Positions 1 through 64,000 of a stretch of DNA of 64,000 nt are shown here, one piece after another (the stretch's first letter is position 1; the number at the start of each line of letters is the position of its first letter). A model generated the notes under the pieces. It was not told the DNA's origin, made no database searches, and saw nothing but the letters and a program-made list of their open reading frames with translations. Source of the DNA: Oscillospiraceae bacterium (GTDB lineage Bacteria > Bacillota > Clostridia > Oscillospirales > Oscillospiraceae); the NCBI GenBank assembly GCA_022792945.1, contig JAAWBZ010000077.1:1-64000 (forward strand), written 5' to 3'. The translations under genes were made by a program, and so were the position numbers.

Positions 1-270
1 AACCTCAAAAAGCTGGCCAGATGGAAAGCCAGACAATATCCCCAGCTCTTTCGCCCACCATATTTTGCCCCTGTTTTTATTTCCCTGCTTTTGCGGTCTG
101 CCTGGAAATTTCCAGGCAGACCTCTTTTCGACAGGCTGAAACGACCGGCCCATGGGCCGGTCGTTTTTTCGTTTCAATTTTCAAGCAGCTTGACAGCCGT
201 CGCTGAGGCCAGCAAGTACAAAAGGACCCCCGCAGACCTCTCCAGGGGCCACAGTGTACCTCCTCTTTAG
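1..270 (+). CDS. Partial ORF at left edge, possible C-terminal tail of an IS1182-like transposase
   Basis: The first reading frame is open from base 1 to a TAG at 268-270 (89 codons) and starts NLKKLARWK. That resembles the basic tail that ends several IS1182/IS4-type transposases, but this is recalled pattern similarity only. The rest of the frame is low in recognisable features and contains two perfect hairpins (95-122 and 140-165), so the true coding end may lie earlier. The remainder of the gene would be outside the window. It could equally be a chance open frame in GC-rich DNA. Confidence 0.3.
   Translation, partial: NLKKLARWKARQYPQLFRPPYFAPVFISLLLRSAWKFPGRPLFDRLKRPAHGPVVFSFQFSSSLTAVAEASKYKRTPADLSRGHSVPPL
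95..122. repeat. Perfect 12-bp inverted repeat
   Basis: GGTCTGCCTGGA and its exact reverse complement are separated by AATT. It lies 17 bases before a classical terminator hairpin. It may be part of the end of the upstream element or a tandem terminator. Confidence 0.55.
140..169 (+). terminator. Rho-independent terminator
   Basis: AACGACCGGCCCATGGGCCGGTCGTT is a perfect 26-base palindrome followed by a T run on the plus strand. It would end transcription entering from the left edge. Bases 171-343, between it and the end of the LTA-synthase-like gene, hold nothing else that I recognise. Confidence 0.8.
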
Positions 271-343
271 AGCCGATTTTTGTGCAAACCTCCCGGCCGG
301 CGCACCGTCACCGGGCTGCAATTATAATGAATTTCATACTCCT

Positions 344-2335
344 TTATTCTACATAGGTAAACTGATTGGACGACGAGAGCACCTCCCCATCCCGGGTGAC
401 CTGGGAGACCGACACCACGTCCAGATTCTCCAGCACCTCCCCGGGGAGCATCAGCGTCGTGGGGTTAATGCGGACCGTGCCGTTCTGCACATGACCGTTG
501 ATGGTGATCCGGCTGGCCTCAGTGAAATGCTTGCCGGTAACGTAAATCTCGTCGTGGAGATTGTCCGCCCACTGCACCGTGATGGGGAGCACGCCCATCT
601 GAAGTGCCGTAGGCTCAAAGGGCAGGTGTCCGTCGTATGCGTACTGCTGCCCGTAGAGAATGTCATATTCCAGCATCTCCAGGTCCTTCTGATAGGCGGC
701 GTTCCCCTGCCGCTCCTGGTGCAGGCGGTTCAGGACGCCCTCGTGGTATCCCAGCCGGTCCAGCACCTCTGAGAGCAGCTGATACGCCTCCAGATCCCCG
801 TCCTTCCGCTCCAGGCCGCAGTTGCTCCAGATCACATATTCGGTCTGCAGCAGCCCGCCCGCCGACAGCGCCTCCTGGGGGATGTCAAAATTCGGCAGAT
901 GGTCCCCGAAAGCCACCAGCACCGTCGGCTCAGACCGGGCCGAGAGCGCCCGGATCAGCTCGTCCAGGAAAGCGTCGGAGGCGTGGAGCTGATTGAGGTA
1001 GTATTCAAAGCCCGCCTTGGGCAGCACCGCCTCGTCCATGCCCCGGGCGGTGATGGTCTGGCCGGAGTCGATGACCTCCGTGGGGTACTTGCCGTGGGCC
1101 TGGACAGACACTGTGTAGACGAAGTCTGGTGCGTCGCTCTCGTCCAGGGCCAGGAGGATCTCCTCCGTCAGCACCGCGTCCTCCGCCCAGCCCAGGGCGT
1201 TGCGCGGCACGTGCTCCATGTACTCCACCGGCGTGAAGGTGTCAAAGCCCAAGTTTGCGTAAACCTGGTCGCGGTCGTAGAAGGTGCCCATGTGGTTGTG
1301 GATGGCGTGGGTGCGGTAGCCCGCGTTCCTGAGGATGTAGCCGTAGGACTCGCAGACATTGGACTGGAGGACCGTCTCGTAGGGATACTCCCCGGTGCCG
1401 AAGTAGTCCAGGCTCATGCCCGAGATGACCTCAAACTCGCTGTTGGCCGTCCCGCCGCCGAGGGAGGGCACCGTGAGAAAGCCCGAGGAGCACGCCCCCT
1501 TCAGCCGCGTGAACACCGGCACGGGATTCTCAGAATAGGTCACGCCCTGAAGGTAGTTGACGTCGAAAAAGGACTCCAGCTGGACCACCACAATGTTGGG
1601 CCGCTGGGGCTCCGCCGCCGCCGGCGGCGGCGACAGCTCCTCCACCACCAGGTCCACGTCCTGGGGCGAGTAATCCTCCGGCTCGCGGATGCCGCGGTCA
1701 AAGAGGCCCGTGGTGAAGCAGTAGACGAAGCCGTACTGATCGTAGGCGTCGGGGAGATTCTCCAGCTGCTTCGGTAGCAGCCCCGTGGCGGCGAACAGTG
1801 CGGTACTCCCCCACACAAACAGCGCCGCCGCCGCGCAGCCCATGCCGGCGCGCACATAGTCCACCTGCCGCTTGGGACTTCTGAGAAACGCCAGCACCAG
1901 AAGGCCCAGGGCCGCCAGCACAGCCAGGACCGCGAGGACCACCTCAAAGGGATTCAAATAAATGCTGAGAATGCTGAGCACGGAAAAGATCAGCTGAAAA
2001 TCCACCGCCGTCAGCGGCGTCACCCGGAAGCTCCCGAGCACGCAGTCCACGATGCCCAGGCCCAGCCAAACCAGGCTCACCAGCAGCACCGCGAACCGCC
2101 GCCGCCGCACCAGCCCCGTCAGGGACACCGTCAGCAGGACGATGCCCATGCCGTAGGCAAATTGCAGCGGCGCGTCCCAAAAGAACCGCACGCCGCCGGA
2201 CACCGACCGGCGGCAGAGGCTCTCCACCGCCAGCTGAAGAAAAAGCGTCAGGGCAAACGCCCCCGCCGCGGGATGGCGCTCAAAATAAGACGCCGCGGCG
2301 GACACCGCCCGCCGCAAGGCCCGAACCATCTGCAT
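344..2335 (-). CDS. LTA synthase-like membrane sulfatase-family phosphotransferase
   Basis: 663 aa. About six hydrophobic segments fill the first 190 residues. An extracytoplasmic alkaline-phosphatase/sulfatase domain follows from about residue 245. Family landmarks visible: VVQLESFFDV (metal-binding Glu), GGGTANSEFEV containing the expected Thr nucleophile, HNHMGTFYDRD, and AFGDHLP near the metal site. LtaS-family enzymes transfer glycerol-phosphate from phosphatidylglycerol to a polymer on the outer membrane face. The last 100 or so residues, after the sulfatase fold, form an extra beta-rich, Ig/IPT-like segment (IYVTGKHFTEASRITINGH) not found in classic LtaS. RBS GGAGGAATCGGC precedes ATG. 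A terminator separates it from the upstream reductase gene, so its promoter is unclear. Whether it makes true lipoteichoic acid or another phosphoglycerol polymer cannot be told. Confidence 0.85.
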   Translation of the reverse strand: MQMVRALRRAVSAAASYFERHPAAGAFALTLFLQLAVESLCRRSVSGGVRFFWDAPLQFAYGMGIVLLTVSLTGLVRRRRFAVLLVSLVWLGLGIVDCVLGSFRVTPLTAVDFQLIFSVLSILSIYLNPFEVVLAVLAVLAALGLLVLAFLRSPKRQVDYVRAGMGCAAAALFVWGSTALFAATGLLPKQLENLPDAYDQYGFVYCFTTGLFDRGIREPEDYSPQDVDLVVEELSPPPAAAEPQRPNIVVVQLESFFDVNYLQGVTYSENPVPVFTRLKGACSSGFLTVPSLGGGTANSEFEVISGMSLDYFGTGEYPYETVLQSNVCESYGYILRNAGYRTHAIHNHMGTFYDRDQVYANLGFDTFTPVEYMEHVPRNALGWAEDAVLTEEILLALDESDAPDFVYTVSVQAHGKYPTEVIDSGQTITARGMDEAVLPKAGFEYYLNQLHASDAFLDELIRALSARSEPTVLVAFGDHLPNFDIPQEALSAGGLLQTEYVIWSNCGLERKDGDLEAYQLLSEVLDRLGYHEGVLNRLHQERQGNAAYQKDLEMLEYDILYGQQYAYDGHLPFEPTALQMGVLPITVQWADNLHDEIYVTGKHFTEASRITINGHVQNGTVRINPTTLMLPGEVLENLDVVSVSQVTRDGEVLSSSNQFTYVE

Positions 2336-2349
2336 GCCGATTCCTCCAA

Positions 2350-2385
2350 AAGCCTCCGGTACGGTCCAAGCCGTACCGGAGGCTT
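2350..2385 (-). terminator. Terminator after the siroheme-reductase-like gene
   Basis: AAGCCTCCGGTACGG pairs with CCGTACCGGAGGCTT, and a TTTT run follows on the minus strand. It sits between the reductase stop and the start of the LTA-synthase-like gene. Confidence 0.8.
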
Positions 2386-2389
2386 GAAC

Positions 2390-3733
2390 TCAGCAGGTCG
2401 CGCCGCCCACCAGGTGCTTTTCGGCCTGCAAAATCTCATCCCTGCGCGCCAGCAGCGCGTCGTCCAGCAGCTGGGCCTCCACGTTCTCAAAGCCCAGGCG
2501 GTCGATGGTATCGGAGAAGCGCTCGCCGGTGATCCCCTGGTCGCGGAAGAGCAGCAGCGCCTTCTCCAGCACCGCCGTGACCGCCTCCGGCGAGGTGAAA
2601 ATGGTCCGCAGCGCCTGTCCCTGGGCCACGTGCTTGCCCCAGCGGCCGCCGATATACACTCGGTAGCCGTACCGCCCGTCCTCCAGGGCGTGGAAGGGGC
2701 AGCGGCCCACACAACGACCGCAGTGGTTGCAGGCGTCGGTGTCGATGACCAGCCTGCCGTCCCGGAGCTTCGCCGCGCCGATGGGGCAGTTTTTCTCCAC
2801 GGCGCATTTCTTACAGCCGCGGCAGGCGCCGGCATCAAACTGCGGCACCCGCTGGCCCACGACGCCGAAGTCGTTGAGGTCGGGCTTGACGCAGTTGTTG
2901 GGACAGCCGCCCACGGCGATCTTGAACTTGTGGGGCAGCAGCACATCGTGCCAGCCCTGGTAGAAAGTCTCGTGGAGCTGCCGGGACAGGGCGAAGGTGT
3001 CGCACAGGCCGTACTGGCAGGTGGTACCCTTGCAGCTGACCACCGGGCGAACCTTGCTGCCGGTACCGCCGGTCTCCAGGCCGGCCTGGGCGATGCAGGC
3101 GCGGAAGGACTCGATGTTCTCGTAGGGGATGCCCTGGACCTCCAGGGTGAGGCGGGTGGTCATGGCCACCTCGCCGGCGCCGAACTTCTCGGCCGCCTCG
3201 GCGATGGCACGGCCCTCGGCGGCGGAAATCTTGCCGTTGCGGGTGAGGATGCGGCCGTTGAATTTCCGCGTCCCCTTCTGCTGCAAAAAGCCCAGGCCCT
3301 TGACCCGCTTGATCTCGGCGGCGCTGATCGGCTCCTCCCCCGCCGGGCGGAGCTGCGCCTCCAGCACGTCGCAGGCCAGCTGCACCGCCGCGAAGCACCG
3401 CTGCTCCGGCACGGCATAGCGCGGCTTCACCTCCGCGCAGAGGACGCCGCCCAGGCGCGCCTCAAAGGCCGCCTTCAGCGCCGCGCATTCCTCCTTGAAG
3501 CCCTCTGTGGCGTGGGCGCGCGTGCCGATCCGGACCGCGCCCAACACGGCCACCGCCCCCGCCAGCGCGCCGCAGACGCTCCCGCAGCCGATGCCGCCGC
3601 CAAAGCCGCCGATGAGCTTCGCGTCCCGGTCCGTCAGGCCCAGGCCCAGCGCCTCGCCGGCCGCCAGGAATACGGATTCGGCGCAGTTGTAGTCCTGCTC
3701 CAGATAGTATTTCTTCGCATAGTCTCGGATCAT
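2390..3733 (-). CDS. C_GCAxxG_C_C domain fused to a siroheme/4Fe-4S (sulfite/nitrite reductase-like) protein
   Basis: 447 aa. Residues about 1-130 match the C_GCAxxG_C_C redox family (DYNCAESV and GGGIGCGSVCGALAGA). The rest is a small sulfite/nitrite-reductase-like module: a ferredoxin-like half, then siroheme/[4Fe-4S] ligand motifs VVSCKGTTCQYG and GGCPNNC. An inserted 2[4Fe-4S] ferredoxin follows (CRGCKKCAVEKNCP and CNHCGRCVGRCP). The first siroheme-cluster motif is CX4C rather than the usual CX5C. The start was set at the second Met of the ORF (MIRDYAKK) because AAAGGAG lies 8 bases upstream; the longer start overlaps that RBS. It is divergent from a CoA-disulfide reductase/rhodanese, suggesting sulfur or thiol redox work. 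The substrate is unknown. Confidence 0.8.
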   Translation of the reverse strand: MIRDYAKKYYLEQDYNCAESVFLAAGEALGLGLTDRDAKLIGGFGGGIGCGSVCGALAGAVAVLGAVRIGTRAHATEGFKEECAALKAAFEARLGGVLCAEVKPRYAVPEQRCFAAVQLACDVLEAQLRPAGEEPISAAEIKRVKGLGFLQQKGTRKFNGRILTRNGKISAAEGRAIAEAAEKFGAGEVAMTTRLTLEVQGIPYENIESFRACIAQAGLETGGTGSKVRPVVSCKGTTCQYGLCDTFALSRQLHETFYQGWHDVLLPHKFKIAVGGCPNNCVKPDLNDFGVVGQRVPQFDAGACRGCKKCAVEKNCPIGAAKLRDGRLVIDTDACNHCGRCVGRCPFHALEDGRYGYRVYIGGRWGKHVAQGQALRTIFTSPEAVTAVLEKALLLFRDQGITGERFSDTIDRLGFENVEAQLLDDALLARRDEILQAEKHLVGGATC

Positions 3734-3786
3734 ATGCAGTGCTCCTTTCAACTTCCCGCGGCAGCGCCGCCTTTTCTCTTTCTGCT

Positions 3787-3815
3787 ATTATAATTGCTGA
3801 ATTCCCACTTTTCAA
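3787..3815 (-). promoter_or_regulatory. Sigma-A promoter of the siroheme-reductase-like gene
   Basis: Read on the minus strand: TTGAAA, 17-bp spacer, TATAAT. It lies about 54 bp upstream of the chosen start. Confidence 0.7.
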
Positions 3816-3837
3816 TTGGAAATATGCAGTGTATAAT
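3809..3837 (+). promoter_or_regulatory. Candidate promoter of the CoA-disulfide reductase gene
   Basis: A perfect TATAAT at 3832-3837 lies 31 bp before the ATG. The -35 (TTTTCA) is weak. Its -35 overlaps the -35 of the divergent promoter, so the two genes probably compete for or share regulation. Confidence 0.5.
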
Positions 3838-3867
3838 AAAATATCAAAAAAACCGGAGGGATCAACC

Positions 3868-5553
3868 ATGAAAACCGTAATTATCGGCGGCGTGGCCGGC
3901 GGGGCCAGCGCCGCGGCGCGTCTGCGCCGGCTGGATGAGAAGGCTGAGATCGTGCTGCTGGAGCGGGGCGCGTACATCTCCTTCGCCAACTGCGGCCTGC
4001 CCTACTACGTGGGCGGGACCATCACCGAGCAGAGCGCCCTGACGCTCCAGACCCCCGAGAGCTTCCGCCGCCGCTTCGGCATCGACGTCCGCGTCCGCTC
4101 CGAGGTCCTCGCCATCGACCGCGCGGCCAGGACCGTTGCCGTCCGCAGCCTGGATGCCGGGCGGGAATACAGCGAGTCCTATGACAAGCTGATCCTGTCC
4201 ACCGGCGCGGAGCCGCTGGTGCCGCCCATCGAGGGCGCGGACCTGCCGGGTGTCTACACCCTGCGCACCATCCCTGACGCCCTGGCCCTCCGCGGGAAGG
4301 TAGAGGCCCTGGGGCCGGGCCGGCGGGCCGTCATTGTTGGCGGCGGCTACATCGGCGTGGAGATGGCCGAAAACCTGGTCCACGCCGGCCTGGAGACCAC
4401 CATTGTGGAGATGGCCGACCACCTGATCGCGCCGCTGGACTTCGATATGGCCGCTGACGTCCACCACTACGCCCAGAATATGGGCCTCCGCCTGCGGCTG
4501 GGCACGGCCGTCACCGGCATCCGCCGCCAGGGCGAGGGGCTGTGCGTCGCCACCTCCCAGGGCGAGCTGGAGGCCGATCTGGTGCTGCTCTCCGTGGGCG
4601 TCCGGCCCGAGAGCCGCCTGGCCAGAGAGGCGGGCCTCGCCTGCAACGCCCGGGGCGGCATCCAGGTGGACTGCCACATGCAGACCTCCGACCCGGACAT
4701 CTACGCCGTGGGCGACGCGGTGGAGACCACCGATTTTCTCACCGGCGATCCCGCCATGATCCCCCTGGCCGGCCCTGCCAACCGTCAGGGGCGCGTCGCC
4801 GCCGACAGCCTCTGCGGCATCGGGGCGGCCTACACCGGGACCCAGGGCTCGGCGGTGCTCAAGCTGTTCGACATGACCGTAGCCACCACCGGCCTCAACG
4901 AGCGCACGGCCAGGGCCCGCGGCATCGACTGCGACAAGGTGTTCGTCTACGCCGCCAACCACGCCGGCTACTACCCCGGCAGCACCATGCTCTCCCTGAA
5001 GGTCCTCTTTGAGCGGGCCACCGGCAAGCTCCTGGGGGCGCAGCTGGTGGGCAGCGAGGGCGTGGACAAGCGCTGCGACGTGCTGGCCACGGCCATCCGC
5101 TTCGGAGCCACCGGCGAGGACCTGACGCGGCTGGAGCTGTGCTACGCGCCGCCCTTTGGCTCGGCCAAGGACCCGGTGAACATGGCTGGCTTCATGATCG
5201 AGAACCTGCGCGGCGGCCTGGTCAAGCAGTTCCATTGGCACGACGTCAAGGACCTGCCCCGGGACGGCAGCGTGCAGCTGCTGGACGTCCGCACCCCCGC
5301 CGAAACCGCCCGTGGCATGATCGGCGGCTTCCGCAGCATCCCCCTGGACGACCTGCGCCAGCGCCTTTCGGAGCTGGACAGAAGCAAGCCCGTCTATGTC
5401 CACTGCCACAGCGGCCTGCGCAGCTACCTGGCCTGCAGGATTCTCACCGGCGAGGGCTTCGACTGCCACAACCTGGCCGGCGGCTACCGCCTCTATCACG
5501 CCGTCGTCGGCGAGGGTACGCCCCCGGAGCGCGCCATGCCCTGTAAGAAATAG
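3868..5553 (+). CDS. CoA-disulfide reductase-type FAD/NAD(P)-dependent oxidoreductase with C-terminal rhodanese domain
   Basis: 561 aa. The N-terminus has an FAD-binding dinucleotide motif (IIGGVAGGASAAARLR) and the single redox-active Cys of the CoADR family in FANCGLPYYVGG near residue 43. A second dinucleotide motif (VIVGGGYIGVEMAE) lies near residue 150. The C-terminal 90 residues are a rhodanese domain with the active-site loop VHCHSGLRS. CoADR-RHD enzymes reduce CoA disulfides, persulfides or polysulfide using NAD(P)H. The start was moved to MKTVIIGG because GGAGGGATCAACC lies directly before it; the 43 upstream codons in the ORF track are promoter and leader. The likely role is thiol or sulfane-sulfur homeostasis together with the divergent siroheme protein. 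Confidence 0.88.
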   Translation: MKTVIIGGVAGGASAAARLRRLDEKAEIVLLERGAYISFANCGLPYYVGGTITEQSALTLQTPESFRRRFGIDVRVRSEVLAIDRAARTVAVRSLDAGREYSESYDKLILSTGAEPLVPPIEGADLPGVYTLRTIPDALALRGKVEALGPGRRAVIVGGGYIGVEMAENLVHAGLETTIVEMADHLIAPLDFDMAADVHHYAQNMGLRLRLGTAVTGIRRQGEGLCVATSQGELEADLVLLSVGVRPESRLAREAGLACNARGGIQVDCHMQTSDPDIYAVGDAVETTDFLTGDPAMIPLAGPANRQGRVAADSLCGIGAAYTGTQGSAVLKLFDMTVATTGLNERTARARGIDCDKVFVYAANHAGYYPGSTMLSLKVLFERATGKLLGAQLVGSEGVDKRCDVLATAIRFGATGEDLTRLELCYAPPFGSAKDPVNMAGFMIENLRGGLVKQFHWHDVKDLPRDGSVQLLDVRTPAETARGMIGGFRSIPLDDLRQRLSELDRSKPVYVHCHSGLRSYLACRILTGEGFDCHNLAGGYRLYHAVVGEGTPPERAMPCKK

Positions 5554-5558
5554 CGCAA

Positions 5559-5585
5559 AAAGCCCCGGTTTTGACCGGGGCTTTT
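5559..5585. terminator. Bidirectional terminator
   Basis: AAAAGCCCCGG TTTTGA CCGGGGCTTTT serves the convergent CoADR (+) and recombinase (-) genes. It ends a few bases before the recombinase stop. Confidence 0.85.
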
Positions 5586-5588
5586 CGC

Positions 5589-6265
<677 letters not shown>

Positions 6266-6322
6266 TCTTTTTCCGCACAGTGCAAAAAATTTGTCCGCTG
6301 GCGAAAAACCAGCCCAGCAAAT

Positions 6323-6356
6323 CGGCGGCGCACAGGCCAAAGGCCCATGCGCCGCC
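6323..6356. repeat. Long GC-rich hairpin between abrB-like gene and recombinase
   Basis: GGCGGCGCA and TGCGCCGCC flank an inner GGCCAAAGGCC. No clear T run follows it on the minus strand, so it may be a weak terminator for the abrB-like gene or a repeat element. Confidence 0.5.
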
Positions 6357-6374
6357 ATTGTCAGTTTTTCTGCG

Positions 6375-6617
6375 TTACATCTTCTTCAGATTCCGGATGC
6401 ATCGGCTGCAAACGTTTTTCCCCAGATAGCTGGCTATGTCCCTGGCATCGCCGCAAAAAATGCAGGTAGGCTCGTACTTCTTCAGCACGATGTTCTGCCC
6501 ATCCACATAGATTTCTAGAGAGTCCCGCTCCACAATGTCCAACGTGCGCCGCAGCTCAATGGGCAGCACAATCCGCCCCAATTCGTCAACCTTCCTCACA
6601 ATACCCGTTGCTTTCAT
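6375..6617 (-). CDS. AbrB/SpoVT-type transition-state regulator with C-terminal CxxC pairs
   Basis: 80 aa. Residues 1-45 are an AbrB swapped-hairpin DNA-binding domain (TGIVRKVDELGRIVLPIELRR). The C-terminal 30 residues carry CIFCG and CSRC, a likely zinc-binding knuckle seen in many clostridial AbrB paralogues. It probably acts as a homodimer repressing or tuning stationary-phase and sporulation genes. RBS GGAGGAAGG lies 6 bases before ATG, and a strong sigma-A promoter lies upstream. Next to it, divergently, is the sporulation operon spmAB. The target genes are not shown by the sequence. Confidence 0.9.
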   Translation of the reverse strand: MKATGIVRKVDELGRIVLPIELRRTLDIVERDSLEIYVDGQNIVLKKYEPTCIFCGDARDIASYLGKNVCSRCIRNLKKM

Positions 6618-6664
6618 ACCATTCCTTCCTCCACCGGTCTCGTTGCTTGCATACTGACTGGTTT

Positions 6665-6694
6665 ATTGTACTGAACCGTGTCTATATTTGTCAA
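6665..6694 (-). promoter_or_regulatory. Sigma-A promoter of the AbrB-type regulator
   Basis: Minus strand TTGACA, 18 bp, TACAAT, about 50 bp upstream of the start codon. Confidence 0.7.
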
Positions 6695-6807
6695 TTCCCA
6701 AATTGTATCTTTTTAGTGGAAAAATTTACTATTTTATACCACATGCTTCCATAACGGAATAGCGGAGCGGACAGGCACATAGATTTTGAGGGAAAGGAAG
6801 TGACAAA

Positions 6808-7395
6808 ATGGCAATGTCCTGGATCTGGACGGGCATGGTGGCGGCGTCCATTCTGTTCTCGGTTGTGGGAGGATGCACCCGGGAGGTGTCGGCGGCGGCG
6901 CTGGAGGGCGCTGCGGCGGGGATCACGCTGTCACTGTCCCTGGCGGGGACACTGTGCCTGTGGAGCGCGCTGGTGAAGGTCATGGAACGGGGCGGCCTCA
7001 GCCGCGCCCTTTCCCGTCTCCTCTCTCCCCTGCTGCGCCGGCTCTATCCCGAGAGCAGCCGGGACGCGGCGGCTATGGAGGCCATCGCAGCCAACGTCTC
7101 GGCCAACCTTCTGGGGCTGGGCAACGCTGCTACACCCCTGGGCATCGCAGCGGTGCGGCGCATGCAGGCGCGCGCCGGCGGCGAGACAGCCAGTGACGAG
7201 ATGTGCCGCTTCATTGTCATGAACACCGCCTCCATCCAGCTGCTCCCCACTACCGTGGCCGCGGTGCGGGCCGCGGCGGGGGCCGGCGCGCCCTTTGACA
7301 TCCTGCCGGCGGTTTGGGTAACGTCGGTCTGCTCGGTGGCGGCGGGGCTCTGCGCGGCCTATGCCCTGGGGCGGGTCTGGAGGGACCGGCCATGA
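6808..7395 (+). CDS. spmA: Spore maturation protein SpmA
   Basis: 195 aa membrane protein of the nucleoside-recognition (Gate) family. Hydrophobic segments begin near residues 5, 38, 98 and 165. Conserved features include NVSANLLGLGNAATPLG and the NTASIQLLPTT stretch typical of SpmA. SpmA and SpmB together are needed for dehydration of the spore core in Bacillus and Clostridium; the transport substrate is unproven. RBS GGAAGTGACAAA precedes ATG. The stop overlaps the spmB start (ATGA), indicating translational coupling. No clear vegetative promoter was found in 6700-6807; a sporulation sigma is expected. Confidence 0.92.
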   Translation: MAMSWIWTGMVAASILFSVVGGCTREVSAAALEGAAAGITLSLSLAGTLCLWSALVKVMERGGLSRALSRLLSPLLRRLYPESSRDAAAMEAIAANVSANLLGLGNAATPLGIAAVRRMQARAGGETASDEMCRFIVMNTASIQLLPTTVAAVRAAAGAGAPFDILPAVWVTSVCSVAAGLCAAYALGRVWRDRP

Positions 7396-7901
7396 CGGAG
7401 CTGATGATCCCGCTGTTCATGGTCCTGGTGTCCCTGACGGCCCTGCGGCGGCGGCAGGACGTCTACGCGGCCCTGCTGGAGGGCGGTGCGGAGGGGCTGC
7501 GGATTCTCCTGTCCATCGTGCCGGCGCTGGTGCTGCTGCTGACGGCGGTACACATGCTGCGGGCCTCGGGGGCCATCAACGCCCTCTCGGCGCTGCTCTC
7601 GCCGCTGTTCCAGGCGCTGGGCATCCCGCCGGAGACGGCCCCCCTGGTGCTCATCCGCCCCATCAGCGGCAGCGCCGCCCTGGCCGTGGGCACCGACCTG
7701 ATCGCCGCTTACGGGGCGGACTCCCCCATCGGGCGCACTGCCGCCATCATGCTGGGCTCCACCGAGACCACCTTTTACACCATCAGCGTCTACTTCGGCG
7801 CCAGCGGCATCCGAAAGACCCGCTACGCCATTCCGGCGGCGCTGATCGCCGACCTGACGGGCTTTTTCGTCGCGTCCCTCACAGCAAAGCTCTTTTCCTG
7901 A
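7392..7901 (+). CDS. spmB: Spore maturation protein SpmB
   Basis: 169 aa, the partner of SpmA and also a Gate-domain membrane protein. Conserved region: RPISGSAALAVGTDLI followed by MLGSTETTFYTISVYFG, diagnostic for SpmB. The ORF track starts 26 codons early inside spmA; the start chosen here (MTELMIPL) overlaps the spmA stop by 4 bases. Expected to act with SpmA in the spore membrane during core dehydration and heat-resistance acquisition. Confidence 0.92.
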   Translation: MTELMIPLFMVLVSLTALRRRQDVYAALLEGGAEGLRILLSIVPALVLLLTAVHMLRASGAINALSALLSPLFQALGIPPETAPLVLIRPISGSAALAVGTDLIAAYGADSPIGRTAAIMLGSTETTFYTISVYFGASGIRKTRYAIPAALIADLTGFFVASLTAKLFS

Positions 7902-7906
7902 TACTG

Positions 7907-8048
7907 CCCTTCCATAGAAAACAGATATTTTCTTCTATGGAAGGGCCGCCGCCTATGGCGGCTCACATTTGCGCCGAGGCGCAAATGACGTCTCATAAAA
8001 CTTCAACGCGCCTGCGGCGCTAGAAAAAGTTGACAAGTCTACTTTTTC
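7907..8048. repeat. Array of five consecutive palindromes (candidate dispersed repeat)
   Basis: Non-coding segment between spmB and argS built from nested dyads. They are CCCTTCCATAGAA/TTCTATGGAAGGG (7907-7945), GCCGCC/GGCGGC (7945-7962), CATTTGCGCC/GGCGCAAATG (7966-7987), GCGCC/GGCGC (8008-8020) and GAAAAAGT/ACTTTTTC (8023-8048). The first may end spmAB transcription. The chain is far more structured than a single terminator and could be a MITE- or REP-type unit. Confidence 0.6.
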
Positions 8049-8073
8049 ATGCAGTTTAGTATGATGGAAAGTC

Positions 8074-8102
8074 TGTACATTTCTCTAAAAATTTGGTATG
8101 AT
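8074..8102 (+). promoter_or_regulatory. Candidate argS promoter
   Basis: TGTACA, 17 bp, TATGAT, 36 bp upstream of the argS ATG. Another -35-like TTGACA (8030-8035) lies inside the last palindrome but is poorly spaced. Confidence 0.45.
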
Positions 8103-8137
8103 AAGGGTGTATCCTAGATTGAAAGGAATCCTCCCTT

Positions 8138-9895
8138 ATGGAAAAACTTGTGGATCTGATCTCCAGCGCCGTTTCCCAGGCCTTCGCCGACGCCGGGTAC
8201 GACCCGTCCTTCGGCCGCGCGTCGGTGTCCAACCGGCCGGACCTGTGCCAGTTCCAGTGCAACGGAGCCATGCCCGCCGCCCGGCGGTACCGCAAGGCTC
8301 CCATGCAGATCGCCCAGGATGTGGCGGACATTTTGCAGCCCTGCCGGCTCTTTGAGAAGGTGGATGCGGCATCGCCTGGCTTTTTGAATCTGGATGTGGA
8401 CGACGGCGCCTTGGCCGGCTACCTCACCGAGATGCGCGGCGCCGAGCGTTTCGGCGTGCCCCTGGACCCGTCCCCCCGGACCATCGTCATCGACTACGGC
8501 GGCCCCAACGTCGCCAAGCCCCTCCATGTGGGGCACCTGCGCTCGGCCATCATCGGCGAGAGCGTCAAGCGCATCGACCGCTTCTTCGGCAACCGGGTCA
8601 TCGGCGACATCCACCTGGGCGACTGGGGCCTCCAGATGGGGCTCATCATCGCCGAGGTCCGCCGCCGCCAGCCGGACCTGCCCTACTTCGACGACGGCTT
8701 CACCGGGGAATATCCCGCCCAGCCGCCCTTCACCATCTCGGAGCTGGAGGAGATCTATCCCGCCGCCAGCCAGCGTGCCAAGGAGGACGCCGCCTTTGCC
8801 CAGGCTGCCCACGACGCCACCTATCAGCTCCAGCACGGCCATCGGGGCTGCCGGGCCATGTGGCGGCACATCATGGACGTCTCCGTGGCGGACCTGAAGC
8901 GGAACTACCACAGCCTCAACGTGGACTTCGACGTCTGGTACGGCGAGAGCGACGCCCAGCCCTTCATCCCCCCCATGCTCGAGCGGCTCCAGGCCCAGAG
9001 CCTGACCCGGGAGAGCGGCGGCGCGGTGGTGGTGGACGTGCAGGAGCCGGACGACACCAAGGAAATGCCCCCCTGCATCCTCATCAAATCCGACGGCGCG
9101 ACCCTTTACGCCACCACGGACCTGGCTACCCTGGTCCAGCGGGAACGGGACTTCCGCCCGGACAAGGTGCTCTATGTGGTGGACAAGCGGCAGAGCCTGC
9201 ACTTTGAGCAGGTGTTCCGCGCCGCCCGCAAAACCGGCATCGTCCGGCCGGAGACGGAATTACAGTTTTTGGGCTTCGGCACCATGAACGGCAAAGACGG
9301 AAAGCCCTTCAAAACCCGGGAAGGCGGCGTCATGCGCCTCGAGCGCCTCATCGCCGAGGTCACCGAGTTCGTCCGGCGCAAGACCGCCGAAAACCAGCTG
9401 GTGGACGCCGGAGAGACCGACGATACCGCGGGGCTCATCGCCCTGGCGGCGCTCAAATACGGCGACCTCTCCAACCTTGCCACCAAGGACTATGTGTTTG
9501 ACCTGGACCGCTTCTCAGCCTTTGAGGGCAACACAGGGCCGTATATTCTCTATACTATTGTGCGGATCAAGTCGATCCTGGCCAAATACGACGGCGACCT
9601 GGCCGCGGCGGCCATCACGCCGCCGGTCAACGCGCCGCAGCGGGAGCTGATGCTGGCGCTGACGCGGTTTGCCGACAGCCTGGCCCTGGCCTACCGGGAC
9701 AGCGCGCCCAACGTGCTGTGCGCCTATATCTACGAGCTGTCCGGCTGCGCCAACAAGTTCTACCACGAGACCCGGATCCTCACCGAGCCGGACGCATCCC
9801 GGAGGGCCGGCTTTGCGGCGCTGATCGACCTGACGCAGTCGGTGCTGGAGACCTGCATCGACCTGCTGGGCTTCTCGGCGCCGGACAAAATGTGA
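8138..9895 (+). CDS. argS: Arginyl-tRNA synthetase
   Basis: 585 aa class I aminoacyl-tRNA synthetase charging tRNA-Arg. An N-terminal additional domain covers about residues 1-105. The HIGH signature is present as KPLHVGHLRS within GPNVAKPLHVGH. The Rossmann core continues with YATTDLATL and the KMSKS-position loop FGTMNGKDGKPFKTREGG, as in ArgS enzymes lacking a canonical KMSKS. The anticodon-binding DALR domain is at the C-terminus. The promoter region carries an array of palindromes. RBS GAAAGGA is 10 bases from ATG. It is followed 36 bp later by a DUF2148 gene, probably co-transcribed. Confidence 0.97.
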   Translation: MEKLVDLISSAVSQAFADAGYDPSFGRASVSNRPDLCQFQCNGAMPAARRYRKAPMQIAQDVADILQPCRLFEKVDAASPGFLNLDVDDGALAGYLTEMRGAERFGVPLDPSPRTIVIDYGGPNVAKPLHVGHLRSAIIGESVKRIDRFFGNRVIGDIHLGDWGLQMGLIIAEVRRRQPDLPYFDDGFTGEYPAQPPFTISELEEIYPAASQRAKEDAAFAQAAHDATYQLQHGHRGCRAMWRHIMDVSVADLKRNYHSLNVDFDVWYGESDAQPFIPPMLERLQAQSLTRESGGAVVVDVQEPDDTKEMPPCILIKSDGATLYATTDLATLVQRERDFRPDKVLYVVDKRQSLHFEQVFRAARKTGIVRPETELQFLGFGTMNGKDGKPFKTREGGVMRLERLIAEVTEFVRRKTAENQLVDAGETDDTAGLIALAALKYGDLSNLATKDYVFDLDRFSAFEGNTGPYILYTIVRIKSILAKYDGDLAAAAITPPVNAPQRELMLALTRFADSLALAYRDSAPNVLCAYIYELSGCANKFYHETRILTEPDASRRAGFAALIDLTQSVLETCIDLLGFSAPDKM

Positions 9896-9931
9896 GCTTC
9901 GGCATTGCACCGATGAGAAGGAGGAATTTCC

Positions 9932-10474
9932 ATGCTGTACACGTCCAAATCAGCCGAGCAGGCCGCCATCCTCAGCGTGGCGCAGAAGATGTGCACCGCC
10001 ATCCGCACCGCCCCCAAGACCCAGGGCAAGGACTATATTGACTGCTGCATCGCCACCGGCAAGGAGATCGCCGCCCTGGCCCGCAAGATGGAGGAGATCG
10101 GCACCGAGTACGAAAAGGCGTTTATCCTCCGGGATGCCGGCAATCTCCGCGCCAGTCAAGCGGTGATCCTGGTGGGGGTGAAAAACGTCTATCACGGCCT
10201 GGATGCGGTGTGCCGCTACTGCGGCTTTGACGGCTGCCGCGCCTGCGGCGACCAGGGCGGCGAGTGCGTCTACGGCCCCATCGACCTGGGCATCGCCATC
10301 GGCTCCGCCGTGGCATTGGCCTCGGACCACCATATCGACAACCGCGTCATGTTCTCCGTCGGCCGGGCAGCGCTGGACCTGGGCTATCTCCCGGAGGGGT
10401 ACGGCTGCATCCTGGGCATTCCCCTGAGCATCAGCGGAAAATCCCCCTACTTTGACCGGAAAAAGTCCACCTGA
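9932..10474 (+). CDS. DUF2148 domain protein (cysteine-rich ferredoxin-like domain)
   Basis: 180 aa. Matches the DUF2148 family: an N-terminal alpha region with IRTAPKTQGKDYIDC, then a cysteine cluster (CRYCGFDGCRACG...GECVYGPIDLGIAIGSAV), and a C-terminal motif GCILGIPLSISGKSPYFDR. The cysteines suggest an Fe-S or Zn site, and the domain is common in anaerobes with unknown function. RBS AAGGAGG lies 7 bases before ATG. It is probably co-transcribed with argS and ends in a terminator. Confidence 0.9.
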   Translation: MLYTSKSAEQAAILSVAQKMCTAIRTAPKTQGKDYIDCCIATGKEIAALARKMEEIGTEYEKAFILRDAGNLRASQAVILVGVKNVYHGLDAVCRYCGFDGCRACGDQGGECVYGPIDLGIAIGSAVALASDHHIDNRVMFSVGRAALDLGYLPEGYGCILGIPLSISGKSPYFDRKKST

Positions 10475-10484
10475 GACAGTCGAA

Positions 10485-10517
10485 ACCGCCGCAGGCCCCT
10501 GCGGCGGTCTCGCTTTT
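10485..10517 (+). terminator. Terminator after DUF2148 gene
   Basis: ACCGCCGCAGG / CCTGCGGCGGT hairpin with CGCTTTTT tail, directly before the convergent DUF1934 stop. Confidence 0.75.
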
Positions 10518-10955
10518 TCACGAGGGCTGGCCCGGCTCGCGCACGGCGATCTCATAGGTGTTGCTGCCCACGGGGACATGCTCCACCTCCACGGCGTAGT
10601 CCACAAACAGCGTGCCGCCCCCCTCGTGGAGGCGTGCCACCACCTTCCGGGCGCTGACGCCCAGGAGCAGCGCGCCAAAGCCCATATCATAGAGCGACTC
10701 GGTCTTTTCCCCCTCCACAAAGGTCATGGTGGCGTTGGTAGCCCCCTCGCGCAACAGCTGCACGGTGCCCCCGTCCGTCACGCGGAAGGTGGTCACCACG
10801 CCCTCCATCCCCGTGACCTCGGTCTCGGTATAGCTCAGCAGCAGCGCGTCCCCCTCCCGGCGGAGCTGGCCGTCGGTGGTCAGCTCAATGGTCTGCGGCT
10901 CCTCGCCCTGGCTGCGCTGGGTGCCGCGGATGGAGATCAGCACATCTTTTGTCAT
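10518..10955 (-). CDS. DUF1934 (YwiB-like) calycin-fold protein
   Basis: 145 aa beta-rich cytoplasmic protein of the DUF1934/YwiB family. Typical features: an N-terminal strand MTKDVLISIRGTQ, a YTETEVTGMEGVVTTFRV stretch and a C-terminal VGSNTYEIAV. In Bacillus ywiB adjoins argS; here the argS unit converges on it from the other side. It lies 21 bp downstream of ddl on the same strand, so it is probably the second gene of a ddl-ywiB operon. Function unknown; a ligand-binding beta-barrel is predicted. Confidence 0.85.
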   Translation of the reverse strand: MTKDVLISIRGTQRSQGEEPQTIELTTDGQLRREGDALLLSYTETEVTGMEGVVTTFRVTDGGTVQLLREGATNATMTFVEGEKTESLYDMGFGALLLGVSARKVVARLHEGGGTLFVDYAVEVEHVPVGSNTYEIAVREPGQPS

Positions 10956-10976
10956 TCGGATGCTTCCCTTCTTAAA

Positions 10977-12041
10977 TTACGGTTCCATGGCCAGCTGGAT
11001 CAGCTGGTCGATGAGATCGCCATAGGCGATGCCCACCGACTCAAACAGCTTGGGATACATGGAAATGGAGGTGAAGCCGGGGATGGTGTTGATCTCGTTG
11101 AACACCACCTGCTCGTCGTCCCGGGTGACGAAGAAGTCCACCCGGGAGAGCCCCCGGCAGCCCATGGCCTCAAAGACGCGCACCGCCATCTCCCGCACCC
11201 GCTCCGCCGCCTGGTCGGAGATGCGCGCGGGAATATAGAGGGTGGCGCAGTCGCTGACGTACTTGGCGTCGTAGTCGTAGAAGTCCGCCCCAGCGTCGAT
11301 CTCGCCGCAGGCCGAGGCCGCGGGGGTCTCGTTGCCAAGGATGGCCACCTCCACCTCCCGGCCGTCGATGAACTCCTCCACCAGGACCTTTTTATCGAAT
11401 TTTGCCGCGTTCTCCAACGCCGCCAGCAGCTCCTCCCGGCTTCTGGCCTTGCCCACGCCCACCGAGGAGCCGGTGCCGGCGGGCTTGACGAACACCGGGT
11501 AGGCGAACTGCGCCTCCACCGCGTCCAGCACGGCCTCGGACCCGCGGGAGAGCTCCCGGGCGGTCACCAGGCGCCACGCGGCCTGGGGGATGCCGGCGCG
11601 GTCGGCCACCAGCTTGGTCAGGGTCTTATCCATGGCCGCGGCTGAGGCCGCCACCAGCGGCCCCACACAGGGCAGCCCCGCCAGCTGCAAGAGACCCTGG
11701 ACGGAGCCGTCCTCGCCGTTCTCGCCGTGGAGCACCGGGAACACCACGTCGATGCGCTCGCGCACCACGCAGTCGCCCTCGAAGGTCAAAAGGCCCTGCC
11801 CGCGCACCGGGGAGATGGCCGCGCGGCGGTTGTCCGGGCAGTCCAGCCAGGTGCCCGCGGGCAGCATCCCATAGTCGCTGCCGCCGAAGAGCACCCAGTC
11901 GCCGCTCCTGGTAATGCCCACGGGGAAGATGTTGTACCGCTCACGGTCCATGTGCCGCAGCACCGACTCCGCGGACCGCAGGGAAATCTCATGCTCCGGC
12001 GAGACGCCGCCGAAGAGCACGCATACGCTCAGCTTTTTCAA
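10977..12041 (-). CDS. ddl: D-alanine--D-alanine ligase
   Basis: 354 aa ATP-grasp enzyme joining two D-alanines for peptidoglycan. Landmarks: LFGGVSPEHEISLRSAE at the N-terminus, HGENGEDGSVQGLLQL, the MDK site (AAAMDKTLTK), FVKPAGTGSSVGVGKA, and a C-terminal SRVDFFVT...FNEINTIPGFTSISMYPKL. The start was placed at TTG (LKKLSVCV) with GAGG 9 bases upstream. The ATG just upstream is out of frame, and the 555-aa ORF extends into the opposite-strand gene. The active-site region is the ordinary D-Ala type as far as I can see; D-Lac specificity was not evident. Confidence 0.93.
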   Translation of the reverse strand: MKKLSVCVLFGGVSPEHEISLRSAESVLRHMDRERYNIFPVGITRSGDWVLFGGSDYGMLPAGTWLDCPDNRRAAISPVRGQGLLTFEGDCVVRERIDVVFPVLHGENGEDGSVQGLLQLAGLPCVGPLVAASAAAMDKTLTKLVADRAGIPQAAWRLVTARELSRGSEAVLDAVEAQFAYPVFVKPAGTGSSVGVGKARSREELLAALENAAKFDKKVLVEEFIDGREVEVAILGNETPAASACGEIDAGADFYDYDAKYVSDCATLYIPARISDQAAERVREMAVRVFEAMGCRGLSRVDFFVTRDDEQVVFNEINTIPGFTSISMYPKLFESVGIAYGDLIDQLIQLAMEP

Positions 12042-12117
12042 AGCAAAATCCTCATTTCCAAATGGTTTTCCGCCATAGTCCGCCGCCGCGCGCGGTGCGC
12101 GCAGAACAGCTTTGTAT

Positions 12118-12146
12118 ATAATATTCCAAATGAGACAGAATGACAA
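12118..12146 (-). promoter_or_regulatory. Promoter of ddl
   Basis: Minus strand TTGTCA, 17 bp, TATTAT. The transcript start would be about 70 nt upstream of the TTG start codon. Confidence 0.65.
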
Positions 12147-12179
12147 GTATATTTTTAACAAATCCAGTGTATTTTTCAG

Positions 12180-12208
12180 TGGAAATTCCGCGCAAGGACG
12201 TATATAAT
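12180..12208 (+). promoter_or_regulatory. Candidate promoter of the unknown 139-aa gene
   Basis: Perfect TATAAT at 12203-12208 with a poor -35 (TGGAAA) at 17-bp spacing; the gene starts 26 bp later. The weak -35 suggests activation or low expression. Confidence 0.4.
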
Positions 12209-12233
12209 GAAACTGTGGAAGGAGGGCCTTGCC

Positions 12234-12653
12234 ATGAAACTGGAATTGACCACCAAGGAGTTCCGCCGGCTGCTGGATCTCGTCTATATCGGCAACTGGA
12301 TTCTCAACTCCACCCGCGGCGACGACCGCTTCGCGGACTATGACCATGTGGAGAGCAAGCTGTTCGGCCTGTGCCGCACCATGGGCATGACCGACCTGGT
12401 GGAGCGCTGGGAGGGCGAGGACATCCCTTCCCGGGCCTTCGCCGACGGCGGCATCCATGAGGCCATCATGGACTATGAGGACACCGTGTTTTTTGAGATC
12501 CTGGCGGAGGAGCTGGCCCGGCGGGATATGGGCTATGCCGAGGTCTCCTCCTCCAACTACGACGAGCTGGTCTCCCGCATGGACGACTATATCGCCGAGT
12601 TCGAGGCCCACGGCACCGACAATATCCTCATCGACTCCGATCACGAGACATAA
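12234..12653 (+). CDS. Conserved hypothetical acidic protein, function unknown
   Basis: 139 aa after moving the start to MKLELTTKEFRRLL, preceded by AAGGAGGG at 7 bases; the ORF track begins nine codons earlier inside the promoter/RBS. Strongly acidic with no cysteine cluster, signal peptide or membrane segment. The N-terminal half is helical (LLDLVYIGNWILN); the C-terminal part has EVSSSNYDELVSRMDDYIAEFEAHG. I recall similar short proteins in other anaerobes but no assigned function. It is divergent from ddl and ends in its own terminator, so it is monocistronic. Confidence 0.7.
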   Translation: MKLELTTKEFRRLLDLVYIGNWILNSTRGDDRFADYDHVESKLFGLCRTMGMTDLVERWEGEDIPSRAFADGGIHEAIMDYEDTVFFEILAEELARRDMGYAEVSSSNYDELVSRMDDYIAEFEAHGTDNILIDSDHET

Positions 12654-12684
12654 TCGCGGACAGAACTCCCCTCTGTCTGCGCCA

Positions 12685-12715
12685 GCCTGTCCAACATTCC
12701 TTGGACAGGCTCTTT
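12685..12715 (+). terminator. Terminator after the 139-aa gene
   Basis: GCCTGTCCAA CATTCC TTGGACAGGC followed by TCTTT. It lies directly before the response-regulator RBS. Confidence 0.7.
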
Positions 12716-12736
12716 GCCATGAGAAAGGAAGGTCCT

Positions 12737-13408
12737 ATGGCGCATATTCTGGTGGTAGACGACGACATTTATATTGGAAACCTGCTGGAGGAGGCCCTGA
12801 CCCAGGCGGGCTACGGCGTCGCCCGGGCCTACTCCGGCACCGAGGCCCTGCTGGCCCTGGAGCGGTCGCGGCCGGACCTCATTCTGCTGGACCTGACGCT
12901 GCCGGGGCTCTCCGGCGAGGAGGTCCTGCCCCGGCTCTCGGGCATCCCGGTGATCGTGGTCAGCGCCCGGGCCGACGCTGAGAGCAAGGCGCTGCTGCTG
13001 CTGGGCGGCGCAGCGGACTATGTGTCCAAGCCCTTCCATTTGCGGGAGCTGCTGGCCCGGATCTCTGTCCGCCTGCGGGACGCGCCGCGGCAGAGCGAGC
13101 TGGCGTTTGCGGACCTGACCCTGAACCCGGCGGCCCATGCCGTCTCCGCCGCCGGGCGGGAGGTGCGCCTGACGCCCACGGAGTACGCCATTTTGAAGCT
13201 TCTGCTCCAAAACCCCGCCCAGGTGGTGACCAAGTCCGCCCTGCTGGACCGCATCGCCATGGACACTCCAGACTGCACCGAAAGCTCCCTCAAGACCCAC
13301 ATGAGCAACCTCCGCAAAAAGCTCCGCGCCGCCGGCGGCAGGGAGTACATCGAGTCGGTGTGGGGCATCGGCTTTAAAATGCTGGGGGAAATCTCCACGA
13401 AATCTTGA
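12737..13408 (+). CDS. OmpR/PhoB-family response regulator
   Basis: 223 aa. Receiver domain residues 1-115: acidic pocket VVDDD, phospho-acceptor Asp in LILLDLTLPGLSG, and the conserved Lys in YVSKPF. The winged-helix effector domain (residues 125-220) has RLTPTEYAILKLLLQNPAQVV and SSLKTHMSNLRKKL. The start was set at MAHILVVDDD (RBS AAGGAAGG), not the upstream Met inside the terminator. It heads a unit with ABC ATPase, permease and histidine kinase, a layout typical of Firmicute antibiotic-peptide sensing and detoxification modules. The inducing signal is unknown. Confidence 0.93.
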   Translation: MAHILVVDDDIYIGNLLEEALTQAGYGVARAYSGTEALLALERSRPDLILLDLTLPGLSGEEVLPRLSGIPVIVVSARADAESKALLLLGGAADYVSKPFHLRELLARISVRLRDAPRQSELAFADLTLNPAAHAVSAAGREVRLTPTEYAILKLLLQNPAQVVTKSALLDRIAMDTPDCTESSLKTHMSNLRKKLRAAGGREYIESVWGIGFKMLGEISTKS

Positions 13409-13479
13409 CGGTTTTCTTCACCGCTTTCTTGACCCTTTTCCAATAGGATGAAGCCATTAAACGCGAAGGAGGCTTCCTT

Positions 13480-14394
13480 ATGGAGTATGTACTCACAGCC
13501 CAGGGTCTATGCAAGCACTACGGTCCCTGCAAGGCCCTGGACGGACTGGACCTGCACGTGCCCAAGGGGTCCATCTACGGCCTGGTGGGCAGGAACGGCG
13601 CGGGCAAGACCACCCTCATCCGGCTCATCTGCGGCCTGCAGCTGCCCACGGCCGGCAGCTTCACCCTCTACGGAGAGACCGGCACCGGCCGCGGCCTGAC
13701 CCGGACGCGCCGGCGCATGGGCGCGGTGGTGGAGACGCCGTCCATCTATCTCGACATGACCGCCGCGGACAACCTCAGGACCCAGTACCGGGTTTTGGGC
13801 CTGCCCTCCGACGAGAGCATCCCGGAGCTGCTGGCCCTGGTGGGGCTGGCGGACATGGGGAAGAAGCGGGCGCGGCATTTTTCCCTGGGCATGAAGCAGC
13901 GGCTGGGCATCGCCGTGGCGCTGGCGGGGAATCCCGACTTTCTGGTGCTGGACGAGCCGGTCAACGGCCTGGATCCCCAGGGCATTGTGGAGATCCGCGA
14001 GCTGATCCTGCGGCTCAACCGGGAGCGGCAGATCACGGTGCTCATCTCCAGCCACATCCTTGATGAGCTGGGCCGCCTGGCCACCCACTACGGCTTCATC
14101 GACGCCGGGCGGATGGTGAAGGAGCTCAGCGCCGCCGACCTGGAGGACGCCTGCCGCAAGCGGGTGCGCCTGGAGGTCACCTCCACCGGGGTCCTCGCCA
14201 GAGTGCTGGACAAAATGGGCGTATCGTATCAGATCTGGTCGGACACCCTGGCCGATGTCTTTTCCAAGGTCAGGCTGACGGAGCTGACCCTGATGCTGGC
14301 GGAGGAGGGCTGCGACCTGCTCTCGGCCCGGGAGCAGGACGAGAGCCTGGAGAGCTTCTTCCTCTCCCTGATCGGAGGTGGCCGGAATGCGTAA
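13480..14394 (+). CDS. ABC transporter ATP-binding protein (BcrA/lantibiotic-immunity type)
   Basis: 304 aa. Walker A GRNGAGKTTL, Q-loop region VVETPSIYLDMT, signature SLGMKQRLGIA, Walker B FLVLDEPVNGLDP, and H-loop SSHIL. The C-terminal extension after residue 220 is typical of DUF4162-like tails in the BcrA group. It pairs with the following permease, which starts inside its last 8 bases. The family exports or flips peptide antibiotics or cell-wall-active compounds; the substrate is not identifiable. RBS GAAGGAGG precedes ATG. Confidence 0.93.
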   Translation: MEYVLTAQGLCKHYGPCKALDGLDLHVPKGSIYGLVGRNGAGKTTLIRLICGLQLPTAGSFTLYGETGTGRGLTRTRRRMGAVVETPSIYLDMTAADNLRTQYRVLGLPSDESIPELLALVGLADMGKKRARHFSLGMKQRLGIAVALAGNPDFLVLDEPVNGLDPQGIVEIRELILRLNRERQITVLISSHILDELGRLATHYGFIDAGRMVKELSAADLEDACRKRVRLEVTSTGVLARVLDKMGVSYQIWSDTLADVFSKVRLTELTLMLAEEGCDLLSAREQDESLESFFLSLIGGGRNA

Positions 14395-15226
14395 CGTACT
14401 GTCGGCAAACCTCCTGCGGCTGCGGAAAAGCCGCCTGTTTTGGGGGACCCTGGCCGCGACGCTGGCGTTCAGCGTGTATTATATGTTCTCCCGAATTCTG
14501 GAGACCAGACAGTGGTCGGGAGAGGGCATCCCGGAGTTGTCCATGATGGACATGGCCTATTGGCAGCTGGTCCCGTTTCTCAGCATCTTTTTCGCCGTGC
14601 CGCTCTCGCTGTACCTGGGTACCGACTACAGCGACGGCACCATCCGCAACCGCCTGGTCGTGGGGAGCCGCCGCGGGGCCATCTACTTTGCCAATCTGCT
14701 GACCTCCGTGCTGGTGTGCTTCGCCGTCACTGCCGTCCATTTTCTGGGTGGGCTGACGGGGCTTCTGGAGCTGGTGCCGTGGCAGTACGGCTGGCAGCAG
14801 GTGGCGCTGTCGCTCCTGGTATCCTTTGGCATCGCCGCAGCCCTGGCGGCAATCCTCAGCTGCGTCGGGACGCTCTGCACCCGCAAGTCCGCCGGCGCGG
14901 TGGCGGCGCTGCTGTTGGTGCTGGCGCTGCTGATGCTGGGTTCCTACCTCTACAACGCCCTGCTGGAGCCGGAAATGGCCAGCGAAATGGTTTTCACCGC
15001 CAATGGCATCGAAGCCAGTGCGCCGCACCCCAACCCCTACTACATCGGCGGCGCGCTGCGCACGGTGTACCAGGTGCTCCTGCGTGTTCTCCCCACCGGC
15101 CAGGCCATTCTGGTTGCCAACGGCGAGGCGGCGCAGCCCTGGCTGCTGCTGGCGGCCTCCCTGGGCCTGTCCGCTGTGGTCAGCGCGGCAGGCGCGGCGC
15201 TGTTCCGGCGGAAGGACCTGAAATGA
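14387..15226 (+). CDS. ABC transporter permease (ABC-2 type)
   Basis: 279 aa with about six membrane segments. One starts near residue 17, several lie between 60 and 190, and the last is near 245-270. The protein ends in RRKDLK. The family is ABC-2 permease, partner of the upstream ATPase. The start is the ATG (MRNVLSANLLRLRKSR) with GGAGG 8 bases upstream; the GTG used by the ORF track sits in the RBS region. Its start overlaps the ATPase stop by 8 bases. Its two ends are echoed in the 110 bp that follow, suggesting a collapsed duplicate. Confidence 0.88.
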   Translation: MRNVLSANLLRLRKSRLFWGTLAATLAFSVYYMFSRILETRQWSGEGIPELSMMDMAYWQLVPFLSIFFAVPLSLYLGTDYSDGTIRNRLVVGSRRGAIYFANLLTSVLVCFAVTAVHFLGGLTGLLELVPWQYGWQQVALSLLVSFGIAAALAAILSCVGTLCTRKSAGAVAALLLVLALLMLGSYLYNALLEPEMASEMVFTANGIEASAPHPNPYYIGGALRTVYQVLLRVLPTGQAILVANGEAAQPWLLLAASLGLSAVVSAAGAALFRRKDLK

Positions 15227-15336
15227 GGTGGCATCTGCCGCCTGCCGGCCCCCCGCGGCTGCGCAAAAGCCGCCTGCGCCGCCCCACCGCCGCTGACGGT
15301 GCGCCCGGCGGTGGCGCCGCACGCGGAAAGACTTGA
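15223..15336 (+). pseudogene. Probable remnant of a second ABC permease gene
   Basis: A 37-codon frame opens with ATG overlapping the permease stop (ATGA) and reads MRWHLPPAGPPRLRKSRLRRP. It shares the LRKSRL start of the permease; CGGCTGCGCAAAAGCCGCCTG differs from CGGCTGCGGAAAAGCCGCCTG by one base. The segment ends GGCGCCGCACGCGGAAAGACTTGAAAG, recalling the permease end GGCGCGGCG...CGGAAGGACCTGAAATGA. Both ends of a permease gene thus appear fused with the middle lost. Alternatively it is a spacer with chance similarity. Confidence 0.4.
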
Positions 15337-15355
15337 AAGAACGAGGTGATCTTCC

Positions 15356-16240
15356 ATGCTCCCCTGGGCTCTGGCGGTTCTGGCGGCACTGCTGGCCGCG
15401 GCGCTGGCGGTACGGCTGTACCTTCTGCACCGGGACCTGGACGCGCTGGGGCAGCAGCTGGCCCGGCGGCTGACGGAGGACACCAACAACCTCCTCTTCC
15501 TCCCCACCCGCGACCGCCATGTCCGGCGGCTGGCCGCGCAGCTGGGCCGGCAGCTCCAGGTCCTGCGGCAGGCGCGGCTGCGCTACGAAAACGGCGACCG
15601 CGCGCTGAAGGAGGCCGTGGCCAACGTCTCCCACGACCTGCGGACGCCCCTCACCGCCATCTGCGGCTACCTGGAGCTGCTGGAGCAGGAGAAACCCTCC
15701 CCCGCCGCGGCACGCTACCTCCGCTTCATCGGCGAACGGACCCGGGCGATGCGGGAGCTGACGGAAGCGCTGCTGCGCTACTCCCTGACCCTCTCGGCGG
15801 AGGAGCCGCTGCACCCGGAGGCGGTCGATCTCAACGCGGCGCTGGAGCAAAGCGTCGCCGCCCTCTACGGCGCTCTGCGGGAGCGGCAGATCACGCCCGA
15901 GGTGCGCCTGCCGGAGGCCCGGGTAGTCCGGCAGCTGGACCGGGCGGCCCTGGAGCGGGTGCTGGAGAACCTGCTGGGCAACGCGGTGAAATACAGCGCC
16001 GGTGACCTGGAGATCGTCCTGACGGAGGCGGGGGCCATGATGTTCTCCAACACCGCGCCGGGGCTGGACGAGGTGCAGGTGGGCAAGCTCTTCGACCGTT
16101 TTTTCACCGTCGAGACCGGCCGGCACGGGACCGGCCTGGGCCTCTCCATCGCCAAAGCCCTGGCCGAGCGCATGGGCGGCGTCATCGGCGCGCGGTATGA
16201 AAACGGCCGGCTGCGGATCGACCTTTCGTTCCCAGCCTGA
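15356..16240 (+). CDS. Sensor histidine kinase of the ABC-linked two-component system
   Basis: 294 aa. One N-terminal membrane helix (residues 3-24), a short linker, a DHp domain with H-box NVSHDLRTPLTAICGYLELL, and a catalytic domain with N-box LENLLGNAVKYS and G-box GTGLGLSIAKALAERMGG. There is almost no extracellular loop. It therefore belongs to the intramembrane-sensing-like kinases that often take their signal from the partner ABC transporter. It is the last gene of the unit, with RBS GAGGTGATCTTCC before ATG. It should phosphorylate the upstream response regulator. Confidence 0.92.
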   Translation: MLPWALAVLAALLAAALAVRLYLLHRDLDALGQQLARRLTEDTNNLLFLPTRDRHVRRLAAQLGRQLQVLRQARLRYENGDRALKEAVANVSHDLRTPLTAICGYLELLEQEKPSPAAARYLRFIGERTRAMRELTEALLRYSLTLSAEEPLHPEAVDLNAALEQSVAALYGALRERQITPEVRLPEARVVRQLDRAALERVLENLLGNAVKYSAGDLEIVLTEAGAMMFSNTAPGLDEVQVGKLFDRFFTVETGRHGTGLGLSIAKALAERMGGVIGARYENGRLRIDLSFPA

Positions 16241-16321
16241 AAATTTTGTCCGCTTGTGGAAAATGAAGCCGGGGCTTGGCTGAGGTCGGGAAAAATAGGT
16301 GAAATTTCTGTGATTTAACGA

Positions 16322-16349
16322 TTGCATTTTTCAAATTTCATGGTAGAAT
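16322..16349 (+). promoter_or_regulatory. Ferredoxin promoter
   Basis: TTGCAT, 16 bp, TAGAAT, 35 bp before the ferredoxin ATG. Confidence 0.65.
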
Positions 16350-16383
16350 GAGAGCGTAGTAAGAAATATGGAGGTGTACATAC

Positions 16384-16554
16384 ATGGCATATGTAATCAC
16401 TGACGCTTGCGTAAGCTGCGGCTCCTGCGTATCCGAGTGCCCCATGGAGCTGATCTCCGAGGGTGACGGCAAGTACGTCATCAACGCCGACGAGTGCGTC
16501 GAGTGCGGCAGCTGCGCGGCGGTCTGCCCCAACGAAGCAATTGTCGAGGGCTGA
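16384..16554 (+). CDS. 2[4Fe-4S] clostridial-type ferredoxin
   Basis: 56 aa, too short for the ORF track. It has two classical cluster motifs, CVSCGSCVSECP and CVECGSCAAVCP, at residues 9-20 and 38-49. This is a small soluble electron carrier for anaerobic redox enzymes such as hydrogenases and oxidoreductases. RBS GGAGGTGTACATAC precedes ATG. It has its own promoter and a terminator, so it is a highly expressed monocistronic unit typical of clostridial ferredoxins. Confidence 0.96.
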   Translation: MAYVITDACVSCGSCVSECPMELISEGDGKYVINADECVECGSCAAVCPNEAIVEG

Positions 16555-16656
16555 GCACCGGCAGGATCAGGATGGTGGAACGGTGACGCTGGCAAGTGTA
16601 TATCGTGCGCTGCGCTCTGCCCTGCCGGAGCCACTGCCAAAGCATAACTGTGTATG

Positions 16657-16692
16657 CAGGGAGCCTGTGCACCGCACAGGCTCCCTGTCTTT
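16657..16692 (+). terminator. Ferredoxin terminator
   Basis: CAGGGAGCCTGTGC / GCACAGGCTCCCTG with TCTTTT. It lies 100 bp after the ferredoxin stop and just before the methyltransferase RBS. Confidence 0.8.
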
Positions 16693-16706
16693 TGGGGAGA
16701 AAGCAC

Positions 16707-17417
16707 GTGGAACATTTTGCCTGCGGCATTGAGCTGGAAGCCAGCGGTGGCTTTCCCGTGACTACGGATACGCTGCTGCTGGCCGATTTTGTGCGCCTGC
16801 GCGCAGACGAGGAGGTCTGCGACCTGGGGTGCGGCAGCGGTGCGCTGGGGCTGCTGCTGTGCGGACGGGACGCGGCCTGCCGGGTCACCGGCGTGGAGCT
16901 GGAGGCGGACGCCTGCGCCGCCGCGGTGCGGAACATCGCGCGCAACAGTCTGGCGGACCGCTTTGCACTGATCCCCGGCGATCTGCGGGAAATTCGCACG
17001 CTCCTGCCGCAGCACCGCTTCACCCACGTTGTCTCCAACCCGCCTTACTTCCCCGCCACTGTCCCCGCCGCGCCGGAGGCGCGCCGGGCTGCGGCCCGGT
17101 CGGAGCAGACCTGTACACTGGAGCAGCTGTGCGCGGCGGCGGCGTGGCTTTTGAAGGACGGCGGGCGGTTCTCCCTGGTCTACCGGCCCGAGCGGCTGTG
17201 CGACCTTTTCTGCACCCTGCGCGCGCGCCGCCTGGAGCCGAAGCGCCTGCGCCTCGTCCGCCACAGGCCGGACGCTGCGGCCAGCCTGGCCCTGCTGGAG
17301 GCCCGGGCCGGAGGCGGCGCCGGGCTGGACTGCGGGCCGGAGCTGGTGCTCTCAGACCGGCAGGGGCGGCCCTCGGCGGAGTTCCGCCGCATCTATCATC
17401 TGGAAGGAGGCGCCTGA
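16707..17417 (+). CDS. tRNA1(Val) (adenine37-N6)-methyltransferase-like protein (TrmN6 family)
   Basis: 236 aa SAM-dependent methyltransferase. SAM motif CDLGCGSGALGLLL and catalytic NPPY motif (VVSNPPYFP) identify an adenine-N6/small-domain MTase of the TrmN6/YfiC group. The start was placed at GTG (VEHFACGIELEASGG) with GGGGAGAAA before it, because the longer ORF runs back through the ferredoxin terminator. It sits directly before rsmI (TGA-ATG adjacent), the same order as yabB...rsmI in Bacillus. The exact tRNA substrate is inferred from family only. Confidence 0.87.
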   Translation: MEHFACGIELEASGGFPVTTDTLLLADFVRLRADEEVCDLGCGSGALGLLLCGRDAACRVTGVELEADACAAAVRNIARNSLADRFALIPGDLREIRTLLPQHRFTHVVSNPPYFPATVPAAPEARRAAARSEQTCTLEQLCAAAAWLLKDGGRFSLVYRPERLCDLFCTLRARRLEPKRLRLVRHRPDAAASLALLEARAGGGAGLDCGPELVLSDRQGRPSAEFRRIYHLEGGA

Positions 17418-18254
17418 ATGCCCGGAATCCTCTATCTGGTCCCCACCCCTATCGGCAACCTGGGCGACATCTCGGACCGCGTCCGCCAGACCCTGGCGGA
17501 CGCCGACTTCATCGCCGCCGAGGACACCCGGGTCTCCCGGAAGCTGCTGAACCATCTGGCGCTGAAAAAGCCACTGGTCAGCTACTACGAGCACAACCGC
17601 GCCGAGAGCGGCCCGAAAATTTTAGAGCGCCTGCTGGCCGGCGAGGTCTGCGCCCTGGTCACCGACGCCGGAACGCCGGCCATCTCCGACCCCGGCGAGG
17701 ACTTGGTGGCCCTGTGCGCTCAGGCGGGCGTGCCAGTCTGCGCCATCCCGGGGCCGTGCGCCGCCGTCACGGCTCTGGCTGTCTCGGGCCTGCCCACGGG
17801 ACGCTTTACCTTTGAGGGCTTCCTCTCCGTCAACAAGCGCAGCCGGCGGGAGCATCTGGCGTCGCTGCAAAACGAGCGGCGGACCATGGTCTTCTACGAA
17901 GCTCCCCACAAGCTGTGCGCCACCCTCCGCGACCTGTCCGCCGCCTTCGGCCCGGACCGGCGGATTGCCCTGTGCCGGGAGCTGAGCAAGCTCCACGAGG
18001 AGGTGCTCCGCATGACCCTCGGCGAGGCGGAGGCCTATTACGCCGCCCGGCCGCCCCGGGGCGAATACGTCCTGGTCCTCGCCGGCGCGCCCGCGGCGGA
18101 GGTGCCGACCCCCACCCTGGACGCCGCCCTGGCCCGCGCCGCCGCGCTGATGGAGGCCGGCCTCCGCCGCAAGGACGCCGTCCGCCAGGCCGCCCAGGAG
18201 TGCGGCGTCCCGCGGAACGCCCTCTATGAGGCATCGTTAAAGGAATCGGATTGA
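17418..18254 (+). CDS. rsmI: 16S rRNA (cytidine1402-2'-O)-methyltransferase RsmI
   Basis: 278 aa tetrapyrrole-methylase-fold enzyme. N-terminal LYLVPTPIGNLGDISDR, AEDTRVSRKLLNHL, VTDAGTPAISDPGEDLV, and AIPGPCAAVTALAVSGLPT are diagnostic. It 2'-O-methylates C1402 in the decoding centre of 16S rRNA. It is translationally coupled to the preceding methyltransferase, with no gap between stop and start. RBS AAAGGAGG lies inside the end of that gene. A strong terminator follows. Confidence 0.96.
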   Translation: MPGILYLVPTPIGNLGDISDRVRQTLADADFIAAEDTRVSRKLLNHLALKKPLVSYYEHNRAESGPKILERLLAGEVCALVTDAGTPAISDPGEDLVALCAQAGVPVCAIPGPCAAVTALAVSGLPTGRFTFEGFLSVNKRSRREHLASLQNERRTMVFYEAPHKLCATLRDLSAAFGPDRRIALCRELSKLHEEVLRMTLGEAEAYYAARPPRGEYVLVLAGAPAAEVPTPTLDAALARAAALMEAGLRRKDAVRQAAQECGVPRNALYEASLKESD

Positions 18255-18290
18255 GAGACAGCCTGCCGGGACGGCAGGCTGTCTCATTTT
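18255..18290 (+). terminator. rsmI terminator
   Basis: GAGACAGCCTGCCG / CGGCAGGCTGTCTC followed by ATTTTG. The stem overlaps the 3' end of the small minus-strand gene. Confidence 0.8.
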
Positions 18291-18460
18291 GACTCAACGT
18301 CGTCCGCCGCGCTGGCCAGCAGGGCCGCGCCCACACCGGCCAGTACCAGACCGCACAGACCAAAGCCGACGGCGCGGCTCGTCCCGCCGGTCAGGCCGGC
18401 CGCGCAGACCAGCAGGCTCGCCAGCAGCAGCGCACATCCTATCATTGTCCGAACTTTCAT
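18284..18460 (-). CDS. Small membrane protein, unknown
   Basis: 58 aa, below the ORF-track cutoff. It reads MKVRTMIGCALLLASLLVCA... with two hydrophobic helices (about residues 5-22 and 30-50) and an acidic end DDVESK. RBS GGAGAG lies 6 bases before ATG. It is divergent from an RHH protein across an AT-rich gap. No family recognised; the RBS, helices and composition support a real gene. Confidence 0.5.
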   Translation of the reverse strand: MKVRTMIGCALLLASLLVCAAGLTGGTSRAVGFGLCGLVLAGVGAALLASAADDVESK

Positions 18461-18589
18461 GGTTCACTCTCCGTTTTTCCACTTTTTTCTATCTGTATAT
18501 TCGTTATATTCAAATAATAATATTAAATATCGAATACATACAAATGATAACATATAGAATACAATGGTGTCAAGAAGGGGGCGGAGAAA

Positions 18590-18760
18590 ATGACCTATTT
18601 TACGCCGCAAAAGCCCGACAAGGACGTGATCTCCATCCGCCTGCCGTCGGAGCTGCTGCGGGCCATTGATGAAAACGCAGCCAAGTCCGACATCAGCCGG
18701 AACGAGTTCATCAACCAGTGCATCGTCTTTGCCATGCAGCACCTGAAGAGCCAGGAATAG
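18590..18760 (+). CDS. Ribbon-helix-helix (CopG-like) DNA-binding protein
   Basis: 56 aa, too short for the ORF track. The sequence DVISIRLPSELLRAIDENAAKSDISRNE has the beta-strand plus two-helix layout of RHH regulators, ending FINQCIVFAMQHLK. RBS GGGGGCGGAGAAA precedes ATG. The 120 bp upstream are unusually AT-rich, consistent with a promoter region. No toxin partner follows (terminator then yebC on the other strand), so it is not an obvious antitoxin. Targets unknown; it may regulate itself and the divergent membrane peptide. Confidence 0.75.
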   Translation: MTYFTPQKPDKDVISIRLPSELLRAIDENAAKSDISRNEFINQCIVFAMQHLKSQE

Positions 18761-18761
18761 C

Positions 18762-18797
18762 AAAAACGCCGCTTTCCCACGGGAAAGCGGCGTTTTT
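18762..18797. terminator. Bidirectional terminator
   Basis: AAAAACGCCGCTTTCCC ACG GGAAAGCGGCGTTTTTT between the RHH gene (+) and yebC (-). Confidence 0.9.
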
Positions 18798-18801
18798 TCC
18801 G

Positions 18802-19536
18802 TTAATCGTTGTCCCAGTTGTGCCAGACGTTCTGGACGTCGTCGTCGTCCTCCATCATGTCCAGGAGCTTCTCCATGTTCTTGATGTCGTCCTCTTTTTC
18901 TAATTTCTGGTAGTTCTGCGGCACCATCTCCACCTGCGCCGAAACGAAGGTGTAGCCCTTGGCGCCCAGGGCGTCAGCCACGGCGTTGAAATCGTCGGGG
19001 GCGGTGGTGATCTCAAAGACCTCGCCCTGGTTGGAGAAGTCCTCCGCGCCGGCGTCCAGCGCGTCCATCATCACCGTGTCCTCCTCCAGCTCCTCATCCT
19101 CGTTGCTGATGACGAACACGCCCTTTTTGTCGAAGCTCCAGGCCACACAGCCGGAAGCCCCCAGGTTTCCGCCATATTTGTCGAAATAGTGGCGCATATT
19201 GGCCGCGGTGCGGTTGCGGCTGTCGGTCATGGCCTCCACGATCACCGCCACGCCGCTGGGGCCGTAGCCCTCGTAGGTGATGGTCTCATAGTTGTCGGCA
19301 TTGCCCGCGCCGGAGGCGCGCTCCAGCACGCGCTTGATGTTGTCATTGGGCATATTGGCGGCTTTCGCCTTAGTAATGACGGTAGCCAGACGGGAGTTGT
19401 TGGCCGGGTCGGCGCTGCCGCCCTCCTTGACCGCAACGATCATCTCCTTGGAGATCTTGGTGAACGCCTGGGCGCGCTTGGCGTCCTGCGCGCCCTTGGT
19501 CTTTTGAATGTTATGCCATTTGGAATGTCCGGACAT
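18802..19536 (-). CDS. yebC: YebC/PmpR/TACO1-family protein
   Basis: 244 aa. Starts MSGHSKWHNIQKTKGAQDAKR, the family hallmark. Also present are NMPNDNIKRVLERASG and YEGYGPSGVAVIVEAMTDSRNRT. Historically called a transcriptional regulator; recent work on the family points to a translation role at proline-rich stretches. Own promoter TTGTTT-17-TAAAAT and RBS GAAGGGAAG. Monocistronic, ending at the shared terminator. Confidence 0.95.
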   Translation of the reverse strand: MSGHSKWHNIQKTKGAQDAKRAQAFTKISKEMIVAVKEGGSADPANNSRLATVITKAKAANMPNDNIKRVLERASGAGNADNYETITYEGYGPSGVAVIVEAMTDSRNRTAANMRHYFDKYGGNLGASGCVAWSFDKKGVFVISNEDEELEEDTVMMDALDAGAEDFSNQGEVFEITTAPDDFNAVADALGAKGYTFVSAQVEMVPQNYQKLEKEDDIKNMEKLLDMMEDDDDVQNVWHNWDND

Positions 19537-19572
19537 TGGTATCTTCCCTTCTCACAGAAATCCTATTGCTTG

Positions 19573-19601
19573 ATTTTATCACATCCGCCAGCGGAAAACA
19601 A
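19573..19601 (-). promoter_or_regulatory. yebC promoter
   Basis: Minus strand TTGTTT, 17 bp, TAAAAT, about 37 bp upstream of the start codon. Confidence 0.55.
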
Positions 19602-19608
19602 CTCCAAA

Positions 19609-20400
19609 TTATGCGAATTTCACCACGTCCGCGTGGATTTTGGACAGCAGGACCTCCACATCCGGGAACATCTCAGCCAGATACGCCGCCAGGGACGGGC
19701 AGACCACGTTCTCCGTGGGAAAGTGACCGGCGTCGATGAGGCTGACGCCCAGGGCCTGGGCGTCGGCAAACTGGTTATACTTGACATCCGCGGTCACAAA
19801 GGTGTCGCACCCCAGGCGCACCGCATCCGCCAGCATATCGCCGCAGGCGCCGCCGCCCACGGCCACGCGGCGGACCTCCCTGCCGCCGTCCGCATAGCGG
19901 AGGCCGCCGCAGCCCAGCGCCGCCTTGACCCGCGCCAGAAAATCCGGCAGCGGACAGGGCACCGTCACGCCGGCGCGGCCGATGCCGTAGGCTCTCCCCT
20001 GTCCGTCGGTCCCGGCGGGGGCCAGGACCTCCAGGTCCGTGAGGCCCAGGGCCTTGGCCAGACAGTCGTTGACGCCGCCGGGGGCGGAATCCAGATTTGT
20101 ATGGAGGTTCACCGCGGCGATACCGCTCTCGATCAGCGTCAGCAGTGAACGGCCCACAACGTCGCCGTCCTGCACTGACTTGCGCGCGGAGAAGATCAGC
20201 GGGTGGTGCGTCACCAGCAGCTCCGCGCCCACGGCCTTCGCCTCCTCGATGACCGCCGGAAACGGGTCCAGAGCCACCAGGATGCGCCGGACCTCCCGGC
20301 CTGCGCGGCCGCAGAGCAGGCCCACGTTGTCCCAGTCCTCCTGCATGTCCGCCGGGGCCAGCTCAAAGAGCGCCCTCATGATCTCGGATACGGTTCTCAA
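19609..20400 (-). CDS. Nif3-like dinuclear-metal hexameric protein (YqfO/DUF34)
   Basis: 263 aa, the short form without the inserted PII-like domain. Metal-binding motifs: LVTHHPLIF (His pair), VNLHTNLDSAPGGVNDCLA, and a C-terminal VSLIDAGHFPTEN. The family is universal and has been linked to GTP cyclohydrolase I type 2 activity, but the physiological role is unsettled. The start is TTG with GGGAG 5 bases before it, inside the trmK 3' end (38-nt overlap). The trmK-nif3 pairing is conserved in Firmicutes. Confidence 0.92.
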   Translation of the reverse strand: MRTVSEIMRALFELAPADMQEDWDNVGLLCGRAGREVRRILVALDPFPAVIEEAKAVGAELLVTHHPLIFSARKSVQDGDVVGRSLLTLIESGIAAVNLHTNLDSAPGGVNDCLAKALGLTDLEVLAPAGTDGQGRAYGIGRAGVTVPCPLPDFLARVKAALGCGGLRYADGGREVRRVAVGGGACGDMLADAVRLGCDTFVTADVKYNQFADAQALGVSLIDAGHFPTENVVCPSLAAYLAEMFPDVEVLLSKIHADVVKFA

Positions 20401-21085
20401 ATTGCTCCCTCATTTCTAAAACTTCCCGCAGGGCCGTCTCGTAGTACGCCAGCCGCCCGGTGCCGCGTCTGGCCCGGGCGATGCCCTCCACCGCCCGGGC
20501 AATCCCGGCGGTCACCCGGTCCAGATAATCCCGGACCAGCGCCGCCTCGCCCTCTAAAATCTGCGGCGAGACGTACTGCGCCCCGGGCGAGACCGGCACG
20601 CCGCCGCCATAGCGCGCCTCCATGGCGGTATAGAGAAAGCCGCCGCAACGCACCAGCGGCTCGCGCACGATGGAAAAGCCGTTTTCCCCCAGCCACCGCC
20701 GCAGGTCGTTGCCCGAGGACTGCGGCTGGAGCACCAGCGTCACCCGCGGGTCGCGCACCCAGCGGCACTGGGCCAGAATGCCGGCGATGGCGTCGCCGCC
20801 CATGCCGGCACAGACCACCGTGTCCGCCTCCCCGGCGCAGACAGACCGCAGACCGTCGCACACCAGAAAGCGCATCCGATCCGTGACACCGAAGCGGGCC
20901 GCGTTGGCCCTGGCCCGCGCCAAGGGGCTTGGCCGCAGGTCCAGGGCCGTCACAAAGGACGCGCGGTCCTCCTTGAGCAGGTAAATCCCTAAGTACCCGT
21001 GGTCGCAGCCCACATCCGCCATCCTGGCCCCCGGCGGCACCAGGGCGGCGCAGCACAGGAGGCGGTTGGAAATTGGAATCTTCAT
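20363..21085 (-). CDS. trmK: tRNA (adenine22-N1)-methyltransferase TrmK
   Basis: 240 aa. N-terminal ISNRLLCCAALVPPG, SAM motif MADVGCDHGYLGIYL, ALDLRPSPLARA, CDGLRSV, VCAGMGGDAIAGIL and LQPQSSGNDLRRWL match TrmK. A C-terminal coiled-coil (about 180-235) follows, as in B. subtilis YqfN. It methylates N1 of A22 in bacterial tRNAs. The 489-aa ORF in the track runs far upstream through another gene; the ATG with GTGGGGACG upstream is used here. It probably forms an operon with nif3. Confidence 0.92.
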   Translation of the reverse strand: MKIPISNRLLCCAALVPPGARMADVGCDHGYLGIYLLKEDRASFVTALDLRPSPLARARANAARFGVTDRMRFLVCDGLRSVCAGEADTVVCAGMGGDAIAGILAQCRWVRDPRVTLVLQPQSSGNDLRRWLGENGFSIVREPLVRCGGFLYTAMEARYGGGVPVSPGAQYVSPQILEGEAALVRDYLDRVTAGIARAVEGIARARRGTGRLAYYETALREVLEMREQFENRIRDHEGAL

Positions 21086-21097
21086 ACGTCCCCACCG

Positions 21098-21125
21098 CAA
21101 AAAGGAGGCGTCCGCCTCCTTTTCC
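21098..21125 (-). terminator. Terminator after DUF1858 gene
   Basis: GGAAAAGGAGGCGGA/TCCGCCTCC-type hairpin with TTTTT tail on the minus strand. It lies between the DUF1858 stop and trmK. Confidence 0.75.
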
Positions 21126-21132
21126 GCGCAGC

Positions 21133-21348
21133 TTATTTTGCGGCTTCGCCGGCCTCCAGGAAGCGGTTGACCTGCTCCAGGAAGCCGTCGGCGTCGATAC
21201 CGTGGACCATGCAGGCCTCCTCCACCGTCTCGCCGCGGGAGGACGGGCAGCCCAGGCAGTGCATACCGATGGACAGGAAGAGCGGCGCGGTCTCCGGCGC
21301 GATGTCCAGGATGTCTCCGATGATGGTTTCTTTTGTGATCTTCGCCAT
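21133..21348 (-). CDS. DUF1858 redox-disulfide domain protein
   Basis: 71 aa. Typical start KITKETIIGDILDIAPETAPLFLSIGMHCLGCPSS. The CxxC (HCLGCPSS) is the hybrid-cluster-protein-associated redox-disulfide motif. Likely a small thiol or Fe-S related protein in anaerobes; the reaction is unknown. RBS AGGAGG is 8 bases from ATG. Promoter and terminator make it monocistronic. Confidence 0.92.
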   Translation of the reverse strand: MAKITKETIIGDILDIAPETAPLFLSIGMHCLGCPSSRGETVEEACMVHGIDADGFLEQVNRFLEAGEAAK

Positions 21349-21388
21349 AACAAGGGCCTCCTATAAATTGTAGTTCTATTTCACCCTT

Positions 21389-21417
21389 ATTATATGGGCA
21401 TTCTTCAAAAAAATCAA
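21389..21417 (-). promoter_or_regulatory. Promoter of DUF1858 gene
   Basis: Minus strand TTGATT, 17 bp, TATAAT. Confidence 0.65.
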
Positions 21418-21501
21418 TCACAATTCTCGGAAAACCGCGCATTTTCTCTCGTCCGCGCCCTGCCCGCGGGCCTGAGAATTTTTTCCACGTTCTGATTTTG
21501 G

Positions 21502-21529
21502 GTATCAAAAAATTTCCCCGGGAAATACT
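21502..21529 (+). promoter_or_regulatory. Candidate sigma-F/sigma-G promoter of sigG
   Basis: GTATC (21502-21506), 14 bp, GGAAATACT (21521-21529). The -10 matches the forespore consensus GGnnAnAnT exactly and the -35 matches 4 of 5 positions of GYWTA. It lies 32 bp before the sigG ATG. No sigma-A-like pair is as good in this gap. Confidence 0.5.
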
Positions 21530-21560
21530 GACAGAAAGAATTTCTCGGAGGTAGCGTTGG

Positions 21561-22340
21561 ATGCAGGGGAAAGTGGAGATCTGCGGCGTCAACACCGCAA
21601 AGCTCAAGACCTTGAAAAACGATGAGATGGTGGAGCTGCTGCGCCGCAGCAAGCAGGGCGACGAGCAGGCGCGCCAGCGCCTGGTAGAGGGCAACCTCCG
21701 GCTGGTGCTGTCGGTCATCCAGAAGTTCATCGGCCGGGGCGAGAATCCCGACGACCTCTTCCAGGTGGGGTGCATCGGCCTGCTCAAGGCCATCGCCAAC
21801 TTCGACGAGACCAAGCTGGTGCGCTTTTCCACCTACGGCGTTCCCATGATCGCCGGCGAGATCCGCCGGTACCTCCGGGACAACAGCACCATCCGCGTCA
21901 GCCGCTCCGTCCGCGACACAGCCTATAAGATCCTGCAGTGCAAGGAGCAGATGATCTCCGAAAACAGCCGCGAGCCCTCCCTGGAGGAGATCGCCAAGCG
22001 CCTGGCGCTGCCGCTGGAGGACGTGGTTTACGCCATGGACGCCATCTCCCTGCCCGTGTCGCTCTACGAGCCGGTCTACTCCGACGGCGGCGACCCGCTG
22101 ACGGTGATGGACCAGGTGCGCGACGAGAAGAACACCGACGAGCACTGGGTGGAGCGCATCGCCCTGCGGGAGGCCATCGGCCAGCTGAGCCCCCGGGAAA
22201 AGCACATCCTGGCCCTCCGCTTCTTCGACGGCAAAACCCAGATGGAGGTGGCCGGCGAGGTGGGCATCAGCCAGGCCCAGGTCTCGCGCCTGGAGAAAAA
22301 CGCCATCAGCTCCATCCGCAGGGCCATCAGCGTGCCCTAG
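21561..22340 (+). CDS. sigG: RNA polymerase sporulation sigma factor SigG
   Basis: 259 aa. The start KVEICGVNTAKLKTL is the N-terminal signature of sigma-G. Region 2 (EGNLRLVLSVIQKF...DLFQVGCIGLLKAI, FSTYGVPMIAGEIRRYLRDN) and region 4 (SPREKHILALRFFDGKTQMEVAGEVGISQAQVSRLE) are intact. It directs late forespore transcription (SASPs, gpr, germination genes). RBS GGAGGT is 8 bases before ATG. A forespore-type promoter precedes it. The gene is not next to spoIIGA-sigE, unlike Bacillus, but is followed by ylmC/ymxH. Confidence 0.96.
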   Translation: MQGKVEICGVNTAKLKTLKNDEMVELLRRSKQGDEQARQRLVEGNLRLVLSVIQKFIGRGENPDDLFQVGCIGLLKAIANFDETKLVRFSTYGVPMIAGEIRRYLRDNSTIRVSRSVRDTAYKILQCKEQMISENSREPSLEEIAKRLALPLEDVVYAMDAISLPVSLYEPVYSDGGDPLTVMDQVRDEKNTDEHWVERIALREAIGQLSPREKHILALRFFDGKTQMEVAGEVGISQAQVSRLEKNAISSIRRAISVP

Positions 22341-22405
22341 TTCTTTTTCCCCGCCGTCGGGAATACACTCTTGCCAGAGAGCTTTTCCGAAGGGTGGGAC
22401 GCGAT

Positions 22406-22687
22406 ATGCAGCAGCGGTTCAGCGACCTCAAGTGCAAGGAGATCATCAATATCTGCGACGGCGCCCGGCTGGGCTACGTCAGCGACCTGGAGCTGGAGCT
22501 GCCCGCCGGACGGGTGGCGGCGCTGATTGTGCCGGGACCCAACCGGTTCTTCGGCCTGTTCGGGCGGGAGTGCGACTACTGTATCCCCTGGCCGTGCATC
22601 AAGCGCATCGGCGAGGATATCATTCTGGTGGACGTCGCATTGGACCAGTGCCGCCTGCCAAAGGTCAAAAAAGGTTGGTTCTTTTAA
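22406..22687 (+). CDS. YlmC/YmxH family sporulation protein (PRC-barrel)
   Basis: 93 aa. MQQRFSDLKCKEIINICDGARLGYVSDLE and IPWPCIKRIGEDIILVD match the YlmC/YmxH PRC-barrel family, associated with sporulation. The start was chosen at the ATG after AAGGGTGGG; the 249-aa ORF in the track runs back through sigG in another frame. It lies 65 bp downstream of sigG on the same strand, so it is likely co-transcribed in the forespore. Molecular function unknown. Confidence 0.9.
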   Translation: MQQRFSDLKCKEIINICDGARLGYVSDLELELPAGRVAALIVPGPNRFFGLFGRECDYCIPWPCIKRIGEDIILVDVALDQCRLPKVKKGWFF

Positions 22688-22704
22688 AAAAGTGAAAATA
22701 GCTA

Positions 22705-22733
22705 TTGCTTTTCCAGCAAAAATCGAGTATAAT
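22705..22733 (+). promoter_or_regulatory. rpsB promoter
   Basis: TTGCTT, 17 bp, TATAAT. The start point would give an rpsB leader of about 125 nt. Confidence 0.65.
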
Positions 22734-22739
22734 CTTTCA

Positions 22740-22863
22740 GGATTGTGCCGCAGAGGCGCATCGACCACACACACCCGGAGATCTTCCTGTCCGGTGCCTG
22801 GCTTTCAGGTCACAGGAGGAGATGATCGGGGTGGCGGTAACAACTGAAGGAGGAAATAGCACT
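22740..22863 (+). promoter_or_regulatory. rpsB 5' leader, candidate autoregulatory region
   Basis: Non-coding leader between the rpsB promoter and start with short complementary segments (for example GGTGCCTGGC and CTTTCAGGTCACAGG). Long S2 leaders are often autoregulated by S2, but I cannot match a specific conserved motif here. Confidence 0.35.
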
Positions 22864-23598
<735 letters not shown>

Positions 23599-23608
23599 GC
23601 ACAAACCA

Positions 23609-23644
23609 GATGCCCGCCTGGATGGAGAAGGGCGGGCATCTTTT
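23609..23644 (+). terminator. Hairpin between rpsB and tsf (partial terminator)
   Basis: GATGCCCGCC / GGCGGGCATC followed by TTTT. The two genes normally share an operon, so this probably attenuates readthrough and sets the S2 to EF-Ts ratio. Confidence 0.7.
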
Positions 23645-23676
23645 ACAAAGGATATGGATATAGGAGGAAATATATT

Positions 23677-24603
23677 ATGGCTTTTACCGCACAGGATGTC
23701 AAAAAGCTTCGTGAAATGACCAACGTGGGCATGATGGACTGCAAGAAAGCGCTGACCGCCTCCGACGGCGACATGGACAAAGCCGTGGAGTGGCTCCGCG
23801 AGAAGGGCTTGGCCGCCGCCGCCAAGAAGTCCGGCCGCATCGCCGCCGAGGGCGTGGTCAACGCCGTGTCTGAGAACGGCATCGGCGCCATTGTGGAGAT
23901 CAACGCCGAGACCGACTTCGCGTCCAAGTCCGACAAGTTCATGGAGCTGGTCAGCGACGTGACCTCGGTCATTGTCAAGGACAACCCCGCCGATCTGGAC
24001 GCCCTGAAGGCCTGCAAGTACCCCGGCTCCGACCTGACCGTCGAGGCTACGCTGCCTGAAAAAATCTTGGTCATTGGCGAGAACATTCAGATTCGCCGCT
24101 TTGTCCGCTACGCCACTGGCGTCACCGTTCCCTACGTCCACATGGGCGGCCGCATCGGCGTGCTGGTCAACATGGAGGTCGAGGGCATCGACGCCGCGGC
24201 CGTGGCGGAGCTGGGCAAGGACCTGTGCATGCAGATCGCCTCCATGAACCCGGCGTTCCTGGACAAGTCCAACGTGGACCAGGCCACCCTGGATAAGGAG
24301 AAGGAAATCCAGATGGCCCTGATGGCCAACGACCCCAAGATGGCCAATAAGCCCGAGAAGGTCCGCGAGAGCATTGTCATGGGCAAGATGAACAAGTATT
24401 ACGAGGAAAACTGCCTCCTCCAGCAGGCTTTCGTCAAGGAGAACAAGGTCTCTGTGGAGCAGCACGTCGCCGCCGTCGCCAAGGAGCTGGGCGGAAAGAT
24501 CCAGGTCGTCAAGTTTGTCCGCTACGAGAAGGGCGAGGGCATCGAGAAGAAGGCCGATGACTTCGCCGCCGAGGTGGCCGCCGCCGCCGGCCTGACCAAG
24601 TAA
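23677..24603 (+). CDS. tsf: Elongation factor Ts
   Basis: 308 aa. N-terminal UBA-like domain VKKLREMTNVGMMDCKKALTASDGDMDKAVEWLREKG, core GAIVEINAETDFASKSDKF with the TDFV-type contact to EF-Tu, and a dimerisation region. EF-Ts exchanges GDP for GTP on EF-Tu. It lies 78 bp downstream of rpsB, with a hairpin between; no separate promoter is obvious. A bidirectional terminator follows. Confidence 0.98.
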   Translation: MAFTAQDVKKLREMTNVGMMDCKKALTASDGDMDKAVEWLREKGLAAAAKKSGRIAAEGVVNAVSENGIGAIVEINAETDFASKSDKFMELVSDVTSVIVKDNPADLDALKACKYPGSDLTVEATLPEKILVIGENIQIRRFVRYATGVTVPYVHMGGRIGVLVNMEVEGIDAAAVAELGKDLCMQIASMNPAFLDKSNVDQATLDKEKEIQMALMANDPKMANKPEKVRESIVMGKMNKYYEENCLLQQAFVKENKVSVEQHVAAVAKELGGKIQVVKFVRYEKGEGIEKKADDFAAEVAAAAGLTK

Positions 24604-24613
24604 ATCACCGCAT

Positions 24614-24647
24614 AAAAAGAACCGATGCTCGGCATCGGTTCTTTTTT
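24614..24647. terminator. Bidirectional terminator, tsf / arg operon
   Basis: AAAAAGAACCGATGC TCG GCATCGGTTCTTTTTT between the convergent tsf and argD genes. Confidence 0.9.
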
Positions 24648-24652
24648 ACACC

Positions 24653-25822
24653 CTATTGCAGCGCTTTTTCCAGCGCCGCCAGCCCCTGGTCCAGCTCCTC
24701 ATAGGAAATGGTCAGCGGCGGCAGGAGACGGACCTTGTCCTTGGCGGTCAGGACGATGAGGCCATGCTCGATGGCGTCCGCGGCCACGTCCTTGGCGGAC
24801 TTGCCCGCCGCCTCGATGCCCACCATCAGTCCCAGCCCCGTCACCGCGGCCACTCGGGGCAGGGCGGCGGCCTTCTCCCAGAGATAGGCGGCCTTCTCCC
24901 GCACCTGAGAGAGCATGGCCTCGTCCAGCTTCCGCAAAACCACCTGCCCGCCGGCGCAGGCCACGGGGTTTCCGCCGAAGGTGGTGCCATGGTGCCCGCA
25001 GCCCAGCACGTCCTGGGCCTTTTCCCCGAACAGCACCGCCCCCAGGGGGAGGCCGCCGCCAATGCCCTTGGCGATGGTCACCACGTCCGGCTGGATGCCG
25101 TAGTGCTCACAGGCCAGCAGCCGCCCGGTGCGGCCGATGCCGGTCTGGACCTCGTCCACGATGAGGAGCAGGTCCCGCTCCGCACACAGCGCCGCCACCG
25201 CCTGGACGTAGGCCGCGTCCTGGGCGATGACGCCGCCCTCCCCCTGGATCAGCTCCATCATCACCGCGCAGGTCCTGCCGCTGACGGCACCTTTCAGCTC
25301 CTCCAGATCGCCCGAGGCGACGAAGCGGTAGTCCTCCACAAAGGGGAAGAAAAAATTGTGATAGACCGCCTGCCCCGTGGCCGAGAGGGTGGCCATGGTG
25401 CGGCCGTGGAAGGAGTTGTGCAGGGCAATGATCTCCGAGCGGCCCGCACCGTACTTGTCAAAGCTGTACTTCCGGGCGGTCTTGATGGCGCCCTCGTTGG
25501 CCTCGGCGCCGGAGTTGCAGAAAAACACCTTTTTCATCCCCGTCCGGGCGCAAAGCATCTCCGCCAGTCTGGCACAGGGCTCTGTGTAGTAGAGATTGCT
25601 GATATGCTGGAGCTTCCCCGCCTGCTCGCTGACGGCCCGCACCCAGTCCGCGTCGCAGAAGCCCAGGGAGTTGACGCCGATGCCCGAGGAAAAATCGATG
25701 TACCGCTTCCCCTCCGGCGACCAGCACGTTGCGCCCTGGCCGCGGTCCACGCACAGGGAGAAGCGGGCGTAGGTGTGGGCGATGTACGCCTGGTCCAGCT
25801 GCTGTAATTCCTGACTTGTCAT
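24653..25822 (-). CDS. argD: Acetylornithine aminotransferase
   Basis: 389 aa class-III PLP aminotransferase converting N-acetylglutamate semialdehyde to N-acetylornithine. Features: FSSGIGVNSLGFCD, SGAEANEGAIKTARKYS, HNSFHGRTMATLSATG, LIVDEVQTGIGRTG, and the PLP-lysine context VVTIAKGIGGGLPLGAV. The start is the ATG (MTSQELQQLDQ) behind GAAGGGAAGGG. The TTG used by the ORF track lies within that RBS. Last gene of argC-argJ-argB-argD. Confidence 0.95.
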   Translation of the reverse strand: MTSQELQQLDQAYIAHTYARFSLCVDRGQGATCWSPEGKRYIDFSSGIGVNSLGFCDADWVRAVSEQAGKLQHISNLYYTEPCARLAEMLCARTGMKKVFFCNSGAEANEGAIKTARKYSFDKYGAGRSEIIALHNSFHGRTMATLSATGQAVYHNFFFPFVEDYRFVASGDLEELKGAVSGRTCAVMMELIQGEGGVIAQDAAYVQAVAALCAERDLLLIVDEVQTGIGRTGRLLACEHYGIQPDVVTIAKGIGGGLPLGAVLFGEKAQDVLGCGHHGTTFGGNPVACAGGQVVLRKLDEAMLSQVREKAAYLWEKAAALPRVAAVTGLGLMVGIEAAGKSAKDVAADAIEHGLIVLTAKDKVRLLPPLTISYEELDQGLAALEKALQ

Positions 25823-25839
25823 GGTGCACCCTTCCCTTC

Positions 25840-26691
25840 TCAATAAAACAGCGTGCCGTTGCCCTGGTCGGAGAACATCTCCAGCAGGATGGCGTGGGTT
25901 TTCCGCCCGTCAATGATCACAGCCTCCCGGACGCCCTTGGCGATGGAGTCCACACAGCAGGAGATCTTGGGCAGCATCCCGCCGGAGATGATCCCCTGAG
26001 CCACCAGCTTGGGCACCTGGCTGATCTTCACCTCGTGGATCAGCGTGGACTCGTCGTCCTTGTCCATCAGCAGCCCCGGAATGTCCGTCAGGGACACCAG
26101 CTTGCACGCGCCCAGGGCGATGGCAATGGCCGCGGCGGCGGTGTCGGCATTGATGTTGTAGGTCTCGCCGTCCTCGTCGGCGCCGATGGTAGCAATGACA
26201 GGGATCATGCCGCTGCTCAGCGCCTGCTCAACGGGGAAGGTGTTGACCGAGACGATATCGCCCACGTAGCCCAGCTCCTCCTCCGTGTGCCGCCGGCACC
26301 GGAGCATCCCCGCGTCCACGCCGCACAGGCCGATGGCCTTGCCGTGGCGGGCGCAGAGGCGGGCCACCAGGTCCTTGTTCAGCTTCCCGGCCAGGACCAT
26401 CTGCACCACCTCCATGGTCTCCGCGTCGGTGTAGCGCAGGCCGCCGACGAACCTCGGCTCCAGCCCCAGCCGGTGGAGCAGATGGTTGATCTCCGGCCCG
26501 CCGCCGTGGACCAGTACCGTCTTGATGCCCAGCATGTTCAGGAGGATGATATCCTCCATCACCGCGTCCTTCAGTTCCTCGTTGACCATGGCGTTGCCAC
26601 CGTATTTGACCACGATGGTCTTGCCGGTGTATTTCTTCATGTACGGCTGTGCCTCGGTCAGCACATCCGCAATGGTCCGTTCCTGTTTCAC
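25840..26691 (-). CDS. argB: Acetylglutamate kinase
   Basis: 283 aa amino-acid-kinase family. Phosphate-binding VVKYGGNAMV, LVHGGGPEINHLL, LCARHGKAIGLCGVDAG, and the C-terminal KISCCVDSIAKGVREAVIIDGRK. Phosphorylates N-acetylglutamate in arginine synthesis. The N-terminal extension (ADVLTEAQPYMKKYTGKT) resembles that of hexameric, arginine-inhibited enzymes, so feedback inhibition is likely. It lies 12 bp after argJ and 17 bp before argD. Confidence 0.96.
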   Translation of the reverse strand: MKQERTIADVLTEAQPYMKKYTGKTIVVKYGGNAMVNEELKDAVMEDIILLNMLGIKTVLVHGGGPEINHLLHRLGLEPRFVGGLRYTDAETMEVVQMVLAGKLNKDLVARLCARHGKAIGLCGVDAGMLRCRRHTEEELGYVGDIVSVNTFPVEQALSSGMIPVIATIGADEDGETYNINADTAAAAIAIALGACKLVSLTDIPGLLMDKDDESTLIHEVKISQVPKLVAQGIISGGMLPKISCCVDSIAKGVREAVIIDGRKTHAILLEMFSDQGNGTLFY

Positions 26692-26703
26692 CCTCGCGCC
26701 TCC

Positions 26704-27918
26704 TCAGGTCCGATAATCGCCGTTGATCTTTACATACTCGTAGGTGAGGTCGCATCCCCAGGCCGTAGCCTCCCCCGCTCCCTGGTGCAGGTCCACCAGG
26801 ACGGTGACGGTGTCCTCCGCCAGCACCTTGGCGGCGAATTCCTCGCTGAACTCGTGGTGCGCCGCGTGCTCGCACACCAGGACGCTGCCGGCCTTGGACT
26901 GGAGCGTCACGGAGACGCGGTCGATCTCGAATTCGGCGTCGGTGTAGCCGATGGCGCAGAGAATTCTTCCCCAGTTGGCGTCGCCGCCGAACATGGCCGC
27001 CTTGAAGAGGCTGGAGGAGATCACCGAGCGGGAGACCAGCCGCGCTGTCTCCTTGTCCGGCGCGCCGGAGACAGTGCAGACGATGGCCTTGCTGGCGCCC
27101 TCGCCGTCGGCGGCCATGAGGAAGGAGAGCTTCCGTGTCACAAAGGCCAGCGCCGCGGCAAAGGCGTCGTAATCCGGCCCCGGAGCGGCGATCTCCGAGT
27201 TGCCGGCCAGGCCGTTGGCCAGGATGGTCACGGTGTCGTTGGTGGAGGTGTCCCGGTCCACGCTGACCTGGTTGAAGCTGTCCAGGATGTCCTCGGACAG
27301 GGCCTTCTGGAGCATCACCGGCGAGACGGCCGCGTCGGTGGTGATGAAGCAGAGCATGGTGGCCATGTTGGGGTGGATCATGCCGCTGCCCTTGGCAATG
27401 GCCCCCAGGCGGCAGGTCCTGCCGCCCGCGGTGAACTCCACAGCCGCCTCCTTGACCCTGGTATCGGTGGTCATGATGGCCTGCGCCGCCTGGGCGGAGC
27501 CCGCATAGGAGAGCACCGCAGCCAGCTTGGGGATACCGTCCCGGAACGGCTCCAGGGTCATGGCCTTGCCGATGACGCCGGTGGACCCGACGATCCAGTC
27601 CGCCGCGTCGATGCCCAGCGCCGCCGCCGCCAGGGCGCACGTCTCCTCAGCCAGGGCCAGGCCCCCCGGCGCGCAGGTGTTGGCGTTGCCGCTGTTGCAG
27701 ATCACCGCCTGGGCGTGGCCGTCGGTCAGATGGTTCTTGGTGACGGTCAGGGGCGCGCCCTTGACCTTGTTCTTGGTGTAGACGCCCGCGGCGGTGCAGC
27801 GGGTGTCGCTGACGATCATGGCCAGGTCCGGCTTTGTGTGGTTTTTTCGGATGCCGCACCAGATGCCCGCGGCCCGGAAGCCCTTGGGCGCGCAGACACC
27901 GTTTTGAATTTCCTGCAT
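26704..27918 (-). CDS. argJ: Bifunctional ornithine acetyltransferase / N-acetylglutamate synthase
   Basis: 404 aa Ntn-type enzyme that self-cleaves before the Thr in the HPNMATMLCF motif (residues about 186-195) to give alpha and beta chains. Other matches: GIRKNHTKPDLAMIVSD, AVICNSGNANTCAPGG and, near the end, GWGCDLTYEYVKINGDYRT-like sequence. It recycles the acetyl group from N-acetylornithine to glutamate, and bifunctional forms also use acetyl-CoA. No separate argA or argE is seen, consistent with the cyclic pathway. Confidence 0.96.
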   Translation of the reverse strand: MQEIQNGVCAPKGFRAAGIWCGIRKNHTKPDLAMIVSDTRCTAAGVYTKNKVKGAPLTVTKNHLTDGHAQAVICNSGNANTCAPGGLALAEETCALAAAALGIDAADWIVGSTGVIGKAMTLEPFRDGIPKLAAVLSYAGSAQAAQAIMTTDTRVKEAAVEFTAGGRTCRLGAIAKGSGMIHPNMATMLCFITTDAAVSPVMLQKALSEDILDSFNQVSVDRDTSTNDTVTILANGLAGNSEIAAPGPDYDAFAAALAFVTRKLSFLMAADGEGASKAIVCTVSGAPDKETARLVSRSVISSSLFKAAMFGGDANWGRILCAIGYTDAEFEIDRVSVTLQSKAGSVLVCEHAAHHEFSEEFAAKVLAEDTVTVLVDLHQGAGEATAWGCDLTYEYVKINGDYRT

Positions 27919-27935
27919 ATTCTCTCAAATCTCCT

Positions 27936-28868
27936 TTATAATCCCGTATCCTCCGGCAGGCCCAGCATCAGGTTCATGCACTGGACCGCCGCGCCGGAGG
28001 CGCCTTTTCCCAGGTTGTCAAACCGGGACACCAGCACGATCTGCGCCTCGGTCCCGAACACGAAAATTTCCAGCCGGTTGGTGCCCGAAAGCGCCAGGGC
28101 GTCCAGCGTCCCGTCCTCCGGCGTCTCACCCCAGGGGTGAACCGTGAGGAAGCGCTGTCCGGCGTAGTAGTCCGCCAACGCCTCCGCCACCTCCCGCGGC
28201 CCCCAGGGCTTCGCCAGCAGGCGGGCGTGGAGGGGCACCGTCACCGCCATGCCGCTGAAAAAGTCCGCCACGATGGGATTGAACACCGGCGGATAAGCCA
28301 GCCCAGCGATCCTCTGCATCTCCGGCAGGTGCTTGTGCCGCTGACCCAGGGCGTACTGCCGGGGGCCCTGATAGGACGCCGGACGGTCCGCGGTCTCATA
28401 CTGGGCGATCATCTGCTTGCCGCCGCCGGAGTAGCCGGTGATGGAGTGGGCGGTGAAGGGGTAGTCCGGCGCGCAGACGCCCAGGGACACCAGCGGCGCG
28501 GCCAGGGTCAAAAAGCCCGTGGCGTGGCACCCCGGCACCGCCACACGGTCCGCCCCGGCCACCGCCGCCCGCTGAGCCTGGGACAGCTCCGGCAGGCCGT
28601 AGACCCAGCCGGGGCTGGTCCGGTGGGCCGTGGAGGTGTCCAGCACCCGCACGCCATCAGGCAGCCGCTCACAGATCTCCCGGGAGGCCGCATCGGGCAG
28701 GCACAAAAAGCTGACGTCCGCCGCGCGGATGCGCTCCAGGCGCGCGGCCAGGTCCTTGCGCAGCACCTCCGGGATGGTCAGCAGCTCCAGGTCGGCCCGA
28801 TGCTGGAACCGCTCATAAATCTTCAGGCCGGTGGTGCCGGCGCTGCCGTCGATGAATACTTTTTTCAT
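27936..28868 (-). CDS. argC: N-acetyl-gamma-glutamyl-phosphate reductase (short type)
   Basis: 310 aa, the shorter AGPR type-2 form. NAD(P)-binding start KVFIDGSAGTTGLKIYERF, catalytic Cys in AVPGCHATGFLTLAAPL, and HSITGYSGGGKQMI. Reduces N-acetylglutamyl phosphate to the semialdehyde. The start was moved 17 codons into the ORF to MKKVFIDG, preceded by GGAG-containing sequence; the upstream codons overlap the promoter. First gene of the arg operon. Confidence 0.93.
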   Translation of the reverse strand: MKKVFIDGSAGTTGLKIYERFQHRADLELLTIPEVLRKDLAARLERIRAADVSFLCLPDAASREICERLPDGVRVLDTSTAHRTSPGWVYGLPELSQAQRAAVAGADRVAVPGCHATGFLTLAAPLVSLGVCAPDYPFTAHSITGYSGGGKQMIAQYETADRPASYQGPRQYALGQRHKHLPEMQRIAGLAYPPVFNPIVADFFSGMAVTVPLHARLLAKPWGPREVAEALADYYAGQRFLTVHPWGETPEDGTLDALALSGTNRLEIFVFGTEAQIVLVSRFDNLGKGASGAAVQCMNLMLGLPEDTGL

Positions 28869-28910
28869 AGCTCCGCTTCTCCTCTGCCTCCGCAATCGAT
28901 AGACCCTCTT

Positions 28911-28938
28911 ATTATACAACTTAAAATGTATATTTCAA
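28911..28938 (-). promoter_or_regulatory. arg operon promoter
   Basis: Minus strand TTGAAA, 16 bp, TATAAT, about 45 bp upstream of argC. Confidence 0.7.
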
Positions 28939-28940
28939 GT

Positions 28941-28961
28941 GTTATTCGCATAATTATTCTG
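28941..28961. promoter_or_regulatory. Candidate ARG box (ArgR/AhrC operator)
   Basis: Immediately upstream of the arg -35, the minus strand reads AGAATAATTATGCGAATAAC. Its core GAATAATTAT matches the ARG-box core (TGAATAATTATTCA) on the left half; the right half is degenerate. No argR gene is in the window. Confidence 0.35.
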
Positions 28962-29162
28962 TTTTTCCCATATCAGCAGAAAAAAACGTGGTTTCCAACG
29001 ACTTCTCACCTTCTCTGCCGCCCAAATTTTAGGCAGAATTACCAAATTTCTGCACTGAGATTTGGAGAACTCTCTGGCGTATTCCTTCCTTTTCCCGTAT
29101 CTGGCAGAAAACGCCTCTGCATATATACACCCAGGCGAGGCGAAAAAAAGAAAACCGTCTCA

Positions 29163-29191
29163 TTGCACAAACGGCGGCGATGGGGTATGAT
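29163..29191 (+). promoter_or_regulatory. Candidate promoter of the alkyltransferase-like gene
   Basis: TTGCAC, 17 bp, TATGAT. The leader would be only about 15 nt. The rest of the 344-bp gap between argC and this gene is AT-rich and shows short hairpins (such as CCAAATTT...ATTTGG at 29041-29065) but no other recognised element. Confidence 0.45.
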
Positions 29192-29212
29192 GGAGGCAAA
29201 GGAGGTGATTGC

Positions 29213-29692
29213 ATGGCAAATGAGGCCAGGAAGGACTTCCAGGCCATGCTGCGCGACAACAAGGATATGCCCCGGGTCCAGCGCATCACGGACCCCAAAA
29301 GCATCCAGCGCTACGGCGGCGACCGGATGTACCTCGCCCCGCCCATGGCCTACGACCGGCTCATGCGGCAGGTCCCCCGGGGCCGTCTGATCACAGTGGG
29401 CGCGCTGCGGGACCACCTGGCCCGGCAGGGCGGCGCGGACTTCACCGACCCCATCACAGCGGGCATCTTCGTCTCCATCGCCGCCTGGGCCAGCTGCCAG
29501 CGGGGCGAAGACCCCACGCCCTACTGGCGCACCCTCAAGGCCGGCGGCGAGCTGAACCCCAAATATCCCGGCGGCGCTGCCGACCAGAAAGCTCTCCTGG
29601 AGGCCGAGGGCCACACTGTTGTCCAGAGAGGGCGGACCAATATCCGGTACTACGTACAGGATTATGAATCATATCTCTGGAATATTTCGTGA
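29213..29692 (+). CDS. Alkyltransferase-like (MGMT-fold) protein lacking the acceptor cysteine
   Basis: 159 aa. The C-terminal domain follows the MGMT DNA-binding fold: VPRGRLITVGALRDHL, GIFVSIAAWASCQRGEDPTPYWRTLKAGGELNPKYPGG, then QKALLEAEGHTV. At the position of the PCHR active site it reads PYWR, so the alkyl-accepting Cys is missing. Alkyltransferase-like proteins of this kind bind O6-alkylguanine and flag it for nucleotide excision repair. The first 45 residues are an extra helical segment. Start MANEARKDF after AAAGGAGGTGATTGC. Confidence 0.75.
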   Translation: MANEARKDFQAMLRDNKDMPRVQRITDPKSIQRYGGDRMYLAPPMAYDRLMRQVPRGRLITVGALRDHLARQGGADFTDPITAGIFVSIAAWASCQRGEDPTPYWRTLKAGGELNPKYPGGAADQKALLEAEGHTVVQRGRTNIRYYVQDYESYLWNIS

Positions 29693-29707
29693 CAATTCAT
29701 AATTTAT

Positions 29708-29814
29708 GACAAAGATAAAAACACAACGTGCCGCGGCACAGAGCCGGTAGGTAGTCCGGCCGCATCCGCCAGGATGTCAGTAACCCTCCCTCCTTGGGTC
29801 GTCCATTCTTTGTC
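29708..29814 (+). promoter_or_regulatory. yjdF (azaaromatic-sensing) riboswitch
   Basis: Matches the yjdF RNA motif as I know it: ACAACGTGCCG, GTAGGT...CCGGCCGCA, GTAACCCTCC and GGGTCGTCC in order. Closing stem P1 is visible: GACAAAGA (29708-29715) pairs with TCTTTGTC (29807-29814). Internal stems GCCGG/CCGGC, CATCC/GGATG and ACCC/GGGT are present. The loop CCTCCTT (29789-29795) is exactly complementary to the SD AAGGAGG (29827-29833) of the downstream yjdF gene, indicating translational control. Confidence 0.88.
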
Positions 29815-29841
29815 CGGAACACATTTAAGGAGGAATTCGTT

Positions 29842-30258
29842 TTGGACAAGGGTATTGGAAATCTGACCGTATTTTTTGAAGATCCCTTCTGGGTGGGCGT
29901 CTGGGAGCGCGTCGAGGACGGACGGCTGATGGTGTGCAAGATCACCTTCGGCGCGGAGCCGCGGGACGCGGAAGTCTATGCCTTTCTCCTGGAAAACTAC
30001 CGTCGTCTCCAGTTCAGTCCGCCTGTGGAAGCTGTTCTGCGCCCCGCCGCCGGCAACCCCAAGCGCCGCCAGCGCGCCGCCCGCAAGGCCACCGGTCAAA
30101 GCGGCGTCGGCACCAAAGCCCAGCAGGCGCTGCAGCTCCAGCGCGAGGCGCAGAAAACCCAGCGCCGCGAGGCCTCCCGCGTGCAGCGGGAGGCGGAAAA
30201 GCAGCGGCAGTTCCAGCAGAAGCAGCAAAAACGAAGAGAAAAACGCCGCGGTCACTGA
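29842..30258 (+). CDS. yjdF: YjdF family protein (DUF2992)
   Basis: 138 aa. N-terminal domain LTVFFEDPFWVGVWERVEDGRL...ITFGAEPRDAEVYAFLLENY is the DUF2992 signature. The C-terminal half is a highly basic Gln/Arg/Lys coiled coil (residues 70-138), likely nucleic-acid binding. The start is TTG (LDKGIGNL) with AAGGAGG 8 bases before it; the ORF track begins inside the riboswitch leader. Controlled by the yjdF riboswitch, which binds azaaromatic compounds; YjdF probably helps tolerate such molecules, but its activity is unknown. Confidence 0.9.
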   Translation: MDKGIGNLTVFFEDPFWVGVWERVEDGRLMVCKITFGAEPRDAEVYAFLLENYRRLQFSPPVEAVLRPAAGNPKRRQRAARKATGQSGVGTKAQQALQLQREAQKTQRREASRVQREAEKQRQFQQKQQKRREKRRGH

Positions 30259-30273
30259 CTGCGGCGTTTTTTT
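30239..30273 (+). terminator. yjdF terminator
   Basis: AAAAACGCCGC / GCGGCGTTTTTTT hairpin spanning the yjdF stop codon. Confidence 0.85.
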
Positions 30274-30432
30274 AACTTTTTATGACCAAAAAAGCTCCGA
30301 TTCGGTTTACCATAACCCCATAATTTTAGTGACATAATCTTGTTTTTTTCCAAAGTCCTTTCAAATATACATTCTCTTATGCGTGCCGTGGCGCTGCGCC
30401 CGCTGCCGGCAAAACGTCTGCTTTGCCGTGAG

Positions 30433-30482
30433 TTATCCACATCATCCACAGACTTTTCCACAACTCCACAATGTTTTCCACA
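30433..30482 (+). repeat. Tandem cluster of five DnaA-box-like 9-mers
   Basis: TTATCCACA (30433, perfect DnaA box), TCATCCACA (30442), TTTTCCACA (30454), AACTCCACA (30462) and TTTTCCACA (30474) lie in one orientation within 50 bp. An AT-rich stretch follows (30485-30525). It is in the gap between the convergent yjdF and gpr genes; no dnaA, dnaN or rpmH is nearby. Candidate DnaA-titration/regulatory cluster, less likely a replication origin. The rest of the 30274-30525 gap is AT-rich with no gene. Confidence 0.65.
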
Positions 30483-30525
30483 GCTGCATTTTCTGTATAT
30501 TGAGTTTACATAATATTTCTGAATC

Positions 30526-31416
30526 TTATTCCACCAAATAGGCGATATCGTCCACACTCAGCCCCTGATGGACGGCCAGGTTGATGCCGTAGGCTACCAG
30601 CTTCGCGATCTGCTCCACCCGGGCATCGATGTCCCGGGGTGTGACGATCATCTGGCGGCCGGCGGTAAGCTCCTCCGTCTCCGGGCCGCCGGGGCGGCCG
30701 AAGTCCTGCAAAAGCGTCTCCACATCCACCACCGTCGGCACCCCCACCGCCACCACCGGGATGCCAAAGCGCGCCTGGTCAAATGCCTCCCGGGCATTGT
30801 GGATGCCGGAGCCGGGGGTGATGCCCGTGTCCGCCAGCTGCACGGTGGTGCAGATCCGCGCGAGGCTGCGGGACGCCAGCGCGTCCACCACGATCATGCA
30901 GTCCGGCCGGGCCTTTTCCACCACGCCGTGGACCACCTCAGCGCTCTCCAGACCTGTGATGCCCAGCACGCCGGGGGCTACGGCGGCGACGGAGCGGTAA
31001 TCCTGAAAAAACGCCGGCGACTGCTCCACCAGGTGCCTGGTAATGAGCAAATGCTCCAGTGCCTTGGGGCCGACAGCGTCCGGCGTAATGGCCGCGTTGC
31101 CCAGGCCCGCCACCAGCACGCACGCCGCATCGTCCAGCCGCAGGAGCCCCCGCAGCTGCCGCCCCAGCGCCTCCGCCGCGCCGCGGAAGCCGTCGCGCTC
31201 CCGGCGGTGGAGGGCCGTCAGCTCCAGCGTCAGGTACGTCCCCACTGGTTTGTGCAGCGCCGCCGCGCCCTGCCCGTCCAGGACCTCCACCTCCGTGATG
31301 TGGACGCCCTGCTCGTCATGCTCCCGGGCGCGGACGCCGGACAGTGCCGTGGCGTCCTGCGCCGATTCCTCCCAAAGCTCCTTCTCCTCCAATGCCAGGT
31401 CCGTTCGCCTGCCCAT
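30526..31416 (-). CDS. gpr: GPR endopeptidase (germination protease)
   Basis: 296 aa. The aspartate-type protease that degrades small acid-soluble spore proteins at germination. Start MGRRTDLALEEKELWEE carries the SASP-like autoprocessing site region RTDLALE. Other family blocks: VLVAGLGNAAITPDAVGPKAL, GVLGITGLESAEVV, VVDALASRSLARICTTVQLADTGITPGSG and GVPTVVDVETLL. The start was placed after GAGGTGAGGAAC; the 380-aa ORF extends through the rpsT promoter region. A GCATA element about 60 bp upstream could be a forespore -35, but its -10 is poor. Confidence 0.94.
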   Translation of the reverse strand: MGRRTDLALEEKELWEESAQDATALSGVRAREHDEQGVHITEVEVLDGQGAAALHKPVGTYLTLELTALHRRERDGFRGAAEALGRQLRGLLRLDDAACVLVAGLGNAAITPDAVGPKALEHLLITRHLVEQSPAFFQDYRSVAAVAPGVLGITGLESAEVVHGVVEKARPDCMIVVDALASRSLARICTTVQLADTGITPGSGIHNAREAFDQARFGIPVVAVGVPTVVDVETLLQDFGRPGGPETEELTAGRQMIVTPRDIDARVEQIAKLVAYGINLAVHQGLSVDDIAYLVE

Positions 31417-31492
31417 GTTCCTCACCTCTCCCCTAGTTTCCGCCGCGTCGTCGTCCGGTATGCGGTTTTTTTCAGAAAAAACAAAAAAAGAC

Positions 31493-31521
31493 TTGATTTT
31501 TGTGTTCTTCACAGCTATAAT
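31493..31521 (+). promoter_or_regulatory. rpsT promoter
   Basis: TTGATT, 17 bp, TATAAT, 61 bp before the start codon. Confidence 0.75.
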
Positions 31522-31582
31522 ATATTTCTGCATGAGACTATTATGTCCATATGACATGAACGCTATTGGAGGAGGTGTAATC

Positions 31583-31849
31583 GTGCCCAACATTAAGTCT
31601 GCCAAGAAGAGAGTCCTGCTCTCCCGCGCTGCCAACGAGAGCAATAAGGCGGCCAAGTCCGTCCTCAAGACTTCTCTGAAGAAGTTCGACGCCGCCGTCG
31701 CTGCCGGTGACGCCGCCCAAACCGATAGCGCTTACAAGGCTGCCGTCAAGACCATTGACCAGGCTGTCAAGAAGGGAATTCTTCACAAGAACACTGCTGC
31801 GCGCAAGAAGAGCAGCATTGCCCGGAAGATGAACTCTCTGGCTTCCTGA
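31583..31849 (+). CDS. rpsT: 30S ribosomal protein S20
   Basis: 88 aa, helical and lysine-rich. Starts (GTG) PNIKSAKKRVLLSRAANESNK and ends GILHKNTAARKKSSIARKMNSL, as in S20. It binds 16S rRNA early in 30S assembly. GGAGGAGGTGTAATC precedes the GTG; the ORF track adds a 5' extension through the gpr region. Divergent from gpr, with its own promoter and terminator. Confidence 0.97.
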   Translation: MPNIKSAKKRVLLSRAANESNKAAKSVLKTSLKKFDAAVAAGDAAQTDSAYKAAVKTIDQAVKKGILHKNTAARKKSSIARKMNSLAS

Positions 31850-31868
31850 GCCGCGTCGTGCTGGATAG

Positions 31869-31905
31869 AACCGTTGCAGAATTCATCTCTGCAACGGTTT
31901 TCTTT
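31869..31905 (+). terminator. rpsT terminator
   Basis: AACCGTTGCAGA ATTCATC TCTGCAACGGTTTTCTTT. Confidence 0.9.
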
Positions 31906-31926
31906 CGGTTTTTACAGGCGGAGCCC

Positions 31927-31954
31927 TTGTCATTTTCGCCCGCTCCGCTATAAT
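31927..31954 (+). promoter_or_regulatory. recG promoter
   Basis: TTGTCA, 16 bp, TATAAT, 33 bp before the ATG. Confidence 0.65.
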
Positions 31955-31987
31955 GAAAGCGAGACCAACGCGGATAGGAGGCGTGCT

Positions 31988-34036
<2,049 letters not shown>

Positions 34037-34071
34037 AAACTGACTTTCAGAAAAAATTTCCGGCGGCGTGA

Positions 34072-34100
34072 TTGTATCTGCCGCGAATTTGTAGTAGAAT
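34072..34100 (+). promoter_or_regulatory. gpmI promoter
   Basis: TTGTAT, 17 bp, TAGAAT, 30 bp before the gpmI start. Confidence 0.6.
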
Positions 34101-34130
34101 AAACACAATGCGAAATTTGGAGGAAGTATC

Positions 34131-35693
34131 ATGAAAAAACCGGTAGTTTTAGTGATTATGGACGGCGTGGGCCGCGGCGACGGCGGACCCGGCGACGCGG
34201 TAAAGCAGGCCCGGACGCCCAATCTGGACCGTCTGCTGGCCACCTGCCCCCATACCTATCTCAAGGCCCACGGCACCGCCGTCGGCCTGCCCTCTGACGA
34301 GGACATGGGCAACTCCGAGGTGGGCCACAACGCCCTTGGCTGCGGACAGGTCTACGCCCAGGGCGCCAAGCTGGTCACCGAGAGCATTCAGTCCGGCGCA
34401 CTGTTCCGCTCCAAGACCTGGCTGCGCCTGGCCGACAACGCCAAGGCGGGCAAAACACTCCACTTCCTGGGCCTTCTGTCCGACGGCAACGTCCATTCCA
34501 ATATCGCCCACCTCTTCGCCATGCTCCGCCATGCCAAGGATGAGGGCATCCGCCGTGTCCGCTGCCACATCCTGCTGGACGGCCGCGACGTGCCGGCTAC
34601 CTCGGCGCTGGAGTACGTGCAGCAGCTGGAGGACGTCCTGGCGGGGCTGCGCGGCGGCGAATATGATTACCGCATCGCCTCTGGCGGCGGGCGCATGACC
34701 ATCACCATGGACCGCTACGAGGCCAACTGGCCCATGGTGGCCCTGGGCTGGAAGACCCACGTGCAGGGCGAGGGCCGGCAGTTCGCCGACGCCAAGACCG
34801 CCATCGAGACCTTCCGCCAGGAGACCGGCTGCATCGACCAGGACCTGCCGCCCTTCGTCATCGCCGAGGATGGTCAGCCCGTAGGCCCCATTGCCAACGG
34901 CGACAGTGTGATCCTCTACAACTTCCGCGGCGACCGCGCCCAGGAGATCTCCCTGGCCTTCGACCGCAAGGACTTTGACAAATTCGACCGCGGCGACTAT
35001 ACCGGCGTGGAGTTCGCCGGGATGCTGGAGTACGACGGCGACCTGAAGATCCCCAACAGCTATCTGGTGGAGCCGCCGGTGATCCAGAACACCCTCACCG
35101 AGGTCCTCTGCGCCCACGGCATCCGGGAGTACGCCCTCAGCGAGACGCAGAAGTACGGCCACGTGACCTACTTCTGGAACGGCAACCGCTCGGGCAAGGT
35201 GGACGCCGCCCTGGAGACCTACGAGGAGATCCCCTCCGACGTGATCCCCTTCGACCAAGCCCCGGCCATGAAGTCGGTGGAGATCACCGACCATATGGTG
35301 GCGGCCATGGCCTCCCATCAGTACGACTTCCTGCGCTGCAACTTCCCCAACGGCGACATGGTGGGCCACACCGGCTCCCTGCCGGCGGCCATCGCCGCCA
35401 TGGAGTTCGTGGACCAGGGCCTGGGCCGCATCCTGGAGGCCGCCGACCGCTGCGGCTACGCCGTCTGCGTCACCGCCGACCACGGCAACGCCGACCAGAT
35501 GACCGAAACCAAGAAGGGCAAGACCTCGGTGCGCACCGCCCACTCCCTTAACGCGGTCCCCTTTATTATCTACGATCCGGACCACACCTACGCCATCCGG
35601 GACGGCGCCTACGGCCTGGCCAACGTCGCCCCCACGCTGGTGAAGCTGATGGACCTCCCCGCTCCGGACTGCTGGGAGAACAGCATGATCTGA
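34131..35693 (+). CDS. gpmI: 2,3-bisphosphoglycerate-independent phosphoglycerate mutase
   Basis: 520 aa Mn-dependent enzyme of the alkaline-phosphatase superfamily converting 3-PG to 2-PG in glycolysis. VIMDGVGRGDG starts the metal-binding core. The phosphoserine site is in MGNSEVGHNALG, HILLDGRDVPATSAL follows, and C-terminal metal ligands are in NFPNGDMVGHTG and TADHGNADQM. Own promoter and terminator, RBS GGAGGAAGTATC. The N-terminal loop DGGPGDAVKQARTPNLD differs from the common NAI pattern, but all visible catalytic motifs are kept. Confidence 0.96.
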   Translation: MKKPVVLVIMDGVGRGDGGPGDAVKQARTPNLDRLLATCPHTYLKAHGTAVGLPSDEDMGNSEVGHNALGCGQVYAQGAKLVTESIQSGALFRSKTWLRLADNAKAGKTLHFLGLLSDGNVHSNIAHLFAMLRHAKDEGIRRVRCHILLDGRDVPATSALEYVQQLEDVLAGLRGGEYDYRIASGGGRMTITMDRYEANWPMVALGWKTHVQGEGRQFADAKTAIETFRQETGCIDQDLPPFVIAEDGQPVGPIANGDSVILYNFRGDRAQEISLAFDRKDFDKFDRGDYTGVEFAGMLEYDGDLKIPNSYLVEPPVIQNTLTEVLCAHGIREYALSETQKYGHVTYFWNGNRSGKVDAALETYEEIPSDVIPFDQAPAMKSVEITDHMVAAMASHQYDFLRCNFPNGDMVGHTGSLPAAIAAMEFVDQGLGRILEAADRCGYAVCVTADHGNADQMTETKKGKTSVRTAHSLNAVPFIIYDPDHTYAIRDGAYGLANVAPTLVKLMDLPAPDCWENSMI

Positions 35694-35703
35694 GCTGCCG
35701 CCG

Positions 35704-35737
35704 AAACGTCCCGATTGATAGGAATCGGGACGTTTTT
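35704..35737 (+). terminator. gpmI terminator
   Basis: AAACGTCCCGATT GATAG GAATCGGGACGTTTTT. Confidence 0.9.
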
Positions 35738-35772
35738 CCCGCAAAAAAGCCCCAGGCCTGTTAAGATTCTCC

Positions 35773-35801
35773 TTGTGCTTTCCGGAAAAATGCAGTACAA
35801 T
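35773..35801 (+). promoter_or_regulatory. Promoter of asp23-fakA operon
   Basis: TTGTGC, 17 bp, TACAAT, 38 bp before the asp23-like start. Confidence 0.65.
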
Positions 35802-35838
35802 AGAGAACAAGCATTTCAGCAAAAGGGGGTAGCCTGCC

Positions 35839-36192
35839 ATGATTCGTCACCGCACGGACAAAGGCGCGATTTCGGTAGACAGCTCTGTCTACACCAATAT
35901 TGCGGGCGCAGCCGCATCCAACTGCTTTGGCGTCAAGGGCATGGCGGTCCGGTCCATGACCGACGGCCTGGTGCACCTGCTGCGCCGGGAGGCCATGAAC
36001 AAGGGTGTGCGCGTCGTCTTTCATGACGACCGGTCGATTTCCATTGACCTGCACATCGTCATCGACCACGGCGTCAACATCAGCGCCGTCTCCTCGGCTA
36101 TCATGGATGAGGTCCGTTACGTCGTTGCAAAATCGACCGGTGCAGAGGTAAAAGCAGTCAATGTCTATGTGGACTCCATGACTGTGGACTAA
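35839..36192 (+). CDS. Asp23/Gls24 family envelope stress-response protein
   Basis: 117 aa. Typical Asp23/YloU sequence: GAISVDSSVYTNIAGAAASNCFGVKGMA, SIDLHIVIDHGVNISAVSSAIMDEVRYVV, and KAVNVYVDSMTVD. Members sit near the membrane and are linked to cell-envelope homeostasis. RBS AAAGGGGGTAGCCTGCC. Directly upstream of the fakA gene, the conserved yloU-yloV arrangement, probably co-transcribed. Confidence 0.93.
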   Translation: MIRHRTDKGAISVDSSVYTNIAGAAASNCFGVKGMAVRSMTDGLVHLLRREAMNKGVRVVFHDDRSISIDLHIVIDHGVNISAVSSAIMDEVRYVVAKSTGAEVKAVNVYVDSMTVD

Positions 36193-36225
36193 TACGCGGA
36201 TGATCCGCATACGGAGGTGTCACCA

Positions 36226-37881
36226 TTGAGGCAAACCATCGACGGCGCGGCATTCCGCCGCATGATCTTCAGCGCCGCTGCCTCTATCGAGATCCATAAG
36301 CAGCAAATCAACGAATTGAACGTGTTCCCTGTGCCGGACGGCGACACGGGCACCAATATGAGCATGACCATCGGCACCGCCTGCGCCGACCTGCGCAAGC
36401 TGGACGCGCCCACTCTGACCCGGGCCGCCGATACCACGGCCTCAGCCCTGCTGCGGGGCGCCCGTGGGAACTCCGGCGTCATTCTGTCGCTGCTCTTCCG
36501 GGGCTTTGCCAAGGCCCTCAAGGGCAAGAGCGAGGGCAGCGGCGCGGACTTCGCCGCCGCGCTCAATGCCGGCGTGGACGCGGCCTACAAGGCCGTGATG
36601 AAGCCCGCCGAGGGCACCATCCTCACCGTTTCCCGCCTCTCCGGCAAGCACGCCGCGGCGGAGGCGGAGGAGAACGACGCGGTGGAGTACGTGATGGAAC
36701 AGGCCATCTCTGCCGCCAAGGCCGCCCTGGCCGAGACCGTCCATCAGAACCCGGTGCTGGAAAAGGCCGGCGTCATCGACGCCGGCGGCATGGGCTTCGT
36801 GATCATTCTGGAGGGGATGCTCTCCAGCCTCCGGGGTCAGGACGTGACCGCCCCCGAGACCGGCGCGCCGCAGCAGGCGGCGGACTTCGCCGCTCTCACC
36901 GACGAGGAAATCACCTTTACCTTCGATACGGTGTTCATCGTCCGCAAGACCTCGGACCTGCCCATCACGGCCTTCCGGAACTACCTGGACTCCATCGGCG
37001 ACAGCCTGGTCATCGGTGAGGACGACGATATGTTCAAGGTCCACGTCCACACCGACATTCCCGGCGCGGCGCTGACCGAGGCGCAGAAGTACGGCACCCT
37101 GGAGCTGGCAAAGATCGAGAACATGCGCACCCAGTACGAGGACATGGCCGCCGGCCGCAAAACCCAAAGCGTGGACGACCTGGAAGCGCCCGCCCCGGCA
37201 GCCCCAGCCGTCGCGCCGCCGGAGAAAAACCTCGGCGTGGTCACGGTCTGTGCCGGCGAGGGACTGGCTGCGGCGTTCCGCGACCTGGGCGTTGACGGTG
37301 TCATCGAGGGCGGGCAGACCATGAACCCCTCCACCGAGGACATCCTCCGGGAGATCAACCGGACGCCGGCAAAGGTGGTGTTCGTTCTGCCCAACAACAA
37401 GAACATCATCATGGCCGCGGAGCAGGCCGTACCCCTCTCGGAGAAGCAGGTGATCGTGATTCCCTCCAAGACCGTCCCCCAGGGCATCACCGCCATGCTC
37501 TCCTTCGAGCCGGAGGGCGCCGTGGAGGACAACACCGCCGCCATGACCAATGCCCTCTCCACCGTGACCACCATGCAGATCACCTACGCCGCCCGGAACT
37601 CCGACTACGACGGCTATGAGATCCACAAGGGCGATTATCTGGCCCTCTACGGCAGCTCCCTGTTCGGCACGGACAAGAATATTGAAAAGCTGCTGAATGA
37701 CCTGGCCCTCCGCGTGGCCCAGGACCAGAAGGAGTTCATCACCATCTTCTACGGCCAGGACATCGACGAGAAAAAGGCTAAAAAGGCCGCGGCGATCTTC
37801 TCCAAGCGCTGCCCCGAGGCGGAGGTCAACCTCCTCTCCGGCGGCCAGCCGGTTTACTACTATTTGATCTCGGCGGAATAG
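36226..37881 (+). CDS. fakA: Fatty acid kinase FakA (DAK2/DhaL domain, YloV)
   Basis: 551 aa. The N-terminal DhaL kinase domain contains NVFPVPDGDTGTNMSMT with the ATP/Mg-binding aspartates and ALLRGARGNSGVILSLLFRG. Then comes a middle domain with HVHTDIPGAALTEAQKYG and a C-terminal FakB-like region. FakA with a FakB partner phosphorylates exogenous fatty acids. No fakB is in the window. The start is TTG (LRQTIDGAAFRRMI) 7 bases after GGAGGT; the GTG in the ORF track lies inside that RBS. It follows asp23 by 33 bp. Confidence 0.92.
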   Translation: MRQTIDGAAFRRMIFSAAASIEIHKQQINELNVFPVPDGDTGTNMSMTIGTACADLRKLDAPTLTRAADTTASALLRGARGNSGVILSLLFRGFAKALKGKSEGSGADFAAALNAGVDAAYKAVMKPAEGTILTVSRLSGKHAAAEAEENDAVEYVMEQAISAAKAALAETVHQNPVLEKAGVIDAGGMGFVIILEGMLSSLRGQDVTAPETGAPQQAADFAALTDEEITFTFDTVFIVRKTSDLPITAFRNYLDSIGDSLVIGEDDDMFKVHVHTDIPGAALTEAQKYGTLELAKIENMRTQYEDMAAGRKTQSVDDLEAPAPAAPAVAPPEKNLGVVTVCAGEGLAAAFRDLGVDGVIEGGQTMNPSTEDILREINRTPAKVVFVLPNNKNIIMAAEQAVPLSEKQVIVIPSKTVPQGITAMLSFEPEGAVEDNTAAMTNALSTVTTMQITYAARNSDYDGYEIHKGDYLALYGSSLFGTDKNIEKLLNDLALRVAQDQKEFITIFYGQDIDEKKAKKAAAIFSKRCPEAEVNLLSGGQPVYYYLISAE

Positions 37882-37894
37882 CCGCAAACGCACC

Positions 37895-37932
37895 GGCCCC
37901 CGCAGGCGCTGCCTGCGGGGGCCATTTTATTT
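37895..37932 (+). terminator. fakA terminator
   Basis: GGCCCCCGCAGGC GCT GCCTGCGGGGGCC followed by ATTTTATTT. It lies between the convergent fakA and htrA genes. Confidence 0.85.
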
Positions 37933-37954
37933 CGATAAATTCCAAAACCGGAAT

Positions 37955-39319
37955 TTAATTGCCAAAGAAGAAGCTGAAGGGATTCCGCGAAGCGCCGTCC
38001 TGCCGGGGCGTCTCCTGGGGAGCCTCCGCAGGCGCGTCGTCCTGCGGCGCCTCCGGCGCGGTCCCCGCTTCCTCGGGAACCTTCTCGTCCAGCACCGCAT
38101 CCAGCTCCAAGGTCTGGCCGGCACGGTAGATGCTGATGGTCACGCTTTCCCCTGCCCTGTGCTGCTTCAGCGCGCCGGCCAGCTCGGAATAGGTGGTGAC
38201 CTCCGTGCCGCTCAGACCGGTGATAATGTCGCCGGTCTGCACGCCGGCCTTGTCTGCGCAGCTGCCCTCGGTGACGCTGTCCACCAGACAGCCCATGGGC
38301 AGGCCGTAGTAGGAGGCGGTGTTGGCGTCCAAGTCCTTGAGGGTCACGCCCAGGTACGCCTGCCCGGTGACATAGCCGTATGCCTGGAGATCCCGGACGA
38401 TGGCCATGACGTCGTCGATGGGGATGGCGAAGCCGATGCCCTCGATGATGGTGCCGGAGGAAGTCTGACCGGAGTACTTGGCGGTGGTGATGCCGACGAC
38501 GTTGCCGTTCATGTCAAAGAGCGGGCCTCCGGAGTTGCCGGAGTTGATGGCCGCGTCGGTCTGGAGCATGTTGATGGGCGTGCCGTCGGTGTTGATGGCG
38601 CGGTCCAGGGCGCTGACATAGCCCACGGTCATGGTGAAGGTCAGCTGGCCCAGGGGATTGCCGATGGCGGCCACCCGGTCGCCCACCGCCACGGAGTCGG
38701 AGCTTCCGATGGCCACCGGCTTGAGCCCTGCGGCGTCCACCTTCAGAAGCGCCACATCGTTGCTGGCGTCGCTGCCCACCACCTCCGCGTCGTAGCTGGT
38801 GCCGTCATACAGGGCGATCTTCACAGAGCTGGCTCCGGAGATCACATGGTGGTTCGTGACGACGTAGCCGTCCTCCGAGATGATGAAGCCGGAGCCGGAC
38901 GCGGCAAAGGGCGTCTCCTGCCCGAAGATGTTGGTGGTGGTGCCCGAGGTCGTGACGCCCACCACGGAATCGACGTACATGTTGTAGACTTCCTTGGGCG
39001 TCATATTCTTGTCGCCGGTGTTGGTGTGCACCACACTGTTCAAAATCACGTTGGGCTCCTCCGGCGGCTGCTCAGGCGTCTGCACCTCCGAGGCCGCGGG
39101 GGCCTGTGTGTGGATAAAGTAGGCCGTCAGCGCGCCGCCGCCCACGCCGCCCAGCAGCGCGCAGGAGAGGGCCAGGGCCGTCACCTTCAGCGCGGTGTGC
39201 CGCTTTTTTGGCTTCTTGCCGTCGTCCTGCGACGCAGGCGGGGACGGTACCTGGAAATTGTTCTGTTCCGGCTCCGCCGGCTCAAAGCTGTAGGGGATAT
39301 ATTCATGATCTTCGTACAT
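37955..39319 (-). CDS. HtrA/DegP-type membrane-anchored serine protease with PDZ domain
   Basis: 454 aa. Cytoplasmic Pro/Asp-rich N-terminus, one membrane anchor at about residues 45-68 (VTALALSCALLGGVGGGALTA), trypsin-like domain about 110-315, PDZ domain about 320-410, and a Pro/Ala-rich tail. The catalytic triad is visible: His in VTNHHVI, Asp in SNDVALLKV and Ser in GNSGGPLF. It degrades or refolds misfolded exported proteins. RBS AAGGAGTGGCAAGCG. A 7-bp dyad upstream may be an operator. Confidence 0.94.
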   Translation of the reverse strand: MYEDHEYIPYSFEPAEPEQNNFQVPSPPASQDDGKKPKKRHTALKVTALALSCALLGGVGGGALTAYFIHTQAPAASEVQTPEQPPEEPNVILNSVVHTNTGDKNMTPKEVYNMYVDSVVGVTTSGTTTNIFGQETPFAASGSGFIISEDGYVVTNHHVISGASSVKIALYDGTSYDAEVVGSDASNDVALLKVDAAGLKPVAIGSSDSVAVGDRVAAIGNPLGQLTFTMTVGYVSALDRAINTDGTPINMLQTDAAINSGNSGGPLFDMNGNVVGITTAKYSGQTSSGTIIEGIGFAIPIDDVMAIVRDLQAYGYVTGQAYLGVTLKDLDANTASYYGLPMGCLVDSVTEGSCADKAGVQTGDIITGLSGTEVTTYSELAGALKQHRAGESVTISIYRAGQTLELDAVLDEKVPEEAGTAPEAPQDDAPAEAPQETPRQDGASRNPFSFFFGN

Positions 39320-39364
39320 CGCTTGCCACTCCTTCGCAAACCTTGCTTTGTTCTTATGATGCCA

Positions 39365-39383
39365 TCATAATCTGGAATTATGA
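39365..39383. promoter_or_regulatory. Dyad upstream of htrA, candidate operator
   Basis: TCATAAT CTGGA ATTATGA, a perfect 7-bp inverted repeat about 46 bp before the htrA start, overlapping -10-like sequences. Regulator unknown. Confidence 0.35.
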
Positions 39384-39454
39384 CGAAAGTATGACCAGTT
39401 CCGGAAAAATTTTTGAACTATTTTTCCCGAATTTATGAACGCACCGCGTAAACA

Positions 39455-39481
39455 GGGAGGACCGCCGCCGGTGGTCCTCCC
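39455..39481. terminator. GC-rich hairpin after the hydrogenase gene
   Basis: GGGAGGACC / GGTCCTCCC with an inner GCCGCCGGT loop. The T run is weak on both strands, so it is a terminator or transcript-end stabiliser of modest strength. Confidence 0.5.
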
Positions 39482-39487
39482 GTTCGT

Positions 39488-40996
39488 TCATTTTTCCAGT
39501 TCCGGCAGCGCCGCCTCATACTTGGAATCCAGGGCGTTCTGCTCCGGCGCCTCCTTCTTGTACCGGGAGACCAGCTCAGCGGACTTGGCGATGGGCCGGA
39601 TGGTGCCGGCGCCGCCCACGCAGCCGCCGGGACAGCCCATGCCCTCCAGCAGATACCCGTTGTACTTCCCCGCCCGGGCCAGGGTCAGCAGCTTCCGGCA
39701 GTCCCGCAGGCCCTCGGCGTGGGCCACGGGGATCTCGCGGCCCGGCTCCCAGCGGCGGATCACGTCGGCCACCGCCGCGGCCACGCCCCCCGCCACTGCA
39801 AAGCCCCGGCCCGCGCCGGTGCCCTCCATCAGCGGGTCGTCGTCCTCCAGCTCCTCGAAGTGGATGTCCTTGGCCTCGAACATCCCCTGTAATTCCTCAA
39901 AGGTCAGCACAAAGTCCACGTCGCTGCGGATGTTGGCCCGGCTGGCCTCCAGCTTCTTGGCCGCGCAGGGGCCGATGAACACGATCTTGCTGCCGGGGTA
40001 CTTCTTCTTCTCCAGCCGCGCCGTCAGCACCATGGGCGTCAGGGCCATGGAGATGCAGTGGGCGTACTCAGGATAGAGCTTGGTGGCCATATCGTACCAC
40101 GCCGGGCAGCAGGAGGTAGCCATGAAGGGCTGCTCTGCCGGGACCTTCTCCAGGAAGTCCTTGGCCTCCTCAATGGTGCACAGGTCCGCGCCCACCGCCA
40201 CCTCGGTCACATGGTGGAAGCCCAGCCTCTTCATCCCCGCCGTCAGCTTCTCCGGCGTGGAATACGGCCCGAACTGGCCCACAAAGGCCGGGGCCACCAA
40301 GGCAATCACCGGGTCGCCGCGCTTGATGGCGTGGATCAGCTGGAAGATTTGCCCCTTGTCCACGATGGCCCCGAAGGGGCAGTTGACCAGGCACATGCCG
40401 CAGGAGACGCACTTGTCGTAGTTGATCCTGGCCCGGCCGTACTCGTCGGACTCGATGGCGTCCATGCCGCAGGCCTGCACACAGGGCCGCTCCAGCTTGA
40501 CAATGGCGTTGTAGGGACAGGCGGCGGCGCACTTGCCGCACTTGATGCACTTGTTCTGGTCGATCTCCGACTTGCCCCGGTGGAAGCGGATGGCGTCCTT
40601 GGGACAGGCCAGGTGGCAGTTCTGCGCCAGACAGCTCTGGCAGTACTCACTCACCCGGTACTGCTTGGTGGGGCAGGCGTTGCAGGCGTAGTTGATGATG
40701 TTGATGAGGGGCGGATCGTAGTATTTTTCAGCGATGGCGCTCTCCTCCACGCCGTCGGAGAGCATGCTGTGCTCCTGCACCGGCCGGAGCGGCAGGCCCA
40801 TGGCCAGCCGGACGCGCTCGCCGGCGATGGCGCGCTCGAGGAAGATGGATTCCCGGTGGGCCGCCACCTCCCCAGGGGCGATCACGTAGGGCAGCTTCTC
40901 TATCCGCGCATAGTCGCCGCCCTCATAAGCCAGACGCGCCACCTCAGTGAATACTTTTTTCCGAATCTGGGTCACGGTTGAAGGAACTCCCCGCAT
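39488..40996 (-). CDS. Monomeric [FeFe] hydrogenase (group B-type)
   Basis: 502 aa. The N-terminal half holds several Fe-S cluster motifs (CNACP, CQSCLAQNCHLACP, CIKCGKCAAACP, CVSCGMCLVNCP). The C-terminal half has the three H-cluster signatures: L1 TSCCPAW, L2 FIGPCAAKKLEA, and L3 EGMGCPGGCVGG. L1 with TSCCP instead of TSCSP and L2 with GPC instead of MPC mark the group B lineage. It likely exchanges electrons with ferredoxin to make or consume H2. Maturases HydE/F/G are not in the window. RBS AAGGAAGGGTGTC; strong own promoter. Confidence 0.88.
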   Translation of the reverse strand: MRGVPSTVTQIRKKVFTEVARLAYEGGDYARIEKLPYVIAPGEVAAHRESIFLERAIAGERVRLAMGLPLRPVQEHSMLSDGVEESAIAEKYYDPPLINIINYACNACPTKQYRVSEYCQSCLAQNCHLACPKDAIRFHRGKSEIDQNKCIKCGKCAAACPYNAIVKLERPCVQACGMDAIESDEYGRARINYDKCVSCGMCLVNCPFGAIVDKGQIFQLIHAIKRGDPVIALVAPAFVGQFGPYSTPEKLTAGMKRLGFHHVTEVAVGADLCTIEEAKDFLEKVPAEQPFMATSCCPAWYDMATKLYPEYAHCISMALTPMVLTARLEKKKYPGSKIVFIGPCAAKKLEASRANIRSDVDFVLTFEELQGMFEAKDIHFEELEDDDPLMEGTGAGRGFAVAGGVAAAVADVIRRWEPGREIPVAHAEGLRDCRKLLTLARAGKYNGYLLEGMGCPGGCVGGAGTIRPIAKSAELVSRYKKEAPEQNALDSKYEAALPELEK

Positions 40997-41055
40997 GACA
41001 CCCTTCCTTTCTTTTGCCGAGGCGGCGCAGCGCCGCCGTTTCCGTCTACGGTGTC

Positions 41056-41084
41056 ATTTTACGATGTTCCCGCGCCGTTGTCAA
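41056..41084 (-). promoter_or_regulatory. Promoter of the [FeFe] hydrogenase
   Basis: Minus strand TTGACA, 17 bp, TAAAAT. The leader carries the hairpin GGCGGCGCAGCGCCGCC (41021-41037). Confidence 0.7.
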
Positions 41085-41124
41085 TAACCAACACCGCCTG
41101 GCGCGGGCCAGGCGGTGTGAAAGG

Positions 41125-42642
41125 TCATTTCATGATCGGGATCAGCAGCATCCCCGCGGGCCTTGCGCTCTCGTCGCCAAGGCCGTTGGCGGCGCAGATG
41201 GCCTCAATGGTGGTCCGGCAGCGCTTGGCCAGGCTCCAGAGGCTCTCGTCGGCGTCGGCCGGCCGCAGAATCACCGAGGGACGGTCCGCGCTGGACAGGC
41301 GCTCGTCGCCCAGCGTTCCGCCGCAGAGGGTCTCCAGCCCCTGCCGGGTCATGGTATCCAGCGTGAAGACCACCGTACAGCGAATCTCCAGCCCATCCCC
41401 CGAGGGCACGGCGAAGGCCTCGCCGGAGAGCCGCGCCGTCGGGCGGCAGAAGCAGGTCTCGGCGATCTCCGTCCGGCAGGCGGACTCCATCCGAGCCGTG
41501 ACGCCCTGAACCTCGTCGTTCTCGTCGAGATAGAGAACGCTGGCGGTCATGGGCAGCGTGACGATCACCTGCTCCCCCTCCTGCCGGACCGCCGGGTCGT
41601 CCAGATAGACCTGGACATCCAGGATCGACTTCACCGGGGCCTGGACGGCGGTACGTACCGTCTCGGTGAAATTCTGGCGGTCCAGCCGGCCCGAAGCCTC
41701 CAGCCGCTTCCACTGAGGCGTGAAATCGTGGTAGAGGCTGTAGGCGTCCTCCAAAACCTCCAGGCTGTCCCGGCCGATGACCGTGCACTGGGCCAGCAGC
41801 TGGAGGTTAATCAGCAGACGCCTGCCCTGCCCGTTGGCGTCCTCAACGCTCAGGTCCGTCAGGGCGATGGCGGTTTCCAGCTCCTCGTCGTCGTCGTACT
41901 CCTGCTCCATTTCCACATACTGGGAGAACGGCAGCTGGCACGTCCAGGATACCAGCTCGTCGTCCTCGGTGAGGTAGAGCAGCTTGAGGAGCACGTTCCC
42001 CTTGAACACCGCCTTGCTGCCCACCATTTTGGCGTCCACCACCTCCAGGGAGGCCAGGTATTTGCACAGCTCCTTCATGGGCGCGCGCCCCGCGGGCAGC
42101 TCGGCCTCCTCGGTCATGGTGAAGCCCTTTTCCGCCGTCTCCCGGGCGCGGATCACCGGGTACTCGCTGGCGCGTACCTGGAGGTCGGCGTCCTCCGAGG
42201 GGACGTAGCTGCAAAGCTCCTGGGTGGCAGGCTCGTAGCCGGTGACGGTGCCGCAGAGGTTCACACGCACCATGACCTTCCGGGAGTTCATGATCCGCGC
42301 GTCCACGCTGCGGACGCGGCAGTCCGCGCAGACCCGGGTGTTCTCCGACAGCAGATCGCCCTCCAGCTTGATGGTGAAGGGGATGTAGACGTGCAGCGAC
42401 CTCGGCGGCGTGCCGTCCTCCGGCGCGTAGAGCACCCCGGCGTGGATGCCCCCGGAGACGCTGACGCCGCCGCTGCGGTAGTCCTTCCCCCGCAGGACCA
42501 CCGAGCCGTAGGCGTCCAGAATGCGCTCGGCATCCGGGAAGCTGTCCGGCACGATGGTCTCCGCCGTCTCCTCCTGGGAGATGGGGGCGCAGAGGACCTC
42601 CCGCAGAAAGCCGGCGGGCTTGGTTTCAAATAAAAGCTCCAT
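41125..42642 (-). CDS. SPOCS (DUF3794) domain protein with C-terminal LysM-like domain
   Basis: 505 aa. At least two DUF3794/SPOCS repeats: one about residues 30-150 (VSVSGGIHAGVLYAPEDG...VHVYIPFTIKLEG), and another in the C-terminal half (ILDVQVYLDDPAVRQEGEQVIV). A final LysM-like segment, SLWSLAKRCRTTIEAICAANGL, ends the protein. The SPOCS domain occurs in spore-coat proteins of the SpoVID/SafA type and in clostridial sporulation proteins. There is no signal peptide. Start MELLFETKPAG after AGGAGTGAGAGCA. Probably mother-cell expressed; I could not fix a sporulation promoter. Confidence 0.88.
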   Translation of the reverse strand: MELLFETKPAGFLREVLCAPISQEETAETIVPDSFPDAERILDAYGSVVLRGKDYRSGGVSVSGGIHAGVLYAPEDGTPPRSLHVYIPFTIKLEGDLLSENTRVCADCRVRSVDARIMNSRKVMVRVNLCGTVTGYEPATQELCSYVPSEDADLQVRASEYPVIRARETAEKGFTMTEEAELPAGRAPMKELCKYLASLEVVDAKMVGSKAVFKGNVLLKLLYLTEDDELVSWTCQLPFSQYVEMEQEYDDDEELETAIALTDLSVEDANGQGRRLLINLQLLAQCTVIGRDSLEVLEDAYSLYHDFTPQWKRLEASGRLDRQNFTETVRTAVQAPVKSILDVQVYLDDPAVRQEGEQVIVTLPMTASVLYLDENDEVQGVTARMESACRTEIAETCFCRPTARLSGEAFAVPSGDGLEIRCTVVFTLDTMTRQGLETLCGGTLGDERLSSADRPSVILRPADADESLWSLAKRCRTTIEAICAANGLGDESARPAGMLLIPIMK

Positions 42643-42731
42643 TGCTCTCACTCCTCGCATATTCTTGCGGTTCCGGCACGCGCCGGCGCTTCGCTATGCC
42701 AATATATACGCGGGGTGGGACAACTTTATGC

Positions 42732-42884
42732 CTAATCCGATTGCTGGCTGATGAGCCACCCCAGGGCAATGAGCACCACTGCCAGCAGCACCGTCCAGAA
42801 GCTCCTGGGAATCAGCATGGACAGCAGCAGCCCCGCCCCCAGGGCCATGAGAATGTTGCCGATGGTCTTGGTTCGCCTGCACAT
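42732..42884 (-). CDS. Small membrane protein, unknown
   Basis: 50 aa, too short for the ORF track. Begins MCRRTKTIGNILMALGAGLL, a basic start followed by two hydrophobic helices separated by IPRSFW, and ends LISQQSD. GGAGGCGG lies 4 bases before ATG. It lies 47 bp downstream of thiN and 90 bp upstream of the SPOCS gene on the same strand, so it may be the last gene of the thiN unit. Similar short two-helix proteins follow thiN in other clostridia as far as I recall; no function known. Confidence 0.6.
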   Translation of the reverse strand: MCRRTKTIGNILMALGAGLLLSMLIPRSFWTVLLAVVLIALGWLISQQSD

Positions 42885-42931
42885 AAAACCGCCTCCTGCG
42901 TACAGTATACGCAGAAGGCGGCGAAAATGAC

Positions 42932-43564
42932 CTATGAAAGCCGCTCGGACCGGATGATCCAGGCCGCCCCGACACCGATCTCAATGCGCGCCGGACCGCC
43001 CGCAGTCTCGTTGCTCACCGTCAGGCTGTCGCCCCGGCGCACCACCGGCGCGTCCAGGGGGTACTTGGCCCCGGTGATCCGCACGTTTTGCAGCGTCCGG
43101 TCTGCCGGCACGATGGAAAAATAGCGGAAGCCCCCATGGGGGATCTCGATCCTGCCGCCGTCGGTGTAGAAAATTTCATTCCATGGATCCAGCACCGACA
43201 CCGCGACGCCCTCGCGCCACGCCGTCTCCAGCAGCAGGAGGTTGGAGAGGTGATGGTCCTGCCGTCCGCCGGTGCAGGCCGTCAGCACCATGCGGCGATA
43301 CCCCCGGTCCCTGGCGCACTCGTAGGCCGCCTGGAGATCCGTCAGGTCCTTCTCCGCCGGCAGCAGCACCGCCTCGGCCCCCGCCGGGGGCGTCCCGCCG
43401 GAGTCGCCGTCGCCGATGTACACGTCCGGTACAAAGCCTGCCGCCCGGGCGCACAGTACGCCGCCGTCGGCGCAGAACACCCGGGCCTTTCCCCGCAGCG
43501 GCTCCAGAAAGCCCCAGAACGCGCAGGGAATGGAACCGAAAATCAGCGCTATTTCCTCTCCCAC
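42932..43564 (-). CDS. thiN: Thiamine diphosphokinase
   Basis: 210 aa. Matches the bacterial thiamin pyrophosphokinase family: VFCADGGVLCA, VYIGDGDSGG, LPAEKDLTDLQAAYECA and LTACTGGRQDHHLSNLLLL, followed by a C-terminal beta-sandwich. Makes thiamine pyrophosphate from thiamine and ATP. The start is GTG (MGEEIALIFG) 8 bases after AAGGAG; it overlaps the rsgA end by 16 bp. In many Firmicutes rpe lies between rsgA and thiN; here it is absent. Confidence 0.93.
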   Translation of the reverse strand: MGEEIALIFGSIPCAFWGFLEPLRGKARVFCADGGVLCARAAGFVPDVYIGDGDSGGTPPAGAEAVLLPAEKDLTDLQAAYECARDRGYRRMVLTACTGGRQDHHLSNLLLLETAWREGVAVSVLDPWNEIFYTDGGRIEIPHGGFRYFSIVPADRTLQNVRITGAKYPLDAPVVRRGDSLTVSNETAGGPARIEIGVGAAWIIRSERLS

Positions 43565-44424
43565 AGCTTGATCTCCTTTGCCTTTTCATAGAGGCGGGCG
43601 TAGCTCTCGTGCCGCGTCGGCTCCAGCTTACCCGCCGCCAGCGCCGCCAGCACGCGGCAGCCCGGCTCCTGGAGATGGGCGCAGTCGTTGAACTGGCACT
43701 GGCCTAAGTACGGCGCGAAATCCGGGAAAGCGTATTGCAGCTCCTCCTTCACCACCAGCTCCATCTGCTCCGTATCGAAGGAGGAAAAGCCCGGCGTGTC
43801 GGCCACATATGTCTCCTCCATGCGGTACAGCTCCACATGACGGGTGGTATGCCGCCCACGGCCCAGCTTCTCTGACACCTCCCCCACCCGGATGGCAAAG
43901 GAGGGGTCCAGACGGTTGAGGATACTGCTCTTGCCCACGCCGGAGTTACCGGTAAAAGCCACCATCTTCCCGCGGATGGCCTCCCGCAAGCCGTCCACGC
44001 CCTCGCCGGTCCTGGCGCTGGTCTGAAACACCGGGTAGCCGGCATGGCGGTAGATGTCCGCCAGCGGCGCGCCGTCCGCCACGTCGCATTTGTTGACGCA
44101 GAGGATCACCGGCACGCCCTGGCTCCCGGCGATGGCAGTAATGCGGTCGATGAGGAACGGCTCTGTCACCGGGATCACGCAGGAGGCCAGCACCACCAGC
44201 GCGTCCAGATTCGCCACCGCCGGGCGGATAAACTTATTTTTCCGGGGCAGAATCTCCGTCACCGTACCGTGCTTTCCGCTCCGTTCGATTTCCACCAGGT
44301 CGCCCACCAGCGGCGTCATCTGATCCTTCCGGAACTTCCCCCTGGCGCGGCACTCCACCGGCCCGTCTTCAGTCTCCACATAGTAGAAGCCGCTCAGGGC
44401 CTTGACGATCCGCCCCTGGGTCAT
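43549..44424 (-). CDS. rsgA: Ribosome small subunit-dependent GTPase A
   Basis: 291 aa circularly permuted GTPase. N-terminal OB domain (GRIVKALSGFYYVETEDGPVECRARG), then G4 CVNKCD, G5 (FQTSARTGEGVDGLR), G1 FTGNSGVGKSS and G3 DTPGFSS. A C-terminal zinc finger follows with CQFNDCAHLQEPGCRV. Acts in late 30S subunit maturation. The start overlaps the prkC stop (ATGA). RBS is weak, consistent with translational coupling. Conserved prkC-rsgA-thiN order. Confidence 0.96.
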   Translation of the reverse strand: MTQGRIVKALSGFYYVETEDGPVECRARGKFRKDQMTPLVGDLVEIERSGKHGTVTEILPRKNKFIRPAVANLDALVVLASCVIPVTEPFLIDRITAIAGSQGVPVILCVNKCDVADGAPLADIYRHAGYPVFQTSARTGEGVDGLREAIRGKMVAFTGNSGVGKSSILNRLDPSFAIRVGEVSEKLGRGRHTTRHVELYRMEETYVADTPGFSSFDTEQMELVVKEELQYAFPDFAPYLGQCQFNDCAHLQEPGCRVLAALAAGKLEPTRHESYARLYEKAKEIKLWERK

Positions 44425-46589
44425 GTGCCGGACCCGCTGGAGAAGTCCACCGTGTCGCTCCAGCTCAGAACGCCGTCGAAGAATACGCTCACCGGCTGCA
44501 TGCCGGTACCGCGGACCGTCACAGGCACCGTCCCCGGCGCGGTCTCCAGCTCTGTCGTGTCGCCCTGCTTCACGCCGGCCACGGTCACAGTCATGGTCAC
44601 AAAAGCGCGGTCCTGAGGCAGCGGGACCTGGATGATCTTCTCATGCTCCGCCGGCTCCGTCGGAACAGGCTCCTCCTCCGGCCCCTCAGACACCAGCAGA
44701 TTGACCACAGTCCCCTTCCGGACCTCGGTATCCTGGTCGATGCCCTGGAAAAAGACGGTGTCCTTGGGCAACTCGTTCTCCTGATAGCGGGGACTGCCCT
44801 CCAGACCGGCGGCCTCCAGCGCCGCCATGGCCTCGTCCAGGCTCACGCCCACCACCGGCGGCACCAGCGTCATCTCCTCCGGCCCGTCGCTGACGGTCAG
44901 CGTGACGGTCTGCCCGTCGCGCAGCGGCACGTCCGCCGCCGGGTCCGTGGAGATCACGCGGCCCTTTTCCACGTTTTCGTCGTTGACGGTCCTGATCTGC
45001 GGCACGAAGTTCAACTCCTGCAGGCGCTTTTCGGCACTCTCCTGGGTCTCGCCCACCAGCGGCGGCATCACGGTCTGCTCTGGCCCGTCGCTGACGGTCA
45101 GAATGACCACCTGTCCGTCGCTCAGCGGCATCCCCGCCGCCGGATCGGTAGCGATCACGCGGCCCTTTTCCACCGTCTCATCGTAGGCGTGGACCACCTG
45201 CACCTGGAAATTCATGCCCTTCAGCTGGCTCTCGGCGCTCTCCTGAGTGCCGCCCACCAGCGGCGGCATGACCGGCGGCTCGTCGGTCTCCGGCCCCAGG
45301 GAGATGCGCAGCGTGATCTCCGCCCCCGGCTTGGCCAGCGTGTTTTTCTCCGGGCTCTGCTCGATGATGAGGCCGTATTCCGCCGCGTCGTTCTCCCACT
45401 TGGGCGTCAGCTTCCAATCGGCGTAGGCCTCGTCGTCAGCCACATCCTCATAGCGCTTGCCCACCAGCTGAGGCACCTTGATCTCCTCGGTGCCGGAGAA
45501 CACGTCCTTGAGGAAGGAGTTGTAGAGGAACGCGAACACGCCGATCACCGCCAGGGCGATGCAGATGATGCCGGCGATGACGGCCACGCGGTTGCCCTTG
45601 GGCTTTTCCGGCGTCCGGTCCTGTGCGCGGCGATGCTCCGGCTGGCGGCGGCTCTGGTTCCGAAGGGCCGCCTGCTCCGCGGCGCTCTGCCGGGAGGCCC
45701 CGCGGCTCTCGCTGCCGCCCTGGGCGGCGCCCTGCGGCGCGGCGGAGAAATCAAAAACCACGTTGGGGTTCTTGCGGAACTCCTCCAGGTCGTAGAGCAT
45801 ATCGGTGGTGGACTCATACCGCGCTTCGATGGCCGCAGTCATGGCGTGCATGGTGATCTGCTCCAGCCCCCGGGGAATCCCGTCGGTCAGGGCCGAGGGC
45901 GGCGTGGGCGTGCCGTTGATGTGCTGGATGGCCACGGCCACCGGCGACTCCCCGTCGAAAGGAGGCCGCCCCGTGAGCATCTCGTACATCACCACGCCCA
46001 GAGAATAGAGGTCCGACCGCTTGTCCACCCGGCTGCCCCGGGCCTGCTCGGGGGAGATATAGTGCACCGAGCCCAGCGCCTCGCGGGTCAGGGTGCTTTG
46101 GGCCGAGGTGATCCGAGCGATGCCGAAGTCGGCCACCTTGACGCTCCCGTCCTTGAGGATCATGATATTGTGGGGCTTGATATCCCGGTGGATGATGCCG
46201 CGGCTGTGGGCGTGCTCCAGGGCCTTGGCGATCTGCGTGGCAAAGTGGAGCGTCTCGCGCCAGTTCAGCCGGCCCTTCTGCTCCATATACTGCTTGAGAG
46301 TGATGCCGTCGATCAGCTCCATGACGATATAGTCGGTGTCCCCGGAATGGGACACGTCGTACACGCTGACAATATTGGGGTGCGAGAGCATGGCCACGGC
46401 CTGGGATTCGGCATGGAAGCGGCGGCGGAACTCGGCGTCCTGGGAATACTCGTCCTTGAGGATCTTGATGGCGACCAGGCGGTTGAGCCGGTGGCAGCGC
46501 GCCTTGTAAACCACCGCCATGCCGCCGATCCCGATAACCTCCAGGATCTCGTACCGGTTATCCAGCATCCTTCCTATGTAGTTGTCCAT
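44421..46589 (-). CDS. prkC: PASTA-domain serine/threonine protein kinase
   Basis: 722 aa. Kinase domain residues 1-270: glycine loop GIGGMAVVYKA, catalytic IIHRDIKPHN, DFGIAR, and SPEQARG. A juxtamembrane basic segment and one membrane helix (about 335-357, IAGIICIALAVIGVFAFLY) follow. Then come four extracellular PASTA repeats (PQLVGKRYED, PPLVGGTQES, PPLVGETQES, PPVVGVSLDE) and a 75-residue beta-rich tail. PASTA repeats bind muropeptides or lipid II, coupling wall status (and germination in spore formers) to phosphorylation. Paired with the Stp phosphatase immediately upstream. Confidence 0.96.
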   Translation of the reverse strand: MDNYIGRMLDNRYEILEVIGIGGMAVVYKARCHRLNRLVAIKILKDEYSQDAEFRRRFHAESQAVAMLSHPNIVSVYDVSHSGDTDYIVMELIDGITLKQYMEQKGRLNWRETLHFATQIAKALEHAHSRGIIHRDIKPHNIMILKDGSVKVADFGIARITSAQSTLTREALGSVHYISPEQARGSRVDKRSDLYSLGVVMYEMLTGRPPFDGESPVAVAIQHINGTPTPPSALTDGIPRGLEQITMHAMTAAIEARYESTTDMLYDLEEFRKNPNVVFDFSAAPQGAAQGGSESRGASRQSAAEQAALRNQSRRQPEHRRAQDRTPEKPKGNRVAVIAGIICIALAVIGVFAFLYNSFLKDVFSGTEEIKVPQLVGKRYEDVADDEAYADWKLTPKWENDAAEYGLIIEQSPEKNTLAKPGAEITLRISLGPETDEPPVMPPLVGGTQESAESQLKGMNFQVQVVHAYDETVEKGRVIATDPAAGMPLSDGQVVILTVSDGPEQTVMPPLVGETQESAEKRLQELNFVPQIRTVNDENVEKGRVISTDPAADVPLRDGQTVTLTVSDGPEEMTLVPPVVGVSLDEAMAALEAAGLEGSPRYQENELPKDTVFFQGIDQDTEVRKGTVVNLLVSEGPEEEPVPTEPAEHEKIIQVPLPQDRAFVTMTVTVAGVKQGDTTELETAPGTVPVTVRGTGMQPVSVFFDGVLSWSDTVDFSSGSGT

Positions 46590-46607
46590 AGATGCTTCCT
46601 CCTAACC

Positions 46608-47339
46608 TTACGCGGTGGCCAAAACGACCGTCACATTGTCCGGCGCGCCGCGGCTCTTGGCAATGTCCAGCAGCCGCTGGCAGCAGCCCTCCTTGTGCAC
46701 GCCGTGGACCACCTCAAAGAGGATCTCCTGGTCCGCCAGCACATTGGAGAGGCCGTCCGAGCATAAAAGCAGCGCGTCCCCCGGCCGCAGGCTCTGGCAG
46801 TAGATGTCGCAGAACACGCTGGCCTCGGTGCCCACCGCCCGGGTGATGAGATTTTTGCCGGGGTGGTACTTGGCCTGCTCCCGGGTGATCTCGCCCCGCT
46901 GGACCATCAGCTCCACCAGGGAGTGATCCACGGTCATGAAGCGGATGCCGTCCTTGTCGAAGATGTACGCCCGGCTGTCGCCCACATTGGCAATCAGCGC
47001 CAGCTCCGGCTGCGCCAGCGCCGCCACCAGGGTGGTGCCCATGCCCTCAAAGTCGCTGCTGACCTTGGACTGCTCAAACACCGCCGTGTTGGCCAGCTCC
47101 ACCGCATCGCGGAGCACCTGCTCCAGCTGTGCCTGGTTCATCTCGGTGCGGATCATCCGCTGGACCTCGCCCACGAACACCTCGGTGGCCAGGCGGCTGG
47201 CCACATTGCCGGATTTCGCGCCCCCCATGCCGTCGCACACCACCATCAGCGTGCGCTGACCGTCCAGCGGGACGATCTCATAGAAGTCCTGATTCTGTTT
47301 CCGGACATTTCCCAGATCGGTCAGTCCCCATGCGTCCAT
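46608..47339 (-). CDS. stp: PP2C-type Ser/Thr phosphatase (Stp/PrpC)
   Basis: 243 aa. PP2C motifs: TDLGNVRKQNQDFYE, MVVCDGMGGAKSGNVAS, LALIANVGDSRAYIF, MTVDHSLVE, LLCSDGLSNVL and GAPDNVTVVLA. Metal-binding Asp residues are all present. It reverses phosphorylation by the adjacent PrkC. Starts 19 nt inside the rlmN 3' end and lies 18 bp before prkC, so the genes are one transcript. Confidence 0.96.
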   Translation of the reverse strand: MDAWGLTDLGNVRKQNQDFYEIVPLDGQRTLMVVCDGMGGAKSGNVASRLATEVFVGEVQRMIRTEMNQAQLEQVLRDAVELANTAVFEQSKVSSDFEGMGTTLVAALAQPELALIANVGDSRAYIFDKDGIRFMTVDHSLVELMVQRGEITREQAKYHPGKNLITRAVGTEASVFCDIYCQSLRPGDALLLCSDGLSNVLADQEILFEVVHGVHKEGCCQRLLDIAKSRGAPDNVTVVLATA

Positions 47340-48394
47340 AGCGGCTCCTCCTTTGCCATGACATTTGAATCTTCCAGATAATTCCTGCGCAGCTGCCCAC
47401 AGGAGGCGTCGATATCGCCGCCGAGAGACCGGCGTACCGTCGCGGTCACGCCCCGGCGCTCCAGGATCTGCTGAAAGCGCTGCACCGCCTGCCGGGAGCT
47501 GGGCCGCAGGTCCCGCTCCCGGACAGCGTTGAGGGGAATCAGGTTCACGTGCGCCGCCATCCCCCGCAGCTTGGAGGCCAGCAGCTGCGCCTGCTCCTCG
47601 CGGTCGCTGACGCCGTCGATCATGGTATATTCAAAGGATACCCTTCTTCCGGTGATTTCAAAATACCTGCGGCAGGCATCCAGCAGCGTATCCACTGGAA
47701 ATTTCCGGTTCACCGGCATGATCGCCCCCCGGGACGCGTCGTCCGGCGCGTGGAGGGAGACCGAAAGGGTCAGCTGCAATTTCTTTTGGGCCAGTACGTC
47801 GATCTTGTCCGCCAGGCCGCAGGTGGACAGACTGATGTGGCGCATGCCGATGTTCATCCCCTCGGGGCTGTTGACCAGCTCCAGAAAGCGCAGCACGTTT
47901 TCCAGGTTGTCCAGCGGCTCGCCGATTCCCATCAGAACGATATTGGAAACCGCCGCACCGTCGTCCAGGGCTGTGAACAGCACCTGGTCCAGCATCTCCG
48001 AGGCCGTCAGCCGCCGGACCAGCCCACCCAGGGTAGAGGCGCAGAACCTGCACCCCATGGCGCAGCCCACCTCGGAGGAAATGCACACGGTGCTGCCGTG
48101 ATGGTAGCGCATCAGCACCGTTTCCACGCAGTTGCCGTCCGCCAGCCGCCAAAGGTACTTCACCGTGCCGTCCCGCCGGGAGCGCTGCTTCCGCGCGATG
48201 GTCGGCACCGTTATGGTATACGAATCCGCCAGTCGATTTCGCAAGTCTTTTGGCAGATCGCTCATTTCCTCAAAGGAAGCCGCCCCCCGGTGCAGCCAGA
48301 CGAAGATCTGACGCGCCCGGAACGCCGGCTCTCCCGCCGCCCGCATAGCCGCGGACAGCTCTGGGAGGGTCATGGATTTGATGTCCTGTTTCAT
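47321..48394 (-). CDS. rlmN: Dual-specificity RNA methyltransferase RlmN
   Basis: 357 aa radical-SAM enzyme methylating C2 of A2503 in 23S rRNA (and A37 in some tRNAs). Radical-SAM cluster motif CAMGCRFCAS, preceded by TVCISSEVG, with VLMGIGEPLDNLENVLRFL and FEYTMIDGVSD. The resolving cysteines expected are the upstream C in NCVETVLM context and the C-terminal C in SCGQLR. Starts with ATGA overlap on rsmB. Confidence 0.95.
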   Translation of the reverse strand: MKQDIKSMTLPELSAAMRAAGEPAFRARQIFVWLHRGAASFEEMSDLPKDLRNRLADSYTITVPTIARKQRSRRDGTVKYLWRLADGNCVETVLMRYHHGSTVCISSEVGCAMGCRFCASTLGGLVRRLTASEMLDQVLFTALDDGAAVSNIVLMGIGEPLDNLENVLRFLELVNSPEGMNIGMRHISLSTCGLADKIDVLAQKKLQLTLSVSLHAPDDASRGAIMPVNRKFPVDTLLDACRRYFEITGRRVSFEYTMIDGVSDREEQAQLLASKLRGMAAHVNLIPLNAVRERDLRPSSRQAVQRFQQILERRGVTATVRRSLGGDIDASCGQLRRNYLEDSNVMAKEEPLWTHGD

Positions 48395-49698
48395 AGGCGC
48401 CTCCTCAGCTTCGCCAGGAAAAAGCCGTCACACCCGTGCAGGCACGGCAGCAGCGTCATACGCGCCTGCCCCGCGCCGGCCAGCGCCGGCGGCAGCGCCA
48501 GCGGCTCCGGCAGAAAATCCGGATGCGTATGCAGAAAATCGTCCACTACCTCTTCATTTTCCCGCTTTAAAATAGTACAGGTGCTGTACAGCAGCGCGCC
48601 GCCGGGCCGTACATAGGCCGAAGCCTGTCCCAGAATGCGCCGCTGCACCGCCGGCAGGCCCTGGATTGCCTCCAGGTCCTTGTAGCGAATGTCCGGCTTC
48701 TTGCGGATTACCCCCAGGCCTGAGCAGGGCACGTCGGCGATCACCGCGTCCATCTGCCCCAGCCATTCCGCCCGCGCCGACGCCGCGTCCTGCTCCAACG
48801 CCTGGATGCAGGTGATGCCCAGCCGCTGCGCGCCCTTCTCGATCAGAGCCAGCTTGTGCGGATGGATATCGCAGGAGAAAACAGACCCCTGGTTTTGCAG
48901 CTCCATGGCGGCGGCGAAGCTCTTGCCCCCCGGCGCGGCGCAGCAGTCCAGCACCCGCATGCCGGGGCGCAGGCCCATGCTGGTCACGGCCAGGCGTGCC
49001 GCGGCGTCCTGCACCAGGACCTCGCCGGCGCGAAAGCACGCCATCGCCTCCACCCGTCCCGTGTCCCGCAGCAGGCAGCAGCCGGGCATCCACGGGTGCG
49101 CCGTACAGGAGACGCCCGCGCCCTCCCACGCCTCGCGCAGGGCGCGCTCCGTCGTTTTCAGGGGATTGACCTGCACCACAGTCTCCGGGGACTCGTTGTT
49201 GCTGGCCAGCAGCGGCTCCAGCAGTTCCTCGCCCACGTTTTCCCGCAGCAGCTCCACCAGCGCCGTCGGGTGGGAGTACCGCGTCGCCAGGTCCGCCGGC
49301 TGCGGCAGCGCGTCCCCCGCCCGAGCCATGGCACGCAGGACGCCGTTGATGAGGCCCGCCGCCCTGGCGTTGGCCCGGCGCTTGCCCTGCTCCACCGCCT
49401 CGTTGACCGCGGCGGACGCCGGAACGCGGTCCAGCTGCGTCAGCTGATACGCCCCCAGCCGCAGGATCTCCAGCACCACCGGCTGGAGTCTCCGGAGATC
49501 GCCGCGCACAAAGGCGCGCAGCTGGAAATCCAGCAGCATCCGGTTTTGCAGGACGCCGTAGCAGAGCCGGCTGGCCAGGGCCGCGTCGCGGCTGTCCAGA
49601 CGATCCCGGGCGATGGCCTCCTTCAGCGCGCCGTCGGACCACGCGCCGCCCTTCCGGCAGGCGATCAGCACCGACAGCGCCGTATCTCTCGCAGACAT
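48391..49698 (-). CDS. rsmB: 16S rRNA (cytosine967-C5)-methyltransferase
   Basis: 435 aa. N-terminal NusB-like RNA-binding domain (residues 1-130; SRLCYGVLQNRMLLDFQL), then the methyltransferase domain. SAM motif VLDCCAAPGGKSFA, IADVPCSGLGVIRKKPDIRY (catalytic PC), and LLYSTCTILKRENEEVV (TCT). Start MSARDTALSVL after AAGGAGCTTCCT; the longer ORF invades fmt. Conserved fmt-rsmB-rlmN order. Confidence 0.95.
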   Translation of the reverse strand: MSARDTALSVLIACRKGGAWSDGALKEAIARDRLDSRDAALASRLCYGVLQNRMLLDFQLRAFVRGDLRRLQPVVLEILRLGAYQLTQLDRVPASAAVNEAVEQGKRRANARAAGLINGVLRAMARAGDALPQPADLATRYSHPTALVELLRENVGEELLEPLLASNNESPETVVQVNPLKTTERALREAWEGAGVSCTAHPWMPGCCLLRDTGRVEAMACFRAGEVLVQDAAARLAVTSMGLRPGMRVLDCCAAPGGKSFAAAMELQNQGSVFSCDIHPHKLALIEKGAQRLGITCIQALEQDAASARAEWLGQMDAVIADVPCSGLGVIRKKPDIRYKDLEAIQGLPAVQRRILGQASAYVRPGGALLYSTCTILKRENEEVVDDFLHTHPDFLPEPLALPPALAGAGQARMTLLPCLHGCDGFFLAKLRRRL

Positions 49699-49708
49699 AG
49701 GAAGCTCC

Positions 49709-50626
49709 TTACAATTCGATGGGATGGCCTCGGAAGTAGTCGGCGGCGGCCATGCGCCGGCCGCCCTCAGCCTGAAGCTGCGCCACACGCACCACCGCGC
49801 CGCCGCCGCAGGCCACCTCCAGCCCCTCCCGGGTCAGCGCCAGGAGCGTCCCCGGCGGCTGGGCCGTCGTCTTATTCGTATATTCCACCCGGTGAAGCTT
49901 GAAGCGCCGTCCCGCCAGCTCCGCCGTGGCCACCGGCCACGGGATCAGGCCTCGGACGTGGTCCACGATCTCCCGCGGCGTCCCGGTCCAGTCCACCGGG
50001 GCCATCCCCTTGGTCAGCATGGGCGCGTAGGTGGCCCTGGAGGCATCCTGGGGCGTCCTGCCGGCGGTTCCCGCGGCGATCTTCCGCACCGTGTCAGAGA
50101 GCAGCTCCGCGCCGATTTCCGCCAGACGGTCCATCAGCTCCGCCGAGGTCTCCATGGGGGCGATAGGCGTTTTGCGGGCCTCAATCATGTCGCCGGCGTC
50201 CATCTCCTCCGCCAGATACATGGCGGTGACGCCGGTCTCGTCCAGCCCGTTCAAAATGGCCCACTGCACCGGCCCGGACCCCCGCAGCGCCGGGAGCAGG
50301 CTGGCGTGGATGTTGACACACCCCAGCGGCGGGACGTCCAGCACCGCCCGGGGCAGAATCCGCCCGTAGGCCACCACCAGAATCAGGTCCGGCCGCAGCG
50401 CCCGCAGCTCGTCCACCGCCGCGGCGTCACGGAAGTGCGCCGGCTGGAACACCGGCAGGCCCGCCGCCTGGGCGTAGGCCTTGACCTCGCTGACGGAGAG
50501 CTTCATGCCCCGATTCTTGGGCGTGTCTGGCTTGGTGTAGACGCCCACGATGTCGCAGCCGTCCTCGTGGATGCGCCGGAGGCACGCTGCCGCGATGGCC
50601 GGCGTCCCCATAAACACAATCCGCAT
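49709..50626 (-). CDS. fmt: Methionyl-tRNA formyltransferase
   Basis: 305 aa. MRIVFMGTPAIAAACL start, DLILVVAYGRILPRAVLDVPPLGCVNIHASLLPALRGSGPVQWAIL containing the catalytic Asn/His/Asp region, and a C-terminal OB domain after residue 205. Formylates initiator Met-tRNA. It lies 2 bp downstream of def, the enzyme that later removes the formyl group. Confidence 0.97.
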   Translation of the reverse strand: MRIVFMGTPAIAAACLRRIHEDGCDIVGVYTKPDTPKNRGMKLSVSEVKAYAQAAGLPVFQPAHFRDAAAVDELRALRPDLILVVAYGRILPRAVLDVPPLGCVNIHASLLPALRGSGPVQWAILNGLDETGVTAMYLAEEMDAGDMIEARKTPIAPMETSAELMDRLAEIGAELLSDTVRKIAAGTAGRTPQDASRATYAPMLTKGMAPVDWTGTPREIVDHVRGLIPWPVATAELAGRRFKLHRVEYTNKTTAQPPGTLLALTREGLEVACGGGAVVRVAQLQAEGGRRMAAADYFRGHPIEL

Positions 50627-50628
50627 GG

Positions 50629-51123
50629 TTATGCCTCCTCCTCGGCGGCGTCATAGTAGGCCTGCAGCTCCTCCGGGGTCAGATAGCGCTCCACCTTTTC
50701 GGTGTACAAATGACCGTCCAAATGCTCCAATTCGTGGCAGAAGCCCCGGGCGATCAGGCCCTCACCCTCCACCTCGTACCAGTCGCCGTAGCGGTCCTGG
50801 GCACGGAGCTTGACTACATTGGGGCGGGTTACGATGCCGAATTTCCCCGGTACGCTCAGGCACCCCTCCTGTCCGGACTGCTCGCCGCTCTGCTCCAGGA
50901 TCACCGGGTTGACCAGCTCGAGAATCTCCTCCCCGGTGTCAACCACCACCACCCGGCGCAGCACGCCCACCTGCGGCGCCGCCAGGCCCACGCCGTTGGC
51001 GTCCTCCAGGGTGTCGATCATGTCGTCGATCAGCTCATGCAGGCGGGCATTGAACTTGGTGACCTCCCGGGAGACCTTGTACAAGGCGGGCTCGCCCTCG
51101 ATCAGAATATTTCTCAGTGCCAT
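50629..51123 (-). CDS. def: Peptide deformylase
   Basis: 164 aa metal-dependent deformylase. Three motifs intact: GVGLAAPQVG, EGCLSVP, and the metal-binding HELEH within FCHELEHLDG. Start MALRNILIEGEP after GAGAGGAAGAGCC; the five extra codons in the ORF track overlap the RBS. Lies 11 bp downstream of priA and 2 bp upstream of fmt in the operon. Confidence 0.96.
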   Translation of the reverse strand: MALRNILIEGEPALYKVSREVTKFNARLHELIDDMIDTLEDANGVGLAAPQVGVLRRVVVVDTGEEILELVNPVILEQSGEQSGQEGCLSVPGKFGIVTRPNVVKLRAQDRYGDWYEVEGEGLIARGFCHELEHLDGHLYTEKVERYLTPEELQAYYDAAEEEA

Positions 51124-51134
51124 GGCTCTTCCTC

Positions 51135-53579
51135 TCAATCATAGGGATTGACGTCGGCAAAGGCCGTCACGCCCCTGCTTTGGCCGTCTTTCATAAAGAT
51201 TTGCAGCAGATACGCGATCAGGCGGCGCACCTGCCGGGTGTTGGTACAGCTCAGGGTGAGCCGGTATCGATAGCGGTTGTTGACCTTGACCACCGCCGCC
51301 GGGGCAGGCCCCAGCACCTGGATCTTCCAATCCCGGTAGGCCTCCAGCCGGCACATCTGCCAAAGCAGCTCCCGGAAGCGCCGCGCGCCCGCCGCCACCC
51401 GATCCTCGAAGGCCCCGGTGAAGGTCACCACAAACAGGTCCTGAAACGGCGGGCAACCCCGCAGGCGGCGCAGCTCCGTCTCCATCTGGTAAAACCGGTC
51501 GTAGTCCTGCCGCGCTGCCAAAAGAATCACTGCATTCTCCGGCGTCATGGTCTGCACCAGCGCCGTCCCGCTGGACGCGCCCCTTCCGGCGCGTCCCACC
51601 ACCTGGGTAATCATGGAAAATGTGGTCTCCGCCGCGCGGTAGTTGTCCACATACAGCGACAAGTCCGCGTCCAGCACGCCCACCAGCGTCACATTCTCAA
51701 AATTCAGCCCCTTGGCCACCATCTGGGTCCCCACCAGAAGCGGGATTCTCTCCGATTCAAACTTCGCCAGCAGCTTTTCGTGGCTGTTGACGGCCCCCAC
51801 GGTGTCTGCGTCCATGCGCAGCACCGGCGTGTCCGGCAGCAGCGCCGCCAGCTCCTCCACCACCTTCTGCGTGCCGGTGCCGATGGGCTTGAGATGCCCG
51901 CCGCAGACGGGACAGCGCGACGGCAGCGGCTCGGAATGGCCGCAGTAGTGGCACATCAGCCGCTGGTTGGCCGCGTGGTAGGTCAGATGGACGCTGCACC
52001 GCGGACACTGGGGCGCCGCGCCGCATTCCACGCAGACCACGCACCGGCTGGCGCCGCGGCGGTTGAGAAACAAAATGGTCTGCCGCCCGTTCCGGAGGTT
52101 GTCCCGGATGCCGGCCTCCAGCGGCGCGCTGATGGCGGTGGCATTGCCGGCCCTCAGCTCCTCCTTCATATCCACGATCCGCACCTGGGGCAGGTCCCGG
52201 CCGTTGTAGCGGCTCTGGAGGCGGTAGAGGCGGTAGTCGGCCTGCCGCGCATGGTACATGGACTCCACCGAGGGCGTCGCGGACCCCAGCACCACCAGCG
52301 CCCGCTCCCGGAGGCCGCGGAACAGAGCCACCTCCCGTGCGTGGTAACGCGGCGTGTTCTCCGATTTGTAGGTATGCTCCTGCTCCTCGTCCACAATCAG
52401 CAGGCCCAGGTCCTTCAGCGGCGCGAATACCGCCGAGCGGGTCCCCACCACCACCCGGGCCGCGCCGCTGCGGATGCGCTTCCACTCGTCATAGCGCTCC
52501 CCCACCCGCAGTGCACTGTGGAGCACCGCCGCCTGGTCGCCGAAGTGGGCGGCCACCAGGCTCATCAGCTGCGGCGTCAGGCTGATCTCCGGTACCAGCA
52601 GCAGCGCCGTCCGCCCCTGACTGAGGCAGTGGGCGATCAGTTTCAGATACACTGCCGTCTTGCCGCTGCCGGTGACGCCGTACAAAAGCGCCGCGCCGGG
52701 CCGTTCCTCCGCCCACTGGGCGCGCAGGCCCTCCCAGGCCGCCTGCTGTTCCTCCGAGAGCACCAGCGGCCCCGCCGCCGCAGGCCGGATGTCCACCCGG
52801 CGCAGGGTCTCCTCCTCCGAGAAGGCCAGATACCCCAGCTTCTCCAGCCGCCGGAGGGTGGCCATATTGCAGCCGGTAAAATAACAGATCTCCTTGGTGC
52901 TGGCCCGCCCCACGGTACACAGGAGGCGCAGCGCCGCGTACTGCATGGGCGCTGTGCGCCGCTTGCGTTCAGCGTACTCCATAGCCTCCTCCGCCGGCTG
53001 GGCCAGCCCTGCTACGCGCTCGGTCTTGTCGCCCACTCGCCGCAGCAGGTCCGAGCGGGTGGACACCAGCTTCTTTCCCGCCAGATACCGAAGCGCCGCC
53101 TGGAGCGCGTCCTCATCCTCGAACTGACGGCGCAGAAACGGATAGTCCGCGCCTCCGCCCAGCTCCTCCAGCCGCTCCATCACGCAAACCGCCACTGGCT
53201 GGCGCTTGATAGCGCCGCGCCAGTCCCGGTCCGGCGCCATCTCGATATGCTCCACCGCGTGGAACCACAGCCCCGCCGGGAGCATGGCCCGGATGGCGTC
53301 GTAGAAGGTGCAGAAGTACCGCTCCCGGACAAAAGCCGCCGCACGGATGAGCGTCTCGTCCAACACCGGCGTCTCGTCCAGCACCTGGTCAATCCACTTG
53401 AGGCGGGCCTCATCGCCCTCCTCCACCGACAGCACCACGCCCTCGCTCCGGCGGTTGCCCGCGCCGAAGGGCACCGTCACGCGCATCCCCGGCTGTACCG
53501 TCATTTCCGGCGGCACCCGGTAGGAATAGGGCTTATCAATGGCGTAAACCGCGGCGCTGACAGCTATTTTCGCAACCAT
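51135..53579 (-). CDS. priA: Primosomal replication protein N' (PriA helicase)
   Basis: 814 aa. N-terminal 3'-DNA-binding domain, then helicase lobe 1 with Walker A YGVTGSGKTAVYL and VDEEQEHTYK. Zinc-binding cysteines follow (CVVCVECGAAPQCPRC ... CHYCG ... CPVCGG), and helicase lobe 2 has GTQMVAKGLNFENVTLVGVLDAD and VVGRAGRG. Restarts stalled replication forks. Start MVAKIAVSAAVYAIDKPYSY after TAGGGGG. coaBC, often found between rpoZ and priA, is missing here. Confidence 0.96.
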   Translation of the reverse strand: MVAKIAVSAAVYAIDKPYSYRVPPEMTVQPGMRVTVPFGAGNRRSEGVVLSVEEGDEARLKWIDQVLDETPVLDETLIRAAAFVRERYFCTFYDAIRAMLPAGLWFHAVEHIEMAPDRDWRGAIKRQPVAVCVMERLEELGGGADYPFLRRQFEDEDALQAALRYLAGKKLVSTRSDLLRRVGDKTERVAGLAQPAEEAMEYAERKRRTAPMQYAALRLLCTVGRASTKEICYFTGCNMATLRRLEKLGYLAFSEEETLRRVDIRPAAAGPLVLSEEQQAAWEGLRAQWAEERPGAALLYGVTGSGKTAVYLKLIAHCLSQGRTALLLVPEISLTPQLMSLVAAHFGDQAAVLHSALRVGERYDEWKRIRSGAARVVVGTRSAVFAPLKDLGLLIVDEEQEHTYKSENTPRYHAREVALFRGLRERALVVLGSATPSVESMYHARQADYRLYRLQSRYNGRDLPQVRIVDMKEELRAGNATAISAPLEAGIRDNLRNGRQTILFLNRRGASRCVVCVECGAAPQCPRCSVHLTYHAANQRLMCHYCGHSEPLPSRCPVCGGHLKPIGTGTQKVVEELAALLPDTPVLRMDADTVGAVNSHEKLLAKFESERIPLLVGTQMVAKGLNFENVTLVGVLDADLSLYVDNYRAAETTFSMITQVVGRAGRGASSGTALVQTMTPENAVILLAARQDYDRFYQMETELRRLRGCPPFQDLFVVTFTGAFEDRVAAGARRFRELLWQMCRLEAYRDWKIQVLGPAPAAVVKVNNRYRYRLTLSCTNTRQVRRLIAYLLQIFMKDGQSRGVTAFADVNPYD

Positions 53580-53601
53580 CCACCAGCCCCCTAAACACGT
53601 T

Positions 53602-53633
53602 CAAGGCGTAGGCCTCCCAAGCCTGCGCCTTGA
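53602..53633. repeat. Hairpin between rpoZ and priA
   Basis: CAAGGCGTAGGC CTCCCAA GCCTGCGCCTTG, a 12-bp stem with one mismatch and no T run. It may be an RNA-processing or transcript-stability element in the operon. Confidence 0.45.
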
Positions 53634-53643
53634 CGGTCACAAC

Positions 53644-53850
53644 CTATCTCAGATATTCGTCTTTCACCGTCGCGGTCAGCTCGCCGCCTGCCACTTCCTT
53701 GATGGCCAGGGTCACGGGCTTGTCTGAGAGGGCCTCGTGGCGCTTCTCCGACTCAATGGAGATCTGGCGCGCGCGGCGCGCCACCACGTTCACCAGCAGA
53801 TAACGGCTGTCAATGTGCTTCAGAAGCTCACTCATGGGGGGATAAAGCAT
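53644..53850 (-). CDS. rpoZ: RNA polymerase omega subunit
   Basis: 68 aa. MLYPPMSELLKHIDSRYLLVNVVARRARQI matches the omega N-terminal helix, and SDKPVTLAIKEVAGGEL the second half. Stabilises beta-prime assembly. It starts 1 bp after gmk, the conserved gmk-rpoZ pair. Confidence 0.95.
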   Translation of the reverse strand: MLYPPMSELLKHIDSRYLLVNVVARRARQISIESEKRHEALSDKPVTLAIKEVAGGELTATVKDEYLR

Positions 53851-53851
53851 A

Positions 53852-54451
53852 TTATCGTTCCTCCTTCAGGTAATCCAGGCGGATATGGGCCCTGCATTTT
53901 TCCGCCAGCATGATCGCCTCGATCTCCGCCGCGGCGTGGCCCACGTCGTCATTGACGACGATGTAATCATATTTCTGCGCCTGCTGATACTCCCACCGCG
54001 CCCGTTCCAGCCGGGCCTCGATCTTGTCCTGGGCCGTGTCGCCGCGGCCGCGGAGGCGGCGCTCGATCTCGGAGAAGGACGGCGCGGCCATGAAGATCAG
54101 CGTCGCGTCCGGCCGGCGCTGCTGCACCTGCAGCGCGCCGCAGGGCTCGATGTCCAGCAGCACGTCCACGCCATCCTCCAGCATCCGGTTGATGGGGCCC
54201 TCGGGCGTGCCGTAGCAATTGCCCACATACTCCGCATGCTCCAGCAGCTCGTTGCGCTCCAGCATCTCCTGGAACTGCCGGCGCGTGATGAAATAGTAGC
54301 TTTCGCCCTCCACCTCCCCGGGGCGCATCTCCCGCGTCGTCACCGACACGGAAAAGCGCAGGCTCGGATGCCGCCGCATGACCTCGTGGACGGCGGTGCT
54401 TTTTCCGACGCCGGAAGGGCCGGAGAGTACATACAGTTTACCCCTTGTCAT
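53852..54451 (-). CDS. gmk: Guanylate kinase
   Basis: 199 aa. P-loop [16 protein letters not shown]-binding [20 protein letters not shown], and [13 protein letters not shown] (usual DIDVQGA becomes DIEPCGA). It phosphorylates GMP to GDP. Overlaps remA by 4 bp (ATGA) and is followed by rpoZ. The DIEPCG variant keeps the acidic metal-side residue. Confidence 0.95.
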
Positions 54452-54720
54452 GCCTCGTCAGTCTCCTCTTCTGTGGGTTCCAGGTTTTTATCGTTCATGC
54501 GGCCCGCCACCGTCTCCGGCAGAATGGCCGACAGGATCACATGATCCGTATCCATGATGATAACCGCCCGGGTCCGCCGCCCATAGGTAGCGTCGATGAG
54601 CATCCCGCGGTCGCGCGCCTCCTGGATGATGCGCTTGATGGGCGCGGACTCCGGCGAGACGATGGCAATCAGGCGCGCGGCAGAGATCATATTGCCAAAT
54701 CCGATGTTGATCAGCTTCAC
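54448..54720 (-). CDS. remA: Extracellular matrix regulator RemA/YlzA (DUF370)
   Basis: 90 aa. [36 protein letters not shown] and [21 protein letters not shown] are RemA hallmarks. In B. subtilis RemA is a ring-forming DNA-binding activator of matrix and osmoprotectant genes. The start was set to GTG (VKLINIG) after GGAGGGG; the GTG used in the ORF track lies within this RBS. The tail beyond residue 75 is acidic. Confidence 0.93.
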
Positions 54721-54731
54721 AGGCCCCTCCG

Positions 54732-55607
54732 TCACTCGATATTCTGCGTCTGTTCCCGGATCTTCTCCAGCTCCGCCTTGATCTCCACCACCACCCGGGC
54801 CTGCTCAATGTCGCTGCCCTTGGAGCCGATGGTGTTGGCCTCCCGGTTCATCTCCTGGAGCAGGAAGTCCAGCTTCCGCCCGATGGCTCCGCCGCCGTCC
54901 AGCATAGCCTCCATCTGCGAGAGATGGCTGCGCAGGCGGACAGTCTCTTCGTCCACGGCGATCTTGTCGGCATAGAGGGCCGCCTCGGTAAGGATGCGGC
55001 TCTCGTCAATGTTCTGGTTCCCCAACACCTCCCGGATGCGGGCGGTGAGCTTGGCGCGGTATTCCGCCAGCGTCACGGGGCTTCTGGCCTCCACCTGCGC
55101 GGTGAAGCCGCGGATGGTCTCCACCCGGGCGCGCAGGTCCCGGGCCAGAGCCTGTCCCTCGGCGGCGCGCATGGCGTCATAGGCCTCCAGGGCGCGGCCC
55201 ACCACCTCCAGGATGCCGGAGAGCACCGCCGTCTCGTCCATCTCCGGCTTTTCCACCACAAAGACGTCCGGGAACCGGGCCAGCACCGCAGCAGAGATAT
55301 CGTCCCGGACGCCATACTCCTCCACAAGGATCCGCAGGGCGCCGAGGTAGCCCTCCAGCACCGGCCGGTTGACCGAAACGGTCCCACCGCCGCCCCCGGC
55401 GCTGCCCGCGGAGATGTAAACATCCACCTTGCCGCGGGCAACGGTCTCCTTCACCCGCTGCTTCACCGCGTCCTCGGCAAAGGCAAAGGCCCGCGGCAGC
55501 TTGACGCCGCAGTCCAGATAGCGGTTGTTGACCGAGCGGACCTCCACCGTCAGCTCCCGGCCGTCCACCGTCCCCGATGCCCGGCCATAGCCGGTCATAC
55601 TTTTCAT
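54732..55607 (-). CDS. YicC/YloC family endoribonuclease-like protein
   Basis: 291 aa. [38 protein letters not shown] is the diagnostic N-terminus. The C-terminal DUF1732 is present as [21 protein letters not shown]. The family has been shown to act on RNA in E. coli (YicC) and B. subtilis (YloC). Start after GGGAGAGGCTTTG. First of the conserved yicC-remA-gmk-rpoZ set; a hairpin separates it from cdaR. Confidence 0.94.
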
Positions 55608-55647
55608 CAAAGCCTCTCCCCTCCAAAGCGCCGGCGCACCGGCTGAG

Positions 55648-55682
55648 ATTCCCACGGCAGACCTGCTGCCGTGGGAATTTTC
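55648..55682. terminator. Hairpin between cdaR and yicC
   Basis: ATTCCCACGGCAG ACCTG CTGCCGTGGGAAT. On the minus strand only a weak T tail follows, so partial readthrough from cdaAR into yicC is likely. Confidence 0.6.
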
Positions 55683-55691
55683 TGTCTGGCG

Positions 55692-56951
55692 TCAGCCGTC
55701 CTCCGGCTCCGGCGTCCGTTCCAGGGTGATGACCGCGCTGTAGGCCCCCAGCGCCGCCGCGCCGCCGCTGCCTGTGATCTCAATCGTCACCGGCACATTC
55801 TGTGCGCCCAGGTTCAGCGCCGAGGCGTCGATCACCGCCCGGACGTTCTCTGCGCTGATGCGCTCCACCGCCGCGATGGGGCCGCGGATAGTCACGGGAA
55901 TGCGGATGGTCAGCACATTGGTGTCAAAGCCGTCCGGCTTGTTGACCACACTGAACTCCGTCACCTCCACGGTCTTGGTGCTCAGTCGGTTGCTGTTGAT
56001 GCGCACGTCCACATGGACCGTACTCAGGTCCGCCACGTTGATCAGCTCGTCGTTGGGCAGCGTCACGGGCACGTCCTCCGTCATCGGCTCCATCAGCGCC
56101 GCCAGGTCGTACTGTGCCACCACGATCTGGTTTGTCTTCTCCAGGATCTCCCGGTCGCCGGAGATGGTGATCGTTCTGGGCTCGCAGGACCACACCACAT
56201 CCTCGGCCTTGGCCCCGCCGCCGGCGATCAGCTCCACCACCAGCGGCACCTCCTTCATGGGCAGCACCGGCTGGCGCAGCTCAATGGCGTCGATGGGCAG
56301 GCCGTCCACCGTGGCGGCGATGTCCTCGGACTCCACCGTCTCGCCGTTTTCGTCGATGAGTGCGAAGGGGCACGACTGGATTACCGTTTCGCTCAGCTCG
56401 TTCTGCTCCAGGATCACCTGGGCATAGCTGACCTGGTTGACCACGGCCTCCGGTCCCTCCAGCAGGATTTCCCGGGGTGTGCACTCCAGCGCCGAGGCGT
56501 AGTACCCCTCGGCTACGGAGCCGTTCAAGATGCCGCGCACCGGCACGGACTTCTTAATAAAGCGCTCCACGGTGAACTCGATCTCCCGCGGCGTGCCGTA
56601 GGCGTTGACATCGATACTGGAAACCCCCTGGGGGTAGGCCACGGTGTAGGGGTAGCTGTACTGCCCCGGCTTCTTGATCCGCGTCACGTCCACCACCACC
56701 GACAAGTTTTCCGACGAGAGCTTGGAGAGCGTCGTGCGGCTGCACGTGACCCGCAGGTCCACCGTGGTATCGGCCCCGGCGGTGATGACCAGATTGGAAT
56801 CCTCCCGGATCTGGTCCGCGCCGGAGAAGGTGACGGAAATATTGTCAATGGGCTGGTTGGAGACCTCCTGGTTCACCACCGTGACCACATAGAGCCACAG
56901 GGCCAGAGACGCCGCCAGCGCGATGGAGAAGGAAAGGATCTTACTTTTCAC
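55692..56951 (-). CDS. cdaR: CdaR-like YbbR-domain protein
   Basis: 419 aa. One N-terminal membrane helix (ILSFSIALAASLALWLYVV), then four or so YbbR repeats recognisable by recurring VPV and hydrophobic beta patterns on the outside of the membrane. CdaR binds and modulates the CdaA diadenylate cyclase. Starts inside the last 11 bases of cdaA. glmM, which usually follows cdaR, is not present. Confidence 0.92.
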   Translation of the reverse strand: MKSKILSFSIALAASLALWLYVVTVVNQEVSNQPIDNISVTFSGADQIREDSNLVITAGADTTVDLRVTCSRTTLSKLSSENLSVVVDVTRIKKPGQYSYPYTVAYPQGVSSIDVNAYGTPREIEFTVERFIKKSVPVRGILNGSVAEGYYASALECTPREILLEGPEAVVNQVSYAQVILEQNELSETVIQSCPFALIDENGETVESEDIAATVDGLPIDAIELRQPVLPMKEVPLVVELIAGGGAKAEDVVWSCEPRTITISGDREILEKTNQIVVAQYDLAALMEPMTEDVPVTLPNDELINVADLSTVHVDVRINSNRLSTKTVEVTEFSVVNKPDGFDTNVLTIRIPVTIRGPIAAVERISAENVRAVIDASALNLGAQNVPVTIEITGSGGAAALGAYSAVITLERTPEPEDG

Positions 56952-57813
56952 GGCGATCCCCCTTTCTCGTCAGCCGGCCGCGGAAACGCTCGTAGAAATT
57001 GGCGGGCTTCCGATCCTCCTGCCCGTTGACCAGCTCGTTGGTCAGCAGACGCTCCAGCGTCCGCGGCGCCAGATGCCGCTTGAGCATCCCGCCCAGCGCT
57101 GCGGAGATGGTGCCGGTCTCCTCGGAGACGATCACCACCACAGCGTCAGAAGACTCGCTCATGCCGATGCCCGCCCGGTGGCGGGTGCCCAGGTCGCTGC
57201 TCAGGTGCGTGTTCTCCGACAGCGGCAGAACACATCCCGCCGCGGCCACGCGGCCCCGGCGCAATATCACCGCGCCGTCGTGCAGGGCGGCCTTGGGGAA
57301 AAAGATGTTGCGGAGCAGTTCGTCGGAGATGCTGGCGTCCAGCACGGTGCCGGTCTTGAAATACTCGTCCAGGAGCATATTCCGCTCAAAGACGATCAGC
57401 GCGCCGGTCCTGGTCTTGGACATGCTCTCGCAGGCGGTGACCACGGCCTCAATGGCGCGGTCCACCTCCTGGGACTCCCCGCGCCCCGCGCCGACGATCT
57501 CCTTGAGGGACTTGCTGCCCACCCGCTCGAGAAAGCGCCGCAGCTCCGGCTGGAACATGATAACCAGGGCGATGAAGCCGATCTCCATGATCCGGCTGAG
57601 GATGAAGTAGAGCGAATTCATATGCAGCACGCTGGTCACCCACGTAACCACCAGCAGCAGCACAATGCTCTTGGCGATCCGCGAGGTCCTGGTGGCGCGG
57701 ATCATGGAGATCACCTTGTAGAGCAGGCAGGCCACCACCAAAATGTCCACCACATCAATCAATTTAATTGTCATCAGGGATGTTAAAAAGCCGTTGAACA
57801 GTGTGGTCGTCAT
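56941..57813 (-). CDS. cdaA: Diadenylate cyclase CdaA
   Basis: 290 aa. Three membrane helices in the first 85 residues, then a DisA_N cyclase domain with the two active-site motifs, DGA (AALHDGAVI) and RHR (GTRHRAGIG). Makes c-di-AMP from two ATP, controlling potassium, osmolyte and cell-wall homeostasis. It has a strong promoter (TTGCCT-17-TATAAT) that may drive the whole downstream housekeeping series. The last 40 residues are basic. Confidence 0.96.
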   Translation of the reverse strand: MTTTLFNGFLTSLMTIKLIDVVDILVVACLLYKVISMIRATRTSRIAKSIVLLLVVTWVTSVLHMNSLYFILSRIMEIGFIALVIMFQPELRRFLERVGSKSLKEIVGAGRGESQEVDRAIEAVVTACESMSKTRTGALIVFERNMLLDEYFKTGTVLDASISDELLRNIFFPKAALHDGAVILRRGRVAAAGCVLPLSENTHLSSDLGTRHRAGIGMSESSDAVVVIVSEETGTISAALGGMLKRHLAPRTLERLLTNELVNGQEDRKPANFYERFRGRLTRKGDRREK

Positions 57814-57850
57814 CTTTGGTCCTTCCCCCGCTTTGGCTTATATCTAATTG

Positions 57851-57879
57851 ATTATACTCCAAAATCCTTCCAAAGGCAA
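57851..57879 (-). promoter_or_regulatory. cdaA operon promoter
   Basis: Minus strand TTGCCT, 17 bp, TATAAT, 37 bp before the cdaA start. Confidence 0.7.
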
Positions 57880-57914
57880 GTATTATCCGGTAAGATTTTG
57901 GTAGACCCCTAAAT

Positions 57915-59018
57915 TTATTGCAGCGCCGCCAGCGCCCATGCAGCCCGCCGGACATCCTCGGAGCTGTTGAAGTCGGAAAAGCTCAGACGGATGGTGCCGC
58001 TCTCCAGGGTCCCGGCGCTCTCGTGGGCCAGCGGCGCGCAGTGCAGCCCCGCCCGGACCGCCACGCCCCGCCGCGCCAGCTGCGCCGCCGCCGTCTCGCA
58101 GTCTGCCCCCGCCGCCGTCACCGACAGAACGCCGGTCTGGCCGGGGCCGCAGTAGAGCCGTAGGCCGTCCAGGCGGGACAGCCGCTCCGTCAGCTGCCGC
58201 AGCAGCGCCTGCTCCCGCCGCAGAATCGCCGCGGGCGTGCGGCGGAGGACGTAGGCGATGCCCGCCGCCAGGCCGCAGATGCCCGGGACGTTGTGCGTCC
58301 CGGCCTCGGCGGCATCGGGCGGGTCCTCGGGCATGGAGAACAGGCGCGACTGGCTCCCGGTGCCGCCCTCGATCAGGGGCTTCGGCGCGCGGCCGCACAG
58401 GAGAATGCCCGTCCCCTGGGGACCATACAGCCCCTTGTGGCCAGGCATGGCGATGAAGGCCGCGCCCAGGTTCCTCAGCGACACCGGCAGCGCCCCCGCC
58501 GACTGGGCGGCGTCCACGATCAGCGGCACGCCCCGCCGGGCGCAGAGGGCGGCGATCTCCTCGATGGGCAGGCGGTAGCCGAACACGTTAGAGACGTGGG
58601 TACAGACCACCGCCTTTGTCCCGGGGATGACTGCCCGCTCAAAGTCCCGCAGCGTGTCCGCCGGGTCGAACAGCCGCCGCCCCGCCGCCGTCACCTGTGC
58701 CCCCAGGGCGTGGAGGGGGCGCATGACGGCGTTGTGCTCAAAGCCGGAAACCACCACCGCGTCCCCCGGCCCAACCAAAGATTTGATGGCGATATTCAGC
58801 GCGTGGGTGGCGTTCAGAGTGAACGCCACCTGCTCCGGCTCCGCCTCAAAGAGCCGGCCCGCCAGCTCCCGGCAGCGGTAGACGGCCTCCGCCGCGCCCA
58901 TGGCCGCCGGATAGCCGCCCCGCCCCGGCGAGGCATAGCGCCCCATGGCCTGGGCCACCGCCTGGACCACCTGCGGCGGCTTCCGGAGGGTGGTGGCGCC
59001 GTTATCCAGGTAGGTCAT
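57915..59018 (-). CDS. Class-V aminotransferase / cysteine desulfurase family protein
   Basis: 367 aa PLP enzyme. MTYLDNGATTLRKPPQVV, FTLNATHALNIAI, VIVSGFEHNAVM-like GFEHNAVMRP, THVSNVFGYRLPI, VDAAQSAGALPV, PLP-lysine in MPGHKGLYGPQG, and a late Cys in RAGLHCAPLAH. These fit the SufS/CsdA-like branch seen in clostridia next to DUF3343. It probably mobilises sulfur (or selenium) from cysteine (or selenocysteine). Overlaps the DUF3343 gene by 4 bp. Confidence 0.9.
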   Translation of the reverse strand: MTYLDNGATTLRKPPQVVQAVAQAMGRYASPGRGGYPAAMGAAEAVYRCRELAGRLFEAEPEQVAFTLNATHALNIAIKSLVGPGDAVVVSGFEHNAVMRPLHALGAQVTAAGRRLFDPADTLRDFERAVIPGTKAVVCTHVSNVFGYRLPIEEIAALCARRGVPLIVDAAQSAGALPVSLRNLGAAFIAMPGHKGLYGPQGTGILLCGRAPKPLIEGGTGSQSRLFSMPEDPPDAAEAGTHNVPGICGLAAGIAYVLRRTPAAILRREQALLRQLTERLSRLDGLRLYCGPGQTGVLSVTAAGADCETAAAQLARRGVAVRAGLHCAPLAHESAGTLESGTIRLSFSDFNSSEDVRRAAWALAALQ

Positions 59019-59269
59019 AGGCCGATCTCCTGATACTGCCCGCCGCCGTCCAGCTGGTAAACCCGCTGGAAGCCGATCTCATTCTGCCGCAGCGCCTCCA
59101 CCGCCTGCGCGCCCAGCTCCTGCCGGAGCCGCAGGGCATAGCCGCACCCCTGGGCCGAGAGGACCTTGGGCGTGCGCAGCAGCTGATGGTGGAGTCCGAT
59201 GCTATCGAGAAGTCTCGATCCCCGCTGGGCGCGGGTGATGGACCGAAACGTGATATAGTAGTCAAACAT
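59015..59269 (-). CDS. DUF3343 putative Se/S carrier-like protein
   Basis: 84 aa. YYITFRSITRAQRGSRLLDSIGLHHQLLRTPKVLSAQGCGYALRL matches DUF3343, with the conserved Cys in the GCGYALR motif. The family is thought to act as a sulfur or selenium carrier beside class-V aminotransferases. Start codon shared on an ATGA junction with the downstream aminotransferase. No yedF or selD is present in the window. Confidence 0.88.
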   Translation of the reverse strand: MFDYYITFRSITRAQRGSRLLDSIGLHHQLLRTPKVLSAQGCGYALRLRQELGAQAVEALRQNEIGFQRVYQLDGGGQYQEIGL

Positions 59270-59387
59270 AGGTCATTCCCTCCCGCTCTATCGTATGCGC
59301 CAGCCCCGCGGGACGCGACAGACGGCGCCCGCTGGCGGCGGTACGCCCTGGCATTCACAAAAAATTTACAAATTTCTCAAAAATCCA

Positions 59388-59415
59388 TTGACAATCGGGA
59401 AAAAACTCCTATAAT
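59388..59415 (+). promoter_or_regulatory. Promoter of the lysine-riboswitch transcript
   Basis: TTGACA, 16 bp, TATAAT; transcription would begin close to the first riboswitch nucleotide. Confidence 0.85.
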
Positions 59416-59426
59416 AAAGCCAACAA

Positions 59427-59600
59427 GCATATGATAGAGGCGCGGAACGCATCAGTAGGCCCCGCAGACCGGCAGGCACCGGGGGCTGAAAGGGCTTTCT
59501 GCCGAAGCGTTTGCGGTCTGCCTGGGCCGCAGGCCGCTGGGCCGTCGGAGAATATCCGCCGGACTGTCACGAAAGTGGAGCGCTGTCATGCGATATGGCC
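59427..59600 (+). promoter_or_regulatory. Lysine riboswitch (L box)
   Basis: Conserved L-box strings appear in order: GATAGAGGCGCGGAACGC ATCAGTA, CTGCCGAAGC, CCGCTGGGCCGTCGG, GGACTGTCACGAAAGTGGAGCGCT. Closing helix P1 forms between CATGATAG-like 5' (59428-59438) and CTGTCATG 3' (59583-59590). An internal arm pairs GCAGACC with GGTCTGC. An intrinsic terminator follows, so lysine binding should stop transcription. Confidence 0.93.
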
Positions 59601-59621
59601 CGGACCCGTTCACAGGGAGAA

Positions 59622-59669
59622 AAGTCATGGATGCAGCAACGGCCGCTGCGTGCATGGCTTAGTTTTTTT
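59622..59669 (+). terminator. Riboswitch-controlled intrinsic terminator
   Basis: AAGTCATGGATGCAGC / GCTGCGTGCATGGCTT stem (one mismatch, one G-U) followed by AGTTTTTTT. It lies between the aptamer and the transporter RBS. Confidence 0.85.
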
Positions 59670-59686
59670 GTGAAGGGGTCCTACAT

Positions 59687-61312
59687 ATGAGATCAACAGG
59701 CAAAAGGCGCGTTCTCTTTGCCGTCCTGGCGACGGCGGCGGTGCTGCTGCTGTCCACGGCCGTCCTGGCCGCCGGGGATGGCGGGGACGCCGCGGCCAAC
59801 CCGTTTACCAACACCGCCTGGGCCTTGCTGCCCCCGGTCATCGCCATCACCCTGGCTCTGATCACCAAGGAGGCCTATTCCTCGCTGTTCGTGGGCATCC
59901 TGGTGGGCGCGCTGCTCTGCTGCAGCTTCGCGCCGGTGGCGACGCTGGACGCTGTGGTCAACGACGGCCTGATCAGCGCCATTGCCGGCAACGCCGGCAT
60001 CTTCCTGTTCCTGGTGATTCTGGGCGCTATTGTCGCCCTGGTCAATGCCTCCGGCGGCAGCGCCGCCTTCGGCCGCTGGGCCGCCAAGAACATCAAAACC
60101 AAAATCGGCGCCATGCTGGCTACCTTTGTCCTGGGCATCCTGATCTTCATCGACGACTATTTCAACTGCCTCACCGTCGGCTCGGTGATGCGGCCCGTCA
60201 CCGATAACCACAAGATTTCCCGGCCCAAGCTGGCCTACCTCATCGACGCTACCGCCGCGCCGGTGTGCATGATCGCGCCGGTGTCCTCCTGGGCGGCCGC
60301 GGTGGCGACGGTCATCTCCGACAACGACCTGAACCTGGGCTACGACGGCATCGAGCTGTTCGTCCGCGCCATCCCCTATAATTTTTATTCCCTTCTGACC
60401 TTCGTATTCATCATCGTCCTGGCGCTGATGAAGTTCGACTACGGCCCTATGAAGCTGCGCGAGATGAACGCCATGCTCCACGGCGACCTGGGGGCACAGG
60501 AGGAATCCGCCGGCGAGGAAGCCAACCCCAAGGGGAAGATCATCGACCTGATTGTGCCGGTGGTGGTGCTGATCATCTCCTGTGTTGTCGGCATGATCTA
60601 TGTGGGCGGCTTCTTCGGCGGCAGCTGCGACGGGGACTTTGTCGCTGCCTTCGCCAACACCGACGCCACGGTGGCGCTGCCCTGGGGCGGTCTCATCACC
60701 CTGGTGTTCACGGTGGCTTATATGGTGGCCCGCCGCCTGACCAGCTTCAAGGGCGCCATGGCCTGCGTGCCCAAGGGCTTCATCGCCATGGTGCCGCCCA
60801 TCACCATCCTGACCCTGGCCGTCAGCCTCAAGTCCATGACCAGCGCGCTGGGCGCGGATATGTTCGTCAAGGCCGCCATGGAGGGCGCTTCCCAGGGCCT
60901 CTACAGCCTGTTGCCCGCGGTGATCTTCGTGGTGGCGTGCCTGCTGGCCTTCGCCTCCGGCACCAGCTGGGGAACCTTCGGCATCCTCATCCCCATCGTG
61001 TCCGCCGTCTTTGAGCCGGGCAGCACCCCGCTGGTCATCGGCGTCTCGGCGTGCCTGGCCGGCGCGGTCTGCGGCGACCACTGCTCGCCCATCTCCGATA
61101 CCACCATCATGGCCTCCGCCGGCGCGCAGTGCGACCACCTGACCCACGTCGCCACCCAGCTGCCCTACGCTATCACCGTCGCGGCGGTGTCCTTTGTCAC
61201 CTACATCATCGCCGGCTTCACGAAGAGCGTCTGGATTTCCCTCCCCGTCGGCATCGTTCTGACGATTGCGACGCTGTTTGTCATCAAGTCCATGACCAGG
61301 AAAAAAGCGTAA
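59687..61312 (+). CDS. NhaC-family Na+/H+ antiporter-type transporter, lysine-regulated
   Basis: 541 aa. An N-terminal hydrophobic segment (VLFAVLATAAVLLLSTAVLA) is followed by about eleven membrane helices. Family motifs: SSLFVGILVGALL, FIDDYFNCLTVGSVMRPVTDNHKISR, CMIAPVSSWAA, and GDHCSPISDTTIMAS. NhaC-type carriers exchange Na+ with H+ or an organic substrate. Those preceded by a lysine riboswitch have been proposed as lysine uptake systems, so lysine import is the best guess. RBS GAAGGGG. Ends in a terminator shared with ispF. Confidence 0.93.
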   Translation: MRSTGKRRVLFAVLATAAVLLLSTAVLAAGDGGDAAANPFTNTAWALLPPVIAITLALITKEAYSSLFVGILVGALLCCSFAPVATLDAVVNDGLISAIAGNAGIFLFLVILGAIVALVNASGGSAAFGRWAAKNIKTKIGAMLATFVLGILIFIDDYFNCLTVGSVMRPVTDNHKISRPKLAYLIDATAAPVCMIAPVSSWAAAVATVISDNDLNLGYDGIELFVRAIPYNFYSLLTFVFIIVLALMKFDYGPMKLREMNAMLHGDLGAQEESAGEEANPKGKIIDLIVPVVVLIISCVVGMIYVGGFFGGSCDGDFVAAFANTDATVALPWGGLITLVFTVAYMVARRLTSFKGAMACVPKGFIAMVPPITILTLAVSLKSMTSALGADMFVKAAMEGASQGLYSLLPAVIFVVACLLAFASGTSWGTFGILIPIVSAVFEPGSTPLVIGVSACLAGAVCGDHCSPISDTTIMASAGAQCDHLTHVATQLPYAITVAAVSFVTYIIAGFTKSVWISLPVGIVLTIATLFVIKSMTRKKA

Positions 61313-61321
61313 AATACCATC

Positions 61322-61357
61322 AAAACCGCCGCAGAGGTCACTCCGCGGCGGTTTTTT
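61322..61357. terminator. Bidirectional terminator overlapping the ispF 3' end
   Basis: AAAACCGCCGC / GCGGCGGTTTTTT. The right arm forms the last codons of ispF (KTAAE), so the terminator is partly coding. Confidence 0.85.
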
Positions 61358-61820
61358 CGATCAGGCACACCGCGTGGGCTGCGATGCCCTCCTCCCGGCC
61401 GGTGAAGCCGAGGCGTTCCTCTGTGGTGGCCTTGACGCTAACCTGGTCCGGATCGATAGACAGCGCCGCGGCCAGGTTCCGGGCCATCCCGGGCAGATGC
61501 GGGGCCAGCTTCGGCCGCTGGGCCAGAAGGGTGGCGTCGAGGTTGCCCACCTGCCAGCCCGCCTCCCGCAGGAGCTCCCCCACCCGGGTCAGGAGGCCCA
61601 GGCTGGACGCGCCCTTGTACCGCGGGTCGGTATCCGGGAAGTGGACGCCGATATCCCCCAGCGCCGCCGCGCCCAGGAGCGCGTCCATGACGGCGTGGGT
61701 CAGCACATCGGCGTCGGAGTGGCCGTCCAGCCCCCGCTCCCAGGGGATGTCCACGCCGCCCAGAATGAGCCGCCGGCCCGTTTGCAGCCGGTGCACGTCG
61801 TAGCCATGGCCAATCCTCAT
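61338..61820 (-). CDS. ispF: 2-C-methyl-D-erythritol 2,4-cyclodiphosphate synthase
   Basis: 160 aa MEP-pathway enzyme. [66 protein letters not shown] is the full family signature (zinc ligands Asp, His and His). Cyclises CDP-ME-2-phosphate. Overlaps ispD by 4 bp (ATGA). Its stop lies in the shared terminator. Confidence 0.97.
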
Positions 61821-62545
61821 GGGGCGCGCCTCCCCTCCAGGATCGACCGGGCCACGGCCAGGTCGAGGGGAGTGGTGATCTTCAAATTCTCGTCGCTGCC
61901 CTCCACCAGATGGACCTTCATGCCGATGCGCTCCACGGCGGCGCAGTCGTCGGTGAGAACCGCGCCGTCCTGGGACGCCTTGTAGAGCGCGGCGCGGAGC
62001 AGGTCAATGTCAAACACCTGAGGCGTCTGCACCGCTGCCAGGACGCCGCGGTCCGGCGTCTCCACCACCACGCCGTCCTGAACGATCTTCACCGTGTCCT
62101 TCACCGGCACCGCCGGCGCAGCCGCGCCGGTCTGGGCGGCCTTGCCGATCACCGCCTCAATGAGCGCCGGCGCCGCCAGAGGCCGCGCGCCGTCGTGGAT
62201 GGCCGCCAGGGTCGCGCGGGCGGAGGCGTACTCCAGCCCCGCCAGAACCGACGCGCTTCTCTCCGCGCCGCCCGCCACGATGTTCCGCACCTTGCTGATC
62301 TCGCTGGCGCGGCAGAGGGAGCCCACCGGCCCCAGCAGGTCCTTCCGCGTGACCACCACGATCTCGTCCACCGCGCCGCACTGCTGGAATGCCAGGAGGG
62401 TGTGCAGCAGCACCGGCTTGCCGCCCAGGTCCGCCAGCACCTTGTCCACGCCCTGCATCCGGCTGGCGGAGCCTGCCGCCACGATCACCGCCGTACAGCG
62501 GGGCTGTTTGGACAGGCGGCGGCTGATTTTTTTCAAAATTCCCAT
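61817..62545 (-). CDS. ispD: 2-C-methyl-D-erythritol 4-phosphate cytidylyltransferase
   Basis: 242 aa. Nucleotidyltransferase core [35 protein letters not shown], and VKDTVKI...[10 protein letters not shown], all typical of IspD. The first 15 residues are a basic extension ([15 protein letters not shown]). Makes CDP-methylerythritol for isoprenoids, including the undecaprenyl carrier used in wall synthesis by the upstream MurD. One base separates it from murD. Confidence 0.95.
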
Positions 62546-62546
62546 A

Positions 62547-63920
62547 TCAAAGCTCCATCACTGTTTTCTTGAAGGCGTCGCCCCGGACCATGAAGTTCCG
62601 AAAGTGGTCGAAGGACGCGCTGGCTGGCGAAAGCATCACCACATCCCCGGGCCGGGCCAGGGCCGCGGCGGTGCGGATGGCCTCATAGAAGTCCTCAATC
62701 TCCACGATCTCCGGCGCGCCGGGGGCGTAACCCGGCGCGTCCTCCACAGCCCTTCTGATCTTGGGGGCGGTGGCGCCGGTAAGCACCAGGGTCTTGACGT
62801 GCGCCGCGATCTCCGGCCCCAGGTCGTCGTAGGGGATGTGCTTGTCGTAGCCGCCGGCGATGAGGATCAGCTTCTCCGGGAAGCTGCGCAGGCCCGCGAT
62901 GGTCCGGGAGGGGCTGGAGGCGATGGAATCATTGTAGAACCGCACGCCCTTCCGGGTCCGCACCAGCTCGATGCGGTGCTCCACCCCCTGGAACCGCCGG
63001 GCCACCCCCCGGATGTCCTCGTCGGAAACCAGGCCCTCCACCGCGCAGATGGCCGCCATATAGTTTTCCACGTTGTGGATGCCCGGCAGGGAGATCTCCG
63101 CCTGCTCCAGCAACTTTTCCCCACCGGCGCGATAGATCACGCCGTTCTCCAGGTAAACCCCCGCCGCCGGCCGCGTCCGGCGGGAGAATTCCAGCACCTT
63201 CCCCGCTGCCTTGGGGCAAAAGCCGTGGGTGATGGCGTTGTCGGCGTTGAAAACGGCTACGTCCCCCGGTCCCTGGTGGAGGTAGACGTTCTCCTTGGCG
63301 GCCACATACTCGGCCATGTCCCGGTGGACGTCCAGGTGGTTGGGGGCCAGGTTGGTGACCACCGCCACATGGGGGCTCCGCACCATATCCAGCAGCTGGA
63401 AGGAGCTGAGCTCCACCACCGCCACGTCCTCCGGCCCCATCCGGTCCGCCAGGGGCAGCAGCGGCCGGCCAATGTTGCCGCCCACCCATACGGTCCTGCC
63501 GGCCTCCTTGAGAATCTCTGAGATCAGCGTGGTGGTGGTGGTCTTGCCGTCGGAGCCGGTGACGGCGATGGCCGTGCAGGGGCAGACCTCGAAGAATACC
63601 TCCATCTCCGACGTCATCACCGTCCCCTGGGCCCGCAGCCGCGCCAGCTCCGGGCGGTCGGGGTGCAGCCCCGGGGTGCGGAAGGCCACGTCGCCCGACA
63701 AATCCTCCAGGTACGACGCTCCCAGCCGCAGCCGGAGACCCTGGTCCTCCAGCGCCAGCGTCTCGGCCTCCAGATCCTCCCGCCCGCGCCGGTCGCAGCC
63801 GGTCACCTCCGCGCCGTGGGCCAGCAGCAGGCGGACCAGCGGCCGGTTGCTGACACCCAGGCCCAGCACCAGCACGCGCCTGCCCCGCAGATTTTCCAAA
63901 TAACGCTCCAATCGGTCCAT
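62547..63920 (-). CDS. murD: UDP-N-acetylmuramoylalanine--D-glutamate ligase
   Basis: 457 aa Mur ligase. N-terminal Rossmann-like RVLVLGLGVSNRPLVRLL, ATP-binding AVTGSDGKTTTTTL, VVELSSFQL, TNLAPNHLDVHRDMAEY, and a C-terminal domain with FYNDSIASSP and AGGYDKHIPYDDLG. Adds D-Glu to UDP-MurNAc-L-Ala in the cytoplasm. The start is MDRLERYLENL after GAGGAGTGACGGC; the ORF track adds seven codons. It heads murD-ispD-ispF behind a good promoter. Confidence 0.96.
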   Translation of the reverse strand: MDRLERYLENLRGRRVLVLGLGVSNRPLVRLLLAHGAEVTGCDRRGREDLEAETLALEDQGLRLRLGASYLEDLSGDVAFRTPGLHPDRPELARLRAQGTVMTSEMEVFFEVCPCTAIAVTGSDGKTTTTTLISEILKEAGRTVWVGGNIGRPLLPLADRMGPEDVAVVELSSFQLLDMVRSPHVAVVTNLAPNHLDVHRDMAEYVAAKENVYLHQGPGDVAVFNADNAITHGFCPKAAGKVLEFSRRTRPAAGVYLENGVIYRAGGEKLLEQAEISLPGIHNVENYMAAICAVEGLVSDEDIRGVARRFQGVEHRIELVRTRKGVRFYNDSIASSPSRTIAGLRSFPEKLILIAGGYDKHIPYDDLGPEIAAHVKTLVLTGATAPKIRRAVEDAPGYAPGAPEIVEIEDFYEAIRTAAALARPGDVVMLSPASASFDHFRNFMVRGDAFKKTVMEL

Positions 63921-63959
63921 GCCGTCACTCCTCACGCGCATCGAAATCGTTTCGTCCCC

Positions 63960-63988
63960 ATTATACCGGGTAAATCATTTTTTTGCAA
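63960..63988 (-). promoter_or_regulatory. murD-ispD-ispF promoter
   Basis: Minus strand TTGCAA, 17 bp, TATAAT, 40 bp before the murD start. Confidence 0.75.
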
Positions 63989-64000
63989 CTGATTTGACAT

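Follow-up and report, generated by a model that had tools for sequence, protein, structure and literature searches.

A DnaA-box array beside gpr in an Oscillospiraceae genome resembles the off-origin clusters of Bacillus subtilis and carries a second motif at fixed offsets

The stretch of DNA analyzed here – a 64-kb window on contig C29 – comes from a draft MAG of an Oscillospiraceae bacterium (3.27 Mb in 305 contigs, 84% complete, 5.5% contamination). Within the window, a DUF2992 gene (positions 29794-30258, + strand; PF11208, E 4.8e-51) converges on gpr, which encodes the germination protease (30526-31455, - strand; PF03418, E 3e-76; 5′ bound provisional). Beyond gpr lie rpsT, encoding ribosomal protein S20 (31583-31849, +), and recG (31874-34036, +), identified by its RecG_wedge, DEAD, and Helicase_C domains. 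A hairpin and T-run that look terminator-like by eye (30240-30276, +) close the DUF2992 gene. Between the two convergent genes we observed a cluster of DnaA boxes with an A+T-rich stretch to its left, confirming both the convergent gap and the adjoining AT-rich sequence of a preliminary description of this DNA. Both flanking genes end in the gap, at 30258 (+) and 30526 (-), and neither has its promoter at the cluster; since the gap runs 3′ to 3′, there is no obvious promoter for the cluster to control.

Positions 30433-30482 contain four DnaA boxes in tandem, all on the + strand and none with more than one mismatch. Box 1 (30433-30441, TTATCCACA) is a perfect match, box 2 (30442-30450, TCATCCACA) abuts it without a gap, box 3 (30454-30462, TTTTCCACA) stands 3 bp beyond box 2, and box 4 (30474-30482) again reads TTTTCCACA. 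An additional 9-mer on the same strand, AACTCCACA (30462-30470), has three mismatches, shares one base with box 3, and is probably not a box. Thus, from the five tandem 9-mers originally described, four good boxes stand – one of them perfect and all within 50 bp – and the fifth is doubtful. The 64-kb window contains seven one-mismatch boxes versus 4.0 expected, and four of the seven fall inside these 50 bp. Scored against TTATCCACA, boxes 1-3 in their 9+9+3+9 arrangement reach 25/27; the top score among 100 first-order Markov sequences, each as long as the window, was 18.

We counted such clusters across the draft genome. A tight tandem pattern recovered a single other pair, in the dnaA-dnaN gap, and a looser triple pattern identified a further copy 3′ of tsaD (gcp) on the same contig (C29:70532), separated from the gpr copy by 40 kb. 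The window cluster does lie away from dnaA, which is on contig C108, and thus has the makeup of a B. subtilis-type cluster: several DnaA boxes, intergenic, outside oriC. The genome's own dnaA (L037:7300-9450, C108) has an ABC-ATPase gene upstream in place of rpmH, which is on C127, and only weak boxes in the gap between dnaA and dnaN.

The 9+9+3+9 spacing is kept across the family. The triple pattern TTNTNCACATYNTCCACANNNTTNTCCACA occurs in 180 of 400 same-family genomes, in one to three copies apiece, and a reversed-pattern control had no matches in the same 400. The strict pattern was unmatched in the remaining 220 family genomes, with the proviso that strict patterns overlook diverged copies. 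Outside the family, 6 of about 390 genomes had a triple (from a draw of 393 from the class). Among 79 distinct copies, the neighbor was the 3′ end of tsaD in 15, the 5′ end of mnmE in 15, gpr or recG in 7, and spoVB in 5; on the rpmH contig of the source genome (L139), neither mnmE nor a triple was found. On contigs that carry both dnaA and an array, the distance between the two ranges from 13 kb to 1.19 Mb and is mostly within 0.6 Mb. One congener (G005) has longer DnaA-box arrays of at least six boxes at unrelated loci (L118:3190-3330 and L119). At loci L016, L026, L031, and L032, from other genera, the gpr end adjoins a parA-like gene and parS-like TGTTTCACGTGAAACA sites. A relative in the order (G044, L260) has tsaD and gpr as convergent neighbors about 1.2 kb apart, an arrangement that may point to a common origin of the gpr and tsaD clusters.

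Conservation of the boxes at gpr is partial within the genus. The position is kept in four of seven species, three of which have decayed boxes (19-21/27), and the array at gpr is lacking in the other three species. In the decayed arrays the spacing is retained and a second motif, described below, lies at +70 to +74; control windows gave no score as high as 19. Other members of the genus have DnaA boxes elsewhere, so the gpr position is replaceable. Of the copies in the genus, that in the window is preserved best (25/27), and its second motif is intact. Beyond the genus, an intact array lies 98-108 bp past gpr in two other genera, each with its motif at +71 (L176, L216). The gpr of yet another genus is accompanied by a triple scoring 25/27 (L025), and one more genus has arrays about 300-500 bp upstream of rpsT (L193-L203; gpr was not found in the flanks fetched). 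In this family, clusters of this type have a conserved place at gpr/rpsT, a point absent from the preliminary description.

A second motif accompanies the array. In the window it is a 10-mer at 30504-30513 on the - strand (GTTTACATAA on the + strand, TTATGTAAAC on the - strand), starting 71 bp past the start of box 1 and the only such 10-mer in the 64 kb. A partial copy on the other side, AGTGACATAA (30328-30337, +), contains an ACATAAT core kept in three congeners. An unbiased count of 8-mers near the first 47 elements placed TTACATAA/TTATGTAA at the top, in 23 elements versus 0.76 expected. Across 79 elements, GTTNACATAA/TTATGTNAAC has 48 exact sites at -160 to +170 bp versus 0.49 expected from the same loci – an enrichment of about 100-fold. 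The sites concentrate at particular offsets: 18 lie at +33 to +35 in a single orientation, and, in the opposite orientation, 11 lie at +69 to +72 and 8 at +116 to +130. The motif of the tsaD copy on C29 is at +128. Sequences between array and motif diverge between genera while the offsets stay, though relatives share history. An exact motif was missing within -160 to +170 for 37 of the 79 elements, and outside the family the motif accompanies one of eight triples. We rejected the possibility that the 10-mer is a degenerate DnaA box, as its fixed bases include G5 and T6 and its position 7 is variable, where a box requires C6 and A7. We likewise rejected it as a part of oriC, as the dnaA loci lack the composite arrangement, with one site in the 100 kb searched. 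The fixed-offset motif had been missed in the preliminary description and appears to be new.

The 10-mer is similar to one arm of the dif recombination site. The dif site ends in TTATGTAAACT in B. subtilis and in TTATGTTAAAT in Escherichia coli. In Frankia, the XerD arm of dif reads ...TTATGTCAAGT (PMC3025954), which fits TTATGTNAA, and the second motif TTATGTNAAC equals such an arm over the first nine bases. A search of the source genome with a B. subtilis-like dif consensus (TATAATATATATTATGTAAACT, at most three mismatches) gave no match. With a looser dif-like pattern, three relatives (G173, G228, and G276) showed sites close to the point opposite dnaA on the chromosome, and candidates also turned up in the source genome (C209:1804) and in other genomes. 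These terminus sites read TTATGTAAAC-N4/5-TTATGTAAAC, making the second motif the repeated unit of the terminus site; the TTATGTAAAC in the window is identical to the 10-mer of the putative site in its own genome (L235). That site (L235:1475-1545, C209 about 1780-1850) and its counterparts at L241, L243, and L298-L300 are preceded by another conserved stretch (TTTTTGTNAATTAT-like), and their direct-repeat layout is unlike the usual XerC-6-XerD. At the family's clusters only one arm is conserved: no XerC arm stands 6 bp away, and across the 48 sites conservation is confined to the 10-mer. Without a XerC arm, the clusters are not recombination sites. Because the motif matches both the XerD arm and the family's own terminus repeat, XerD is the leading but unproven candidate for the partner at this site; a different protein could recognize this 10-mer.

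Clusters outside oriC in B. subtilis are located at gcp/ydiF, jag/trmE, yqeG/sda, ywlC, ywcI/vpr, and yydA. The elements described here likewise comprise several boxes, are intergenic, and lie far from dnaA, and the family's sister copies share two of the B. subtilis places: the 3′ side of tsaD (gcp), which includes the tsaD copy on C29, and the 5′ side of mnmE (trmE). The window copy resembles the gcp/ydiF cluster in lying between 3′ ends, but no B. subtilis cluster occupies its position at gpr-rpsT-recG. The strict 9+9+3+9 triple and the fixed-offset second motif also distinguish the family, and we found no report of such a motif for B. subtilis. The E. coli elements datA, DARS1, and DARS2 are similarly non-coding DnaA-box clusters that tune initiation from outside oriC, but they need IHF/Fis, act on the nucleotide state of DnaA, and are unrelated in position and build. 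To our knowledge, the B. subtilis protein Rok has no defined fixed-spacing site. As a helper DNA-binding protein at some of the regions bound by DnaA in vivo, Rok provides a precedent for a helper protein (PMC4447404), whereas the family's motif is a sharp 10-mer. The regions to which B. subtilis DnaA binds most strongly in vitro include, with high affinity, one downstream of gcp/ydiF and one between jag and trmE (PMC4447404), and deletion of its six off-origin clusters advances initiation (PMC5295017, PMC13220808).

We consider it probable that the window element is a B. subtilis-type DnaA-box cluster outside the origin that sequesters DnaA and has a two-protein build. The array, its conserved position in relatives, and the sister copies at gcp and trmE fit the titration role suggested in the preliminary description. 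From these sequence comparisons we infer that DnaA binds and is sequestered, which protein is its partner, and that the two bind jointly. Loading of DnaA would be cooperative, covering the 9+9+3+9 array of three boxes together with box 4, and the cluster would retain part of the DnaA pool. Initiation at oriC – beside dnaA, elsewhere on the chromosome – would be restrained until enough DnaA had accumulated. A second protein, for which XerD or a recombinase of the same specificity is the leading candidate, would occupy TTATGTNAAC, placed 71 bp from the array, and its geometry relative to the DnaA complex would be fixed.

It is extremely unlikely that the cluster is instead the chromosomal origin or a second origin. 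In favor of an origin, the boxes are gathered next to an A+T-rich stretch, and at least nine other genera of the family have gpr at a distance of 8-40 kb from dnaA; the earlier remark that an origin next to gpr/rpsT would be unusual therefore does not hold for the family. However, neither dnaA nor rpmH adjoins the cluster in the source genome, where the three are on separate contigs (C108, C127, and C29). GC skew, singled out in the preliminary description along with the location of dnaA as a way to recognize the origin, switches sign at dnaA on C108 and is negative throughout C29 with no change at the cluster, and on this basis we rejected the window cluster as the origin. In the complete genome of a relative (G173), positive skew extends from dnaA to about 1.66 Mb and gives way to negative skew past that point, with switches at dnaA and the terminus but not at the clusters at 270 kb and 2.03 Mb; the skew of G276 is noisy and was taken as weak support only. 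The presence of as many as three copies in one genome also argues against origin function.

We also regard as unlikely a role in which DnaA acts as a transcription factor for a neighboring gene, comparable to its role at sda in B. subtilis. Copies near mnmE and spoVB do stand upstream of genes, and trmE is among the B. subtilis genes that DnaA represses (PMC4447404), but the gpr and tsaD copies are past 3′ ends and the gap in the window is convergent. A decaying or chance remnant, functionless in this species, could account for the congeners with decayed boxes or none at gpr (three each), but the window copy is the best of its genus, scores far above chance, and retains its second motif, which makes this explanation very improbable. 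Another alternative, which we find doubtful, is that the main job of the element is chromosome organization – half-site XerD would mark or unload SMC or act as a tether, DnaA would tie this to replication timing, and titration would be secondary. The identity of the motif with the XerD arm of dif and the family's terminus repeat, the fixed geometry, and the roughly 100-fold enrichment are in keeping with such a role, as is the unloading of SMC by XerD in the terminus region of B. subtilis (cited in PMC12322038). Against it, binding of XerD outside the terminus is putative here, no XerC arm stands beside the motif, a different DNA-binding protein could read the 10-mer, and nearly half of the elements (37/79) are without an exact motif in the interval searched.

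It is possible – and we suggest it tentatively – that the family's off-origin clusters are composite DnaA/XerD control elements, in which DnaA on the fixed three-box array and XerD on the dif half-site, at set helical distances, form one complex. If so, the license to initiate would be tied to the handling of chromosome arms and terminus, including SMC unloading and segregation. As the partner motif is identical to an arm of the terminus site, a physical link between initiation control and Xer would be directly testable. These results suggest that off-origin clusters, known mainly from B. subtilis, keep their tsaD and mnmE neighborhoods in a distant Clostridia family, which argues that such clusters are old in Firmicute replication control.
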